In this document: positions 1-64,000 of the stretch, piece by piece
Layout of the letters: each line of letters opens with the position of its first letter
Position numbering within the stretch: the stretch's first letter is position 1
Origin: Chalara sp. BL73
Taxonomy: Eukaryota; Ascomycota; Leotiomycetes; Helotiales
Reading direction: 5' to 3'
NCBI GenBank assembly: GCA_918026815.1
Contig: CAKJVC010000256.1
Location: 62,001-126,000, forward strand
Length of the DNA: 64,000 bases
Position numbers and translations under genes: made by a program
Notes under the pieces: model-generated
What the model saw: the letters and a program-made list of their open reading frames with translations, nothing else
Told to the model about the DNA's origin: nothing
The model's database searches: none

Positions 1-75
1 ATAGATCTTCTAGTTTAAAATTGTTGATAATCTCCTGCTCCTCCCCCAAAACACTCTTCATATCTCCACGTCCCT

Positions 76-716
76 TCAAGTCGTCTCTACCCACTCCGGT
101 GCCTTGTTGTTTACTTCCGCGACGTCCAACGCAACTAGGAAACGGCTTACCATATTGTAACCCGCGATGGTGGCGGTCAGCTCAACGATTTGTTGTTGAG
201 TGAACCCTACTGCTTTCACTGCATCAAATATTTCTTGGGGAATAGTGACATGCCTTGTCATCGCATCTGCGTAGCGTAAAGTCGCCCATTGTCTATCGTC
301 GAGAGGCCCCGGGCTGGTCGGATTGGCTTGCTTGACGACGGATAGTTTCTCTTCGTTGAAATTTTCGGATTCCAGAAGAATAGAACTATGGATGCCCCAC
401 TCGTACCAGGCGCGATTGATCAAGCCGGTGCGACATATTGCAATCTCCCGAATGTCGTCAGGAAGCGAGCTCCTGTGACGGATTGCGCCAAAGAGAGCGT
501 GCCAGCCTTCGAAAGATGAGAAAGCGAGCAAGGCAAGACAGCAGAGGGTAGCAATTCCGACTTACCTTCGGCGATTTGAGGAGCGTGTAGCAAGGTCAGG
601 TCGACAGGAAGCAAATCCAAACCTATGTTACCTCGACACTCTTTCACCTTCTCTAAGATTCGCTGCTCCTCAGCAGAATGGGTTTCCGGCGGGTTCTGTG
701 TATAATCAATCCGCAT
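76..716 (-). CDS. Carboxymuconolactone decarboxylase-like (AhpD/CMD family) protein
   Basis: Two exons, 716-566 and 506-76, joined over a GTAAGT...AG intron (565-507, phase 1), give 193 residues. The protein has the CMD-like arrangement: a helical N-terminus with an LPVDLTLLHAPQIAEG segment, then DDIREIAICRTG and the AWYEWGIH stretch, where this family places its acid/His active-site residues. The CxxC pair of true AhpD peroxidase reductases is absent, so a decarboxylase or other hydrolytic-type role is more likely than peroxidase reduction. It lies divergent to a dihydroxyphthalate-decarboxylase-like gene, which fits aromatic catabolism. The start is the first ATG in frame. The family is clear; the substrate is unknown. 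Confidence 0.8.
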
Positions 717-1493
717 GGTTGGGGATTCCGTTCAATGATAGACCACGTTGGTTTGGTGGAAGGTATTCGTTCTCGATAAAAATCTTCTGTTGCACAGGAT
801 GTACAATGGACAAGTCTGCAAAAGCTTGAGATACTAGGTATGTATGGCCCTGGCAGCTTAAAATTCATACCGACATGTGACCACATTCTGGTGCTTCACG
901 GTTCCGCCACTAGTTTCGAAAAGTACCTACATTATTCCATTCTTGCTACTTACACTTTATTCCTAGGAGTCGGGGACCAATGATGGTTGTTAGGCATCTA
1001 GGTATTTAATTCCCTTGATGGAGATCCGACAAACCCGTCCGTTACATCATCCAGAATCAGGCACTACTGGATTGAAAGCATCGGAGATTCTAATCGCAGC
1101 CCACTACCCCAGTTCGGACCCCCTCAGCCATGTCGACTATTATTCAGCTGTACGGAAAAGCTGCAGGTGGGGTATAGTAGTAGTGGTGCTGTAGTACGGA
1201 GACTTAAGTCACAAATAAAGTATTCGTGGTGGTATAGCTATTGGTGGGGTACTGAATTTACAGTCTAGCCCCTTGCTCCACAACCCCTACTCTCAGCTGC
1301 ATTTCGCTAACCGCCCCCGGTACGAGCGAGTACGAGTTACTTAGAACTGCTAAAGGTGGCCGAGGCATGCTTGCCTACCTATTTTCTGTCTCATCCCTTC
1401 TTCAATGCCGGAGCCCGATTTAAAAGTTGTCGCCGATTCTTCAAATTCTGCACTTTGTGTGAAGTGACATTACCAAAATAAGTCGTAGCCACG
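717..1493. promoter_or_regulatory. Divergent intergenic region between the CMD-like and DHP-decarboxylase-like genes
   Basis: This 777-bp non-coding stretch lies between two genes transcribed away from each other, so it must hold both promoters. No conserved motif was identified with confidence and no credible additional ORF is present. The shared upstream region suggests co-regulation (inference). Confidence 0.5.
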
Positions 1494-2600
1494 ATGGTGC
1501 TAAAGCTCTCATTTGCTTGTTGGGATTATGATCGTATAAAGGCGATTGAGGATGGAAGGGTCCGTGTGGAAGGGATTGACCTGACCTTTCTCAATTATCG
1601 TGTGGAAGAGACGTAAAGAAAATCCAATGGTGATCACTTCAAACCTAGCTGACTGGCTTTACGTAGGTTCTACCGCCAGCTGCGCTTTCAGGAATTCGAC
1701 ATTTCAGAACTCTCTTTGTCTTCCTATGTGTTGACTCTGAGCGAAGAGAATCCAAACTTCATAGCAATACCAGTATTTCCATCACGTTTCTTTCGACACC
1801 AGTCCATGTACGTCAACCTCGATGCCACAATCAAGAAGCCTCAAGATCTTAAGGGTAGAAAGATAGGCATTCCTGAGTACCAAAGTGAGTCATTCTCGTC
1901 TCTGTTGCATGACATGGGAATAATAAAATATCTGCTAGTGACCGCCGCAGTATGGCAAAGAGGCATCATGGAGGAAGAGTTTGGTGTCCCGATCGAGAGC
2001 GTTGAGTTCTTTACCGGAGCAATCGAGCCATCGGAACACGAGAGGCGCAGTAAAATCCCACATAACCTACCGCCCGGAGTCAAAGTGACCCAGATTCGGC
2101 GGGGCCAGAACCTGAGCCAGATGTTGGCAGATGGAGAAATTGATGCCATTTTCAGCGCAACCAAACCGTCGTCTTTCCACACCTCAAGCAAAGTAGGGTA
2201 TCTTTTTCCGAATTTTAAAGAAGTCGAAGCGGACTATTATCTACGGACCAAAATACTCCCGATCATGCATGTCGTTGTATTAAAGCGCTCTGTTTATGAT
2301 GCCAACCCTTGGATTGCGAAGGCGCTGACTAAAGCGCTCGCGAATGCATTAGAGATGGGCTACGAGCCCCTGGAGGAGCGTGGTGCTTTGAGATACATGC
2401 TACCCTGGCTAGAGCATCATGTTGAAGAAACGAAGAGGCTTATGGGTGGAGATGCAAGATGGTGGAAAGATGGCTTTGAGGAGAATAAGCACGCGCTGTC
2501 TAAATTTCTCGACTATCACTTTCGTCAAGGCCTCTCAAAACGAAGGTTCGAGCCAGAGGAACTCTTTGCGCCAAGTTCACTAGAAACTTTTGTTGTATAA
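1494..2600 (+). CDS. 4,5-dihydroxyphthalate decarboxylase-like protein (NMT1/periplasmic-binding-protein fold)
   Basis: Three exons, 1494-1612, 1667-1884 and 1939-2600, encode 332 residues. Both 54-nt introns have GT-AG borders, and splicing restores GIPEYQMTAAVWQRG, a segment characteristic of the bacterial 4,5-dihydroxyphthalate decarboxylase (Pht5-type) family. The N-terminus reads LKLSFACWDYDRIKAIEDG and is followed by VRVEGIDLTFLNY, the usual beta-strand start of this fold. No signal peptide is visible, so the product is probably cytosolic and enzymatic and not a transport receptor. Family knowledge: these proteins decarboxylate dihydroxylated aromatic acids. The neighbours (CMD-like protein, flavin hydroxylase) suit an aromatic-acid pathway. 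The exact substrate is inferred, not shown. Confidence 0.8.
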
Positions 2601-3740
2601 AGATAACATGCTGAAATGACAGGAACTGGCTATGTAAACTCAGGAGCCATGAGAAAATTTCAATTTCCATTTAGGGGTTAGTAGAAAAAGAATATTATGT
2701 TACTTCCGAACCCTAGAAGGGGTTCAGAGTTCGAAGGAAATGCCTTGGCCTTGTGTTTTCCAACATCTTTCCGGAAACTAGACGATTCGAGAACTAGATC
2801 TTGAATAAGAGCCGATGACTCACATGCTAAACTAACTATTGGTCAGGGGAACATTGTCGAGATATCTTGATAGTATTTCTGGTGCAATGCTTTTTTAACT
2901 TGTGCCGAATTACATTTCGTTAGAAAAAAAATAAAAAATAAAATACTAGAATAGTATAGCACAAGTTAACTGCAATTAATACAAAAACTAATTTTTACAT
3001 TTTTTTACTACGTCCGGAGTTTTTTATTTATACCCTCCGAACCCCCGGCGACCTTCTGCGTGCCTATACATGCCAAGTCTCTGTGCCTTTACCGAGCCCC
3101 TTTCTGAAGGTTTTATGCCGGCAAAAATTGGCCGCTTTCCCAATTAGGTTGACCGCCTTTCGTTTTCAGCATTAATCATAATTAATCAAAGCTATGATTA
3201 ATAGGTGCTTTGATTTGATTATAATTAATAGGTTTATTAATCAATTAATCATGGATTTGTTACACTGGTTACTGCTTTTTACGTTCGAACATGAACTCCG
3301 CTTTAGTACTATTAAAAAAGTAAAAAATCTTTAAATTTGTTGTAAACCGATTTCTAATTGCGATTTGCGATTTACAATCAGTTGTTATTGCTATTTGCTA
3401 GTATTGATTTGCGATTTGCAATTTGATCAATTATCATATTTGATTACCCCATTTTGCGTTGTTGGACGTTGGTTGTTAGTCCATGCCATATAAGGCGAGT
3501 ATTGTCACAAGTTAGTTACTAGTATCAGTTGAAACGATTTACAATTAAGTCGACCACTACATTTCTTTTCAGGAATTTTTTTTTTTCAATTTGCCCATCC
3601 CTGTTATGCTTGGGTGTGATAGATCATTACAAGGCAGCATTCTGCAACGCTCTTCACTCTATTGTCATGAAACTTTCCTCAAATGCCTCCTGTGACCCTC
3701 TTGGACAACCACGGACCCAGGCCCTGCTTTCTGGGCGCAA
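2601..3740. other. AT-rich non-coding tract with RIP-like character
   Basis: This 1.1-kb stretch lies between convergent genes. About 2870-3470 is strongly AT-rich and full of TpA and TAAT words: repeated attaat/taatta blocks near 3170-3250, and repeated gatttgcgattt-like blocks near 3358-3425. No protein of note is encoded. It looks like a RIP-degraded repeat remnant (inference). No terminator motif could be fixed. Confidence 0.5.
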
Positions 3741-4805
3741 TCACAAATAGCCATACTCACGGTAGAATCTCTCAGCTCCGGGGTGTAATGGGTAAACCGT
3801 TTTGGCCAACTCTCTCGGATCCATGGGCCAACTGATTGGCGATTTGTCTTTTGGAAAGCTGTGGTAATTGACCTCGATCTTGGTTTTCTTCGTCACCAAA
3901 ATGTAGGTGATGAGGTAGGCTATATCCTCCGGCAGATCTCCGCGACACATGAGGAGAAAGTCCAAGAACTCGAGAGCTGGAATTTCCTCCTTGAGGTTTT
4001 TGAAGTAACCGGCAGGGATTGTCATTCCACCCAGTCCAGTGGTTTTTTCGATAGTTGCTACTGCGTCCTTCTCGGCGGGTAGAATGACAAAAGCTCGTGG
4101 CCCATCAATCAACTCTGTCCACCAGGGTGTCATCAAAGCCTCGTTTATAACGGCATTGAACCCAAGCTCTGGGTCATGACACGGGACGAGACACTCCTCT
4201 GGTCTATTCGCATACACCACCTCTCCACCCCACGATTTGATGGTGTCAACCGAGACTCCGTGTGCCTCAAGGTAGCGATGGCAGACGAAGCCAATGGGAC
4301 TGTCTCCATCTGGCCCGAGTATGATCTTGAGCTTCGGTTTCTTCTCTCGGAGATCTTGAAAGTTCTTGCACCCCAAGGCCGGGTCCAGGGCCATGATCAT
4401 GCGATCGTTTTGAGGAATCGTTGCAAGTGCCCTCAGGTGTGGTGCCGGGGGCCGCCCCTCGAAAAGACGGGTTCCTGTTAGGGCGTGCTGGATCAGCTTC
4501 ACGGGCGTATTGATGGCAATATCGGCGAATCCGGAAGCGACTTGATCGGTGATTTCCATGCCACCACCACCGACACTCCAAATGCAGGTTCTGCTTCCTG
4601 GGCCACAGCGCTCGGTGAGCTCTTGGGTGATGAAAGCCATAAGCCGATGGAAATTGGCATGACCCCAGTCACCGATGCAGCGAACGGTTACAGCGCGATT
4701 AATGGTCGGCTCATCTTTTCCAACCAAGGTCGCGACGGGTCCGTCAGTGGGAGTGTCTCGACCTTTCCAGTCGACGGGCGATGCTATTGGTACTGGTGTC
4801 GCCAT
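3741..4805 (-). CDS. TAXI-family TRAP solute-binding-protein homologue (NMT1-like)
   Basis: A single uninterrupted frame of 354 residues. Recognisable parts are the N-terminal strand TVRCIGDWGHANFHRLMAF, the segment GFADIAINTPVKLIQHALTG typical of type-II binding-protein folds, LKIILGPDGDSPIGFVCHRY, and a C-terminal PLHPGAERFYREYG close to the end of bacterial TAXI proteins. There is no signal peptide or lipobox, and no TRAP membrane subunit is nearby. It is therefore unlikely to work in TRAP transport; a cytosolic ligand-binding or decarboxylase-like enzyme is more plausible, as with the neighbour at 1494-2600, which has the same fold. It is divergent from the flavin monooxygenase. The family is well supported; the function is inference. 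Confidence 0.75.
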   Translation of the reverse strand: MATPVPIASPVDWKGRDTPTDGPVATLVGKDEPTINRAVTVRCIGDWGHANFHRLMAFITQELTERCGPGSRTCIWSVGGGGMEITDQVASGFADIAINTPVKLIQHALTGTRLFEGRPPAPHLRALATIPQNDRMIMALDPALGCKNFQDLREKKPKLKIILGPDGDSPIGFVCHRYLEAHGVSVDTIKSWGGEVVYANRPEECLVPCHDPELGFNAVINEALMTPWWTELIDGPRAFVILPAEKDAVATIEKTTGLGGMTIPAGYFKNLKEEIPALEFLDFLLMCRGDLPEDIAYLITYILVTKKTKIEVNYHSFPKDKSPISWPMDPRELAKTVYPLHPGAERFYREYGYL

Positions 4806-5594
4806 CTTGCATAGATGTCGCTTGGGAGTCAGCCACTTGTGTGAGAGTATCTAGGTAATGAAGTGTTCACACGTCGCCAGATGATGGTGATGATGATGAG
4901 ACTTCAAACTTCAAACCTAGCGTTCAACATCTTTCTGATGACTGCGGCTGCCTCTTATAGCACACAGGCAGTTGCTTGGCCCACGAAGCACGCACGATAC
5001 GATACGTACCTGTTTCGATGGGCTGGCAGACTCGGGAAGTAACAGGGAACTCGAGAGCTAAAGCTAAAGTGAAAGCAAAAGCAAAAGCGAACGGCAATAA
5101 TAAACCTCCCCTGTCAGCTGACGAGGGTAGAGGGGAGAGAACCAAGCGGAGCAGCCGTTTGTTCTTTTACCCCATTCCCCACCGTTAGCGGGACATTTAT
5201 TTTCGGAATCTGGGGTAGTGGGGTGTGAGGCCGCACATGCGTAACTCCCCAGTACTAAGCGGCGTGTTGTGTTGGTGTTGGAGATGAATCTGATGATCAA
5301 CTCCATACTTACTTACTTAAATACCTAATAAGTAGGTACTAGGTAGGTAACCACAGTCCCTTGGCTATCGTCGAACTGCGTATACTGTACACAGAAGCAA
5401 ATCCCCATTTGCGCGCAGCATAAGCTACGAAGAATTGGATCTTGCAGCTCTGGAGGCGGGGTAGATCTAAAAGAGAGAGTGACCCTTTGACTCGACAAGA
5501 CAGCATTAAGTTAAAACTGAAGGCTTATCTTGCTTTAGAGAGTCTGTCTCACGAAGTATCAGAAGTTGTCTTTCGGCTATTAACTATCACGAAG
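4806..5594. promoter_or_regulatory. Divergent promoter region of the TAXI-like and FAD-monooxygenase genes
   Basis: A 789-bp shared upstream region. It contains a purine-rich block of short repeats near 5056-5090 (aaagc-type units) and a TAGGTA-rich patch near 5320-5350. No transcription-factor site is assigned. The head-to-head layout suggests that both genes answer to the same signal (inference). Confidence 0.45.
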
Positions 5595-6907
5595 ATGGGA
5601 GACGCGAGTAGCATAAAGAAGGTGCTCATCGCAGGAGCGGGTCCTGTTGGCCTTTTCGTCGCGTTGCAGCTTGCTCGTGCAAACATTCGATCTGAAGTAT
5701 TCGAAAAGACGGATGAACTGCAAAATGGCCCTCGTGCAGCCGGGCATTATGGTCCAGACTTAGAGGTGATGAAGAGAGCCGGCATGTACGAGATCTTCTC
5801 CGAAGCGGCCCATTTCCAGGATGGTTTGGTGTTCCGCGCTCCGCCAGTTGACAGCAAAGGGGGCAAGACTTTTGGCCGAGATATCGCTGCCATTCGAGAG
5901 CTTCAACTCACATTGCCCCAGTCAACAATGGTACCACTTTTGGCGAAGGAAATCGCGAAGACTGGCTTGGTCAAGATACACTTTGGAAAAGAGGTCGTCG
6001 GCATCGAGCAAGACGAGAACTTGGTGACGCTTTCCACCAAGGACAGCAAAACTGGCGAGGTCGAGCAAGTCAAGTGTGAATACCTTGTGGGAACAGACGG
6101 GGGGCGATCCGTCGTGCGTTCTCTTCTCGGAATCGGGTTTCCAGGCCACACCTGGAAAGAAAGAATCATCGCAACAAATGTCAGAATAACAAATGAGGTA
6201 TTGGCTCCTATCGGTTCCCATTTGGTTGTTCACCCTGTCAAGTGGGGTGTGGTCATACCTATGGAGGAGGCTAAGTTGGGCGAAAAGTCGCTTTGGAGGT
6301 ATGCCATTGCTGTAGACAGCAAAGACACCCGTTCAGACGAGGAGCTCATGGAAGAGGAGAATATCATCGCATCATATGACCATCTGATGGTAGGGGAGCG
6401 ACCGATCCAGTGTCAAATTGAGGCGAAAGCGGTCTATCATATACATCAACGCCTGGCGTCAACCATGAGAAGGGGCCGAGTTCTGCTGGCAGGAGATGCT
6501 GCACACATATGCAACGTAAGTTTTGAGTCTACAGAATCTTTTCACGCTACCTTGCTAAAATGAAGCTCCAGCCGCTTGGTGGTATGGGTCTGACTTCAGG
6601 CATTCTTGATTCTGAAGCCTTGTCCGATGCCTTAATCATGGTCATAAACGAGGGGTGCTCGGATCAAGTTCTCACCCTTTATTCTGATCTCCGCCGGCAA
6701 GTCTTTGGGTTCTTCGTTGACCCAATGTCTACTCAAAACAAATTCCGTGTACAATCCAATGCGGATGATTTAGAAAGAGACGACGGTTTCATCCGTCTTC
6801 TGAATCGACCAGGCACGCAAGCAATGGAAATGATGAGGAAGCATTACGAGGAGCAGTGGAGAACTAACATAAGGAACAAGTTCACACAGAGGGGTGTTCC
6901 TCATTAG
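5595..6907 (+). CDS. FAD-dependent aromatic monooxygenase (PHBH/phenol hydroxylase-like)
   Basis: Exons 5595-6515 and 6572-6907 are separated by a 56-nt GTAAGT...CTCCAG intron of phase 0, giving 418 residues. All three group-A flavin monooxygenase motifs are visible: the dinucleotide fold IAGAGPVGLFVALQLA near residue 11, the DG motif EYLVGTDGGRSVVRS, and the GD motif RVLLAGDAAHICNPLGGMG, which is completed only by splicing. No C-terminal thioredoxin-like domain follows, so it is nearer the short PHBH/salicylate class than full-length phenol hydroxylase. A longer upstream frame exists, but the ATG at 5595 directly precedes the Rossmann strand and is preferred. It probably hydroxylates a phenolic acid in the same pathway as the adjacent genes. 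Confidence 0.88.
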
Positions 6908-8504
6908 AAGCGGTATGCCTTCTCCCCATATTCATCGATTCCTCACATACCATTGGGCGTGGCGAACGGCCGGTGGAAGAGCCGCGGGCAGATGTCTCAT
7001 TCAAATGTACTCCTCGTTGACGATAGGAGCTAATGTACTGTACATGAAAGCATCAATATAGTAATAATGGCCTATGATGCATTCGTATTACCCTCAAAAC
7101 GGTCTATGCGAGACCAGATATGTTGTAATTCGGCTTTCCTAGAGCTGGGAATCTACAGTTTGCAAAAATAATATGAGTGAAATAAATAAGATCCTTAGTG
7201 TTAGAATAACTAATCCGGGATACGTCAAGAAAGTGAGTACAGAGTATGCCCCTCCCACTTGCCACCCCTTAGTGGGTAGAAGACTCTACAACCGTGAATT
7301 CACACGGCTTACTCAGCTGCCACCGTAACTGTTGGATCCAAAGGCAATTGCACTCCCATTCTAATATAGTTTGGTTAAGACCCAATCTCCTTCTCCAACC
7401 AATAGTTTTGACCTCCTGGCAGATTAGGATAAAACACCCTACTGTTTCGTACATTTTAGTTCAGAATTCACATTAATTTTGCCACTCCAATTGCCTCCCA
7501 CATAATCCAATAGTCACCATTGTTTTGACACACCCAATATCAAATAAGTGTTGATTCAAGACTGCATGATAGGAGTGCCAGATCCCTTTGATACAGGCCA
7601 GGTTTTGGTGCTAGAACCCCTGAAAACAATCAATTCAACAAGCAAGTCACAAACTCCCCTACTGCTCAACTGGAGGGTTGAGGGTCTAATATGAAAAGAA
7701 GAATCATTTCTAGTGCGTGAGACTGAGAGATATCGATTGGTAAACAGGCCAAAGGATTTGGCTTCGTGACAGTGAAAGGGTTTTGCCTTTTCACTGACGA
7801 CTAAGCTATTACATATAAGGTCATGCCTTACAGGTGGGCTACACCACCAATTCTCAACAAGTGCTTTATTATTTTAATTTACTTTTTTTGCTAAAAGTTT
7901 GAACTTTTTTATATATTCCGTTACGTTAGTAAATTGTTTACAAAATTAAATGTTTCGTTTTGTAGGTAGTTTTTTATTTGTATTGCCAATTTTTATTAGA
8001 TTAAGCGACTCGTTGGTTTTAAACAGTTAATATACTTACAAATTTTTTAAATTTATATAAGCCTATTAAGTCTGTAATATCAATATCCAATTCGAGCGTT
8101 TTTAAAAACAAATCGATTAATTTAACAGAAAGCGAAATAAAATACTTAGAAAATTGTTTAGCTAGACCCGTAACGGGTTTGCTAGTATGTAACAGGTCGG
8201 TGGCTCCACGGAGAGTTCACGGGGTATTGGAGACCTTGACCCCGCCTCTCGCATTCCGGAGCTAGAAGTGCCGTCAGCTTGGCGACAAGCCACTTGCCTC
8301 GCTCTTTAACTCACATATGGTCCTATCGCCATCAGGCTGCTCTCCCAAACGTTGACAGAGCCATAAAGCGCCCATGTGAATTCGATCTTACCAGAAATCT
8401 GCTTGCTCGAAGTCGATTTATCATTACAAAGAACCCTACTGCTGTGTTTGGTCCGCCGTGTACTATCTCATTGTGTGACGGAAAGTCTGCTCCCTATTCC
8501 CAGC
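6908..8504. other. Intergenic, partly AT-rich, no gene recognised
   Basis: This 1.6-kb stretch holds the 3' region of the monooxygenase and the upstream region of the C2H2 regulator. About 7855-8160 is very AT-rich (long T and A runs, many TpA) and looks RIP-eroded. Short open frames near 7270-7476 overlap on both strands, lack similarity to anything I know and are not called. Confidence 0.4.
8166..8178. promoter_or_regulatory. Inverted CCG-N3-CGG element upstream of the C2H2 regulator
   Basis: ACCCGTAACGGGT is a perfect inverted repeat with CCG half-sites spaced by 3 nt, the layout bound by many Zn2Cys6 dimers. It lies about 330 bp upstream of the regulator start. One short palindrome can arise by chance, so this is a weak call. 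Confidence 0.25.
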
Positions 8505-10947
8505 ATGCGCCACGCCTCTGGAGACGGGTCGATAAAATGCTTAAGCTGTGAGAGGTCCTTTGCTCGCACTGAGCACCTCACACGACATCAGCGTTCACGT
8601 AAGAACCTCTACGGCCATATGTTTCCCACAATTTGACGAACCAACTTCCTTCAGATCGAAATGAGAAACCCTTCAAATGCAGCCATTGCGACAGCACGTT
8701 TACGCGCAAAGACGTGATCAAGCGCCATCATTTACGATACCACCCTCGCATACCAGGACCTGCTGTGACTAGTAACACATCTCCTACGCCAATGGTGACA
8801 CTGGCCGCGTCCACGACAGAGCAGAGGCAATCGCCGTCACAGCAGCAAGGAAATATAGCTGCACAGTCAATGTCGATGGCGGCTGGGGCAACGGAATTGG
8901 AAGGGTACCAAGACGGCCTCGTTGTGCTTCCTATGGCTAGCCAACCACCCCTAGACCTGGACGACACAATGAGCGCGTTCCTGGCCGACATGGACTATGA
9001 AACTGCGTCAAACGAATTGCTATTCAGCAACTTCGATGGAAGATCAAATGAGTATCTCAATATGGATATACTTGTTCCAAATTCGCATCTGGCAACTTCC
9101 TCACCCTCGGGTCTCTCAACTGAATTGAACAGTCATCAATCCTGGCGGGGGTCAGCCGAAGTTTCCGCGGCCAAAAGAAACGAGTTAGCGAAAGAGGCGG
9201 ATGGTATGATTGCTCAGGCAAGTTATTAAAGCTTTCGGACCGTAGAGCATCCTCAGGGTTGACAAGAAATAAACGTAGGGTCGAGAGCTATGTACTTTTA
9301 ACTTCCCATCTCGTTTGGCCTTCGAGAGGTTACTTACGAGTTTCTTCGAAATCTTCCCCTTATATCTTCCCTTCGTTCACGTTCCAACCTGGAGAGCAGA
9401 GATGGCCCATCCTTGTCTCCTGCAGGCCATGGCCGCCTTGAGCGCTAGTTACCATAAAGAACACAAGACCGCTCAGGGACTATATCGAGCAACCCGGCTC
9501 TCGGTCACAAAACATGTAAATGAACAGATATCCATAATTTTTTGGTCCCTGTATATTCCTAACCGATGGCAGCTCGAGTCAAGTTGTGCGTGGACAACGG
9601 AGCAACCTGTATGGCTGATACAGTCAATTTTAATATTGATGGTTTATGGCACAAGCAGCGGCAAATACGACACGTTTAATGAAGCTTTATCGTGGGCGTC
9701 CCTTTTGGCAAATGTAAGCGCCGTCTAGGACCGATAATAGTCGCATGCATTTAACGAAGATATTCAAATGTGCAGACCGTCCGTTGGAAGAAGACGCCTG
9801 AGGTCAATGTTCCAGAAAATGACCCAGACTTGCTCAGGACATGGGAGAGATGGATTGAATACGAAACAGTGGTGAGGTATGTTTAGACACCCTGTGCTCC
9901 GCCATGAGTGTCCAAGTAACTCAGTCACAGGACTAAATCCGCTGTTTTCTGCTTCTTGAACAACCTGAATGTTTGCTATAATATTGCGCCAGCGCTTCTG
10001 AATTGGGAAATGGGTGACGCTCTCCTTCCTTCCAGCGAATCTGAGTGGACATGCGCCACGCCTGAGTCATGGTTCGAAGGCAGAAAGCGTGTTTCCCATT
10101 TTCCTATCCGCTTTTTAGAGGCATTGGACTCTCTCTTATCGCCTTCACCACCGCCACGAGTCGTCAAAATCAGCAGTTTCGGGGCATATGTCATGCTGCA
10201 TGCCATCATACAGCGGATGTGGAGGTTTCAACAAGATATGTGGATGGTCAACGACATTCCAAGCCATACATCGATATCCTATATTGCTATTCAGAGATGG
10301 CAAGTCTGCTGGGAAGAAAATTCGGAATCCTCTGTGTCGCCTCGCAATCCTCATGGCGCCGTCTCATCGAATGCGGCCGCATTGCTTCGACTTGCGCACA
10401 TGCGATTGCACACCGATTTCTCGGCTGTTCGGTCAGCTATACTCACTCATGATGTGGATAAAATCATACAAAGTATGAAAGGGCTCTCTATAACGATTGA
10501 CCGTTCCAATTCAAGCTTAAAGACTACCCTGCATGCCATCAACGCACTGCGAACGCGGATTAAGTTGGGGATGGCCCTGAAAACCGGGAGAACTGGATCT
10601 CCCCACAGCTTGCAGCTACATCTTGTTTCGATCGAATGCTGTATGTAAGCTTCCTGGGCTGTCCACTGTGGTAATGCTGATCTGTATTTGCAGGTTTGTT
10701 TGCGAGTGCTTGGATGAAAGAGGTTTTAACTTGGCCTGAGGTTGAATGGACTGCCGATGAAAAAGAGTGCGTCAGGCTTGTGGAAGAAACACTCAGAGAA
10801 GTCGAACTGGACCGAGTCAATGAACACAAGCCTTACTCAACGCAGTTGGTCTACGCTTGGGCCCAGATTTTTGATTGCTGTGCTGTATGGGGTATTCAAT
10901 CGATCCTTACAAACGCGCTGAAGAGATTTGCCGACAGTCTGTCATGA
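8505..10947 (+). CDS. C2H2 zinc-finger transcription factor with fungal_trans (middle homology) domain
   Basis: Seven exons: 8505-8598, 8655-9217, 9279-9515, 9573-9713, 9776-9876, 9931-10640, 10694-10947, giving 699 residues. Splicing completes two tandem C2H2 fingers: Cys12, Cys15, His28, His32 and Cys40, Cys43, His56, His61, with RNEKPF as linker. A Ser/Thr/Gln-rich region follows, then a fungal_trans domain starting near TFNFPSRLAFERLL and LPFVHVPTW. Intron 2 (9218-9278) has a GC donor (CAG|GCAAGT) and keeps phase 0; every other border is GT-AG. This two-finger plus fungal_trans architecture is common in Pezizomycotina. Its position between the catabolic genes and the transporter makes it a candidate pathway regulator (inference). 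Confidence 0.85.
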
Positions 10948-11949
10948 TGATGTAATTAGCCGCAGAACAATCCGTCCGCTGTAGTTCCGCTGACTTTCAC
11001 TAACGTTTTAAACGCGACGCGGATCAAGAACTGGGTCGGCGTACCGTATGAAAGGAATAGGTCAAATATAGCAAGGCATGTTCTCGTGCTTGGAGTCTAA
11101 AATTAGTAAAGTGTTTTTTGTTTTTGAAATTTCTAAATTATGTTTTTGTTTTGGCTTTTTAAGAATATTAATGATAGAATCAGAAACTTATTTCTTGGAA
11201 TCAAATTCATTAAAGTCAAGAAATCTCATGTGCCATACAGAAAAGATATTATAAGCAAAAAAAGCAGGCACACCCAATATGCTGCTATTATCTACTTGGC
11301 TTGATCTGAGGCTAGTTAAAAATACTGGAAATCGGTTTTTTTTTTGCTTTTTTTTAAAGCAAATTTTTTGCGAAGTGTTTTTAGACATTCGGAAAAAAAG
11401 TTCTCGAGCCAAAGATCCGCCTTTTCTAATTTGTACTCCTGGCAACTCCCGAGCCAATAAAAGGGCCGTATAGCACGTGCGGGTAAACTTCTCGTATTTC
11501 CGAGGGTCTAATTTATGAGATAACCTATAATAGTGCATAAAACCAGATCACGTGGTCGCATGATATCTTTTACTTGGCATATCAACGTCTCAACCCAACC
11601 ATCAATTGTACATATCAAATACCCTAGATCATACCGGCGCATCTGAATGCTCAACTGCCGTGTCGGGTTGTATTTATGTCTCATGCAGGATGCTCTGATG
11701 CGCGGGACATCTCGGGAATCTCAGTTATCATGAGCCGTGATGTCGAATCAGGCCATAAATCTGATGTCTATCCATAGTCCGCCTGCGTGGACCGTACGGC
11801 CTAGACACGATAGTCGAGCATAAAGTCGCGTTCAATCTGATAATGGTACCAGTATTCTCTCTTAAAAATATCTTTCTTTCTATTATCCAGTATCGCTTCT
11901 CTTTCCTGAGCCCGAGAACTTTCGCTTACGATCACGAAACTTGATCAGG
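10948..11949. other. Intergenic; upstream region of the protoglobin gene
   Basis: About 1 kb without a credible gene. 11100-11420 is AT-rich with T-runs (11335-11358). Short pyrimidine tracts occur just before the protoglobin start (11868-11915), as often seen in fungal promoters. No specific site is assigned. Confidence 0.4.
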
Positions 11950-12900
11950 ATGGCGACCTCTCAAAAACCCAAGGAGGCTCGTCCTATGAAACATATCGAT
12001 CGTGACGAATTGTACATGAACCTAGACGTGCGAATCCAATACCTGCACTCTTTCCTGGACTTCAACAACAGTGCCTCCACCTTCCCACCTTCCCATCTTC
12101 CCGGTCTCCTACAAAACTAACCCGTCACCAGACGATATCATCGCCCTTAGCACCGGCGCAAAATACCTCAAAGCACTCATCCCGGCAATAGTCAACATAG
12201 TCTACAAGAAGCTCCTCCAATACGACATCACAGCTCGCGCCTTCACTACACGCTCCACCTCCTTCGGTGGGCCTATCGACGACTTACCCGCTCTCGAAGA
12301 ACACAGCCCCCAGATCCTGCATCGCAAGATGTTTCTACGTGCCTACCTCATCAAGCTATGTTCCGACCCGACTAAGATGGAGTTCTGGGAGTACTTGGAT
12401 AAGGTTGGGTATGCTCCCACTTTTCTCCTTCGTTGTGCTTGAAGGAAGAGGCTAATTTGGTGGATAGAATGATGCATGTAGGTCTAGGCCGCGCCCACCC
12501 TTTACATGTAGAATATGTCCACCTGGGCGCCTGCCTTGGCTTCATCCAAGATATCCTTACGGAAGCTATTCTTTCCCACCCCCGGCTCCCTATGCCTCAA
12601 AAGATTGCGCTTGTAAAAGCACTCGGCAAAATCATCTGGATACAGAACGATCTCTTTGCCAAGTGGCATATCCGAGATGGTGTGGAGTTTGCCATTGAAG
12701 ACGACGAGGTAATTGTTGAGAAGGAGGGGTATTTGCATGGTAAGAAGGTGCTGGGCGAAGATGGCTGTGCTGAAGGGGAGGAGAACGACGGGCCGGAGAC
12801 GCCCACGAGTAAGGTGCCGGGTCTGTGTCCGTTTATCAATATGGCGGCAGGAGTGGAGAGACTCAAGGTTGCAGAAGATCAGCCAATGTTGAAGACTTGA
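11950..12900 (+). CDS. Protoglobin-like haem protein
   Basis: Three exons, 11950-12070, 12132-12408 and 12468-12900, give 276 residues. The N-terminus has MKHIDRDELYMNLDVRIQYL with LHSFLDF, then KYLKALIPAIVNIVYKKLL, FTTRSTSFGG, HRKMFLRAYLIKLCSD, and, across intron 2, KVGMMHVGLGRAHPLHVEY, a run I recognise from fungal protoglobin-domain proteins; it carries the candidate proximal His residues. Intron 1 uses a weak GTGCCT donor but restores phase. Family knowledge: protoglobins bind haem and gases such as O2, CO and NO, as sensors or for detoxification. No output domain is fused here; the tail is acidic. It could sense or scavenge gas linked to neighbouring oxygenases (inference). Confidence 0.82.
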
Positions 12901-13191
12901 GAGCAAGACGGGCGGCTTCGAGTGTGGCTGTGAGGGAACGGGTCTATAGGAAATATGGGACGTGGGAATGGACGGACTGGGCATTCAGGGTTGGGAGAAT
13001 ATCATGTATGTTTTATTAGGAAATATCAAGTTTTTAATTCTATGTCTAGCTCAAGAGTACAAGAGAGTCTTAATCCTGATCCTTCCCTAGCCACAAAAGG
13101 AGGCTCGCCTAAATAGTGGTCGATCTACATGATTGGTGCACCGGAGTCACACCGGCTAGATTTGCGATCCTCGCTTCTATGATTATCCAAA

Positions 13192-15034
13192 TTACGCCAG
13201 AGCTTCCTCTTTCTTCTCTGCGATGGACTCAACTTGTTCCATGTGGATATCTTCCTTCTGCGCCCTCACAGCGTAAGCACCATCCGATTTCTTTCTGTTT
13301 TTCAAAGACGACCACACAGCTTTATGTGTGCTTTGCATGAACAGATGGTCCATCTCCTCGAGTGTCAGACCTAAAGAATTTATCAGCCAAATTCAGCCTC
13401 CGTCTATTGAAAGCAAGCCTTACCTTTCGTCTCGGGAATAAAGAAGAATGCCCAGAATCCCATGATAACCATCAACGACCCGAAAAACATGTACGTTCCG
13501 TACCCGAGACTTGTAATCATATATGGTGTCGTCCTGCTTACCAAAAAGCTCCAGAACCACTGATCCGCTGTCGTGATAGCGACACAAAGCATCCTGATAT
13601 CCAATGGGAAGATCTCAGAGCAATACACCCATGTGATGCCTTGCCAAGTCGCGCAGTATATCAAACCATACAGGTATACACAAACCATGGCAAGATAGCC
13701 CCAGCCGTTGCGTGAGACGTCTCCAGATGCTGCAGCGGTAGCAGGATCGGATTTGAAGACGTAGCCGCCGATATACCACATTGGGAGTGAGCCGATGAAC
13801 GCACCGTAGATCAGTCCCTTGCGTCGGCCGACCTTTTCGACAAGGTAGACAGAGAATATAATCATACCCAGAGTTTTAGCAATGCCGTAAAAACCAGTTG
13901 CAAAGAGTTTGGTTGATGTGCCCTGGATGCCAAGAGTTTCGAAGATACGAGGTGAGTCTGAGAAGTTAGCTTTCCATCTCTTTTAATATGAAGTGATCAT
14001 GACCTACAGTATGTGATGATATTGACACCTGTTAGATTTTGGCAAGCCATGAGCAGCAAACCTATCATGATTCGGTTGCGTGTTCCCTTCTGGAACAACT
14101 TCTGTGCCATCTCCTTCTTGCTTCGGTTGAGGGTACTTCGTTCCTCCATCTGCAAGCGTATCTCTCCTAGTTCGTCCCGAACATACTCGTTATCAGCAGG
14201 AAGTGTGCGTAGATACACCAGAACCTTTTCCGCTTCTTCCCAGCGGTCTTTTCTTGCAAGCCATCGAGGTGATTCTGGACAGAACAAGATTCCCACAGCC
14301 AGTAGAACGCCAGGTATGAGCTGAAGGCTCAGAGGAGTAATCCATTGCGCTTTTAGATTATCGGAGATTGTACGGTCTACGGCATAATTGATCTTCGAAC
14401 GTAAGTATTGGTCAAGAAAAAGCGCGAAAAGGGGGTTCGACGAACCCAGAAGCCACACATCCCACCACCCTGACTTGCAATCTCGAATATGCCTACCAGA
14501 CGTCCTCTGATACTCGGGGGACTTGTCTCGGCAATATACACGGGAACAATCAGACTACTTGCGCCGATCCCTAATCCCGCAATTGCTCTACCCAGAATCA
14601 ACACGGCAAGCTTGCCATTAGCAGCTGTCATCAGCGCACCACCAATCAGAAATACAAATGATGACGCTAGAATAGCTTTCTTGCGACCAAATTTCTCCGC
14701 CAAAGGGAACGTGAAGAGAGCGCCGAAGAAGCAGCCGACTTGGAACGTCGAGACAATATTGCCTTGCAGCGTGTCACGTGCGGAGCTGGATTTGTTGGTG
14801 AGGTTGAAGTCTCGGCGGAAAGAGTCCAGAGCGAGGGTGCCACCAATTACAGAGGTATCGTAACCCACTATTGAGAATTAGAAATTTTCATATGGAAGAC
14901 AATTGGCTTCGGGGTAATTGGATGTGCTTACTGGCGATAGCGCTCATGGAGGCCACGACGGCAATAAGATGAATCCGCCAGTTTCGAACGGCTTTGGGAT
15001 CGTTCGTCCCTGCAGCGTGAAGATCTATGCCCAT
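13192..15034 (-). CDS. MFS sugar/quinate-type transporter (SP family)
   Basis: Five exons on the minus strand: 15034-14932, 14867-14446, 14392-14008, 13957-13424, 13370-13192, giving 540 residues. All introns are 53-66 nt with GT-AG borders. Sugar-porter signatures are present: MGYDTSVIGGT in helix 1, LAEKFGRKKA (motif A), GRAIAGLGIGASSLIVPVY, CPESPRWLARKDR, and PETKGLTLEEMDHLF after the last intron. About twelve hydrophobic segments are expected. The start ATG at 15034 precedes a short cytosolic segment ending NWRIHLIAVVASMSA. Fungal relatives include quinate and hexose permeases. Beside aromatic-catabolism genes, quinate or another aromatic precursor is a reasonable cargo, but this is inferred. 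Confidence 0.87.
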
Positions 15035-16274
15035 GTTTGCTTGAGCTTTGATCCGTATCTACAAAAAAATGGTCCAATTGTATCTTCCTTGAAAATCACA
15101 ATGTCGCCTTTTTTTCAGAAAGATTCAAGTCGGTCAAAGGTGGATGGGACGACATCTTTAAGCACATCAGGGAAGATTGACGAGGTCATCTTTGGTTCCG
15201 ATTATTATCGCGCATCGAGACCTTCAAGAAGCTGTCAGTAGTAGACATGCTCCTCCTCCACGCGGGGAAGTGTGCGGGGTGGTCACCAAATACCAGGATA
15301 AAATGCCGATAATCTGGGAAGATGGTGTCACGATGCGGGAGCGATTCGACTTTGAACATATCGCCAAGTTCGCTCCGCCACGCTTGGCTGCTGTTGTCAA
15401 CTTGGCGAGAGCTTAACAATGGGATGAAATTTTTTACTTCTCCTCGCCACGAGAAGTTATGGACCGAAAAAATACGATGAAAGAAAACATATTAATTGTG
15501 CAGAAAGTGGAGAGGTACTGTCAGGTGAATTTTGAAGAAGGCATGGAACTTTAGAGATCATAGAGAAAGACAGCCAGTCAATTGGCATATTGAATGCAAG
15601 AAGTTTTATTTTTCAACTGTTTTTTCTCTTATCTAGATGAAGCTTTACGGCGAAGCCATATGGCGCTTCGAGTCAGTTTAGTTCCGGAGTATAATAGATT
15701 GGCATACCCTAATGCTCTTGGAACACAATCCTCGTAAGCTCAGAATCCAATAGTCAAATTGCTGCGGCGAGCGCCACATGGACTTGTACGAAAGGTGGGA
15801 TGGTTCTCAAGTGTCATGAAGCTCGTGGCGACATCAGAGTTCGGAATCGTAAACAGGAATGAGAGAAGAAGCTCATAACACAGAGCACAAGACGCCATCC
15901 GCCAAAAATCTCCTCTGCTGGAGGCATTCTTGACTTCCTGAAAGGGCTAATCTCAACCTTTGGACATTGTTGCGTTAGAGAAAATATGTGTAGAAAGTTT
16001 GATGCTCGCGGAATTTATGTAACCGTAAATATCATATTCAAGTCCATCTATTGTTTCATGGCCTCTCCTCTCCAACCCCGTTGTAAATCCTCTATATTCC
16101 GCCTTTCATTGGCCCTTCCCTTCAGCTTCTCTTTACCATTAACTTTCTCTTTCCTTTTACTCTTCGGTCTCGTAACGAGTTTTGCGATGCGTGCGTTTAC
16201 CGGAACTGCCATTGTCAGCATTATACTAACCAATGACCTATTGCACTCCCATGATGGAACAAGCAACAAAATAA
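15035..16274. other. Intergenic; upstream of the MFS transporter, no gene seen
   Basis: This 1.2-kb stretch holds the transporter promoter and the 3' flank of the decarboxylase gene. Small frames at 15177-15419 and 15986-16333 lack start context, splice support or recognisable similarity. Nothing else is supported. Confidence 0.4.
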
Positions 16275-17713
16275 CTAACTGTTCCTACTTCCCAATCCTA
16301 CAACTGCTTCTTGGCCGTGGAGATCCCAAATAACATCCACACCCTCTCGCAAGAGTAAGCAGACGGTGCTTCCACCATAGTGAAAAGACCCGATTTCGTC
16401 GCCTTTTCGCAGTCGTTGGCCTTCTGCTATGCTGATCTCGCACGTAGAGACATCCGCCACTATTTTTCGTGAGCCTCACTATCTATAAAGAATCATAGAC
16501 AGAAAATCAGGAACTCACATCCGACAAACAATAGCGCAATCAATCCTATCTTCCTCTCATCGGCCTTGATGAAAACAACCGCCCTAGTGGCAACGGCAGC
16601 AGCATAACTTTGACTCGCCATTTGTGCATTTGTGTCTCCTGTTCCCCCTTTCCATGTCGCCACACTAGAACTAATACTCGCTTTCTTACTCTCTCTCCCT
16701 CGTACCCTACCAACTTCACTCTGCGGGATTCCAAACATCAGATGCTGAGAGAAATATGTACCTGGTATCACATATGCTTTGGTGATCGTGCCTGCGATGG
16801 GACTATGCCACCGATGATAATTTGTAGCATCAAGAAACGCTTGGTAGAGTGTGCCGCCTACAAATTGCGTGGAGAGAGCGTCGTGGTCGAACATGTGCAT
16901 CAGGCTGTAAGGTTGGGCTTTCAACCAAAATGAATCTTTTCTCTTCAGGCTCATTGCTAGGCGGTAGGGTGCAGCTTCACACGGATTCACAATCACTGTG
17001 TCGTCCATCGGACTTGCAACAGGTCTCACTCCAGGCCTGAACCGCCGTGTGAAGAAATCATCCCACGATGTGTACCCGAAATGCGGTAGCGAAGGTTTAC
17101 ATATAAAAGTACTCTCGAATGTCCATCTAGGTGTTCGCCGTGAGCAAGTACTGTTCCGCATCGCAGCCTGGGCTGGCGGGCCTAGCCATCCAGTCTGAGA
17201 CTCGTTGAGGACGCTGGATGAAGCTGAAGAGCGCAGAAATGCGGACCAAATGGTTAAGATCTTGTTGAACTGCGTGTTCACGACCGGAAGCAGGAATGCT
17301 GTTCGCCCGGCGGGCGTGCTCATCGGCCAATCGATAATTGCATGCAATGGTAAACCGATTAACTCATTGTCATTGAACGACGGCGCCCGTGTGAGGATCT
17401 CATTGATAAGCAGGAGCATGTGCCTAAAATCTCTGATTTGTGGACCGCCAAAAGGGTCGCGAGAGTAAGCATCTTGCAAGGGGGTCTGATCAAACATCTG
17501 GTGAAAGAGCATGTAGAGCGCAGCATCATCTTCGATTATGGACTGAAACTCTCGCAGCGTGGGGTGCAATGCTTTGGGATGCACATCGACGTGCTCGACG
17601 AGTGTGGAGAGCCATGTTCGTAGGATCCAGGTATCTTCTGGAAGCCAGTTTCCGCATCGTGGGATCCGGAGGGATGTTGGGACAAGAGATGGTCCAACAG
17701 TGGACATGGACAT
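16275..17713 (-). CDS. Phosphatidylserine decarboxylase-like amino-acid decarboxylase (PsiD-type family)
   Basis: Exons 17713-16519 and 16459-16275 encode 459 residues with a 59-nt intron. The N-terminal part (LPEDTWILRTWLSTLVEHV onward) matches the extra domain of fungal PSD-like enzymes (PSDC family). Next come FGYTSWDDFFTRRFRPGVRP, NPCEA, NYHRWHSPIAGTI and VPGTYFSQ. Exon 2 carries DVSTCEISIAEGQ and FHYGGSTVC, where Ser429 in GGST is the expected autocatalytic cleavage site that forms the pyruvoyl cofactor. No mitochondrial leader or membrane segment is seen, unlike true PSD. The family includes soluble decarboxylases of small amino acids such as the tryptophan decarboxylase PsiD; substrate unknown here. 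A possible upstream first exon (ATG at 17877, acceptor near 17738) would add about 20 residues. Confidence 0.85.
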
Positions 17714-18202
17714 TTCCGTCACGAATGGCGGATACTTAGGGGCAAGGCCGTGGCGATGCGTATAGGAAGCGCTGTAAGAGATTCAGTGAACAAGAAGCCA
17801 CCGACAACCAGCCCAGGTGTGATGTGTTTGTTTACTTGGCGCAACAACGCGATGGTAGTGACGTGAATGCTTCTCATGACAGCGCGATACCATGATCTGA
17901 TCTTGTACTCAGTATTGAGCACAGGCGTGGTTGCACTGCACTTCTCTTGTGTTTTGGGAAGGAAAATGGTTGGGTACAGATACATCTACAGTCAAGGTAC
18001 AACTTCCCAAGGTCCGTACCGGTTGTGCATGTTGCACAGTGGCTTTCACTCCGAATTGTGGTTGCCGCCAATCAAAGTACCTCAAAAGAACAATCCGACC
18101 CAAGCTTTGAGCACATTATATTATACATAAATTCGCAAATCTTATCCAACTATATAGCTATCAACATCAACCAGCATCATTCGCACGTAGACGAGAGCCT
18201 AC
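17714..18202. other. Short intergenic region between the PSD-like and PhyH genes
   Basis: This 489-bp stretch separates two genes on the same strand. It may include a first exon of the decarboxylase: an ATG at 17877 followed by a GTAAAC donor at 17835. TA-rich sequence near 18115-18160 could serve as its core promoter. No other gene is visible. Confidence 0.4.
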
Positions 18203-19243
18203 TCAAAGCTTAGAATTACCAATATTTGAAATTTCCTGCCCCTTCGCCCATTCCAGCAGTCTCTTCTTTCTCATTTCTATCCCAGTTCTTGGTGCTCTGC
18301 CATCGATGTGACCCATGAATTCATGAGTGCTAAAACCCATCAGAGATAGCAATCTCTTGGGTACTTGATCGAGATCATTATCCCAGCCCATGGATATTGT
18401 CATATTTTCGGTCGCCCTTATCCAAGGCTGGCAGTATTGGACGGTCAGACTTCTTCTACGAGTGTTCTGTATATTTGCCCCACCACTATGCCAAACTGTA
18501 TTCAGAAAGTATAACATAGATCCGGCGGGCATGATAGCTTTGACCATCTCCTCCCGTGTAGGTTTCCGTTCGTCATCCCAAAGATGGGAGCCAGGTATTA
18601 AAGTTGTAGCGCCGTTCCCGGCGGTAAAGTCATCAAGAGCGACCATCGTTCCCTAGTTTGAGCTACTTAGCAATGCCTGCAATATTTGGAGACAACGAAA
18701 CATACAATTCCCATCAGCGGTCGAGGTCTGGGAAGATGGATTAGACCATCATCCGTATGGATGAGCTGTTCTTTCTCCCCCGGCTCGATAACCACGGAAT
18801 GATAACTTGTCATGAGGAAATGTGGCTGCAGAAAATACTCGTTCAATTTCCAAACGGTATCGTGTATTGGAAAGTCATAAAATGCCTTGCTTTTGTCTAC
18901 CAGAGCATAGATCCTTTTCGTATTGAATCCCTCGAAGCTATTTCTTCCTCCCTGGGCAGCTGGTCCAGCTGACTGCAGAATCTCCAATCGTGCGAGTTCG
19001 GCATTCGCCATGTCCACCTGTTCTCGCGTATAGATATTTGGAAGAATCACATAACCATGCTCAAGGACGTGGTCGATCAGAGGTTGGATTAAAGGGTCTT
19101 TCTTGCCAGGCAGGAAGGTTGTGCCTTTCCCAAGTTGTACACGACCACGACTCGTCTGCGTAGGGTTGTTGGCTTGAACTGGCGGAGCCTAGGAACAGAT
19201 TAGATTATGAGTTTGAAAGGCACGTTGGAAAAGAAGATACCAT
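18203..19243 (-). CDS. Phytanoyl-CoA dioxygenase (PhyH) family Fe(II)/2-oxoglutarate oxygenase
   Basis: The model has exons 19243-19241, 19188-18706 and 18652-18203, giving 311 residues. The first coding exon is only the ATG, directly followed by a GTATCT...TTCCTAG intron. Intron 2 (18705-18653) is phase 0. The 2-His-1-carboxylate site is clear: HTD at residues 145-147 within EQLIHTDDGLIHLPRPRP, and a distal His217 in NTVWHSGGANIQNT followed by an Arg cluster that would bind 2-oxoglutarate. Nearby GTMVALDDFTAGNGATTLIP is typical of PhyH proteins. It probably hydroxylates a small metabolite. It lies upstream of the PSD-like gene on the same strand, which suggests a common pathway (inference). 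If the ATG-only exon is wrong, the next in-frame ATG is at residue 61. Confidence 0.85.
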
Positions 19244-19587
19244 TCTGCTTGTGATGGTGGCTCGGCTTTTGCTGTGTTGCCTGTCGAGTGCTATGTGCTA
19301 TGGGATATGATAGTGTTGGCGAGGTTGACGATTGCCTCATTCCTCAAGTGTATGTATATATCTCTCTGTCTGTCTCTCAAGGAGCAATATAACGAGGGAT
19401 GGCCGTCCATCGTCTCTGCCGCTTAATAGTGGTTTTCCAGTCGTGCGGGGGGGAAGGAAAGTGAGGGGGAGGTAAGGAGTAAAGCAAGGAGACGAGATCA
19501 AAGGTGATTGCCCAATACGGCAGGTCTTGCCGAACCGAGGCCCGTCCCATCTTTCCTCCTCGCGACTCTCTGTTCTATCTGGCCAAG

Positions 19588-19614
19588 ATCAACATCAACA
19601 TCAACATCAACATC
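19588..19614. repeat. ATCAAC hexanucleotide microsatellite
   Basis: About 4.5 tandem copies of ATCAAC. Confidence 0.85.
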
Positions 19615-20070
19615 GAACAACAGCAAAATCACCATCTACTACGATCAATATCCTTTGTCACCTCGAAATCACTCGCATTTTTCCAATGTCTACCTGCAGT
19701 CAATCTGCCAGCTCACTATCTGCACGCTCCAAGTCCAATATTCCAAGAGGAACAAGACGCGATATCAGGATACGCAGAAAGCTGTAATCACAACAGTGTG
19801 GTTTTGAATTAATATAGTCCTTGGATTAAACTCATTTGGAAATACCTTAGACACATTCGTGCTGGAGGTGTATCAACCAGCATTCACGGGTTGATGTGCC
19901 TATAGAGCTAGAACAAAGAAACGCCACAAGCTGGATATTATATATGGACAGTTTCAAGCCGGTCTCCGCGTTGGATTTTCCCCAAGCTATCCAAGTGCTA
20001 TTTGAAAACACCCCAATTACAAGTGTCATTCTAGCAGTATTCCTCCTCGCCAATGTGTGCTGGTGCGAGC

Positions 20071-20220
20071 TTCTTTGTCCTTTTGTTCTTTGTCCTTTTG
20101 TTCTTTGTCCTTTTGTTCTTTGTCCTTTTGTTCTTTGTCCTTTTGTTCTTTGTCCTTTTGTTCTTTGTCCTTTTGTTCTTTGTCCTTTTGTTCTTTGTCC
20201 TTTTGTTCTTAGTTCTTTTT
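20071..20220. repeat. 15-bp minisatellite, nine perfect units plus one degenerate
   Basis: Unit TTCTTTGTCCTTTTG is repeated nine times without change from 20071 to 20205. A tenth, altered unit follows at 20206-20220. Because the period is a multiple of three, several frames stay open through it on both strands, giving FVLCP-like or KNKRT-like translations that are not evidence of a gene. Perfect identity implies recent expansion. Confidence 0.97.
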
Positions 20221-20600
20221 GCCCTCTCTATCGTGCATCTACCTTGTTCAGCTGTGCGAGGCTTTACCATTAGATTCTCCGAAGCTATGCAGATGGCCAT
20301 TTTAAGTACCGGCTCTTGCTTGTTTACCATTTTGTCGCCTTTCCTAAAACAACTACCTAGGACTACAGCCCATGCTATTGAAATTTGATGAATCATCCGT
20401 ACCGTGATACTTCAGTATTACCAGATCCGGTCTTTGTCTTTCTTAAAACTAAAGAATAATCACATCAAACTATGGACTTTCAACATCCACCATGGGCTTT
20501 GTTCCTCTATCAAAGACTAGCAAGGTAAACCGATCAACTTCATCATCTCTGGTTATAGTTCTCAAACACGAGAAACCACGCCTCTAGAAACGCTCTACTT

Positions 20601-23600
20601 ATGGCAGATATCCTGGAAAACTCCCACCCCATTGTGCTCTCTCGCTCTGGCTCGGTTTCCCCACTGCTGCCCCCAGAGGCCAGAGGCCAATGCCGTTGGA
20701 CAGAACTAGCTCAAAAGTATGGACAACACCCCTATAGATTCTTCAAAGGCAGCGGAAAGAGCGGCATTACCCCAATCCCCCCGCCCAATCTTGCTAGGTT
20801 CGAAAACCGGAAAGCTCTAGCTCAGGCTAGGCATCATGAAAAATGCCAGCGGGCCAGATTGTCTACTTTTGCAACGTGGGAATTGATAGATTCTGGCTGT
20901 GTAAGTATTGCCCTGCACCCACAGCGCCAATTCATATGGTACACCCTAACAGGATATGTATCAGTGGATAGATTCAAACTCTAAGCTTAGCAACCTCGCA
21001 GATAGCTATCCAATTCACGAAATATTCAAGCAGGAGAATTGGGTCACAGGAAATATCCCTTTACCTTACAATCTACCAGGGGTGTAAGAGTGTAATCTTC
21101 TATAGTTATGTTTCACTCTCTCTACAGTTTCGAATACTTACTGGAAGCTCGTAGGCCAGTGACTTTTCTTCATAGCTTCTTTTATGAGCTTTAATTAACT
21201 TAATTCAGATACTCAGGTCGGGACCTTATCCTGTGGGATGTTATAAGCCCGTCACTTAGGCTTGCTTCTTGCCTTATTCAACATACTGCAAATTCTCCAT
21301 GGTAGGTAGGCTCTTTGCGTGTATTCGCAGTATAATTTGAAATATTATAATAATTACCCTTAAAAAGTTCCCACTAATTATGGTTAGGCTTGATGCTCTA
21401 CTTTATGGACCTCATTCGCAGGTGGAACTCTCCCAGCGAAGTATATTAGGAGGACTGATCACAGCTGAATCATTCCGTCAGCGACCCCATCATGAGTTCA
21501 AGGCCGATCTCCAAAATGGCAGAGCATGGAATGTACTCACCGACATGGCAAAACATTTTACATGGGCTATAGGCTCTGCAGATGTGGACTCTCAATGTGA
21601 GATGAATGACGGGAAGACCACTAGAGATATTCCGGCAATGGGGGGCGGGTTGCTTGGAGTTACCACAGCTCTGTGGCGAATGAAACAACATGATTGGAAA
21701 GATTTTGGGCAATATAATGGTGTATTTGTTTTGATGAACTTGACCATGATAGCCCCTCTATTCGACCAGATGCTAGAACCTTCTGAAAGGTTGGCACAGC
21801 AAACGTGGTTAGCTGTTCTGGTGAGCTACATACCCTTACTCCCAGTTACGGGATTGATGGTATTGACATCCGACCTCGAAGTTATCTCATGAAGTCATGG
21901 TATGTGATCGTATGTCCATTACTCGACATGTTCTGACGTATACCTGCGGTAGCATGCTATCGGAATAGTGAGAGGTATGGAGTATAGAGGAGAGAATCAA
22001 CTATTCAGCGGACCAGGGGCCGTAATTAACAAAGAGTGGCTAAAAGAGCCTGTAGGTACTCTGAATTCTCTTAAAGCTACCAGCGACTAATTTGAAGTAG
22101 TTTTTCGAAGATGAGGATGTAGCAGAATTGGGTTATTCATGGGAAAAAAGCGTAGGCTCGTCTCAAAAGCGTTCTCGGCCGTCTGATGACTGCGTCCGCT
22201 AATCAACAGCTGAAGGTGTTCAGTCTAGGTCGTGTCCATACAATAATAAAAGATAGATTACGAGATGGCGGCGGCCAATTAGGATTGGGGCTTTGGCTGG
22301 ACAGTTGGCCTGACTGGTACGTATTTACCGTTAATACAATGTTGGAGGTCACTCAAGCCTTGGACAGCTCTTATGGCTATTTTTCAGATTGGGAAACGCT
22401 GAATATATGCTTTTCTTCCATTATTACAGAGTTGCCAATAATCTAGTCGCTCGTCATAGTGTCTAACGTATGAAACATAGGACTTCATTTAATACAGCCT
22501 TGCAGTTTTCACTAGCGGGAGAGGTCAAGCCTATCCTTCAACAGAGAAACATGGACAGGTACGGGCAAGGAGCAGTAACTATCTATTGGCCATTGACAAC
22601 AGAATTTATTGAAAACCTCAACCAATCGGCCTATTGGAAATATCAAGTGGACAAATATGGGAAAAATGCGCTCTGCCCACCTCAGATTGTTGGTAGAGGA
22701 GTGATCAAGGACGAACTACCAAGAACGGAGTCCTACACAATATATGGTAGAACTTACAATGAATGGGTCTCGGTCACGGGAGGAATTAAAGACGCACCCA
22801 TAGTGCCAGATACTGGCGATCCTGTTGATATTTGGGAGATTAAGCAGTTGGTCAAAGAACGCTCAATGGCGATACGAGCTGCGGCGAGAAGGCAGATGCT
22901 TGACATTGCACAAACCAAGGAGGATCAAGATCGGATTCGGAGGTGGCAGGATTGGAGGAGAAGCAATCCAGTACCAAGAGATTTTGTATACCAAGATAAT
23001 CTGATAGAATCTCGTCTCCAGCTTGCACTAAGAGAGGCCGAACTAGACCAGCTCGAGGCCGACATAAGGGCTAGTGAGCAACCCTCACATGACGAACAAA
23101 TTGCCGACCAGCTTGCCCGGAATTTATTACGAGATGCGCTCAGGTATACAATGCAGGGCGGGCTAGATGGTGAGGACGCCAGGAACGCTGAGAAGAGGTG
23201 TCTCGGTGCCCTTAAGCTTTCGAGAAACCGCTTTGTACAAGCAAGAGCACACATAAGTAAGTGATGGTTATGGATGTTTCTACGACGAGTGCCGGTTTCC
23301 ATGTGATCAACAACTGATTGGATTGATGAATAGTACTTGGATCTCTCGAATTGACTGATGACCCCGTCCGCCATCTGATGATAGGGATCGACAAGTTTCG
23401 TGCGTTCGAAGCTCTGCAGATTCCAAATACCGAGGGCAGTTGGCGAAACATCATATCTGAAGCTCAGAACATGATTACCAGGTACCAGAAAATAGAATGG
23501 GAAGCTTTACGACCTAGGTACTACACACAGCAGGCACAGATCGATCAGGCCGCCCAACTAGCCTTCAAAAATCAACAGTATGACTGCGCAGCCATATGCC

Positions 23601-24268
23601 ACAGACTGTTAAAATCCAATTATGTTGCAATCGTCGCACAGGCTCACGTCCTCCTCGCTCGTCTCCGAGACACACCCGACAAGACAGAGCACTGCGAGCT
23701 AGCGCGGCCACGACTCTTGAGGTTGGTGACAGAAGCAACAGAACAGGCGGGACTATGGACGGATCTCCTTGACGTCATCAACCGCATCGCGACACCTAGG
23801 CCGTGGTTCAGATCCGACACATGTATAGGAGCTCCCATGGAATCACAGCAATGGGAGTGGATTCGTACAGCCCAACGCCTCGTAAGAAATGACGGTCGCT
23901 TCAATGAAATCGACGAGGGCCTAGCCGCCTTTCGCGCTTTGTCAGATTCCTCGTATCCGGGCATCAGAGCATTCTGCCATTTGCAATTGAGCACAAACGC
24001 GCGCGCAGGTGACTTTCTTTACAGGCGCTTAGAAGCGTGGGCCGTGATCGAGGACTTGCAGGTCCTTAGGGATACGTTTTCAAACGACGATAGATGGACA
24101 AGATTTTATGTCGAAGCGATGCAAGTCCTTAGCGGGAACGTTGAGGATCAATGGGTTCAGTGGGCGCAGGGTATACCTTTGGATGATGTTTTGAATTTTG
24201 TGGCTGGCTCGAACAGAGATCCCGGGCCGGACCCGAGCCATGATTCTGAAGCGATGGATATTGATTAG
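20601..24268 (+). CDS. Predicted zincin-like metallopeptidase (fungal family, HEVMH motif), multi-exon
   Basis: Proposed exons: 20601-20900, 20965-21083, 21128-21150, 21217-21301, 21388-21820, 21882-21899, 21953-22051, 22101-22151, 22216-22316, 22481-23256, 23334-24268, giving 979 residues with every phase consistent. The 18-nt exon 6 encodes LSHEVM; joined to exon 7 (HAIGIVRG) it makes HEVMH, an HExxH zinc-site motif. Downstream, EPFFEDEDVAELGYSWE resembles the conserved acidic block after HExxH in an uncharacterised fungal SprT-like/zincin family; upstream, DLILWDVISPSLRLASCLI also fits that family. The C-terminal half is charged, partly coiled-coil, and ends in an acidic tail. No signal peptide, so probably intracellular. 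Exon 9 could instead start at 22210; upstream exons before 20601 are possible. Activity is inferred. Confidence 0.6.
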
Positions 24269-27200
24269 GAAGAACCTCGCCTATAGGGTAGTATCTGCTA
24301 TTTTTGGGCTTGACTTGTAGAGGCTGGATGTGTTTGGGGTTTTTGTGCGTCTTCGGAATGGATTCTATGAGATGAAATACTGTTACTGTCTTCTATTGGA
24401 AAGGTCTCACCAATATTTCAAGCCCGTTCAATAGTGTACGCCATAACAAGACCCAAGCTGTAGCATCCAAGCGAGCCCCTCCTGTTCGTACATTCTTTAT
24501 CTACCCAATCAAATCTTTTAAAAACTGCTATCTTGGCTTTGTTGCATGTCGCGGTTGGCCTGACACGCAGTTAGATGTGGAGCTGCAGCGTCGACACGGC
24601 AAAGCATCAAGATCATGTTTCACATCGCGCTAGCTTCGAGCAGAAACCATGCCACGTACCGCGTGATATAACTCTCTCACGGCAGATGAAAAAACAAGTT
24701 TGCGAAAAAGTACTTGTTCATTATATGTATTGCCAAAAAGCAAAAGCTTCCCTGCTTTTCCTTTTCGCATATACCGGCCTGGAAAGTCCGACCTCGATAG
24801 CCCGGTTTCCCGACTTAGATTTCCCGTCCTGGCGGAACTACATTTTCCTTGATGTTTTCTAGATACATGTAGCCCCAATAAGGAACATCCGAAACCTTAT
24901 TAGAATGCAACATGCAGGGGGATCATGAACTTTAATTAAGAGTTGAGCCTGCGGATGTTGAAGCGGGAAGAGTCGCAAGTTACTTTGTAAAATGTGATGA
25001 AAGCTTTATTGGCTTGCAGCTCTCAGTTTCACCGACGTCACTTCATTTACTGTCATATTTTCGGAGTTTCGAAGGGGATTTCAAGGAGTTACGTTCATAA
25101 GTCCCATTTCGTATATACACCAAATGCCGGCACTTTCCCGCCCGTGAATGGCAGAGTTGGATTCTAACACCCTTCCTTACAATATCCTGATCGTTCCCAT
25201 CCTTGCTTTGGCAATCGCGTACGTTCTTTCTTACACGTTGGAGCCCGCTTTTATATGTAAGGAAAGCAAGCCTGATACTGAGTTTACTAAATTAATCATG
25301 AATGGAATTTAAGTCACCCATTCTCCCAAAAAATGCAGGCTTCCTAATCTGCCTTCCATAAAAAGCTATTTTTTGTGATGCATATGTATGCGTGTTTTGA
25401 ACGATTTGTATACCAAGAAACTAGACTACGATAAACCGTTGGCGAGATTTGCAGGTTTAGCCATTTTCACTAAAGTATACAGTAGGAAAAGGAAATTTAG
25501 TACCTGTTTTTGCCTCGTATAAAGAGAAGAAATTTAACCACCAGAGAACGTATAGTGATAAATTGTGGTCTAGGACTTTATACGTACTACAATACGTTGT
25601 TTGTAGTTCTTTGGCTGTCATCACTTCACTTGATGTTACGTTTCAAATATCTTTGCAACAAGCAAAGTGTAATTTAAATCTCCTAAATTTGACTTGGGAT
25701 ATTCCATATATGTGTTACAAAGTACGAACCCAGGCTAATCGAGAATCAGTATATTCATATAGGGCAGTGGCGATGCTTAGCGCACACTGAAAGTTTCACT
25801 ATCTTCGCCTAAGGTGTATGAATTATGAAAGAATGAGAGTAGAAATTTCAACACCTGAAAACGGAAGATAAAAGCATAAGTTCTTAGTGGTAGGTATGTA
25901 TTATATGCATACCTGAGAATGGTGAGAATCTACTATGAGTTTAAATACATTATTCTAAGTTGTCTCTTAACCCTTGAAATATAAAAAAAATCAATTCACA
26001 TAAAGCTTAGACCATAGAAATCCTAGAAAATCTGCAAGATTTTATATAGGATACATTTGTAAGTTTGACGCAGTCACAAGAGGCAGCAATCAAGCTTTAT
26101 TCCTCAAATTTCCAACTTCCGAGGAGATGTATTTCTTATCAGTATATGATTTTTATCAGCGCACCTTAGTTCTTGGTGGTTTTATCGTTTGCCATGTTGT
26201 TGTCATCTCTACAAGCGTATCAATATCAGCTCTAAAAACAGACCAATATTTCAGTTCAGGTTAAAGGGACTCGAGATCTGTGTTTCAAAGCTATCAGAAG
26301 TAAAGGAAGGACAGAGGCGTTTATGCTTTACAGTGATATGTCTGTTTATGCGAGATGATACCACTCCTGACACGACAACTTGCGGTTGGACTGTGCGTAA
26401 GAATAGACCTGTTTCTGAGATCTTTTATAGTTAACCATCAGGAAACAACCGCACGTATCATTATGTTTTGAAATTAAATGGGTATAGAGTTTATTCACTC
26501 ATGGGCATTTGAATCAAAAATGAGTACGGTTCAAGTTCTACTCTTCAAGTATGAAAGAACAAGATTGGGTATGCATCTTCAAACTAACATGATTTGGATT
26601 GATCGCCGAATGGTGGGCTAAAGAAGTGTCTATTTATGCATTTCAACCGCAAGCGGAGAATTCACTCAAGCTAAGAGTGAAAATTCATCTGCAGAGTCCA
26701 AACTTATGAGAAGTCCTGTTATAATAATATTTTTAACTTTGGAAGAGAGAATCAATCTCCGCGATATAATTATTCCCAAAAAAAGATATGGCTGTCAAGT
26801 TTTGTGGTACTGCCATTATAGCTAAAAACGTACCAACCCATACCGGACTCCCTGTGAAGTATATGGACAAAAGTTGCGAAAGATTGAAACGAGACAAGTC
26901 TGATAACAAGCCTGATAACAAGTCAAAATGTCTGTTGTTACTATCCTTGGCTGAAGTTGCTTCAGAGACCTTTTCATTATGGAGCTGCTCACCCTTGAGC
27001 ATCTAACTTAGGTGGATGCGTCCTTCTCGGAGCTCAGGAAGGATAAACACTCCTCCCTTACATGTACTTTTTGGCAAAGGAGTGTTTGGAATTACTGAGG
27101 GAACTGAAATAGTTTAGTTCTCTGGAGTAAAGTTTTCCTCTTCCCCATATAGCAGAAATGGTAGTAAATACTCAATTTTTATGTGTATATTGAAGTCACC

Positions 27201-30200
27201 AGGATCAAGCATAAAAGAGATACTACTTATTGACTCCAAGGCACTAAACTTGTAAATCTGCTAGAATGGCAGAACTCATGCTGCGAGGCGTGTTGTTGGA
27301 TGGTTGGTAAAATAAAATAAGCTGTATACCTTGAGATAAGGAAGCGTAAGTGTTCGAAAGACATTTAATATTCAAACTGTTAGAAGTCCTTTGATAATAC
27401 GTACTTGCTTAGCTGGGTTATGCCTCTGATTGTTGTTACTAAGAGTCAAGCTCCTGATTGCTATAATTCGTACACTTCTTTTGGGATAATGGAACGGAGT
27501 CTGGTATGCAGTGGCTCAAGAGCGTATCGTATATGTAGGGTTTTAGAGCTACGTCACTGAAATTCAATATAGAAGGAAAGAACTGAAATACGCCAGTGGC
27601 TTCCCTTGCATGCTACTCAGTCCCCATTCTAAGAAGCGCCTGAAAGAGAAACCATAATAAAAATAGAAAACAGAGCGTTCTAAATCCGTATTCATGATGC
27701 GTGTGTTAGAATCAAACATCAGTTGTGTGAAGTGCAACTCCATAGCAAAAGTCAGACAATTCTTCGGAATGTGGTTGAAAACCAATCCCAGAAAATCTAG
27801 TTAATGCCCCTCGTCTTTGGAGCACGATCCAGGAACGGCAAGATCAACAGAAGGTGCTAGTTGGGGTTGTAGGCTGAGAGTTTCTAATTCAGACCCATGG
27901 ACTTCTGAGGCATCAACAGACCTGGATTTTAAAATGTGCAGTATGTATAGCATCAAGTTATCAGATCACTAATATCTGAATGCTTGGAGTTTCAAGTATG
28001 GTGAGAGGTGATTGTGCAGTGGCGTTTTCATTCGAAGTACTGCTGTTATGTCACTACGGAGTGTATTGCTGCAAAGAAAATCAAGGTCAAATTAGGCGAG
28101 ATTTAGGAAGGTATGTTCAAATGACACAGTCCTGCGTTCCAAATACGCTTCAGGGATGTGTTCACTGCAAGCCAGGCCACTGAAGTTGGCTCAGCTGCTT
28201 GGGGCTGGTCTACAATGCCGTTAAGTTGGCTCTAATCGCAACAAAATGATCATAGCGCTTATTTGTATTATCTGTGGATTGAAGATATTAGAACTTATCA
28301 ATAGCGATTGCGCTGGCCCCTTGGAGCTCTGGAAACAGGTTGCTGAGTTTGCCTTTCAAGTCTAAAAAAATTAGTATTGTGGTAGTAGTGTGCCAAAAGG
28401 AATTCGGGGGATTGGCGGCGGTAATGAATGACTAGTTCCCGATGTTGCAATTAGGCAATCAGCACCTATGATCAGAGGGAATCACTATTCGTTGGATAGG
28501 AGTACCCGAATGGTAAAATGTGGTGAAGCCACTGGCATTACAAGTGCACAGTTTAGAGCTATTCGGGTGAATTTAAGGTGAAGGAACTTTAGGCTGCCTT
28601 TCCAAGAAATCAGAAGAGAATACTGTCCCTAGCCAGCTTGAGCAGATTATTGGCAGATATTGTTTGATGAATGTTCACATCATCGCGTTTCTGACATTGG
28701 TCGCCAGTGGAATGGGGTTGCTTCGAGAACTCCATACTAATTCAATGACGGTAGTATGCTAGCGTGTGCTTTTATAAGACATATGCCATTTACATCCTTC
28801 CAATGCCATCCTGATTATGCCGAGGTGAACGGGGTGTCGACAAGTATGCTCTCGGTCGAAGGGGACTGAGTTTAAGGCCTGTACCGCCATCCTCAAGGCA
28901 GAACCGTGGCATATCGTAGCTGCTGGTAGTTCGTAGTGCGCACCGGAAATAGGGCCGATACCGTCTCATCGTATTATTCTGGCAGTAGACCGAGCATGTG
29001 GTTGCGAAGTGCGGAGGGAGAAGTGGGAACTGCGGTCCGCATTTTATCTATAAAGTATAGGATAAATGGAAAACAGCGACGTATGTATGTAAAAAGAAAG
29101 GCGAGGGCATAAAACATAATGCCCTAAGCTGGAAAGAATCCACTCATTATTGCGATACTGCAGGCGTTCGGAAGCCTGATGGCTACGTTGCTGCTTACGA
29201 TCGTCTTAGGCCAACAAAAAGCCAGCCCCTCTCGGACATCGCTGGATTTGGTAGAGCAGATAGACGCTGGGGTAACCTGGGGAAACGTTTCCCCGAGAAA
29301 TTGGGTGGATGACCAGTGGTAGAGCAAGTGCTTTGTCCTCAAAAGAGAATGAGAGAGCCGCCGTAAGCTTAGGGTATATAACGCTTGTGAAGACGGGCAA
29401 TTATATTTTCACGCCGACCTCATAGCTTCAAGTGCTTCTTCTACCCGGGCTTGCTCAGATGTTTCCCTTCAGACTTTGATGTGCCTAAGTGACGCATACA
29501 GTGCATCCTCATCTTCGTATCCTTAACTGTAACATTCAATTAAAGGATCTCTAATCTTATCTCCTCATTTTATTTGAGGGCTCCAGATGTATGATCTTCT
29601 TCATCTCAAATTTAAGGTAACTACGATGATCACGAATTTGAGGTTTCGTCCCCCACTTTCCTCTCCTCCATTTCGGAGACACCCATATTCAGAAACTGTT
29701 TTGCCCTGCTCACCCCACATCTTGGTTGCGTGGTGGTCGGATCTTCATCGCCGGTAGATCTTATCTGGTGATCTATCACGAAGGTCACTCTCTAAAGCAT
29801 TGATGAAAGCAACTCGGAAAACTTCGCACAAGATTATTGTGAGCGACTAGCAGTTGGCAAGAGAACACATAATGTGGCGCGCCCAACGGACAAAACGGGA
29901 AGAGCTTGCGGATTTTGCATTTTGCGGGGAAGGGAAAAGGTGGCCGGCGATGCGTTTCATGACAGGGAAATATATTGCTCTGCATACCAAGACCCCTTGA
30001 CTTGTTGGAATAGACTCCCATGTCAACTCGCAAATTGAAGTTTTCGTCAATAAGGCGCATTGTACCGATTTGTATGAACATTCACATATTGGAAAGGCAG
30101 ATGATTGGCAGGAGTTGGAGATCTCGAATATTCTGGATATTGGCCAATACAGAGGATGCTTTTGTGGGGAATTAGGTTATTGTGACATCTTTCGTAGTGC

Positions 30201-31978
30201 TTTCGTGGTGTAAGGGTGAGGAGCCGCTAGAATTTTCGAGCAATAAACGCCGAAAGCACAGGCCTTGCTTTTTGTCTTTGAGGGGGTTGATTTGGTCTTC
30301 CTCGAATATAGTGGTTGGCGGAAAACTCGTACGTAGCACAAACGCCTGGTGTTTAAAGCGAAATTTGAGGATGGTTTTGAATATTCAAGATTCCGATATC
30401 GAAGTGAGTAAGGGTACCTGCGTTGTATCATATGTAATCTATATCCATCCTCAAATTTGATGATTATGATGCTGTCATTTCGAGCATGGGCAAAAATGGC
30501 TGGCAGTGGCATTTCGGCACTTGTTCCATGCGCACCAATGAGTCTGCGATGTTGATTCTTGGAAGGCCTATCCAAGTATGGAAAGTCTCATTTTGTGCAG
30601 GCTCCAAGTTTGAATGTAGGCTGAAGTTATTCTTTTCCTATGGTTGTTCAGGCTTGTGGAGAACAGCCACGAGGGTGCTATCCTGTGACTTGTTTTTCTT
30701 CGCCTGCAAGGGATGCGGTGAGCGTTTTGATGTGGCTGATCTTGAGTTCCAAGCATCGCTAGAATTCAATAATCTCAGGGATTCCCTCACTAATCTTCAG
30801 GGATGCCATGCGCTACAGCATTTGGATGCTGATGAATCCCCCTTATCAACCCCGAACCGAACCCCGAACAGTTCCAAGCCCAAAGCCTAACGTTCTCCAA
30901 CCAGCGCTAACCAATCCTCTCCTAGGTTCATCTTCTGCGCCCTCGGATCAACCAGTCAAAGGACGAGTCGCCTACCCGTCGCTACCCCGGCCTTCCAGAA
31001 TCACCTCTCCCATGGTTCAGGGATTGCACATCAGTGATTGTTCTCTGCTTAGTCTTGCCAGGAAAGATGCGGAGGAAAACAGAAGCTTTCTTGGTGTTGC
31101 CGTAACGCTGCTGTAGCTGTCTCCACGGGGCAGTTAGACGGTAAACTCTCTTGCTGTACAGTAGCAGGTTTCTCACGGTGATCTTGCGCCGCCGGGGATC
31201 AATGATTGCTCACTAAGTAAACTTTCTTGCCTGCCGCCGCCACAAGTGCGATCCTGAACCCATCTTACTTCTATTACCGGACTCTTTGCTCAGTGGTACC
31301 ATACTGTGCACCCACATCGGCCCCGTAATATTGCCATATGGGCGCTATGTCACCCTGGTTGTTCTGCCACTTTAAACTTTACTGATCGATCCCCCGCAAT
31401 CACGAACGCAACTTCTTTTTGGCTTCTGTCGCTACTTCTGTCGCATCACATCTTCCCTCTCTCCCTCTCGTCTCCTGGCGCTCAAAAGCATCCCTACGCC
31501 ACACTACATCGTTGGGGCGGTATTGTTGCCGGTTACCGTTAACCCCATACCAGAGATCAAGCATATCATATCAGCCTTTTTAAGCATACCGAGGCGAATC
31601 CTTACCTCTCCATTCCCCATTTCCCCAATCCAAGCACACCTCCTGTCAACTGATCAGCTGGAGCCGAGATCTGGGGGGCATTCGGCGCAGGACGGTCCGA
31701 AGGAAGGTTGAACCAGGTTTCTTTGCGATTGGTGACCTTCAGGTTTTGACCTGCAGCCGCATCTCTCATTTGACCTCCCTCATCGTCTGTTTTTGCTGAG
31801 CTCAAAATAAAGTCTAGCAGTTTTGTGAGGAGTCTGAACTGCACCACGATCCTCAGCTTTATCACCACCAACACCACCATGCGCCTTGGATGCAGATTGA
31901 TCTTAATGATGTAACGACCTTGTCCTTTGTACACATACATATATATCTTGCTGCCATTGTGCATCTGATCTTTTTATC
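24269..31978. other. Gene desert of about 7.7 kb, no supported gene
   Basis: No open frame here has splice-consistent extension, known motifs or length above about 135 codons. Composition is moderately AT-rich but not as extreme as the RIP-like blocks elsewhere. The candidate frames (24575-24862, 26733-27006, 29124-29400, 30177-30890) overlap on opposite strands and contain no recognised domain. Possible contents are a decayed transposable element, a long non-coding RNA or the regulatory region of the 31979 regulator; none can be shown by reading alone. One inverted repeat is listed separately. Confidence 0.5.
30361..30458. repeat. 14-bp perfect inverted repeat with about 70-bp loop
   Basis: AAATTTGAGGATGG at 30361-30374 is matched exactly by its reverse complement at 30445-30458. 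It could form a stem or be the end of a small element. No flanking target duplication was seen. Confidence 0.7.
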
Positions 31979-34788
31979 ATGGCGGGACGACCGCAGGTGG
32001 GCATTGAACGGCTACCCCAACGTCGCATGAGCAACGAACCACGAGAATCGATGAATTGCAAGTCGTGTCGCAAGCGAAAGGTTAGTTTGCCCTTTGAAGA
32101 AATTATTCCGCGTTGTGGCTAAATTTTCCCAGATCAAATGCAACCGATTGCGGCCAACTTGCGAGGCGTGTCAAGTCTTCCAATGCCCTTGTATATATGG
32201 TGAGATAGCTCTGTTCGACCGACGAGAGGAATTGCAGTGCTTGCTAACAATCGACTGCAGATGCTGTGCCAAAGAAGCGAGGGCCAAAAACTGATGTGCT
32301 AGAAGCGTTATTGAAAAGGGTCGATGGGTTAGAGAAGAAGTTGAGGGACGAGAAGAAAACAGGCGGCGGCTCGCCAGACCAGGAAGTCGCCGTGGTTGAT
32401 GTTGAAGCTACCAGCAGAGACTTCAAACCTCCAAAACGTCCACAACTCGAAACATCCAACAGCACCATCGCCAACGAGTCCGCAGTATACTCTCCCACTC
32501 CAATTAGGTAGGGAAGCTCTACAGGTGTAATGCAGAAGCTTGGTTAACCTTGGTGGCTAGTGAACCGTCCCCAAGCGTACAACAGGATGTCCTGCTCGAT
32601 ACCTACTTCACCAGATGTCACGGCAAGTCGTATTACATCTTAGATGAGACAACCACGCGTCAGCGTCTTCAACTCGGCCAGATCCCGACATATCTCGTCT
32701 TTGCGATATATGCAGTTAGTGCAAGGTAGGTACAAACAAGATCTAGTGGAGCGCATGTAAAAGCTGATGTGATTATTTCAGATATGCGGCACATCCCAAT
32801 GGATATCACGCAGCCGTTAGACTGAGTGAGGACTACTCACATCGGGCGAGGGCAGAGCTAGATATTGACGAACCATCGGTCGACTGTTTACAGGCACTCC
32901 TGCTCCTTTCAGTTGCTTTCACCGCAAGTGGAAAGGGAAAGAAGGCATATATGATGCTTTGTACGTGCTAAAAATCTGGGACGTGTTCCATCACTAATTT
33001 TACATAGCGAACGGGGTGGGCATGGCTATGGCTCTAGAGCTTCATCGAGACTTCGATCACAAAATCAGGCTGACGCCTGTAGAACGGGAAATGCGGCGGA
33101 GGCTGTTCTGGACATGCTATCTCATGGATCGTTTTGTTGCATGCGGATCAAAACGGCCATCTTTGGTGTCTGACAAGTCAATCATGTTACGTCTGCCATC
33201 ATGGTGCCCAACTCCCACCTCTTTGCCAGTGGAGGGAGAATTCTTCCAAAATGGCTCGAACCTTCAATATCATGCTGGAACTGGAAAGAAAAGCCAGGGT
33301 AGCAGTGGTATGCTCATTGATATTGTCAGGATTTTGGGCATCACGAACCGATACTTGGCGGCGGGAGGCGTGAAAGGGGACTCGCACTTCCCATGGCATT
33401 CGCTCTCTAACCTCTCCAAAATCCGCCAAGATCTCGACATATGGGCATCCGGTACTCAAGACGTCTTTTCCTCCGTGGACGCGCTTTTTGGTCAGCCCGA
33501 TTCCACCACTCTAGTCCTCAGCAAACTCATATATCATCTCATCCATTGCTTAATATATCGGCCGTTTCTCCCAATAGATCTTGCCGAACTTGCAGGAACT
33601 GGGCAACATCAATCATGGCAAATTGAAGCGACCAACCTCTGTTTCCTCCATGCAAACGCGATAGCGGAGCTGGTTGAATTGGGCAAGCAATCTCCAGCTA
33701 TCGAGTGGCCAGCATTTGTTGGCTATTGCATATGTACCGCCGGCACCGTTCATGTCCACGGCGCTCACTACAAAGGTGGACGTGAAGGAGAGGTCTTCTC
33801 CGCATCCGCCGACTTCCTGTCCCGAGAAATGCAGCAGCTCTCCGAGCTCCGTTACGCCTGGTCCTCAGTGCAACACCAGCGGGAAACCCTTCAGACGATT
33901 TATGGATGCCATTCCGAGCTTGTCAAAAGCTTGGCTACGAATCCAATGAGATATAGTCCTGTATTTCACCTCGAGGACTTCTTTGATAGATATAGCGATC
34001 TTGGTCAATTTTTCGATGGGGCTCATATCTCGTTCTCAGACATCTTGGTGGACACAGCGCATGACGCCTTTCAGGGACATGACATATATGCCGGAAGGAC
34101 AAGTCAAGCTGGACTTCCGCATCGCCCATCAGATCCCTTGCCCACTCTGGCAACGAAGTGGAAATCGGCATCCGGAATCCGGAAAAAAGATCACGTGAAG
34201 TCCACTCATCGGAATAGCACCAGCAATGGGAATGGTCACCGAGGGAGCAACGAGTCGCTGATCTCGCCAACAGTAAATGGGAATCCCATGAGTGATAGAC
34301 ATATGTCGGATGCAGGTATCGGTTTGCAGCATCAGTCCTTGATGGAGACACCTGCGAATTTCGCGAACAACATTCCAACACTCGCGCAGACTCCATTCTC
34401 ACCACCGTATACGTTCGCCTCGCTTCAAGGCGCGGAGGCCTTTGATCCAATGTTTGGGATGCCAAATCTTCAAAACGGGTCCATTCCTTCCTCTGTACAC
34501 GGCGGCGCCATGGAAGGCATGAGCGCATCCAACGCCATTAACGCAGGGAACGGAATAAATGGCACCAATTCTATGAGTGGCGGAAATGGCATAAACGGCG
34601 GTACCAATTATGGTTTTAACATGGAGCCCACGGCTATGACGCCAGGAGCGAGAAGTACTGGCGAGAGCACTGGAGGAGAGAGCGAGAAAGACCCGTTCTT
34701 AAGCCTGCTAGAGCAATTAGCTGAGAATGAGCACTCGAGAGGCGGGCCGAGCGAGCTTGACTTCTTTCTAAGTGGAACGAATGGATGA
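31979..34788 (+). CDS. Zn(2)-Cys(6) fungal transcription factor with fungal_trans domain
   Basis: Six exons: 31979-32080, 32133-32199, 32261-32507, 32561-32725, 32782-32960, 33008-34788, giving 846 residues. The binuclear cluster is split by intron 1 and restored as Cys27-x2-Cys30-x6-Cys37-x6-Cys44-x2-Cys47-x6-Cys54, with the basic run RKRKIK. A heptad-like linker, [19 protein letters not shown], probably dimerises. The fungal_trans domain runs from [19 protein letters not shown] through [11 protein letters not shown] and [17 protein letters not shown]. The C-terminal 250 residues are Asn/Gly/Ser/Met-rich and disordered, with an acidic end that could be an activation region. No target pathway is evident from its neighbours. 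The exon chain is fully phase-consistent. Confidence 0.9.
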
Positions 34789-37134
34789 AAACATATGATG
34801 AAGAAGGATGGTTATATATCGTAAGCAGCGGCATATGTTGAAGCTCGGATAAGAGGCACGCGTCGGATAAAATACAGGCCCTAGAGGTCATACATCAGGA
34901 CGAGCCACGAGGATGAAATGTGTTCCTGCATGCGGTCATGCTGGTATCGCATGCTATGCAAAGAAAAGGGGAGGAGGGTATGGACTAAAGGAAGAGGTGA
35001 GATAGCCGAGAAAAGCTTGGCAGAATTTAAGGAGGCGGGATACATCCGGAATAGCCATTTAGGCGCCATATTTCTGAGGATCCTCAAGCTTGTACATACT
35101 TCCAATTGTATATATACTTGACCCTTTCGTAGCCAGATCACCTGCTATGCATTCATGTAGTCTTCATGTAACACTAATCTCCAAATACGAATTTAGGTGG
35201 AGATTGTGTAAGTGTTCCACAAATATGAAGTGATGATGGAATAAGGTCCATGCATGAGATTCACCCGCCAGTATTCCCCTTTTCCGTGGGTTCCTAAGCT
35301 CTATGAGCTGGCGACAGCCCGGCTATAAAGCGCCGCAGCTAGTGCTGTTGTTGGTTGATTACTCTCTTTTTATTGTCAGTTCATCCTAAGCAAGATGGTT
35401 TTCTCTCCATAAACATCCCGAGCCTAACACCAAGGCCGTCATAGGATGAGCTCGATACGTGTATATATATGCAGAAATTGTAGAATGGAGGCATTACAGT
35501 CGAAATGGCCATACAATACTGTTTATCTTCCCAGCGGCCAAATGCTAGCATGAAACACCCTGCTTTGCAGGATTCAGATTTCGTGGGTTTAGAGCAGTCT
35601 TGGGTACGCGGATTAGAATGGTGGGAGGCAAGCGAATGGTTCAGCACATTGGCACCTGCTCTGCTATTGTGTTGATGCAGACGTGGATAGAAGGTTTTGC
35701 TCATACAAACTTTTTTTTAGATATATATGTTCCTTACTTTCACCTAACTTTATGCATATACATAAAAAGGGGACAAGGAGGTGAATGCGGTCCATAAGGT
35801 GCCTTATCCCGTTGGCCTCGCTGCACAAAGGGTCTCCAAGATTAAATTGTGATGTCACATAATGCTATTGTAAGCTGATATTCTTTTTGTTGTTGCTAGT
35901 TGACATGTTACCGTTGTTCTTTCCAAGGCCTACATGACTTTGCAGCTAAGGAAACCATATACTCCTGCTGATTTATTAAGATTAACACGGCATGTTAACT
36001 TAGCATGTTGGAGGAAATTTGACTGCTATGAACAATGCGTATGATCACTGCCTCCAATCATGATCTGCATCCATGGTCACCTTGGCCCCGTTGTAGTCGA
36101 AAGTCGGGCGTCAGAAGATATTTTATGCACGAGGATATTGCTGACAAGAAGATATCCATGAATGTTGAAGCACAGGCACATATTTTCTAGTTTTGGGCTT
36201 TCATCCTATACTTCCTTGTGTAACTCCAGATAATTATCACTTTTTGTAGCAGTGCACGCATACAGATCCTTCCACACTGCCTCGACTACCACCTGTGTAC
36301 TTTGGATAAAGTGTTACTTAGCGCATTGCTCCTATTCTTATTGCTATCATCAAGAGGTATATGTCAAGCTACATACTACCAAAGACTAAATACAGAAGAG
36401 AGCGGGCCAATGTGAAGAACGATGCCGCTGAAGATGATGTTGTGGAGGGTAAGTTTCTGTGTCGGAATGTTGCACCATGAAGATAAATCCTTGTAGAGAA
36501 ATGCAGCGAAAGCTTCTGTGGCAGCTGCTCATAATCTATCAGTATGGGCCATAAATTGTAGACTTGTATTTGGCCTAAAGATGATTATGACCAATCGCAG
36601 CTTCCCTATCAACAGGCAGATGAATGCTTCAACTGAGTCAGATTCTTTGGTTAGAAGGATCTACTGAGACCGCCAGCCGGGAGAGAAAGTGAGCAGTAAT
36701 AGCTAGATCATATAGTTTTCTCTGTATCCAAGATATTAAATGTATTGTATGTACACCGCTCCTGATATAGGTAGTCCTCAAATTCGGCTTCGTTCCCAAC
36801 TGTTGTGTAACACTCGGTTCCACTTTCCAGCGATCTATTGCACACAGCCTTACCATTTCTATCTAGCGTACTGCAAGGACAATGTTCTCCTTACCTCCTT
36901 ACTTCCAGCTCTCGCCATCATCCAAACTTGTGTTAACTGCCCGCCGTCACCTCCTCTACGGTGTACCAGCATAGCAGTCTTTTTCGCTGCCGCTAACTAT
37001 TTGGCCGCCATTAACGCCGTAGCGAAAATAGCCCAATGTTTATTGATTACGTGCTTTAATTTCATGGAAAGTAAATTCAGGCTCAACAAGGCTAGCATAA
37101 GGGAAGAAAAGAAACAAATACAAACGCCGAAAAC
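34789..37134. other. Intergenic, no gene recognised
   Basis: 2.35 kb between same-strand genes. Frames at 34881-35145, 35381-35860 and 36638-37156 are short, overlap on both strands and show no known domain. Nothing further is supported. Confidence 0.4.
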
Positions 37135-38481
37135 ATGGGGGATACTTGGCCGGTAGCGTGGCCACATGTGAACAAATGGGAAGACGAGCTACACATATTT
37201 GATCCGAATGGCGATGTTCTTATCCAGCTCGTACGTTGTCCCATGTCCCAAGGGAGATGTGCGCTACCTCTGATACTTTGCTCAAGCTTCTCTAGGAGAA
37301 GAAAACCCGAGTCGCCACAAGCATTGAAACCACCTCTGCACATGACAAAATCATAGATCCGAAGGAAGCTGTGGAAGAACCTCTAATTCCACAGGAATCC
37401 TCAGCCATCGAACCTACAGTTAACGAGGACCCTCCGCGATCCCAGTCACCGACCCGGGCTACAGAGAACGCTGCGCCTGATAGCGGATCGACTCGGTCAG
37501 AACTGAAAGATGACACAGCACTTGAAGACACGGGGAACATCTACCTGCGAGTGTCATCTAAGCATTTGATCCTTGCATCGGCTATGTTTAAGTTAATGCT
37601 AGGCTCAGGCACATTCTCTGAAGGCCAAGAACTTCTCTCTCAGGGGAACTTGGTTTTGAAGTTATCTGATGACCCAGATGCAATGATCATCTTGATGTAT
37701 ATTGTCCATGGGCAGATGCGGAATGCCCCACGTAACATCCCTCTCCAGATGCTAGCTAAGGTAGCACACTTGGTCAACTACTATCAGCTCCATGCGGCCG
37801 TCGATCTCTTTTCCGATACATGGACAGCGAACTTGAGGCAGGAGGCATTTCCAAAAAGCTATGATCTTGAACTAGTACTTCCTTGGCTGTTCATCTCATG
37901 GGTATTCCACAAGCGAGACGATTTCAAGGAAATGACCCGGATTTTGGTCCGTGGAAGCAATGAGATGCTGCTGGATGACGTGGAGCGCGAGGGTGTCCCC
38001 ATTCCAGCTTCTATCGTCTGTGAGTTACAACGATTTGAACTTTGTTTATAATCCTTACTAAATTCTGCTAGGTAGGATTCAAAAAGATCGTAATGAAGCG
38101 ATTGGATGTACTATCACAGTTGTGCACGACCATATTTCTAGATACCTTACCACGAATGTTATTTGCTCCAGCAGCCACAGGTTCGCCTGTGATGCAACTG
38201 CCCTTGGCTCATTACTCAAGAGTTCGATGGCTATTGGTATTTGGCCACGACCTGAAGCCCCATACAATGGGATGACATTTTGTAGTCTGGTATCCAAAGT
38301 CCAGAAAATGCAAGTTCTCGATGACTGCAGTCTGCTAAATCGGAACTACTACGATTCTGGCATGCAGCATGGAATCGGAGATGCTATTCGAGCATCGGTA
38401 GAATCTCTGGAAGATCAGTTTTGTGGTCTTAATTTAGATTCCTTCTTACCAGAGAGGCAGAGACAGAAAAAGGACCGGTAG
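37135..38481 (+). CDS. BTB/POZ domain protein
   Basis: Three exons, 37135-37230, 37365-38019 and 38072-38481, give 386 residues. The N-terminus holds the first BTB strands (ELHIFDPNGDVLIQL). The rest of the domain resumes near residue 89 (NIYLRVSSKHLILASAMFKLML), with later helices IILMYIVHGQM, LAKVAHLVNYYQ and LFSDTW. Between them is a polar, Pro/Ser/Glu-rich insert of about 55 residues, longer than in typical BTB folds but common in fungal BTB proteins. The C-terminal part (VVHDHISRYL and beyond) resembles the tail of the same fungal family. Likely a protein-protein interaction module; no catalytic or DNA-binding domain is seen. The 134-nt first intron is the least certain border (acceptor at 37364 chosen for phase). 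Confidence 0.75.
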
Positions 38482-41165
38482 ATAAAAAGCAGGTGTGGAA
38501 GTTTCTAAAGAACCTAAAGAAAAAATGCGAATGGGGTTACTACCTAGGCGTGTGTACAAATACACCTGTCTCCTGGAACTTATGTCTAATGTGGTATGAG
38601 CTAGATTTAATAAATTAGTAGTGATCCCACATGCTAAAGTGATGCGTCTGGAATACCCAAAATGCCCTATACTCTCCAAGTTTCTATAAGAGGTGCTCAA
38701 GATTGTTACAGCATATTTTTATTCGCAACTCCCTTTCTGTAAATGTCAACGAGAATTTTGAAAAGAAAATAAAAATAAGTGTATATCACCGTACGGGAAA
38801 ATTTGACTCCTTGAGATATCGCATCTTGAGATGTTATCATCGATTCTGCCATACGGCTTAACCAGGTTTCAAGGAAACATCCCACCACAGAATCAACCAG
38901 AAGTCGGCGCGAGATTTTGTTCTCCCAGGTTAGCTTAAACGGCCTGGACGCTGCTGTTTTCTCTCCAACGCCAGCCGCGAGCTCTTTAAAGGCCGAAAAA
39001 TCAGGATCAAAGCCCCCCCCCCTTTTTTTTTTAATCAGATACGATCCTGTAGGTTAAGCGCGCGTATATCTTTATCTGGGAGATTGGCGGGGCGAGGCGG
39101 GGTGCAACAGCAGCGGGAACAAAGAGCCTGGGAGGAATTGGCCCTGCGGATGGGGTGGGGAGGGGATAAGATGCCGGGTTAGGTTTATGGTTGATTCGGA
39201 TTGGGCGGGCTTGAGCTGAAGCTGCCTCTTGCCGGTCCGGGATGTGCTGTGCTGTGCCCAAATGTGAGCGAAAGGGGCAGCATTGTTGCCCTAAGGTGTC
39301 TTTGTCACATTGTATCTTATTTTGTTGCCTCCCTTATTTCGAAAGGATGTATGTATGGATGCGGCTAGAATTAAATATCTATATGTGGTTTGTATCTGGA
39401 GGCAGGCAGGGGGCTACAGCTTTCGATCGCTGGATGCCACGAGCTTTAAAAGATTAAAGCCCGAAAACGCGCTCCGCACCGCATGATGCGTTTCCTGCGA
39501 GGCCAAAGCCTGAACGGAAACGGCTATTTATATCCGCCAGCGGAACCTGAGAGCAAGCGGGCGTTTGCCCTTGCATGTTGGCTCGATAGCACGACCAGAA
39601 AGAATATCAATTCGGCGGATGCTGGGATGTGGCGGCACAAGGGGTAAAATTAGTAAAGCTCGAACTCCCCCCGTGTGCTCAGTTGCAAAGCGGCCTCAAG
39701 GATGTGCCGCATGTATGGGATCGGATTTGGATCAACTCACCACCTGCACAATGTGGACTAAGGCGTTGCAGATTCCAGGCTGTTTGCAAGACTGATAATC
39801 TCCTGCGGGACTGCTTATGAATTTAATGTTGTTGCTGGAATCAGGCCTTCTGTTTTTGAAATGGCCAATATAAATTATAAGTGATACTGATTTTAGAGGA
39901 GGCAGGGCTACTTGAAATTCGAATGAATAGATCGTGATATGACCTGCAGCAGAATGACAGCGAGGGAGAGTTTGGTTACAGGGATTAGAAATGCTGGTGA
40001 TGCTACGCCGACTAGTTTTTGATTTTAAACTTTTCCCACGTTGGACAAAGTGTATTTAAACACCAAATATCTTCACATCCAATGAACCGTCTTCAGATCC
40101 AAAACAGTGGTTTGTGGAAAAGGGGTCAAAGTTTGGATTCCCCCACCTTTCGGGGGATCAGCCACAGAATGCGGGGTACAAGCCACCATCTTTTTATTTT
40201 TCGTTTGGGACGGTGAAGTCTACAGAGAAGAGAGATCATTGATAAACCAGAGAACCAATCACGCTGAAATAGGGTAGATTGGGTTTTTATTCAATAGCGA
40301 TTACCCTAAGCCAAGTGAGAGGAAGAAAGGGAACCCCCCCAAAAATGCAGCTGAGGAATAATATTCGGTGGAACCTCGGATGGGAGGCGTAGGGGCAGCC
40401 CGCCACATGCGAGTCAGGTTCAAGGACATTCGAACAGAGGAAAGGGACAATTCTCACTTGATCAAGGCTTGGGAGGTTACGGAGTGGAAAAATCAGGTAA
40501 ATAAGATCGATACCGTTGGGTAATCAATTCCCCGGTTCACATAGAGAATCAAAGAGATTTTGGAAAAGAAAAGGAATTAACCCAGCTTCTTGGCAAATGG
40601 CTGGGATCGACGTCATTACTGTGGTAGGGTAGTAGCAAAAAGAAAGAAGAAAATAGTGTGGGGAAGAGAGAGTGAGCCAAGGGAATGGAAAAATGGAAGG
40701 GGAACAAACCTGACAATAGAACAAAATAGACTCCACTACCAACAAAATAGAAACCTTACAATTAGGTTAGTCCCGACTTGATAAACAACCTCATCTTCTC
40801 CTCGTTCTCTTTCCCCCCTTCTCCGCTTCCCCCAGCTTTGACAAAAAATACGGAAACTGTAAGCACCGGCTTACTCCAACTCAACAAACCAGACATTTCA
40901 CCTCCCTCGGTGTAACATTCTTCCCGTCCCCCCCAGCCAAAATCACTTCCTTCAATCGGTCCTTTGGTCGTCAACATCACCAAACAACAAGAATCTCCTC
41001 CGCGCAGGAACCCCGACACATCCTTTTCCTGGGTGGCCAGGCCACATCACATCCGCGGCGAAGTTCGTCCCTTCCAACCGCAATCGTCAATGGCATTGTG
41101 CTCTCGAAAACGTCGAACCTGAATATGCATTGTGTCGCAGCAATTATATAAAAAATTCACCTACA
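38482..41165. other. Intergenic, no gene recognised; upstream of the receptor-permease fusion
   Basis: 2.7 kb with small frames on both strands (38446-38888, 39031-39457, 39565-39820, 40524-41019) and no recognised domain. There is a C9T10 homopolymer junction near 39016-39033. The 400 bp before 41166 are pyrimidine-rich and probably contain the promoter. No specific element is assigned. Confidence 0.4.
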
Positions 41166-43898
41166 ATGGCCTTCCGAGGAGAGTTTCCCTCGCGCGGGAA
41201 GGCCGTCTTCATCGTGACCACCGTAACCTTCATCTTAGCCACCATCTTCGTCGCCTCCAGACTCATCAGTCGCTTCTTCATCCTGCGACACAAGACCGGC
41301 GATGACTGGCTCATGATCGTGGCATGGGTAAGTTTTCTAGATACCAGGGTGGCGCACCGCAAACAATTAACGCGGTGATAGGTAATTGCCTTTGGCCTGT
41401 CCTTTGCAATCGACTACGGCGCCTTCAGAGGGCTCGGCAGACATGATCACGATATCCCCCAGGAATGGCTACCTGCGCTGCGCCAGTCTGAATATGCCTT
41501 TACCATTCTCTACAACCCCGCCCTGATGGCCACGAAAACCTCGATCCTCGTCTTCTACCTTCGGATGTCGAAAAACACACAGAAGTTTCTGCGCAGAGCG
41601 TCATATGCTACGCTTGCCTTGGTCAATGTGGAAGGGGTCGTTCTCACATTTATCAATGCCTTTCAGTGCAACCCGGTGGCGGCGGCATACACCCCCAGCA
41701 TCCCCGGGAAATGCATGTCCATCGTTACCATATACCTCTGCTCTGCACCGGTTAATCTTGTGGCAAACCTTGCGATTCTGGTTCTGCCAATCCCGCTTCT
41801 CACAGGCATGCGTTTGCCGCAACGGCAGAAGACGGTTCTCGTATTTACCTTTTCCCTAGGGATATTCGTGACCATTGTGGATGTGGTCCGGATCTACTAT
41901 TTGCAGAAAGCCGCAGATACTCAAGCTGCAGATGCTCGGGCTAGCGTGCAGGCGTCTGTGCGGCTTGGAACAGGTCTTGACTTTGCCTGGAACGCAAGCA
42001 TATCTTTGATGTGGAGTGCTGTCGAGGTGAATGTGGGCATCATTTGCGCATGCATTCCCACCTTGAAGCCTCTGATTCGACGTATATTGCCCTCCATGAT
42101 CACGGACATAACACATAGCAGAAGCGACAAGTCTGCTTCTACGGAAGCCCGGATACGAACTAATATATCGCAACAAGACTCTTCACACAGCGCAATGATG
42201 CCAGCGCTGCCATCCGCGGCTCAAGTGCAGAGAGACCAGGATCAGCAGATAGACATGCTAGACTTTCTTACAACGCCAGAAACAAATGCCGCCGCATTGG
42301 AAGAGCGAATGGCTCGATCAGCGGCCGTGAATGGGAGACGAAATATGAACCGCATGGGAAATCTGCGAGCGTCAGGAACCCAAACCACGGAGTCCACATC
42401 TAATACGATATACTTTGGCCTGATCGAAATGAAACGGCCCAAGAGTATGCTCAAGATTCGTGGAATGGAGTCATTCAAGTACTGTACCGCAGTCACAATT
42501 TTGTTTTTCCTGTGGGGATTCTCATATGGATTGTTGAACACCCTGAACGGCCAGATCTCAAAAGTGGCGATGGAGACCCCGACCCAGAGGCTCGGCCTGT
42601 CTTCAGCATACTTCACCGGCTACTTAATTGGTCCGCTGACGGTGGGACAGTGGGTGCTTCGACATTACGGCTTCAAAGCGACTTTCATCTACGGCCTCTG
42701 CATATACGGCATCGGGACACTGATGTTCTGGCCCTCGGCGGTCCAGAAGTCATGGCCGGGATTCTTACTTTGCCAATTTGTCGTCGGCTATGGCTTGTCT
42801 ATATTGGAGACTGCAGCCAATCCATTCATTGCCCTCTGTGGCCCGGCTCAATACGCAGAGTACCGTCTGCTCCTATCCCAGGGGGTCCAAGCGACCGCCT
42901 CTGTTCTGAGTCAACTGCTTGCCCAGAAAGTTCTCTTCGATAACCTGTCGCAGGATGTCCTGCTGGATGTGCAATGGACCTACCTAGCTGTTGCCTTGGT
43001 GTGCGTTATCCTCGCTCTCTTCTTCTACTACATGCCACTCCCAGAAGCCACCGATACCGACCTTCAAAAGCTAGCTGAGAACCTCTCCATCTCCCCTTCC
43101 CAAACAATATTCTCCGACAAGCTACCCCTCATCTACACCACCGCTTTCCTCGCCATATTCTGCCAATTCCTCTATGTCGCCGCTCAGGAAAGCAACGCCG
43201 TCTGGTTCGAGCCTCTTTTCGAAACCCTCTCTCCTATCTCATCTTTTGCCATAACCCTGCAAAATTATACCCTTGTCGCACAAACCCTCTTTGCTGTCTC
43301 CCGCTTCATCTTCGCGGCCCTGTGCCTCATTATACGACCTCGTATCCTTTTGTTAACAGCTTTCCTCCTGGGCACCTTGTTCCTCATCCTTGCTCACACC
43401 CTTGACCTCTCTGCAAACGGCATGGCTGGCCCGATTCTTATGTGGTACTTCTTCGAGGGGCCAATCTTCCCGCTCGTTTTCGCTATCGGCATCCGTGGCA
43501 TGGGAAGATGGACAAAATGGACCGCCGCTATCTTGATTGCCAGCGTTTGTGGCGGCGCGGTTTTCCCGTTTGTGGTGTGGGCTGTGACAAATAATCACTC
43601 CGTACAATACTCTTACTGCGTAATCATTGCTATCATGGCTTTTGGAACATTGTTTCCCATTTACCTCAACGCGGTTCCCGCAGCGAGACACCAGGTTGAT
43701 CCAGCTATCGCGAGCTCGTTGGGGAATAGGCCAATAGAAGAGGACTTGGAGGCAACAGGCGGGAGGGTTAGAAGGATGAGTAAGAGGTTTGTTAGTATAT
43801 TTGGGTCACGCAGGGCGAGTAGCGTTAGCGCCGGAAGCGAGAGCCCACAATTCGAACATAGAGAGGATGATAGTGAGCTAGAGCGGGAAGTAAAATGA
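41166..43898 (+). CDS. Fusion of PTH11/rhodopsin-like seven-helix protein with fucose-permease-type MFS transporter
   Basis: Two exons, 41166-41327 and 41382-43898, give 892 residues. Residues 1 to about 290 form a rhodopsin-like fungal integral membrane domain (SAT4/PTH11-type): helix 1 FIVTTVTFILATIFVASRL, KTGDDWLMIVAW, EYAFTILYNPALMATKTSIL, FQCNPVAAAY, and GLDFAWNASISLMWSAVEVN. A polar linker of about 120 residues follows. From about residue 415 a full FHS/FucP-type MFS domain begins: FFLWGFSYGLLNTLNGQ, GYLIGPLTVGQWVLRHYGFK, ETAANPFIALCG, WFEPLF and MWYFFEGPIFPLVFAIGIRG. A basic, Ser-rich tail ends the protein. The join lies inside one uninterrupted exon, so it is not a splice artefact. 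Receptor-transporter coupling (a transceptor) is inferred. Confidence 0.88.
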
Positions 43899-44305
43899 TA
43901 CATCATGTATATGCAAGCCAGACGTCTGTTTTAGCGACAATGCATTGGGAGGTGTTTTTGGCTGGGCGGATATTCTGCCTTATGATAGCTGGAGTTTGGC
44001 CCCTGAACCGGAATTGGGTGGATGCCGTGCTGTTTAGCAGGCTTGGGGAAAAGGTGTTGGTTACGGTTGGAGGCGGCTGGTATCAGGGCGTGCTATAGGG
44101 TTTTTAAAGTTCCCAAGAACTGCATATATTATTATCTCATGACCACGGGCATGATCATCGACTTGCGAAAGTTTTCGTCTGACCTCAATATATTTATTTC
44201 TTCCAAAACACCTTCCTTCGGGGATATAAATGTGGCCCGCTAGCCAGGACTGTCTCCCCCTTTCCGAAATTCTACATGTTCTCTACAGAGCAAGGAAATA
44301 CATGG

Positions 44306-44743
44306 TCATCTGACGTCTGAAACCTGAAACCTGAAACCTAGCCCGAGATGAAACTCAAGCAGGATGATATCTGTTAGCACGTATCCTCCCCCGGACAAAA
44401 ACGATACGGGTGGAGTGGAGAGTAAGTGTGCCTTCTGTACATTTGCTTCGTTGACCGCATCATGTTTCGCTCTCCTTCGAGCCATCTCCTCCCGGGAGCG
44501 CTTGGATTCCGATATAATGGTAACAGGATCGTGGAATATTGTCCCGTCAAAGGCACCCTCAGCAATGCCGAACTCACCGTAATCTGCCCTCCCCAATTGC
44601 CACCCATATCCCGAAGGGGAACCCCTAGAAGAAGCGTCCGAACAACTACTGCTGCCGACCCCATTGTGACGACGCGTCATCCTGATAGCCTTCTTGCCCT
44701 TTCTAAGAGCTCTGCCAGATGGAAAATCAAGCAACGAGTCCAT
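44306..44743 (-). CDS. Small hypothetical basic, Ser/Arg-rich protein
   Basis: An uninterrupted frame of 145 residues from ATG 44743. The first about 110 residues look protein-like (SLLDFPSGRALRKGKKAIRM, GSSSCSDASSRGSPSGYG, EEMARRRAKHD). The end is hydrophobic and less convincing, so an intron or an earlier end is possible. No domain is recognised. It lies tail-to-tail with the fusion gene. Overlapping frames exist on the other strand; confidence is low. Confidence 0.35.
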   Translation of the reverse strand: MDSLLDFPSGRALRKGKKAIRMTRRHNGVGSSSCSDASSRGSPSGYGWQLGRADYGEFGIAEGAFDGTIFHDPVTIISESKRSREEMARRRAKHDAVNEANVQKAHLLSTPPVSFLSGGGYVLTDIILLEFHLGLGFRFQVSDVR

Positions 44744-45703
44744 TATGGGCTGGAACCAAGGACCGCTCAACAGGCAAGTAGGTCAAATAAGGGAGGGCTC
44801 CGTTGAACGATCTATACGTGATATATCTACCCTTCCTAACCTCCCAGCCCGGATGCAGATCTTCTATTTTAGCAGCGGCTGATGACCGTAACAATGAGCC
44901 ACGTCGGCCATTATCTCTCTCTCTCTCTCTCTCTCTCTCCCCGCTCCCAGCCCGCCTCTCAACCCAGCAACACTATCCCACCCCCAATTACGCATGACAA
45001 ATCCTGGATCCGAAGACGCTTGCTAGCAACGTTCGAAGGAGGCATCGGGAAGGTGGCCTGCCGAGCAGGAAACGGCGCCGTCTCCCCCGTCCCGAAAGCC
45101 GCAGGGGCTTGGAATCAGCCGCAGCAATATCCGGGTCGCTTGTGCGAATTTTCGCCCTACCGTAGGCTAAGATATCAAACGCCCGGCTGTCGTTCTGCTC
45201 GGGAACGAGGCCGCCCGGGCGTGCCGGTTGTGCCGGTTGAACCGGTTGAATAAGGCGGGGCGAGAGGTAGAGGTTTCATTGCAATTTAAACGACCGAAGA
45301 AAATTGGAACAAGAGGGGGGGGGGGGTTCTTGGTTCGTGATCCTGGAAGCATTAACGAGGTCGACTCAATCCTCAATCCTGTATTAAGTGTTTTTTTTTT
45401 TTTTTTTTGGTGCAAATTTGGCTGTGTGATCACATGTGCTACATATAGATTTTCACCTCGTAGGGACGTCGGTTACTCGTTTCTAAGCAGCTAAATGCCG
45501 CGGCTGTCCTGGGCCGCAATCTCGCTCGCTCGCTCACCTGTCGTTTCTATCTACGTTTTACGTCCCGTCGTGAGCTTCGAGAATATTCGATCCGGGGCCA
45601 AAGGACGCTTGAGAAAGGATTGGGCTCGCCAGGCAGTTTGTGCTGACAAGACAAGCCGTCCTGCTTCCTTTTTATGCATTTCAAGTCAACGGGCAAGATG
45701 TCC
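44744..45703. other. Intergenic with simple repeats
   Basis: 960 bp. It contains a CT dinucleotide run (44914-44940), repeated CCGGTTG units near 45230-45250, a G12 run (45315-45326) and a T18 run (45391-45408). Frames here are GC-rich but have no recognised domain. Confidence 0.5.
44914..44940. repeat. CT dinucleotide microsatellite
   Basis: About 13 CT units in a row. Confidence 0.95.
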
Positions 45704-47329
45704 TCAGATTTGCCAGGCTTCCTGCTTCTCCAGCGTCAAGCTATCAGCACTCTCGAAGCTCATCCTTTGCCCCACCTGTGTCTGCTTCCACCAACCTGGC
45801 CCGAGCACAGGCGATTCGATGTCCGCTGGCTCACCACTATTGCCAATTCCGCTATGGCTTCCGCCTTTCTCCTCCGAAGCGGTCACCGACTGGGGACGAC
45901 GGAGAATCTTGGCCGTCAACCACGGACGAGGCGAAATAGCTTGAGGGGCTGGAGGCGCCCCTCCATCGTTGGGCATGCTATGCGGGTGGCGAAATTTCAC
46001 CCACTCGGGGACAGACTTGAAGGATCGGACGTCGCTCTCCTCGGAAGCCAAGGTTATTTGGCTGTTCCTGTAGCACCATGAACGGTGGAAAGCCGGGGGT
46101 AAGACTTCCGCTGGCGATATTTGCGGTTGGAGAAAGGCTTCCGTACCACTTTGTTCAATTTCTCTCTGCCGGCGAGATATGGCTGGAGGCCGAGGAGGCG
46201 GGAGGCCCGTAGGCAGAGGTGGTCGTGATGGAGGAGATTCCACGTCAAGCGCACTTCGAGACCTTGAGACCGTTGAGCGACGGCGGAAGAACGAGGCGAG
46301 CGAGTTCCGGTTCGGAGCCCCTTCTCCTGGTGCGTGAGGTGTGACGGGATTCTGGCCCGTGGGGTTGAGCCGGATGAGTCTTCTCAAGGTTGTGGGGAGC
46401 GACCGCCTCGATTTCCGGGTTACGGCAGGCGGTACGAAAGTTGACCTGTAATCCCAACCTAAGCTACCTCCTGACCCAACTTCTGCCGTCAGTAAAGAGT
46501 CGGGGATCTCTTCTGGTGTTCGGCTATAAGGCCACCAACGGGAATCCCCCCCAGTACCTGGCCGGCGGTGAGAAAGGTATGGCGCCGCCTTTGGGGGTTC
46601 ATCCCTACGCCGCTTGAAGAGCAGAAATATCACGGTCAGGAGAGAAGAAAACCCGGCTGCTTGGTTGTTAGCCTTAGATGTTAGACGGTCCCGACGGAAT
46701 GAGGCTTCGAACGCACCAATAGTCCCAACGGCAATCCCGGCCTTCTGACCCGGCCCTAAAGTGCTATGATCATGTTGAGTAACCGAATTGGGGGGGAAAG
46801 AAACAACCTCGGTCGGTACAGCAATAGAGCTGCTGGTAACAACGAAGGTTGTCAACAATACTGTCGTCATCAAAGATGGCGTGGATATGACTGGGGATGT
46901 TTCGCTATATATAGATGGAGTGAGCGCAATGGACGCACTAGCTACAATAGCCGATGTAAAAGAAGGAGAGGCTTCTGTTGTTGAGGTCGTGATGGGAGCT
47001 AGAGGACTCGTTGGTGAAGGAGTAGAAGAAGCTGGGCCAGAAAAAGCTGAACCAGAAAAAGATGAACTAGAAAATGCCGGACTAGGAAAAGCCGGACTAG
47101 ATGGAGGGGAAGAGATTGGGGATCCTATCGACTCTAACGGAGAACCTTGGATCGGTGAGGTCGTTGGAGCTTCGGTTGTGATAGTTAGTGCTGCAACAGG
47201 TGGCCCCTTTTTGTTTCCTACAGGCCCTGGGGGTCCATTCTTATTGCCTTGGAGACCTGGTGCATTCGTATTCACCGGGTCACGAGGGGGAAGACCCTTT
47301 GTCCGTTTCTGACTCTCTGATGACGCCAT
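45704..47329 (-). CDS. Ser/Thr-rich single-pass membrane protein with long cytosolic tail
   Basis: Exons 47329-46717 and 46656-45704 (60-nt GTGCGT...CAG intron, phase 1) give 521 residues. The first about 190 residues are Ser/Thr/Pro-rich with a GNKNGPPGPVGNKKGPP repeat and likely O-glycosylation. After them comes GPGQKAGIAVGTI; splicing completes one transmembrane helix (about residues 197-219, ending LLTVIFLLFKRRR). The basic stop-transfer and a roughly 300-residue Pro/Ser/Arg-rich tail follow. The layout is that of fungal wall-sensor or Mid2-like proteins with a variable ectodomain. No cleavable signal peptide is present at this ATG; a GTGAGT donor lies at 47396-47391, so a missing upstream exon cannot be excluded. 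No specific function is assigned. Confidence 0.72.
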   Translation of the reverse strand: MASSESQKRTKGLPPRDPVNTNAPGLQGNKNGPPGPVGNKKGPPVAALTITTEAPTTSPIQGSPLESIGSPISSPPSSPAFPSPAFSSSSFSGSAFSGPASSTPSPTSPLAPITTSTTEASPSFTSAIVASASIALTPSIYSETSPVISTPSLMTTVLLTTFVVTSSSIAVPTEVVSFPPNSVTQHDHSTLGPGQKAGIAVGTIGAFEASFRRDRLTSKANNQAAGFSSLLTVIFLLFKRRRDEPPKAAPYLSHRRPGTGGDSRWWPYSRTPEEIPDSLLTAEVGSGGSLGWDYRSTFVPPAVTRKSRRSLPTTLRRLIRLNPTGQNPVTPHAPGEGAPNRNSLASFFRRRSTVSRSRSALDVESPPSRPPLPTGLPPPRPPAISRRQREIEQSGTEAFLQPQISPAEVLPPAFHRSWCYRNSQITLASEESDVRSFKSVPEWVKFRHPHSMPNDGGAPPAPQAISPRPWLTAKILRRPQSVTASEEKGGSHSGIGNSGEPADIESPVLGPGWWKQTQVGQRMSFESADSLTLEKQEAWQI

Positions 47330-49173
47330 TCTATCGATATCCCTAGATATATAATGAGGGACTGCTTTTTTAGGCTCAGGGAATCTGAACACTCACCAGC
47401 TAATTTTTAACGTGCTGAGCAATCGTTTCTAAATTCTGTTTCAAACATGGGGAATTGAGCGCCAACGCCTAGTAATTCGAAATAGACAGAAAAATAATAA
47501 TAAATGTGCAATCCGCAGTCTGCAGGCAGACCGCTGCAAGAGACTAAAATGAGGAAGGGGGAAAAACAAAAAGGCAACCGTCGGCCAGCTGTTGGAAGGA
47601 AGAAACGTATGGCAATAGAGAGGAGGATGTTGAACCTCAACTGGAAGATCTGCACGAGCCGGTAGCTATATGACGGCTGCAACGGTGCAACGGCAACAAC
47701 CCACTTGAATAATGTCGCCCAACGAATATGCAAAGAAACAAAGGGAAAGCCACGGTTCCGTCAAAGTGTCAAATGCGCCGCATCGGGCATTATGAGGAAG
47801 CCTCTTTTCTGCTACTGGCATGATGGATAGCCGGAAGTGGTACCGGCCGTGACTTAAACTATAGGACCTGCTGTGACGGGCTGTCACACTCAAGTTCGCC
47901 CGACGGAGGTCCAATAGATAAGGGGATATGTCATCGTATCGCGTGGTGCTGAATGACTTCAGCGGCTCTGAAAAGAAACAGCATAGTCGGATGAGTGTTT
48001 CAAGCGCCGGGGGCTGCGATCCGGGCCCCGGAAACCTACCTATGGCGTTGTGGCTGGACGCCTGAAATCGACCACGTTTGAGGCTACTCTCCCCCCTCCC
48101 CCACTCTAAACAGATGTTATGTTATAGAGCCAAGGGTTTTGGGTCAAGTTTTAACATATTGATTTTTATCGGAGCCTCTGGAATATAGTCTTGCCACCAG
48201 CTAGCTTGGCGCTTTAAAAGGTCCTCTCTAAGTATTAAGTACGGCCTAAGCTGCTTCCGTCTTAACTTGCCTCCATTCAAAAAAACAAAAACAAAAAAAC
48301 TCCATCTCTATATAAGTACTGGTCGAAGTATTACTAATTGGAAATTGCTTTTTTCCACATGCACTCGCATCGGTTTCACGTTTGTGATATTGCCCTATAG
48401 CCTCCCTACCAAATATGCCTCGCAGTCCCCCGTGAACTCGCCTTTTCTCCTCTGACTACCCCAACCGCCGTAGCCGGCTATCGAACCTGTGCGTGGAGCA
48501 AGCCTAGGCATTGGCTCTCAGCCAGATGATGGGAGGCTTATACAAGTACAGCGCCGTCGGTTTGCTGCTTGGAAGGCAATGGAACGTGGTAGGTGCTATA
48601 AGGCAAATCATACAGCTGGGGAATTTGGTGGAAGTGGATGGGATCTTGAAGAGGGAGAGGATGAGGTGTTACCCCCTGTTTCCTTGGCTGGACGGCTGTG
48701 GATCATGAATTTGGTTTCGGGATATTTCATGTTTGCGTGGATGGATTCAGGTGGGAATATGGTGAGTTTCCTTCTCTCCTCTCCGCTCCCGCCCGAAGTT
48801 TATAGTCGGCACTAGCCTTGCTCCTATCTCGAGATTGTGCTTGGTCCCTGGCGGTTGTTGGACGCCGGCATCGGCAGTCATACAGAGATTTTGATCCTGA
48901 TAGCGTTAATTCGGGCCGCGAAGAGGTGACTGGAGGAATATTAGGCGCGATTGTGTACCAATGTGCAGGATGAGTTAAGGTGATATAGTACCGGCTGATG
49001 GCCAGGTTTCCTTGTATATAGTTCTTGCGCATGGACTAACCTTTCTGAACCCCCTTCCTGAGCATCTCATCTCACGTAGACACATGTTATATGCACATCT
49101 CTTTGGCACGGATCATGTGCTTGGGAAGCTCTTCTAGCTTTTCTTGACTTCGGCATTTCATCCTCAACCCCTA
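47330..49173. other. Intergenic, no gene recognised
   Basis: 1.84 kb. It contains the upstream region of the Ser/Thr-rich membrane protein and the 3' flank of the CorA-like gene. Frames at 47407-47914, 48267-48455 and 48489-48815 are short and without known motifs. A C-rich patch lies near 48090-48106. Confidence 0.4.
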
Positions 49174-50643
49174 TTACAACACCTTCCGCAACAATATTCT
49201 AACCCTACCAAAAGTCTGACCTAGCCCAGCAAAGCCGAATGTGGGAAGACGAGCAACGAAGAACACTGTGACACAGAGGGGAAGAGCTACAGCAAAGTAG
49301 ATGGCGAGATCGTGCCTTGACACACCCCCATCCATACTAAAAAGACTCGCCACAAACGATAGAGGTACAAAAAGCAATGCGAGGTTAGTCAATCGAGTTA
49401 CGTTTGCTGCTTCCTTTAACGAGCGCCGCATGTCCGTGATCTGAAGGACCGATGTGACAACCGGCACCATGATCTCAAGTCGACGACCATACGTATCAAC
49501 CAAGGCAGCAATATATTCGAAATCTCGAACCAGCAAGGAGTACTGTTCAAGGCCCGTATCGACCTTGTTCTGATATTTAAGAAAATTGATCACAGACTGA
49601 AGTTTACTCGATGTCTGGAGGCAACGACGTCCCCATACCTCGAGAGAGCGCAGGTCCGAATCGATCTTTCTCAGTCTGTGTTTCTCCAATGGGGCTTCTG
49701 TGGAATACTCGTATTGCTTGATGCTATTGCTCATTACTGCGATATAGCTTACCCACTCACCTGCTGCGATTTTCAGGGGGTAGTATGTCAGAGAGAGAAG
49801 CGTAGGGTGCTCAGGCTGGAAAGCTGGAGGTCGCTCTTTCTCCCAGTAATATACGAGGTCTTCAAGGAGAGATGTTCTGCCGGGAGCTCCGGGATCTGGT
49901 TCGACCAAAGGTCGGCGTTCAGAGAAGTCTTCATACCCTCCCTGGAATGGCCGTGATGGAAGCGCTAGCTGCATTTCTGGCGTTGTATATTTTTCAGAGG
50001 TTGGCCTGTCAACGAGTATCACCCCTAGGTCAACTTCAGCTATATCCCCTCTGGGCCGTTTCGTATTACCTAACCATGACATCGACTTAGTGCTCGAAAG
50101 TAGAATAGAGCAGCTCTGTTGCTCCAGCCCGATAAATGTGTTCTTTATTGGAGGCAGAAGCACAAGTCTACGGGGTACATTGCTGTTGCACAACATCTTT
50201 CGCGGCGTTATTGAGCAAGCATCGAAGTCAATAGGCCGCTGATATTGCACACTGAGGAAGTTTTGGGTCAAGGATCTAGAGGGAAGTGTAGCGATGGATG
50301 GTTTAGACGATGCAATATCCATTGTCGGGCCATGTATCTGAGAAGCAAAGAACAGTGGATCAATGTCCAAGGACCATCCGAGCGTCTCGATAATAGCTTT
50401 GCTAAGGTCCTCAATGATTATAATTCGGCCTTGACACCCACGGGCTTCTGCGTTCAAAAGAGCCTCGAGCTCCCGGGGATCGAGATCAGTTCGACGAGGC
50501 TTCTCATCCTGTGCGAAGAACCCGAGGCTAACAATTCTGCAGTCTTGCTTTGCGATATCATTTAACATGAACCGAGAGAGATTTCGAAGACATGGGTTCC
50601 TCTTGCTTTGGGCAACGATATAGTCAGAATATGATTGCGCCAT
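49174..50643 (-). CDS. CorA-like membrane protein
   Basis: An uninterrupted frame of 489 residues from ATG 50643. The C-terminal section has the signature before the first pore helix, RRSLKEAANVTRLTNLALLF, followed by PLSFVASLFSM, which matches the fungal CorA-like pattern. A second helix is at about residues 446-465 (IYFAVALPLCVTVFFVARL). The canonical GMN selectivity motif reads SMD here, so Mg2+ transport is doubtful. The roughly 400-residue N-terminal region is soluble; its second half (LLVRDFEYIAALVDTYGRR) is helical, as in the CorA funnel. Family members in fungi often have unassigned N-terminal domains and unclear roles. It is head-to-head with a RelA/SpoT-domain gene 423 bp away. Confidence 0.82.
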   Translation of the reverse strand: MAQSYSDYIVAQSKRNPCLRNLSRFMLNDIAKQDCRIVSLGFFAQDEKPRRTDLDPRELEALLNAEARGCQGRIIIIEDLSKAIIETLGWSLDIDPLFFASQIHGPTMDIASSKPSIATLPSRSLTQNFLSVQYQRPIDFDACSITPRKMLCNSNVPRRLVLLPPIKNTFIGLEQQSCSILLSSTKSMSWLGNTKRPRGDIAEVDLGVILVDRPTSEKYTTPEMQLALPSRPFQGGYEDFSERRPLVEPDPGAPGRTSLLEDLVYYWEKERPPAFQPEHPTLLSLTYYPLKIAAGEWVSYIAVMSNSIKQYEYSTEAPLEKHRLRKIDSDLRSLEVWGRRCLQTSSKLQSVINFLKYQNKVDTGLEQYSLLVRDFEYIAALVDTYGRRLEIMVPVVTSVLQITDMRRSLKEAANVTRLTNLALLFVPLSFVASLFSMDGGVSRHDLAIYFAVALPLCVTVFFVARLPTFGFAGLGQTFGRVRILLRKVL

Positions 50644-51066
50644 CACTTTCTCGAAGATTAGCAATGGACTCGAACGGCCTTGTCAAGACTTTCCGGACTG
50701 AAAGCCTTTCAGTGTGCCTTATTGTTGTGCGGGAGCTGGTCTCCCAGGTGGCGGCCCAGCGCTTGGCCTTAAAGTTGGTAGTGTGCGCTGCAAAAACCTG
50801 GCCCCGTGACAGAGCGCCTGCAGTCCAGCTTGCAGCCGGTGTGGAAGCCTTGTGTGACGTGTGGGAACCCGTCCCGAATAGAATGGTTGAGGCCGACATA
50901 ATGTGCAACGACCTTTAGAGCCTTGCGCAAATTTTTGTATTATGGTGCTGCAGTAAGTGACTCTGCATGTTGTCATCGAAGGATCTTTGACAAGAAACTA
51001 ACCATGTGCAATACTTTTTGGAACTTGTCTACTTCATTTCCAACGAGGCTTCCACCACATTGACAA
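50644..51066. promoter_or_regulatory. 423-bp bidirectional promoter of the CorA-like and RelA/SpoT genes
   Basis: The two start codons face away from each other with no other gene between. Open frames covering this stretch lack known motifs and overlap both strands. No core element is assigned. Co-expression is inferred. Confidence 0.5.
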
Positions 51067-53393
51067 ATGATGGCTGCGAATGTTCTCTCGAATGCTTATT
51101 ACGATGCTGGAGGTAGGACAGACCCTTCAGTCGATATTATCTCGTCGTTTATGGCAGATTGGGTGCCCCACAAATACTTCTACTCCGAAGCAGCCAGCCT
51201 TGCCCAAGAACTTTGCGAAACTCTCCTTGCAAGCAGTGCCATTCGCGCAATCGTCACTCATCGAGTAAAGCAAGATCACCGACTGGAAGCGAAACTCAGA
51301 GAACGAGTTCGAAAGCTGGGGCGAGAGTACCGGAGTGCGAAACAAATCCGCGACGATATTGTTGATCTTGCTGGAGTACGCATTGCTCTTTACTTCCCCA
51401 GCGACAGGGAAAAGATTGTCCAGATCATTCACGATGCCTTCACAGTGGTCAAGCACAAAACCTTTCCAGAACAGGACGACAAACGGGTTTCTGACTCGAT
51501 GTCCCAAGTGACAGAGACGTCTCTAGACTTCCAACAGCGTTTCCCTGGCTATTCTGCTGACCACTACCGTGTACGAATGAGAGTGGAGAACTTGGCAACT
51601 AAAAGGCTTCGAGACGACTTCCAGAAGGTGAATCCAGTCATCGAAATTCAGGTGGCATCAGTGCTTATGCACGCTTGGGCGGAGATTGACCACGATCTTG
51701 TGTACAAGACTCTCACCGGTGGACCTGCTTCACAGCAAGAACTTCGTCTTCTAGATGCCACTAATGGCCTTGTATGTACAGGCGAAGTGCTGTTACAGCA
51801 ATTGCAGACCGCCATGGATGATCGTGTGGCATATCAAAAGAAATCATTCAGTGAACAATATGAGCTCTTAAGCTTCTTGCGCGGGCAGATTAAGAAAGTA
51901 GAAGGATCTATGGAACACTTGGATGTCTTGCTGCTTGTATTTTATCTCTCCCTGAAGCCTCGCCATTGGCTTGAAGCCGTTTTGGCATGCTGAGCTGATT
52001 GTTGAAATAGGTATTGAAGATTACAACTCTCGACTCACCGCGAAGGTTAGGTGAAACCCTTGAGGGCTTCATGGTTCCATCCAAGAGCGCGGATCCTATT
52101 GCTCTCACAATACTAGAGCACATTCTCACCACACTCGGGGAGGAGCAGCGTCGTGACAATAACCTTTATCTCCGATCAAGGTCGGTTGTGCTCAGCGATC
52201 TCGAAATTGACAAGAAAAATTACAAATGCTACACGACGGACGTCGAGACACGCGACAAGATCCTCAACCAGAGAAGTATCCTCGAGACAGCAGTATGTGT
52301 TACAGATATCTTGCGATTCCCCAAAAAGTCGATTCTAGTCATTGAGGGAATGCCACAGAAGTTCACAAAGTTTTATGCCCTCTACAATCTCGTCCAGTTT
52401 GCAAATATTCGTCCCGATAAAGGAAGCAAAGATGAGGACAGGTGGTTATGTGAGATGTCACTGAAGGAACTCGATCCTCTATGGACGTGGTTCGAGACCA
52501 ATGACGACGTTCTATTCAGAGTCTCTTTGCTGCTGGCAAGGATGAACGTGAAGGACATTGACGAAGAGCTGATCAAGCTACGACCTTCGAGTGGTTTCCA
52601 GCGCCAGCCGTCCGTGTTCGAACCCAATCTAGGATACATGAGCCCTCGAATTCCGAGCGCAAAATTGTTCGGCCAAAGTCCTCCCCATGACGATGAGGAT
52701 GCGGAGTCAAGGCTGCATCCAATTAGAAGTACTCCAAAAAGCTCAGAGAAGTCGAGGCCCACTTCGAATTCTGTGAGCTCCCAGGAAGAACAAAACACCG
52801 CCCGAAAGAGAGCTGCTCTTGTGCCAGAACATAGGAGAAACTCAGACATAGAAGAAGAGGAAGAGGAAGAAGCTTCCGCTATCTTGGTAGTAGAGCGTAC
52901 GAGGAGGCCATATCACGGGCCAGGCAAGAAGCAAGAAGCAAATAAACCACCAGAGCGACCTTTTCCCAGTATAATACCAATACCAGGAGTAGCAAAGCGC
53001 CCATTTGGTCCCGCTGAAGAATCACAGGAGCCTTCAAGATCGATGCCAGGGGTAGGAATATCTGAAGAAACGGAACATTATTCCGCCTACACTCAGGACA
53101 AACAGAATGCTACAAAGTACCGGAGAACGGGGCAGAATGCTCATGCCACCGAAGGTGGTTCGGTGGACTTCGATGAGAAATCAAGAAAGGCAGGGCTATA
53201 CAGGCCACAATCGCCACCAATGGCGAGACTAAGGGATCGTCTACGGTCTCGGACAGCAACAGCTTCCATGCCTGAAGAATATCCACAGATGGATGGTTCG
53301 TATAGCCCCAATCCAGGAATAAACTCACGGCGCGGGGCACACTCCACAAAGTATTCATATGGGGCGAGAAGGGGGTACCCTTGTTCGACTTAA
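51067..53393 (+). CDS. Fungal RelA/SpoT-domain protein (predicted nucleotide pyrophosphokinase)
   Basis: Exons 51067-51936 and 52011-53393 (74-nt intron, phase 0) give 750 residues. The RelA/SpoT synthetase domain spans about residues 50-280: basic HRVKQDHRLEAKLRERV, then DDIVDLAGVRIALYF with the metal-binding Asp100, the FPGYSADHYRV loop with the stacking Tyr162, and VIEIQVASVLMHAWAEIDHD with catalytic-type Glu193. No HD hydrolase and no TGS/ACT domains are present, so it resembles a synthetase-only protein. A second conserved region (about 290-480) follows, and then a long disordered, Glu- and Arg-rich tail. Family knowledge: such domains make (p)ppGpp-like alarmones or pyrophosphorylate nucleotides or RNA; which applies to fungal members is unknown to me. 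Key residues are intact. Confidence 0.85.
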
Positions 53394-54690
53394 GATGAAG
53401 GCGAAATATTAGGCCGGCGACATGCTGAGAGAACACGACACTAGTGGACAAAACAATAGCAGTTTCTAGCTAAAGGCGTAAAATATTCATCACTCAAACC
53501 AACAGACATCGGCCGGTTTTACATATGAGCTAGTGTAAACAATAACGTATAGTATTGACTTTTTTTTGTACCACGCTAGTATTAAAATAAGACTTCTATT
53601 AAAACGAAGTGTGAACATAAAAATCTAACATAATTCTATACGAGTAATAATACTATGTATCGCTGAAAGCTTTTTTACAAGGGGTATAAGCTACTATTTA
53701 GTAAACACGTAATAGTTATTAAGGAATTAAAACGTGAACTTAACAAAAACTAAATGGCTGTGTGCAGTATATAGGACTACAATATTCTATAGTATGATAT
53801 AGTATGATATAGTATTACTAATTTAAGCGCAGTACGTATTTAAATCAATATTATTATATTACGCCAAGTATAATACAGGGTTTACAGGTCGATATACAGT
53901 AGTAATACTATTGTTTACACTAGTTAGCGAAAGCCCTGAATCCACCCTCGCACTGTTTTACTAGAGCAGGTATCGTTTTTTCGCAGAAACATACTTAGGC
54001 TCGAAAGTTTCAAGGATTCATTGCTCTCAAGATATTCATAATTGTCCCTGGAAATGTGTAACAGGTAGATTATTCTAAAAGCGTTACACCTCCGAAACAT
54101 TCATCAATCACAAACTAACTTCAAGTTTCTGATCCACAGATGGACATATTCTGTGTGTAGTTACTTAAATAACTACATATCTCAGAATACCCAAAAATAA
54201 TTTACTGACACCAAGGACTAACAGTCTAGGTATCCTTCCAGCCCTTTCTATAGTCGTGAAAAGCTGTCGCGATTCTCAGATTCGGCAAGGAGCCATCAAG
54301 ATGCTATTTCCACCCCAGGGCGAGAAAGAACGTGGGATGGCCTACTCGTAGCCAGATTTGGAGTCTAGACCATGTAAGAAAAGAAAAAAGAAAAAGAGCG
54401 CTTGAAGAAGCAGCCGGCAACAGGGAAATGCTAAGAAGCTTAAATTCAGCAAGAATATCTTCCTGAATACAAATAAAGCGTTGCCCTACTTTCCACCATT
54501 CCAGTGTTAAGAAACTAAACCAAGTAAGGTAATCTCTCTCTCTGATATTTTAGAACAACCAGCCATTATCTCCGTGTCACTAATAATCGAAACCAACTAC
54601 AGGACACAGGAAACAAGCTCAAGCAAGAAGATCTCAGCCCTATGTCCCGTCACTATCTGTAGAGGAGACGCTAAGGCTTGCTTTCGAGAC
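53394..54690. other. Strongly AT-rich, RIP-like tract
   Basis: About 53520-53930 is extremely AT-rich with many TpA dinucleotides and includes direct repeats of tatagtatga near 53788-53815. This is typical of a RIP-degraded repeat (inference). The rest is ordinary non-coding sequence. Nothing codes for a recognised protein. Confidence 0.55.
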
Positions 54691-55050
54691 TTAGCAGCCC
54701 ATGCAGCATTTGCAAGCCGCCCAGCTACAACAACATTCCTCGTCATCAGCGTATTCTCTTCCGCTCTAGCAACATATAAGAAAGTTTACTCACCAAAAAA
54801 ATGCATAATCAAGCTGCACGTTACCGCACCAAGAGTCATAGCAGTCGGTAACGCAATCGCGCTTGCCCAGCAGGGCTCCTCCAGGGACAGCGGAGGTGTC
54901 GGGCACTGCCGAGAGGCCCTGGGAGACACGCCACTCCTTCAGCTTCTCAACGGTCGCGGTGTTTGTCCATTTGCTGGCAGCGGTGGGGGTGGCGACGACT
55001 CCATGAGCGGCAACAGTGAGGGCGGCGACGAAGACAGTAGGGAGATGCAT
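54691..55050 (-). CDS. Small secreted cysteine-rich protein precursor with Kex2 site
   Basis: Exons 55050-54794 and 54724-54691 (69-nt GTGAGT...TGTAG intron, phase 2) give 96 residues. Residues 1 to about 20 are a classical signal peptide (VFVAALTVAAHGVVA). A pro-segment follows to a Lys63-Arg64 dibasic site; after it lie 32 residues containing eight cysteines at 66, 70, 75, 86, 90, 92, 93 and 96, enough for four disulfides. Exon 2 supplies four of the eight, so an unspliced reading would miss half. Coding GC content is higher than the flanks. This layout fits fungal effector, antimicrobial or signalling peptides, but no family is recognised. Function unknown. Confidence 0.72.
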
Positions 55051-57507
55051 GTTTGAAGGCGACAGGGAAAGCTTCCGTGAAGAACGGGTTAAGGCTTTTC
55101 GGATTGACACTAAGCTTTGAGCGATGTAGGAGCGAGGAGGCCGCTGTGGCTACTTAAGGAACAGCCCACCGAGGAGAGAATGACGGTTTTATAGAGAAAC
55201 CTATGCTGCGAACCTGGGCAGACATCGCGTCCGTGACAAGAGATGGAGAGTCATAAGCTGCTCTCTAATTTGCCCGTCCTCATGGCGGCGGCGTAGCTAT
55301 TTGGAACCCGCTTGGCAGCTGGGTTCCCCTCTTCCGATTAACTACAGCCCGCCTATCTTTTGCACTTTCAGAGTCATTCGAGCTTGTTTATCTGTTACTG
55401 TGTAAACTACTTGTTTTGAGCAATGTTGCGAGTGCGACTATACCATGCGGCCCATCCAGCATTCAGAGAGTCCACGAGTTCCCAACCAGCCCCTTCCCAA
55501 AGGCAGGATTGGGCTGAAGGAGCTGCTGTAAGACCTTGAATGGTAGCATGCCGTTAGCAAAGCGCTCTTGGGTTATTGGTTTTCTGATACTTTTGTACAG
55601 GACCAAACTATTAGCAGGGGGGGCTGCAATGTGGCGAAGGGAAGTGTTGGAAAGTTATTGGTGGATCTGTGATTATTGACCCTTGACGAAGGCTTCTCCG
55701 CTTCTAATAGTTTGGGCTTGGTAGGAAAGAAGAACAAAAGCACTTTTCGAGCTCCGCCGTTTGCTGAATATATTACTGACGCCAAGCTTTCGTTAGAGGT
55801 TGTGGAAACGCCAAGCATGGCCACCTATTCTGACATAGTTATTCCTTGATTGTTTACGCTGTTTGATCCTCAGTTGTAGATAGATGCTATTCTGGAGATT
55901 CAATCAAATGTCTATGCCCCATTCTAGATCCATGCCCATCTATTTTGTAGACCGTATTACAGGTTTGACAGATATGCACTCCGTTGAAATAGTGCCCATA
56001 TAAAAATATGAAGTGTCGAAGCACTTCGCTCCAGGATGTTCTGGGCAACATCTGGCTACTTGAAAAACCTTGTCATATATATACTTCCCTGGGATACAAG
56101 TGCAACGAATCCAAGTTAGTTCGTATAACCGTAAGTAGAGTGCCAACGAGCTTGCTTGCCGGCTGCGCGGTCATCGCTTTCTGCGTAACCGGGATCCTCT
56201 GTGGCTGTACATACATAAATCATATGTGTGGATATCGAGGCTTGCTGATAGCAGCCGTACCTACTAGAGAAAATGCGAATCGGAGACTCGGATGTGCAAG
56301 GCCGAGTTACTCATATAGTACTAACTAATAAGTTCTCGATTTTTTCTTTCCTTTTCTCGCGATTCTACACTAACAGCTATAGTTTACAGCTTTATAATAT
56401 CCAGCGTAACATGGCTCACAGTCCTCATTATTACAAAGCTCTGAATCTAATGAGTGAGATTTGTTAGCAACTTGGCAAATCACTTTTATTGTAGTAAAGC
56501 TTTTAACCTTTGTAATATAAAATTAGAAGCGTCGTACTATCAAGTTGCACTGACCTCCCTCGTAGGATTAGCTATTCCTACGCTCTATATTATCCTGCTT
56601 AACCATTAACCATAAAGCTTTTATTTTTAAAACTAACTATGCATTTATATAAAGCCTTGTAATTGCTGGAGTTTTAAAAATTCTAAAGCTTATGGACTTT
56701 CTAGAACCCTGAATTATTTTTAGGTCCACCACATGATTATTAACTTTTAGGTTCTTTGTGTAAGCGAGCTTGCTCAGGCCCAAGCCCAAAAGTCGCATAT
56801 ACCTGTTACCCAACTGTATCAGAACTGTACAATGCAATCCTTTATTAACTAAAACAAACAAAACGGAATGGATACTTACATGTACACAAACATGCATTTA
56901 TACGGGTCAGGATTTCATGTAACTAGGCAGCTAGGTCACGTACGGGACAAAACTACTCCAAAATCACGCGATTGTACATGCAAACGCTTGCCAGTGGCTG
57001 TTTGCAAATTGCCACAAGAAGACCCGGCCCTATAACGAGATCTTCAAAGTCCGAGTGCCTTACAAATGAAATAATGCATATTGTGAACGCACTGGATTCT
57101 CACGACATGATTCCACCGCTATGTGAAATAGCAAAGGAGCCAGGAGCGAAGGGTAATGGAGCCGTGCGGCTAATGGCATCCAAGAACCGTATATTCGCAA
57201 GGACAACGAAAGCGCATTATGCATTAGGGCTAAAAGTAATAAATGGGGGTGGTGTTGTGTGTATTCCCTTTGGTGGAATGATGCCATTTGCTTTACGTTC
57301 GTGGAGACACTAATTTTTGCTAGTTGGCTAGTGCTATGTGCATGGATTGATGGACGGGGAAGCGACAAATTTGCTAGACCAAGGGGCTCTTACTTAAAAT
57401 GCCTTTGGTCTTGTTTGGTGGGCCTAGTGATGAGATTTTATTAACCGCTAACACATGTTTTACTTGCTCTAGGATATGTGACTGGTTGTAGTGGAAGTGA
57501 CATATAA
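55051..57507. other. Intergenic, partly AT-rich, no gene recognised
   Basis: 2.46 kb. The first few hundred bases are the probable promoter of the secreted peptide gene. 56330-56760 is AT-rich. Overlapping short frames at 55573-55824, 55940-56467 and 56972-57444 show no known domain. Confidence 0.4.
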
Positions 57508-58101
57508 TCAACTACTCCCTTGCATCTCTTTCGCCTCCCTTCTGGTCCGAAAACCTTCAAGCACGGTAGCTTCCAGATCCGCTGTAGTATATTCCAGCTC
57601 CATATCTCCCACCTTCCTCGCTTTTGCCTCGTCTTCTGTAGCCCAAACAAATCTCTGATGCTCCTTCGGATCCAATTTCACATCCATGACCCCCACGGCG
57701 CTCTTTACCTCCACCAAGAAGTTGAACCTACAGACCTGCTTTCCAGACCGACTCTCAAAGAACTGGGGATCTCCAACAAGAGACCCGATCCTGGCGGCAG
57801 TGAGCGCCGCTTCTTCCCAAAGCTCCCGTGTTACAGCGTGCAGGATACTTTCATCCTCGTCATCCACGCCGCCACCGGGAATCTCCCACCGGCCCGGCAG
57901 GCTATCGTCGGCGGCGCGTTGAATGAGAAGGATGCGGGGGTCGGAGGCGCTGGAGTCATCGAAGACAAGCGCCCCCGTGGCGAGGTAATTGTATTTTTCG
58001 CCAGGGTGGTTGGCTTTGTATTGTTCAGAGGAGACGGCGAAGAGCGACGAAGAGGGATGATAAGTGAAGCTGGGGAGCGGCAAGTGCGGCATCTGTGGCA
58101 T
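57508..58101 (-). CDS. Nudix hydrolase
   Basis: A single frame of 197 residues. The Nudix box occupies about residues 78-100: Gly78-x5-Glu84-x7 and then RELWEEAAL, so the REUxEE core (Glu93, Glu96, Glu97) that binds metal is intact, while the usual Gly two residues after it is Ala99. Flanking strands are ATGALVFDD and RILLIQRAADDSLPGRWEIP. Family members hydrolyse nucleoside diphosphate-linked compounds. The C-terminal helix region (ELEYTTADLEATVLEGF) is usual for ADP-ribose/NTP-type fungal Nudix proteins. The substrate cannot be told. Start: first ATG, with a second at residue 4. Confidence 0.88.
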   Translation of the reverse strand: MPQMPHLPLPSFTYHPSSSLFAVSSEQYKANHPGEKYNYLATGALVFDDSSASDPRILLIQRAADDSLPGRWEIPGGGVDDEDESILHAVTRELWEEAALTAARIGSLVGDPQFFESRSGKQVCRFNFLVEVKSAVGVMDVKLDPKEHQRFVWATEDEAKARKVGDMELEYTTADLEATVLEGFRTRREAKEMQGSS

Positions 58102-61074
58102 GTTTGAATGCGGAAGGAAGAGGAGGCAAGGGCACGTTAGTGGGCTTTGATATCGTGCGGGAAGTAAGTTACGGGCTTTGGCCTGAATGTTATGCCTCCA
58201 GCAATTGTACTCGTTTTCTGGCCCCTCCGAGTAGAGTGAGAATCGTAAAATTGATATATTTGGCTACAAAATTTGTGTTGAGGGATATATAGCAAGGCTG
58301 TGTAGTTACTTGAGTCACCGGGTGGCGTAAGTGCGTTTTACCGTATTTGGCAAAGGTCCTTCTCCAAAGGTCGAGCGCTGTTCAGAGATAAATTTTAATT
58401 TCCTTGGGATATTACTGATGGATAACCGTGAGCGATTTATAATGCAAGGTATGAAGAACGTGGCCCTATATGCTGTGCCAATATGCTTGAGCTGATAAAC
58501 GGTACATTATATCACGTGATATATAAGCATACAAACCCAAAAATCATTAAAGTAGTTGGTTTTATTATTCGTACTTTATGATTTACATATCTAGACATTA
58601 CATAATATTCAAAGACACCAAAAAAGTGAAAGGAAGGCACGGCAAGGGAGAGGTGTTGGAGAAACACGTGACTATTCACTGAGCCGTACTTACTCAGGTT
58701 ATTTATAATTTATTTACTGGTCAAGTGTATAATGTGACGTGTTTAGCTTGCTCGCTTTACAAATTATGAACCTGTACTAAAACTGCTAATTAAACCCTTA
58801 CTAATTACGTGATGCTTTAACTACTAACAACCTACAACAATTTAAGCTCGTGATTTTTTTAGTGCGTTAGAGCCCAAGGTTTTTTATATTTAACCTAGTA
58901 TTATCCAACAAAATACGCATAAATATAGAAGAGGGTTGGGAGGTTGTTGTGAGGGATTATTTGTTGCTGTGCGTTGGCTCAGGTTATGTCTTCATATAAA
59001 GATCTTGAATAGGATGGAGGGATCGGTTGTATAGGGCGGATTTTGGTTTTCATTTCCGTTGGAGGATGTTTACCAGGCTCGCTTTACCACTCTTACTCAG
59101 GGAGTGGAGCATATATATTTGTGTATTAGCTACCTGTCCTCCCTTCCCTTCCTTGTTATGTAATTCAGAGATTTGTGGATGAGTTCAGGGTGTGCGAGGA
59201 GAGAGGGGGTAAGAAGGAGATGGTGGGGTCCTATGGCGTTTGGACATTGTTATTAAGAGAGCTACATGGTTGGGAGAGGAATCTGGAGAATTGATGGCGG
59301 GTGATGTATGGTGAGGCGGGTTTTGTCAATGAGTGTAGCTGTATAGAAGAGTGTTGTTATTGGTTCGAGATTAGGCTTTACTATTATATAAAGTGAGTAG
59401 TATAATTTAACTAAAGCGTGCATTCCGGTATCCAGGCATGGAAAAATTCAGATACTGTATTGCTAAATTTCAAGAGACGGACGAGGCATTCATAATCTTA
59501 TGCTTCCTGTTTATACTTCTGTTTTGTAATTTTGGTTCCGTGGAAACACTGGAGGTGGGCTTATATATAGTTTGTTGAGGTATTTATGAATTTTTCTTGT
59601 GCATGGAGTGTAATGAATGCTATGTTTTGTTTGTGTGAATGGACTATGGAGGTCCAGTCAGCAATGGCTTATATGTGTGCCTCTTATGTATCATCACTCT
59701 TATCTCTAGATTCGTTCAAGCTGTACCATCATTGGTTATATGAGATATCGGGTTCACTCTCATAGCTGAGGACGTGATGGAGTGTAATTTTTGAACACGA
59801 GGTTGAATAGTCTAGAATGAAGGAATATGTGGGCTCGCTTAAATTAGATATAAGGTGGACATGGGCTAAAGATTGTTGTTCAGTGGAGTTCTGTCAACCC
59901 TTAAGTCGTTGCTGCTGTATTTTTACAAATTTGAATAGCATTTTGACAGTATATGCTCTTAAATATTTTACTAGAAATGGTGAATGAACAGTGCAGCAAC
60001 GAATTGCTTATTTGCTGTTAATCACGAGAATGAATGAACAGTCACTCTTGGAATAAGCACACTAACTTCTGTGTCTTGAGAATTTTGGATAGTTAAAATA
60101 TTGGCAAGGAAAGATAATAAAGAGCCTTCCACTTATATACATTTGCAAAGCACAAATTCTACGCAATAGTTATTACAGAATTGTGTAGGTAGTGGTGTGT
60201 CATCATTAGATGTGGACTAAGACTGTAACTTAGAGGAAACTTAAGCTGCAGGCTACTAAAAGAATTTTTGATGCAAAATTCTATATTCGGTTAAGGTCAC
60301 ACACTTCGATATTCCGAAAGCTGAGATTCCAAGTTGGTGTTCCAATATGTGGGGCATTTCGATACACTAGGGCCTGCATAGCTGTAAGTTTATGTAGATT
60401 TACATAATATATACTAAAAGTCCAATAATGTCACGTTTATTACGAAATCATATTTTACTAAGCGACATTCTTATGTATATCGTATCGATACTTACTTAAA
60501 TTCTCTGCAACGAAGCAAAAAGAGGTTAGATATACCAATAAAAATGAATGTTTTCGAGCTTGATGTTAATAAGTGGAAAGTTACGATATGGCGAATTTCG
60601 CAAGTTGCCTCAAAGACTTAGGCGCTGCCGTACAGATGCTTCCGGACATCAGGTCATACAAGGAGATACGAAGGCTGAGCCAAGATTATAAAGTTTCTTA
60701 AGATTCAAAGTGAGCTGGGACTTCTGATGCGCTGAACTTTATTCTACCAGGATTTGAGGACTATAGCCACAGCATGAGCTATTAAACCATTGATATTGGA
60801 AGCGCCTCTGGTTTCAGGTTACAAATAACTACAGAATAGTTACCGATTAGAAACTACGCTTGGGGGTAGTGAGTTAGGTGCTTTCAAGAGGTATTAACAT
60901 GGGAGAGGAGCTTTTGTGTTAGAATCTCGAATAAGTCAGTTGCTTGTAATAATATATCTACGCAAATTCTTTAGAAATCAGTTTGGAATTTGTTGGGGTG
61001 AAACAATGTTAATTTAGGGCTGTCCTTCGGTAGCGCAATGTACTGGTGGGTACATCGAGAGCAGGATGCTACTG
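58102..61074. other. AT-rich gene-poor tract
   Basis: Nearly 3 kb with no frame above 65 codons. It is rich in A/T and TpA, with T-runs and TATATA words. Probably RIP-eroded repeats or non-coding transcription units; neither can be proved by reading. Confidence 0.5.
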
Positions 61075-61830
61075 AGAAACGAAAATTACTTCTTCTAGAT
61101 GTTGGCTTCAGGACTCAGGAGTCAGGCTGCGAAGTCAGTTGGTAACTCAACTAGCAGTCTATTAGCACCCCTTACATTTGGTGATGGTTTGTGAGGAATT
61201 GAATGATATAAGGGCGGACATACCATGGTCAACAGTAGTCGTCATCCCAACTTTCTTCGACATATCTGTAATGACTTGCCCCGGATGCATCCGCACAATA
61301 TGTAATTCTTTGTTCTCGGCTTGCATATAGTTGAGATAAATTGTAGCAGCTATTTTAGACGCTGCATATACCGAGAAGCCTAGGAATTTGGCTGGAGGTA
61401 GGTGGGTTATGGCTGTGCTAACTGCATCTCCTGAGTAAGCGACCGGGAAGGAAACTCTAGGACAAGAAACACCATTTAGAATTGTAGCATCGGGAACTGA
61501 ATGCTTCAGGAAAGCTTTGACGACGGAGAGTGTACCACGTACATTAATCTCAATAGTACGCCACCAATCCTCGGCGCTTTCTTCCAAGGCAGGAATAGCA
61601 CTGTTGAAATAAGCGGCATTACTGACTAGTACGTCAATATTTCCCCATGCCTTGCCTATCTCACCAAACGCATCATTGATTCCCTTTCGTTACTGGTATC
61701 AACACTTATAGTCAAGGCTTCGATGGAAGACAAGATCGAGAGAAGCTTGTCGCGCTTGGCAGCGAGGATCTCCGCACGGCGACCGATGATAACGATTCGT
61801 GAGGCACTAAAAACTAGTGAACAACATACT
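61075..61830 (-). pseudogene. Decayed short-chain dehydrogenase/reductase (SDR)
   Basis: Reading from 61830 downwards, one frame gives ASRIVIIGRRAEILAAKRD and SSIEALTISVDTSNERE. Near 61682 the frame must shift by one base to continue with INDAFGEIGKAWGNIDVLVS and NAAYFNSAIPALEE, then the SDR active-site region VYAASKIAATIY (YxxxK-like) and VRMHPGQVITDM. After a plausible intron at 61224-61160, the conserved end (LVELPTDFAA, LLSPEANI) is broken by TGA and TAG/TAA codons at 61125-61085. The N-terminal TGxxxGIG cofactor motif is not recoverable. Several stops are TGG-to-TGA-type changes, compatible with RIP. The gene is non-functional as read. Confidence 0.7.
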
Positions 61831-61946
61831 TGGCGAACAGCCCCTTCGTCGCCACAGCAATGTGATTATCAAGGGAAGCTAAACAGGAAAAGAATGGTCG
61901 GACATTCATATTCATCTGAAATGTAAGGTTTCGTAGCGCTGTCCGT

Positions 61947-62531
61947 GTGAGTCTTTGTATGCTAAAGAATGCCAGCCCAGAGCTCACATCGTCTTCCGCT
62001 AGAACTTTCTGGCAAAGCGAAAATATGACCGTTGACACTCATTTCCTAGTCCTGCAATCTTGGACGGCGTTGTCCGCACTGCTGACCAATACGCACTCTC
62101 TTGAGATCAGCCGTTCCTCCATATCAGAATTGGGCCTTGGAATTCACGTCTCGCCATCTTTGCTGACTCCATCATCTATCACGCCTCTAGCCCTCCAGAT
62201 CGTTGTTCCTTGTCGCCCTAATGTGGTAATCCTTTCTCTTCCATCGGTGCTTGGGCAGCTCCTATACCTTGCTCACGCTATCAATCCTTATGAAATCTGG
62301 TTAGGCCTCTTAGACGGTGGATTTCGGGTCTGGGGAAATACGCCGTGGGATGAGAAGTCGCGGGAAGTTGGAGAAACGTTTGTGAAAAAAATGATGGTTT
62401 TTGATGGATTTCAAGGTGTTAGAAACAACGAGCTTCTGGAGGATGCAGCGAGGCGTAACTGCATTGACTTAGCCCAAGGTGTGACAGGTGGAGAGAATAC
62501 CCTCATGTCCATTGAGACCGACGCCAAATGA
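61947..62531 (+). pseudogene. Fragment of a DUF3425 (bZIP-associated) regulator
   Basis: An open frame of 194 codons. Its second half follows the DUF3425 layout known from fungal bZIP regulators: TPLALQIVVPCRPNVVILSL, then LDGGFRVWGNTPWDEKSREV, FVKKMMVFDGF and NNELLEDAARRNCID. Several usually conserved Trp and His positions are replaced (for example the PHxPWID-type region), and the basic-leucine-zipper part is missing, as are any supporting exons upstream. It is therefore a truncated or decayed copy and not a working factor. It lies divergent to the SDR pseudogene. Confidence 0.5.
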
Positions 62532-64000
62532 CTAAACTCATGAAGCAGGTAGATTGCTACGTGGTGGGCTTATCTTGTGCACTAATCTTTATGCCTCACG
62601 TGGTACATGCTGTGATTCCCTTTAGACATTGAGACCAATCTTCCGTCCAACTGATTCTCGCAATCCAACTGATACATTTCAAACTTTTGGAAGGTAGCAA
62701 TCTAGGCCGTGTCTTGGCTCCAGCTATACTTTGACAAGCTTACATGTTTTATGAAGGCGGAGAAACCCTCAGATCGTGAGATACAACTGTATCTTATGTG
62801 ATACACGGAACAACATCGATGGCTGAGAGACTGTTAAGCCTTAATTCGGAGAATCCTCCTTTAAGATGCAGAAATTAAATTGTTCCATGAGCAAGGAGGA
62901 GATGTGCATCTAGATGCTGGAGCAGCTGTGGTGCAATAATGATACTGGCGTAGTGGTGTTTACAGCTGCGCCGCTTGTCAGTTACAAGCCTGAGGAACTG
63001 GATTGCTCTCCAAAAGGGTAGTTGAACCCATGAAATACAGATGTGCAGGATGCCTTCAAGTGCAAATCTGGAACTAAAACCGTGAGCAATGCATAGAAGG
63101 CGCTCCAACCATTATGCTTGGCACATGATATCATTCTTATCGTGAATCAGAAATAGGCATTGACTGCTTGAAGAACCTATCAAACATCTGATACACCATT
63201 CCTCGGACGATGAGGATCAAGCATACTTCGTTTCACTTGAAGGAAGAAGCATGTTTGTAAGTCCCAGAAGCACGGCGGCCATTCCACCAGCCGGAGAATT
63301 TTCTTGCCAGTTAAGAACAAATGGGGCATCGCATGGAGTGGCCGCAAATGATCACTACCTCAAGGAGAATATCATTCTGAGGTGCATCAGTCGGAAAGGA
63401 TGGCGATTCAGGCTAAAGGGGATAAAATCCTCCGTGTCGCCACAGATTTGCAGGACTGGGAGCAGCTATTCCTCTCTGGGGAGTCCACAACGTGTGAAGG
63501 ATTGGCAGGAAACAGGCTGAAGCAAAATCCATAGGTACAGGAGGACTACGCATGAAAGGACATGACATGATATTTAGCCCAGCATCACGAGGCGTCTAGC
63601 AATAAAGAAACTACAGAGCTACCTAGTATTTGTGTTTCTTGGTAAAGGCTATATAACATAATATATTTAGTGATATAATTGGGAGGATGGAAAAAGGGTT
63701 TTGGTCATTCTACACCCGAGAGCGAAGTGAAGTTGATTGGCGGAAGATTTCCTAAGGCTTGGCCGAGAGCTCCTCCACCTTTTTTTGGCGGGTTCTCCGC
63801 GCTGTCGGCCCCATCTTGGCGGCAGTAGCATACAGCAACATACAGTAGCATCCCCTGTAGCGTCCCTGTAACAGCGCCCTCCCAAGCCTAAGCCCACGCG
63901 CAACAAGCCTATCCGTCCCCTCAAAAGTTCCCCCTTACCCCCAGCAAGGCCTATCAGGACCTCATCAGAACCCCATCAAGCCCCATCAAACCCCCCTGTC
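62532..64000. other. Non-coding right end of the window
   Basis: No supported gene. Frames at 62875-63108, 63251-63520 and 63667-63924 show no known motifs. The last 200 bases become C-rich with short CCCATCAA-type repeats (63955-64000), and a gene or element continuing beyond the window cannot be excluded. Confidence 0.4.

Follow-up and report, generated by a model that had tools for sequence, protein, structure and literature searches.

A head-to-head gene pair for a putative alarmone synthetase and a CorA-like membrane protein in Chalara sp. BL73, with linkage conserved among several Helotiales

The window, which is the whole stretch of 64,000 nucleotides analysed here, corresponds to C198:62001-126000 of the Chalara sp. 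BL73 genome (58.66 Mb, 199 contigs). It harbors a RelA/SpoT-type gene, termed RSH1, on the forward strand (51067-53393) and a gene encoding a CorA-like membrane protein on the reverse strand (49174..50643). RSH1 starts with the ATG at 51067 and consists of two exons encoding 750 residues. Exon 1 (51067..51936) covers the synthetase domain and the beginning of a helical linker, as defined by the Pfam match, the catalytic residues and the splice model. Exon 2 (52011..53393) encodes the remaining linker, a fungal helical domain with an LWxWFxxN motif and a disordered tail up to the stop codon, as indicated by comparison with homologues and by the predicted model of the homologue P0007. The intron between them (51937..52010, 74 nt, GTATTT...ATAG, of the GT..AG type) keeps the frame, and was chosen among several open splices because its junction matches that of the full-length homologues.

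The Pfam search of exon 1 revealed the domain PF04607 with an E-value of 2.9e-12; its score of 47.3 bits exceeds the cut-off of 27. It was the only Pfam domain that passed its cut-off in the two exons. Domains of the HD hydrolase, TGS and ACT types are thus missing from the result, and NACHT, NB-ARC and repeat domains also gave no Pfam match there. RSH1 carries Asp100, Arg105, Tyr162 and Glu193, which we take to be the catalytic Asp, Arg, Tyr and Glu with roles as in RelQ and RelA. In the fungal alignment the Asp, Arg and Tyr are found in 19 of 19 rows and the Glu in 18, the remaining row having a gap at this position, and the motif residues are also kept when fungal and bacterial sequences are aligned together. 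A preliminary description of this DNA had reported a synthetase-only RelA/SpoT protein with intact Asp100, Tyr162 and Glu193; these residues are correct in both kind and number, and the inactive synthetase domain that it had named as a counter-indication is not borne out by the sequence. In addition, the best structural matches of the homologue's model are small alarmone synthetases, with RelQ and RelP far ahead of toxSAS. RSH1 therefore looks like an intact small alarmone synthetase that is apparently active. Searches of PADLOC, NCBIfam and PHROGs yielded weak CorA-like matches, a YjbM match below cut-off and unnamed phage families with the common synthetase.

In the predicted model of P0007 the C-terminal region is helical to about residue 480 and disordered from residue 490, and the LWxWFxxN motif occurs in 18 of the 19 fungal rows. 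Bacterial RelA/SpoT proteins of about 440 residues share approximately 40% identity with RSH1 over the synthetase domain and the helical linker. Past the synthetase, the homology between fungal and bacterial proteins extends over a helical linker of 67 columns (hhalign probability 96.5%) and then ends. The bacterial C-termini often look HEPN-like. Among the 56 sequences aligned in the mixed set, matches at E <=0.1 were found to HEPN_RiboL-PSP (12), HepT-like (7), DUF4145 (6) and HEPN_Cthe2314 (3; best E 1.7e-4), and most of those with inspected scores were under the Pfam cut-offs. Beyond residue 250, the pattern RN-x(2,4)-H is present in 45 of the 80 bacterial proteins, compared with a mean of 2.4 after shuffling. 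From its position, the fungal C-terminus was considered as a degenerate HEPN domain, an idea that we rejected as the profile comparison aligned the 67-column linker only. The VIA-align listing for the homologue's model, which was filled by synthetase matches, contained no HEPN row. In the published survey of the HEPN superfamily (PMC3710099), searching by word for RelA, SpoT and ppGpp gave no occurrence.

Neighbourhoods of the bacterial genes were compared for the best 80 of 198 loci, with neighbours taken within four crude gene calls and clustered. The recurrent neighbours look like lineage synteny, and a bacterial operon as ancestor of the fungal pair was thus rejected. A scan for [YF]G[MI]N in all open reading frames of these loci yielded five proteins, none recognisably CorA, and four of the five belong to one transporter-like family. 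The view that the fungal pair joins a nucleotide enzyme to a membrane partner as in bacteria therefore finds no counterpart in a recurrent CorA-like neighbour, at least by this crude motif test. A NUDIX motif was present in 11 of the 80 loci; in 10 of these it lies 3-6 genes upstream, in metagenome-assembled Bacillota genomes with a common gene order. A quick tree from one run (66 rows, including 40 of the 80 bacterial loci) placed all 40 bacterial rows on one side of a branch with SH-aLRT 93, and a bacterial donor for the fungal gene was not seen. In the same tree the metagenome proteins P0192-P0195, which were counted as fungal, fall between the named fungi and the bacteria.

The CorA-like gene is a single exon encoding 489 residues, with the ATG at 50643 and the stop codon at 49174. 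Its Pfam CorA score of 17.8 bits is below the cut-off of 27; the homologue from Phialocephala scores 26.8 bits, just under the cut-off, and that from Mollisia 32.6 bits, over it. The AlphaFold model has a pLDDT of 84.4 and matches Thermotoga CorA in Foldseek with an E-value of 4.3e-8 and a probability of 1.00. The TM-score of this match is 0.38 when normalised to the query and 0.50 when normalised to the target, with an rmsd of 8.7, and a profile match to CorA chains has an E-value of 9.6e-8. By its predicted structure, the protein is a member of the CorA fold. As the canonical GMN signature is absent and the sequence reads SMD, we file it as CorA-like rather than as a canonical CorA. The preliminary description had pointed out the change of GMN to SMD. 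The letters are right, but they do not mark a special effector, because the column is mostly SM followed by a variable residue in the 36-row family alignment (SMN 20, SMD 4, SMS 3, GMS 3, GMN 1, four others once each and one gap), indicating a trait of the subfamily. PF01544 gives 21 matches in the genome when counted exon by exon, with the window's copy not among them, and a search with the window's protein gave, at E <=0.01, 8 matches distributed over 7 places, its own included. Reading by eye of the open reading frames around four CorA-like paralogues (C134, C62, C84 and C9) revealed no recognisable nucleotide enzyme.

The start codons of the two genes are separated by 423 bp (50644..51066). 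The head-to-head arrangement and this distance agree with the preliminary description, which had assigned a shared promoter to the gap. The gap may act in this way, but it contains no CCAAT, AGGGG or TATAAA on either strand.

The nearest relatives of both proteins among those listed come from Helotiales such as Mollisia, Acephala and Phialocephala, and from Bisporella. Linkage in other fungi was read from protein listings by species, locus tags and exact agreement in the length of the longest contig. For this purpose 38 RSH proteins were taken as fungal by eye out of 185 listed, based on name, high identity or a fungal C-terminus, together with all 65 listed CorA-like entries. Seven pairs lie on contigs of equal size, compared with a mean of 0.11 when one list was shifted by 1-200 either way. 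Five named fungi have both proteins among the matches listed, and in all five the two share a contig by equal size. These are Mollisia scopiformis and Acephala macrosclerotiorum, together with Phialocephala subalpina (PAC_01182/01183), Bisporella sp. (690880/690881) and Hymenoscyphus albidus (13753/13754), the last three with consecutive locus tags. Two metagenome contigs of 8,011 and 32,667 bp carry the remaining pairs. The linkage persists at identities down to 54% for RSH, and at 56% for the CorA-like protein. Adjacency in related species, on which the preliminary description had staked its proposal, is thus supported, and contig sharing, for which an equal length is strong though indirect evidence, together with locus tags indicates that the linkage of the pair is conserved among several Helotiales.

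The linkage has exceptions. For five of the ten named RSH taxa (Venustampulla, Cudoniella, Hymenoscyphus fraxineus, Monilinia fructicola and Thozetella) no CorA-like entry was found among the matches listed, so the link is not obligate. CorA-like proteins of at least 50% identity occur in six named species, five of which have an RSH on an equal-size contig; the sixth, Halenospora varia, has a CorA-like protein (51% identical) and no RSH among the matches listed. Each protein search scored about 8,000 candidates and the RSH matches listed are the best 120 of 643 and the best 120 of 1,240, so that such absences of a partner weigh little. The only other PF04607 match in the genome, RSH2 (C7:274169-274633), is 28% identical to RSH1 and sits on a very long branch in the quick tree. 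It has no CorA-like neighbour, as no CorA-like or PF01544 match of the genome falls on C7, and the proposed unit of synthetase and CorA-like protein is accordingly not repeated at the second RelA_SpoT gene.

These patterns bear on ordinary synteny, in which two functionally uncoupled genes have been retained as neighbours, perhaps through a shared promoter that is not easily split. The species in which the two genes are apart among the matches listed, the solitary RSH2 and the 80 bacterial loci lacking a recurrent CorA-like partner by the crude motif test are all as it would predict. It accounts less well for linkage in five of five named species and two metagenome contigs listing both proteins, at the low identities given above. 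We regard it as a real possibility, though short of even odds. We favor, with a probability of about 0.5, the explanation that the Helotiales pair of alarmone synthetase and CorA-fold channel or transporter is co-expressed and coupled in one stress response; functional coupling itself stands at about even odds. Under this proposal RSH1, which looks catalytically intact and ends in a fungal helical domain followed by a disordered tail, would most likely work in the cytosol in response to stress, with ATP as the pyrophosphate donor and a guanine (or adenine) nucleotide as the acceptor. Its CorA-fold partner, bearing a non-canonical filter motif, would probably act as an oligomeric cation channel or transporter, as suggested by the fold. 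Joint expression of both genes from the common gap is probable, and a single stress response would couple the nucleotide level to cation flux. We count against this explanation the five of ten RSH taxa without a listed CorA-like protein, Halenospora varia, RSH2 and the lack of a promoter box.

A candidate third member is the NUDIX hydrolase gene 4.1 kb beyond RSH1 on the reverse strand (57508..58101), with a PF00293 score of 59.6 bits against a cut-off of 21.1. Its subfamily is represented at three places in the genome. The NUDIX gene near RSH2 shows 48% and 42% identity to it in two pieces that lie in different frames, indicating a frameshift or an unrecognised intron. By a simple, post hoc estimate, the chance that each of two given genes has one of the 20 NUDIX matches of the genome within 5 kb is about 1e-5. 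However, a HET-like C-terminal remnant with stops is also common to the two loci (32% identity over 84 residues, E-value 1e-4), and on the RSH2 side both remnant and NUDIX gene lie at C7:270.7-271.9 kb. We therefore rejected two independent events, since one old block duplication may explain both.

When the genome was searched in six frames for HD_4 (PF13328), which is the hydrolase domain of RSH proteins, no match appeared, whereas 10 of 14 control genomes gave one; a domain split between exons could escape such a search. The lack of a detected HD-type hydrolase for alarmone removal, together with the long tail predicted to be disordered, would fit a protein that retains the fold as a scaffold or regulator and makes no alarmone in vivo, next to a magnesium transporter. 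Conservation of the motif residues across fungi and bacteria is unexpected for a dead enzyme, however, and plants and bacteria use hydrolases of other kinds, such as NUDIX (PMC3153485), making the scaffold explanation very unlikely. A Nudix enzyme of Thermus degrades ppGpp (PMC3153485). In type III CRISPR systems the nucleotide second messenger SAM-AMP binds a CorA-family effector, with an associated degrading enzyme (Chi 2023, PMC10600005). By analogy, a hyperphosphorylated nucleotide made by RSH1 might bind the cytosolic domain of the CorA-like channel and gate the channel, with the NUDIX hydrolase as the off-switch, a proposal that we consider unlikely. Such a eukaryotic module of second messenger and channel, if real, would represent a fungal counterpart of SAM-AMP/CorA signalling, and the off-switch would explain alarmone clearance in a fungus with no detected HD-type hydrolase.

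RSH1 could instead be toxSAS-like, acting by tRNA pyrophosphorylation or a toxic nucleotide, with the membrane partner restraining or assisting it in conflict or self/non-self defence. The far better matches to RelQ and RelP, the wide retention of the RSH gene in Helotiales and the lack of an NLR domain in RSH1 all argue against it, and the nearby HET remnant means little, as HET genes are very common in this genome (at least 150 scored matches of 766 candidates). We consider this explanation very unlikely. A CorA-domain gene of Morchella importuna is a vegetative-incompatibility candidate, although strains with the same allele still formed barrages (PMC8940278). CorA-like genes of unspecified subfamily are reported to be down-regulated with mycoviruses (PMC6088430) and with bacterial symbionts (PMC9040847), which we count against a defence role. 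The case for self/non-self recognition by the pair is circumstantial.

The occurrence of RelA_SpoT domains in fungi had been reported before. Stand-alone divRel synthetases were described in Aspergillus nidulans, A. fumigatus and Gibberella zeae, fungi that are reported to lack an RSH hydrolase (Atkinson 2011, PMC3153485), and RelA_SpoT has been listed as an effector domain of fungal NLRs since 2014 (Dyrka 2014, PMC4986451; Daskalov 2023, PMC10197012). For the RSH/CorA-like pair itself, a literature search, mostly of papers outside subscription, found no published description. According to the 2023 review (PMC10197012), the role of alarmone metabolites in fungi is poorly documented. The conserved channel-like partner offers a concrete candidate for testing such a role, and the NUDIX gene could supply the hydrolase that is missing. 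A response of the channel to the nucleotide would make it a eukaryotic alarmone target outside the chloroplast.

Similar to RelQ/YjbM, RelP and the fungal divRel proteins (PMC3153485), RSH1 has the synthetase domain and the motif residues, with no hydrolase domain found. It differs from them, divRel being compared by description, in its fungal helical C-terminus, long disordered tail and conserved CorA-like neighbour. The bacterial proteins of about 440 residues (Paenibacillus, Herbivorax, Lutispora and others) share the synthetase and helical linker, whereas their C-terminus is often HEPN-like and not alignable with that of fungal RSH1. Fungal NLRs with an N-terminal RelA_SpoT domain (PMC4986451, PMC10197012) likewise place this domain in filamentous ascomycetes, but no NACHT, NB-ARC or repeat domain was detected in RSH1. 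The CorA-like protein resembles the CorA/Mrs2 magnesium channels in its predicted fold, long stalk helix and two membrane helices, and departs from them in the replaced GMN of its family and, for the window's copy, in a score under the Pfam cut-off. In the SAM-AMP/CorA system (PMC10600005) the signal maker is Cas10, prokaryotic and RNA-guided, whereas the fungal enzyme is an RSH. By analogy only, both encode a nucleotide-making enzyme beside a CorA-family membrane protein. SAM-AMP/CorA also has a degrading enzyme alongside, and the NUDIX gene 4.1 kb from RSH1 is a candidate, at most, for such a component.

A NUDIX hydrolase gene (57508-58101, minus strand) is located 4.1 kb past RSH1, the synthetase-only RelA/SpoT gene. 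On contig C7 of the same genome, a NUDIX relative (270736-271244, plus strand), sharing with this gene a subfamily found at three places, is located 2.7 kb ahead of the second RSH gene, and an additional NUDIX match lies about 6.6 kb past the latter. The NUDIX genes near the two RSH genes are candidates for either an alarmone hydrolase or a relic of block duplication.

HET-like remnants, similar to the C-terminus of proteins with a HET domain, were found at 56927-57400 (plus strand) and at C7:271533-271784 (minus strand). A motif presumably ties both to that C-terminus; a Pfam search of the remnants gave no match. Outside these two sites, the strongest match in the genome is C82:1237074-1237409, with a PF06985 HET match 0.8 kb away. 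Genome-wide, at least 150 HET-domain matches were scored out of 766 candidates, and the heterokaryon-incompatibility-type repertoire is very large.

Elsewhere in the window, a single 838-residue open frame (41382-43895, plus strand) encodes an MFS transporter domain after a fungal rhodopsin domain, and could represent a fusion or two merged genes. The open frame at 19851-20273 (plus strand) contains the peptide LCPFV in nine tandem copies and is probably a minisatellite.

Among bacterial RelA/SpoT loci (the best 80 of 198), a HEPN-like C-terminal part is common in the proteins of about 440 residues, and 45 of the 80 proteins carry an RNxxVHG-type motif. Such bacterial proteins may be synthetase-HEPN fusions.
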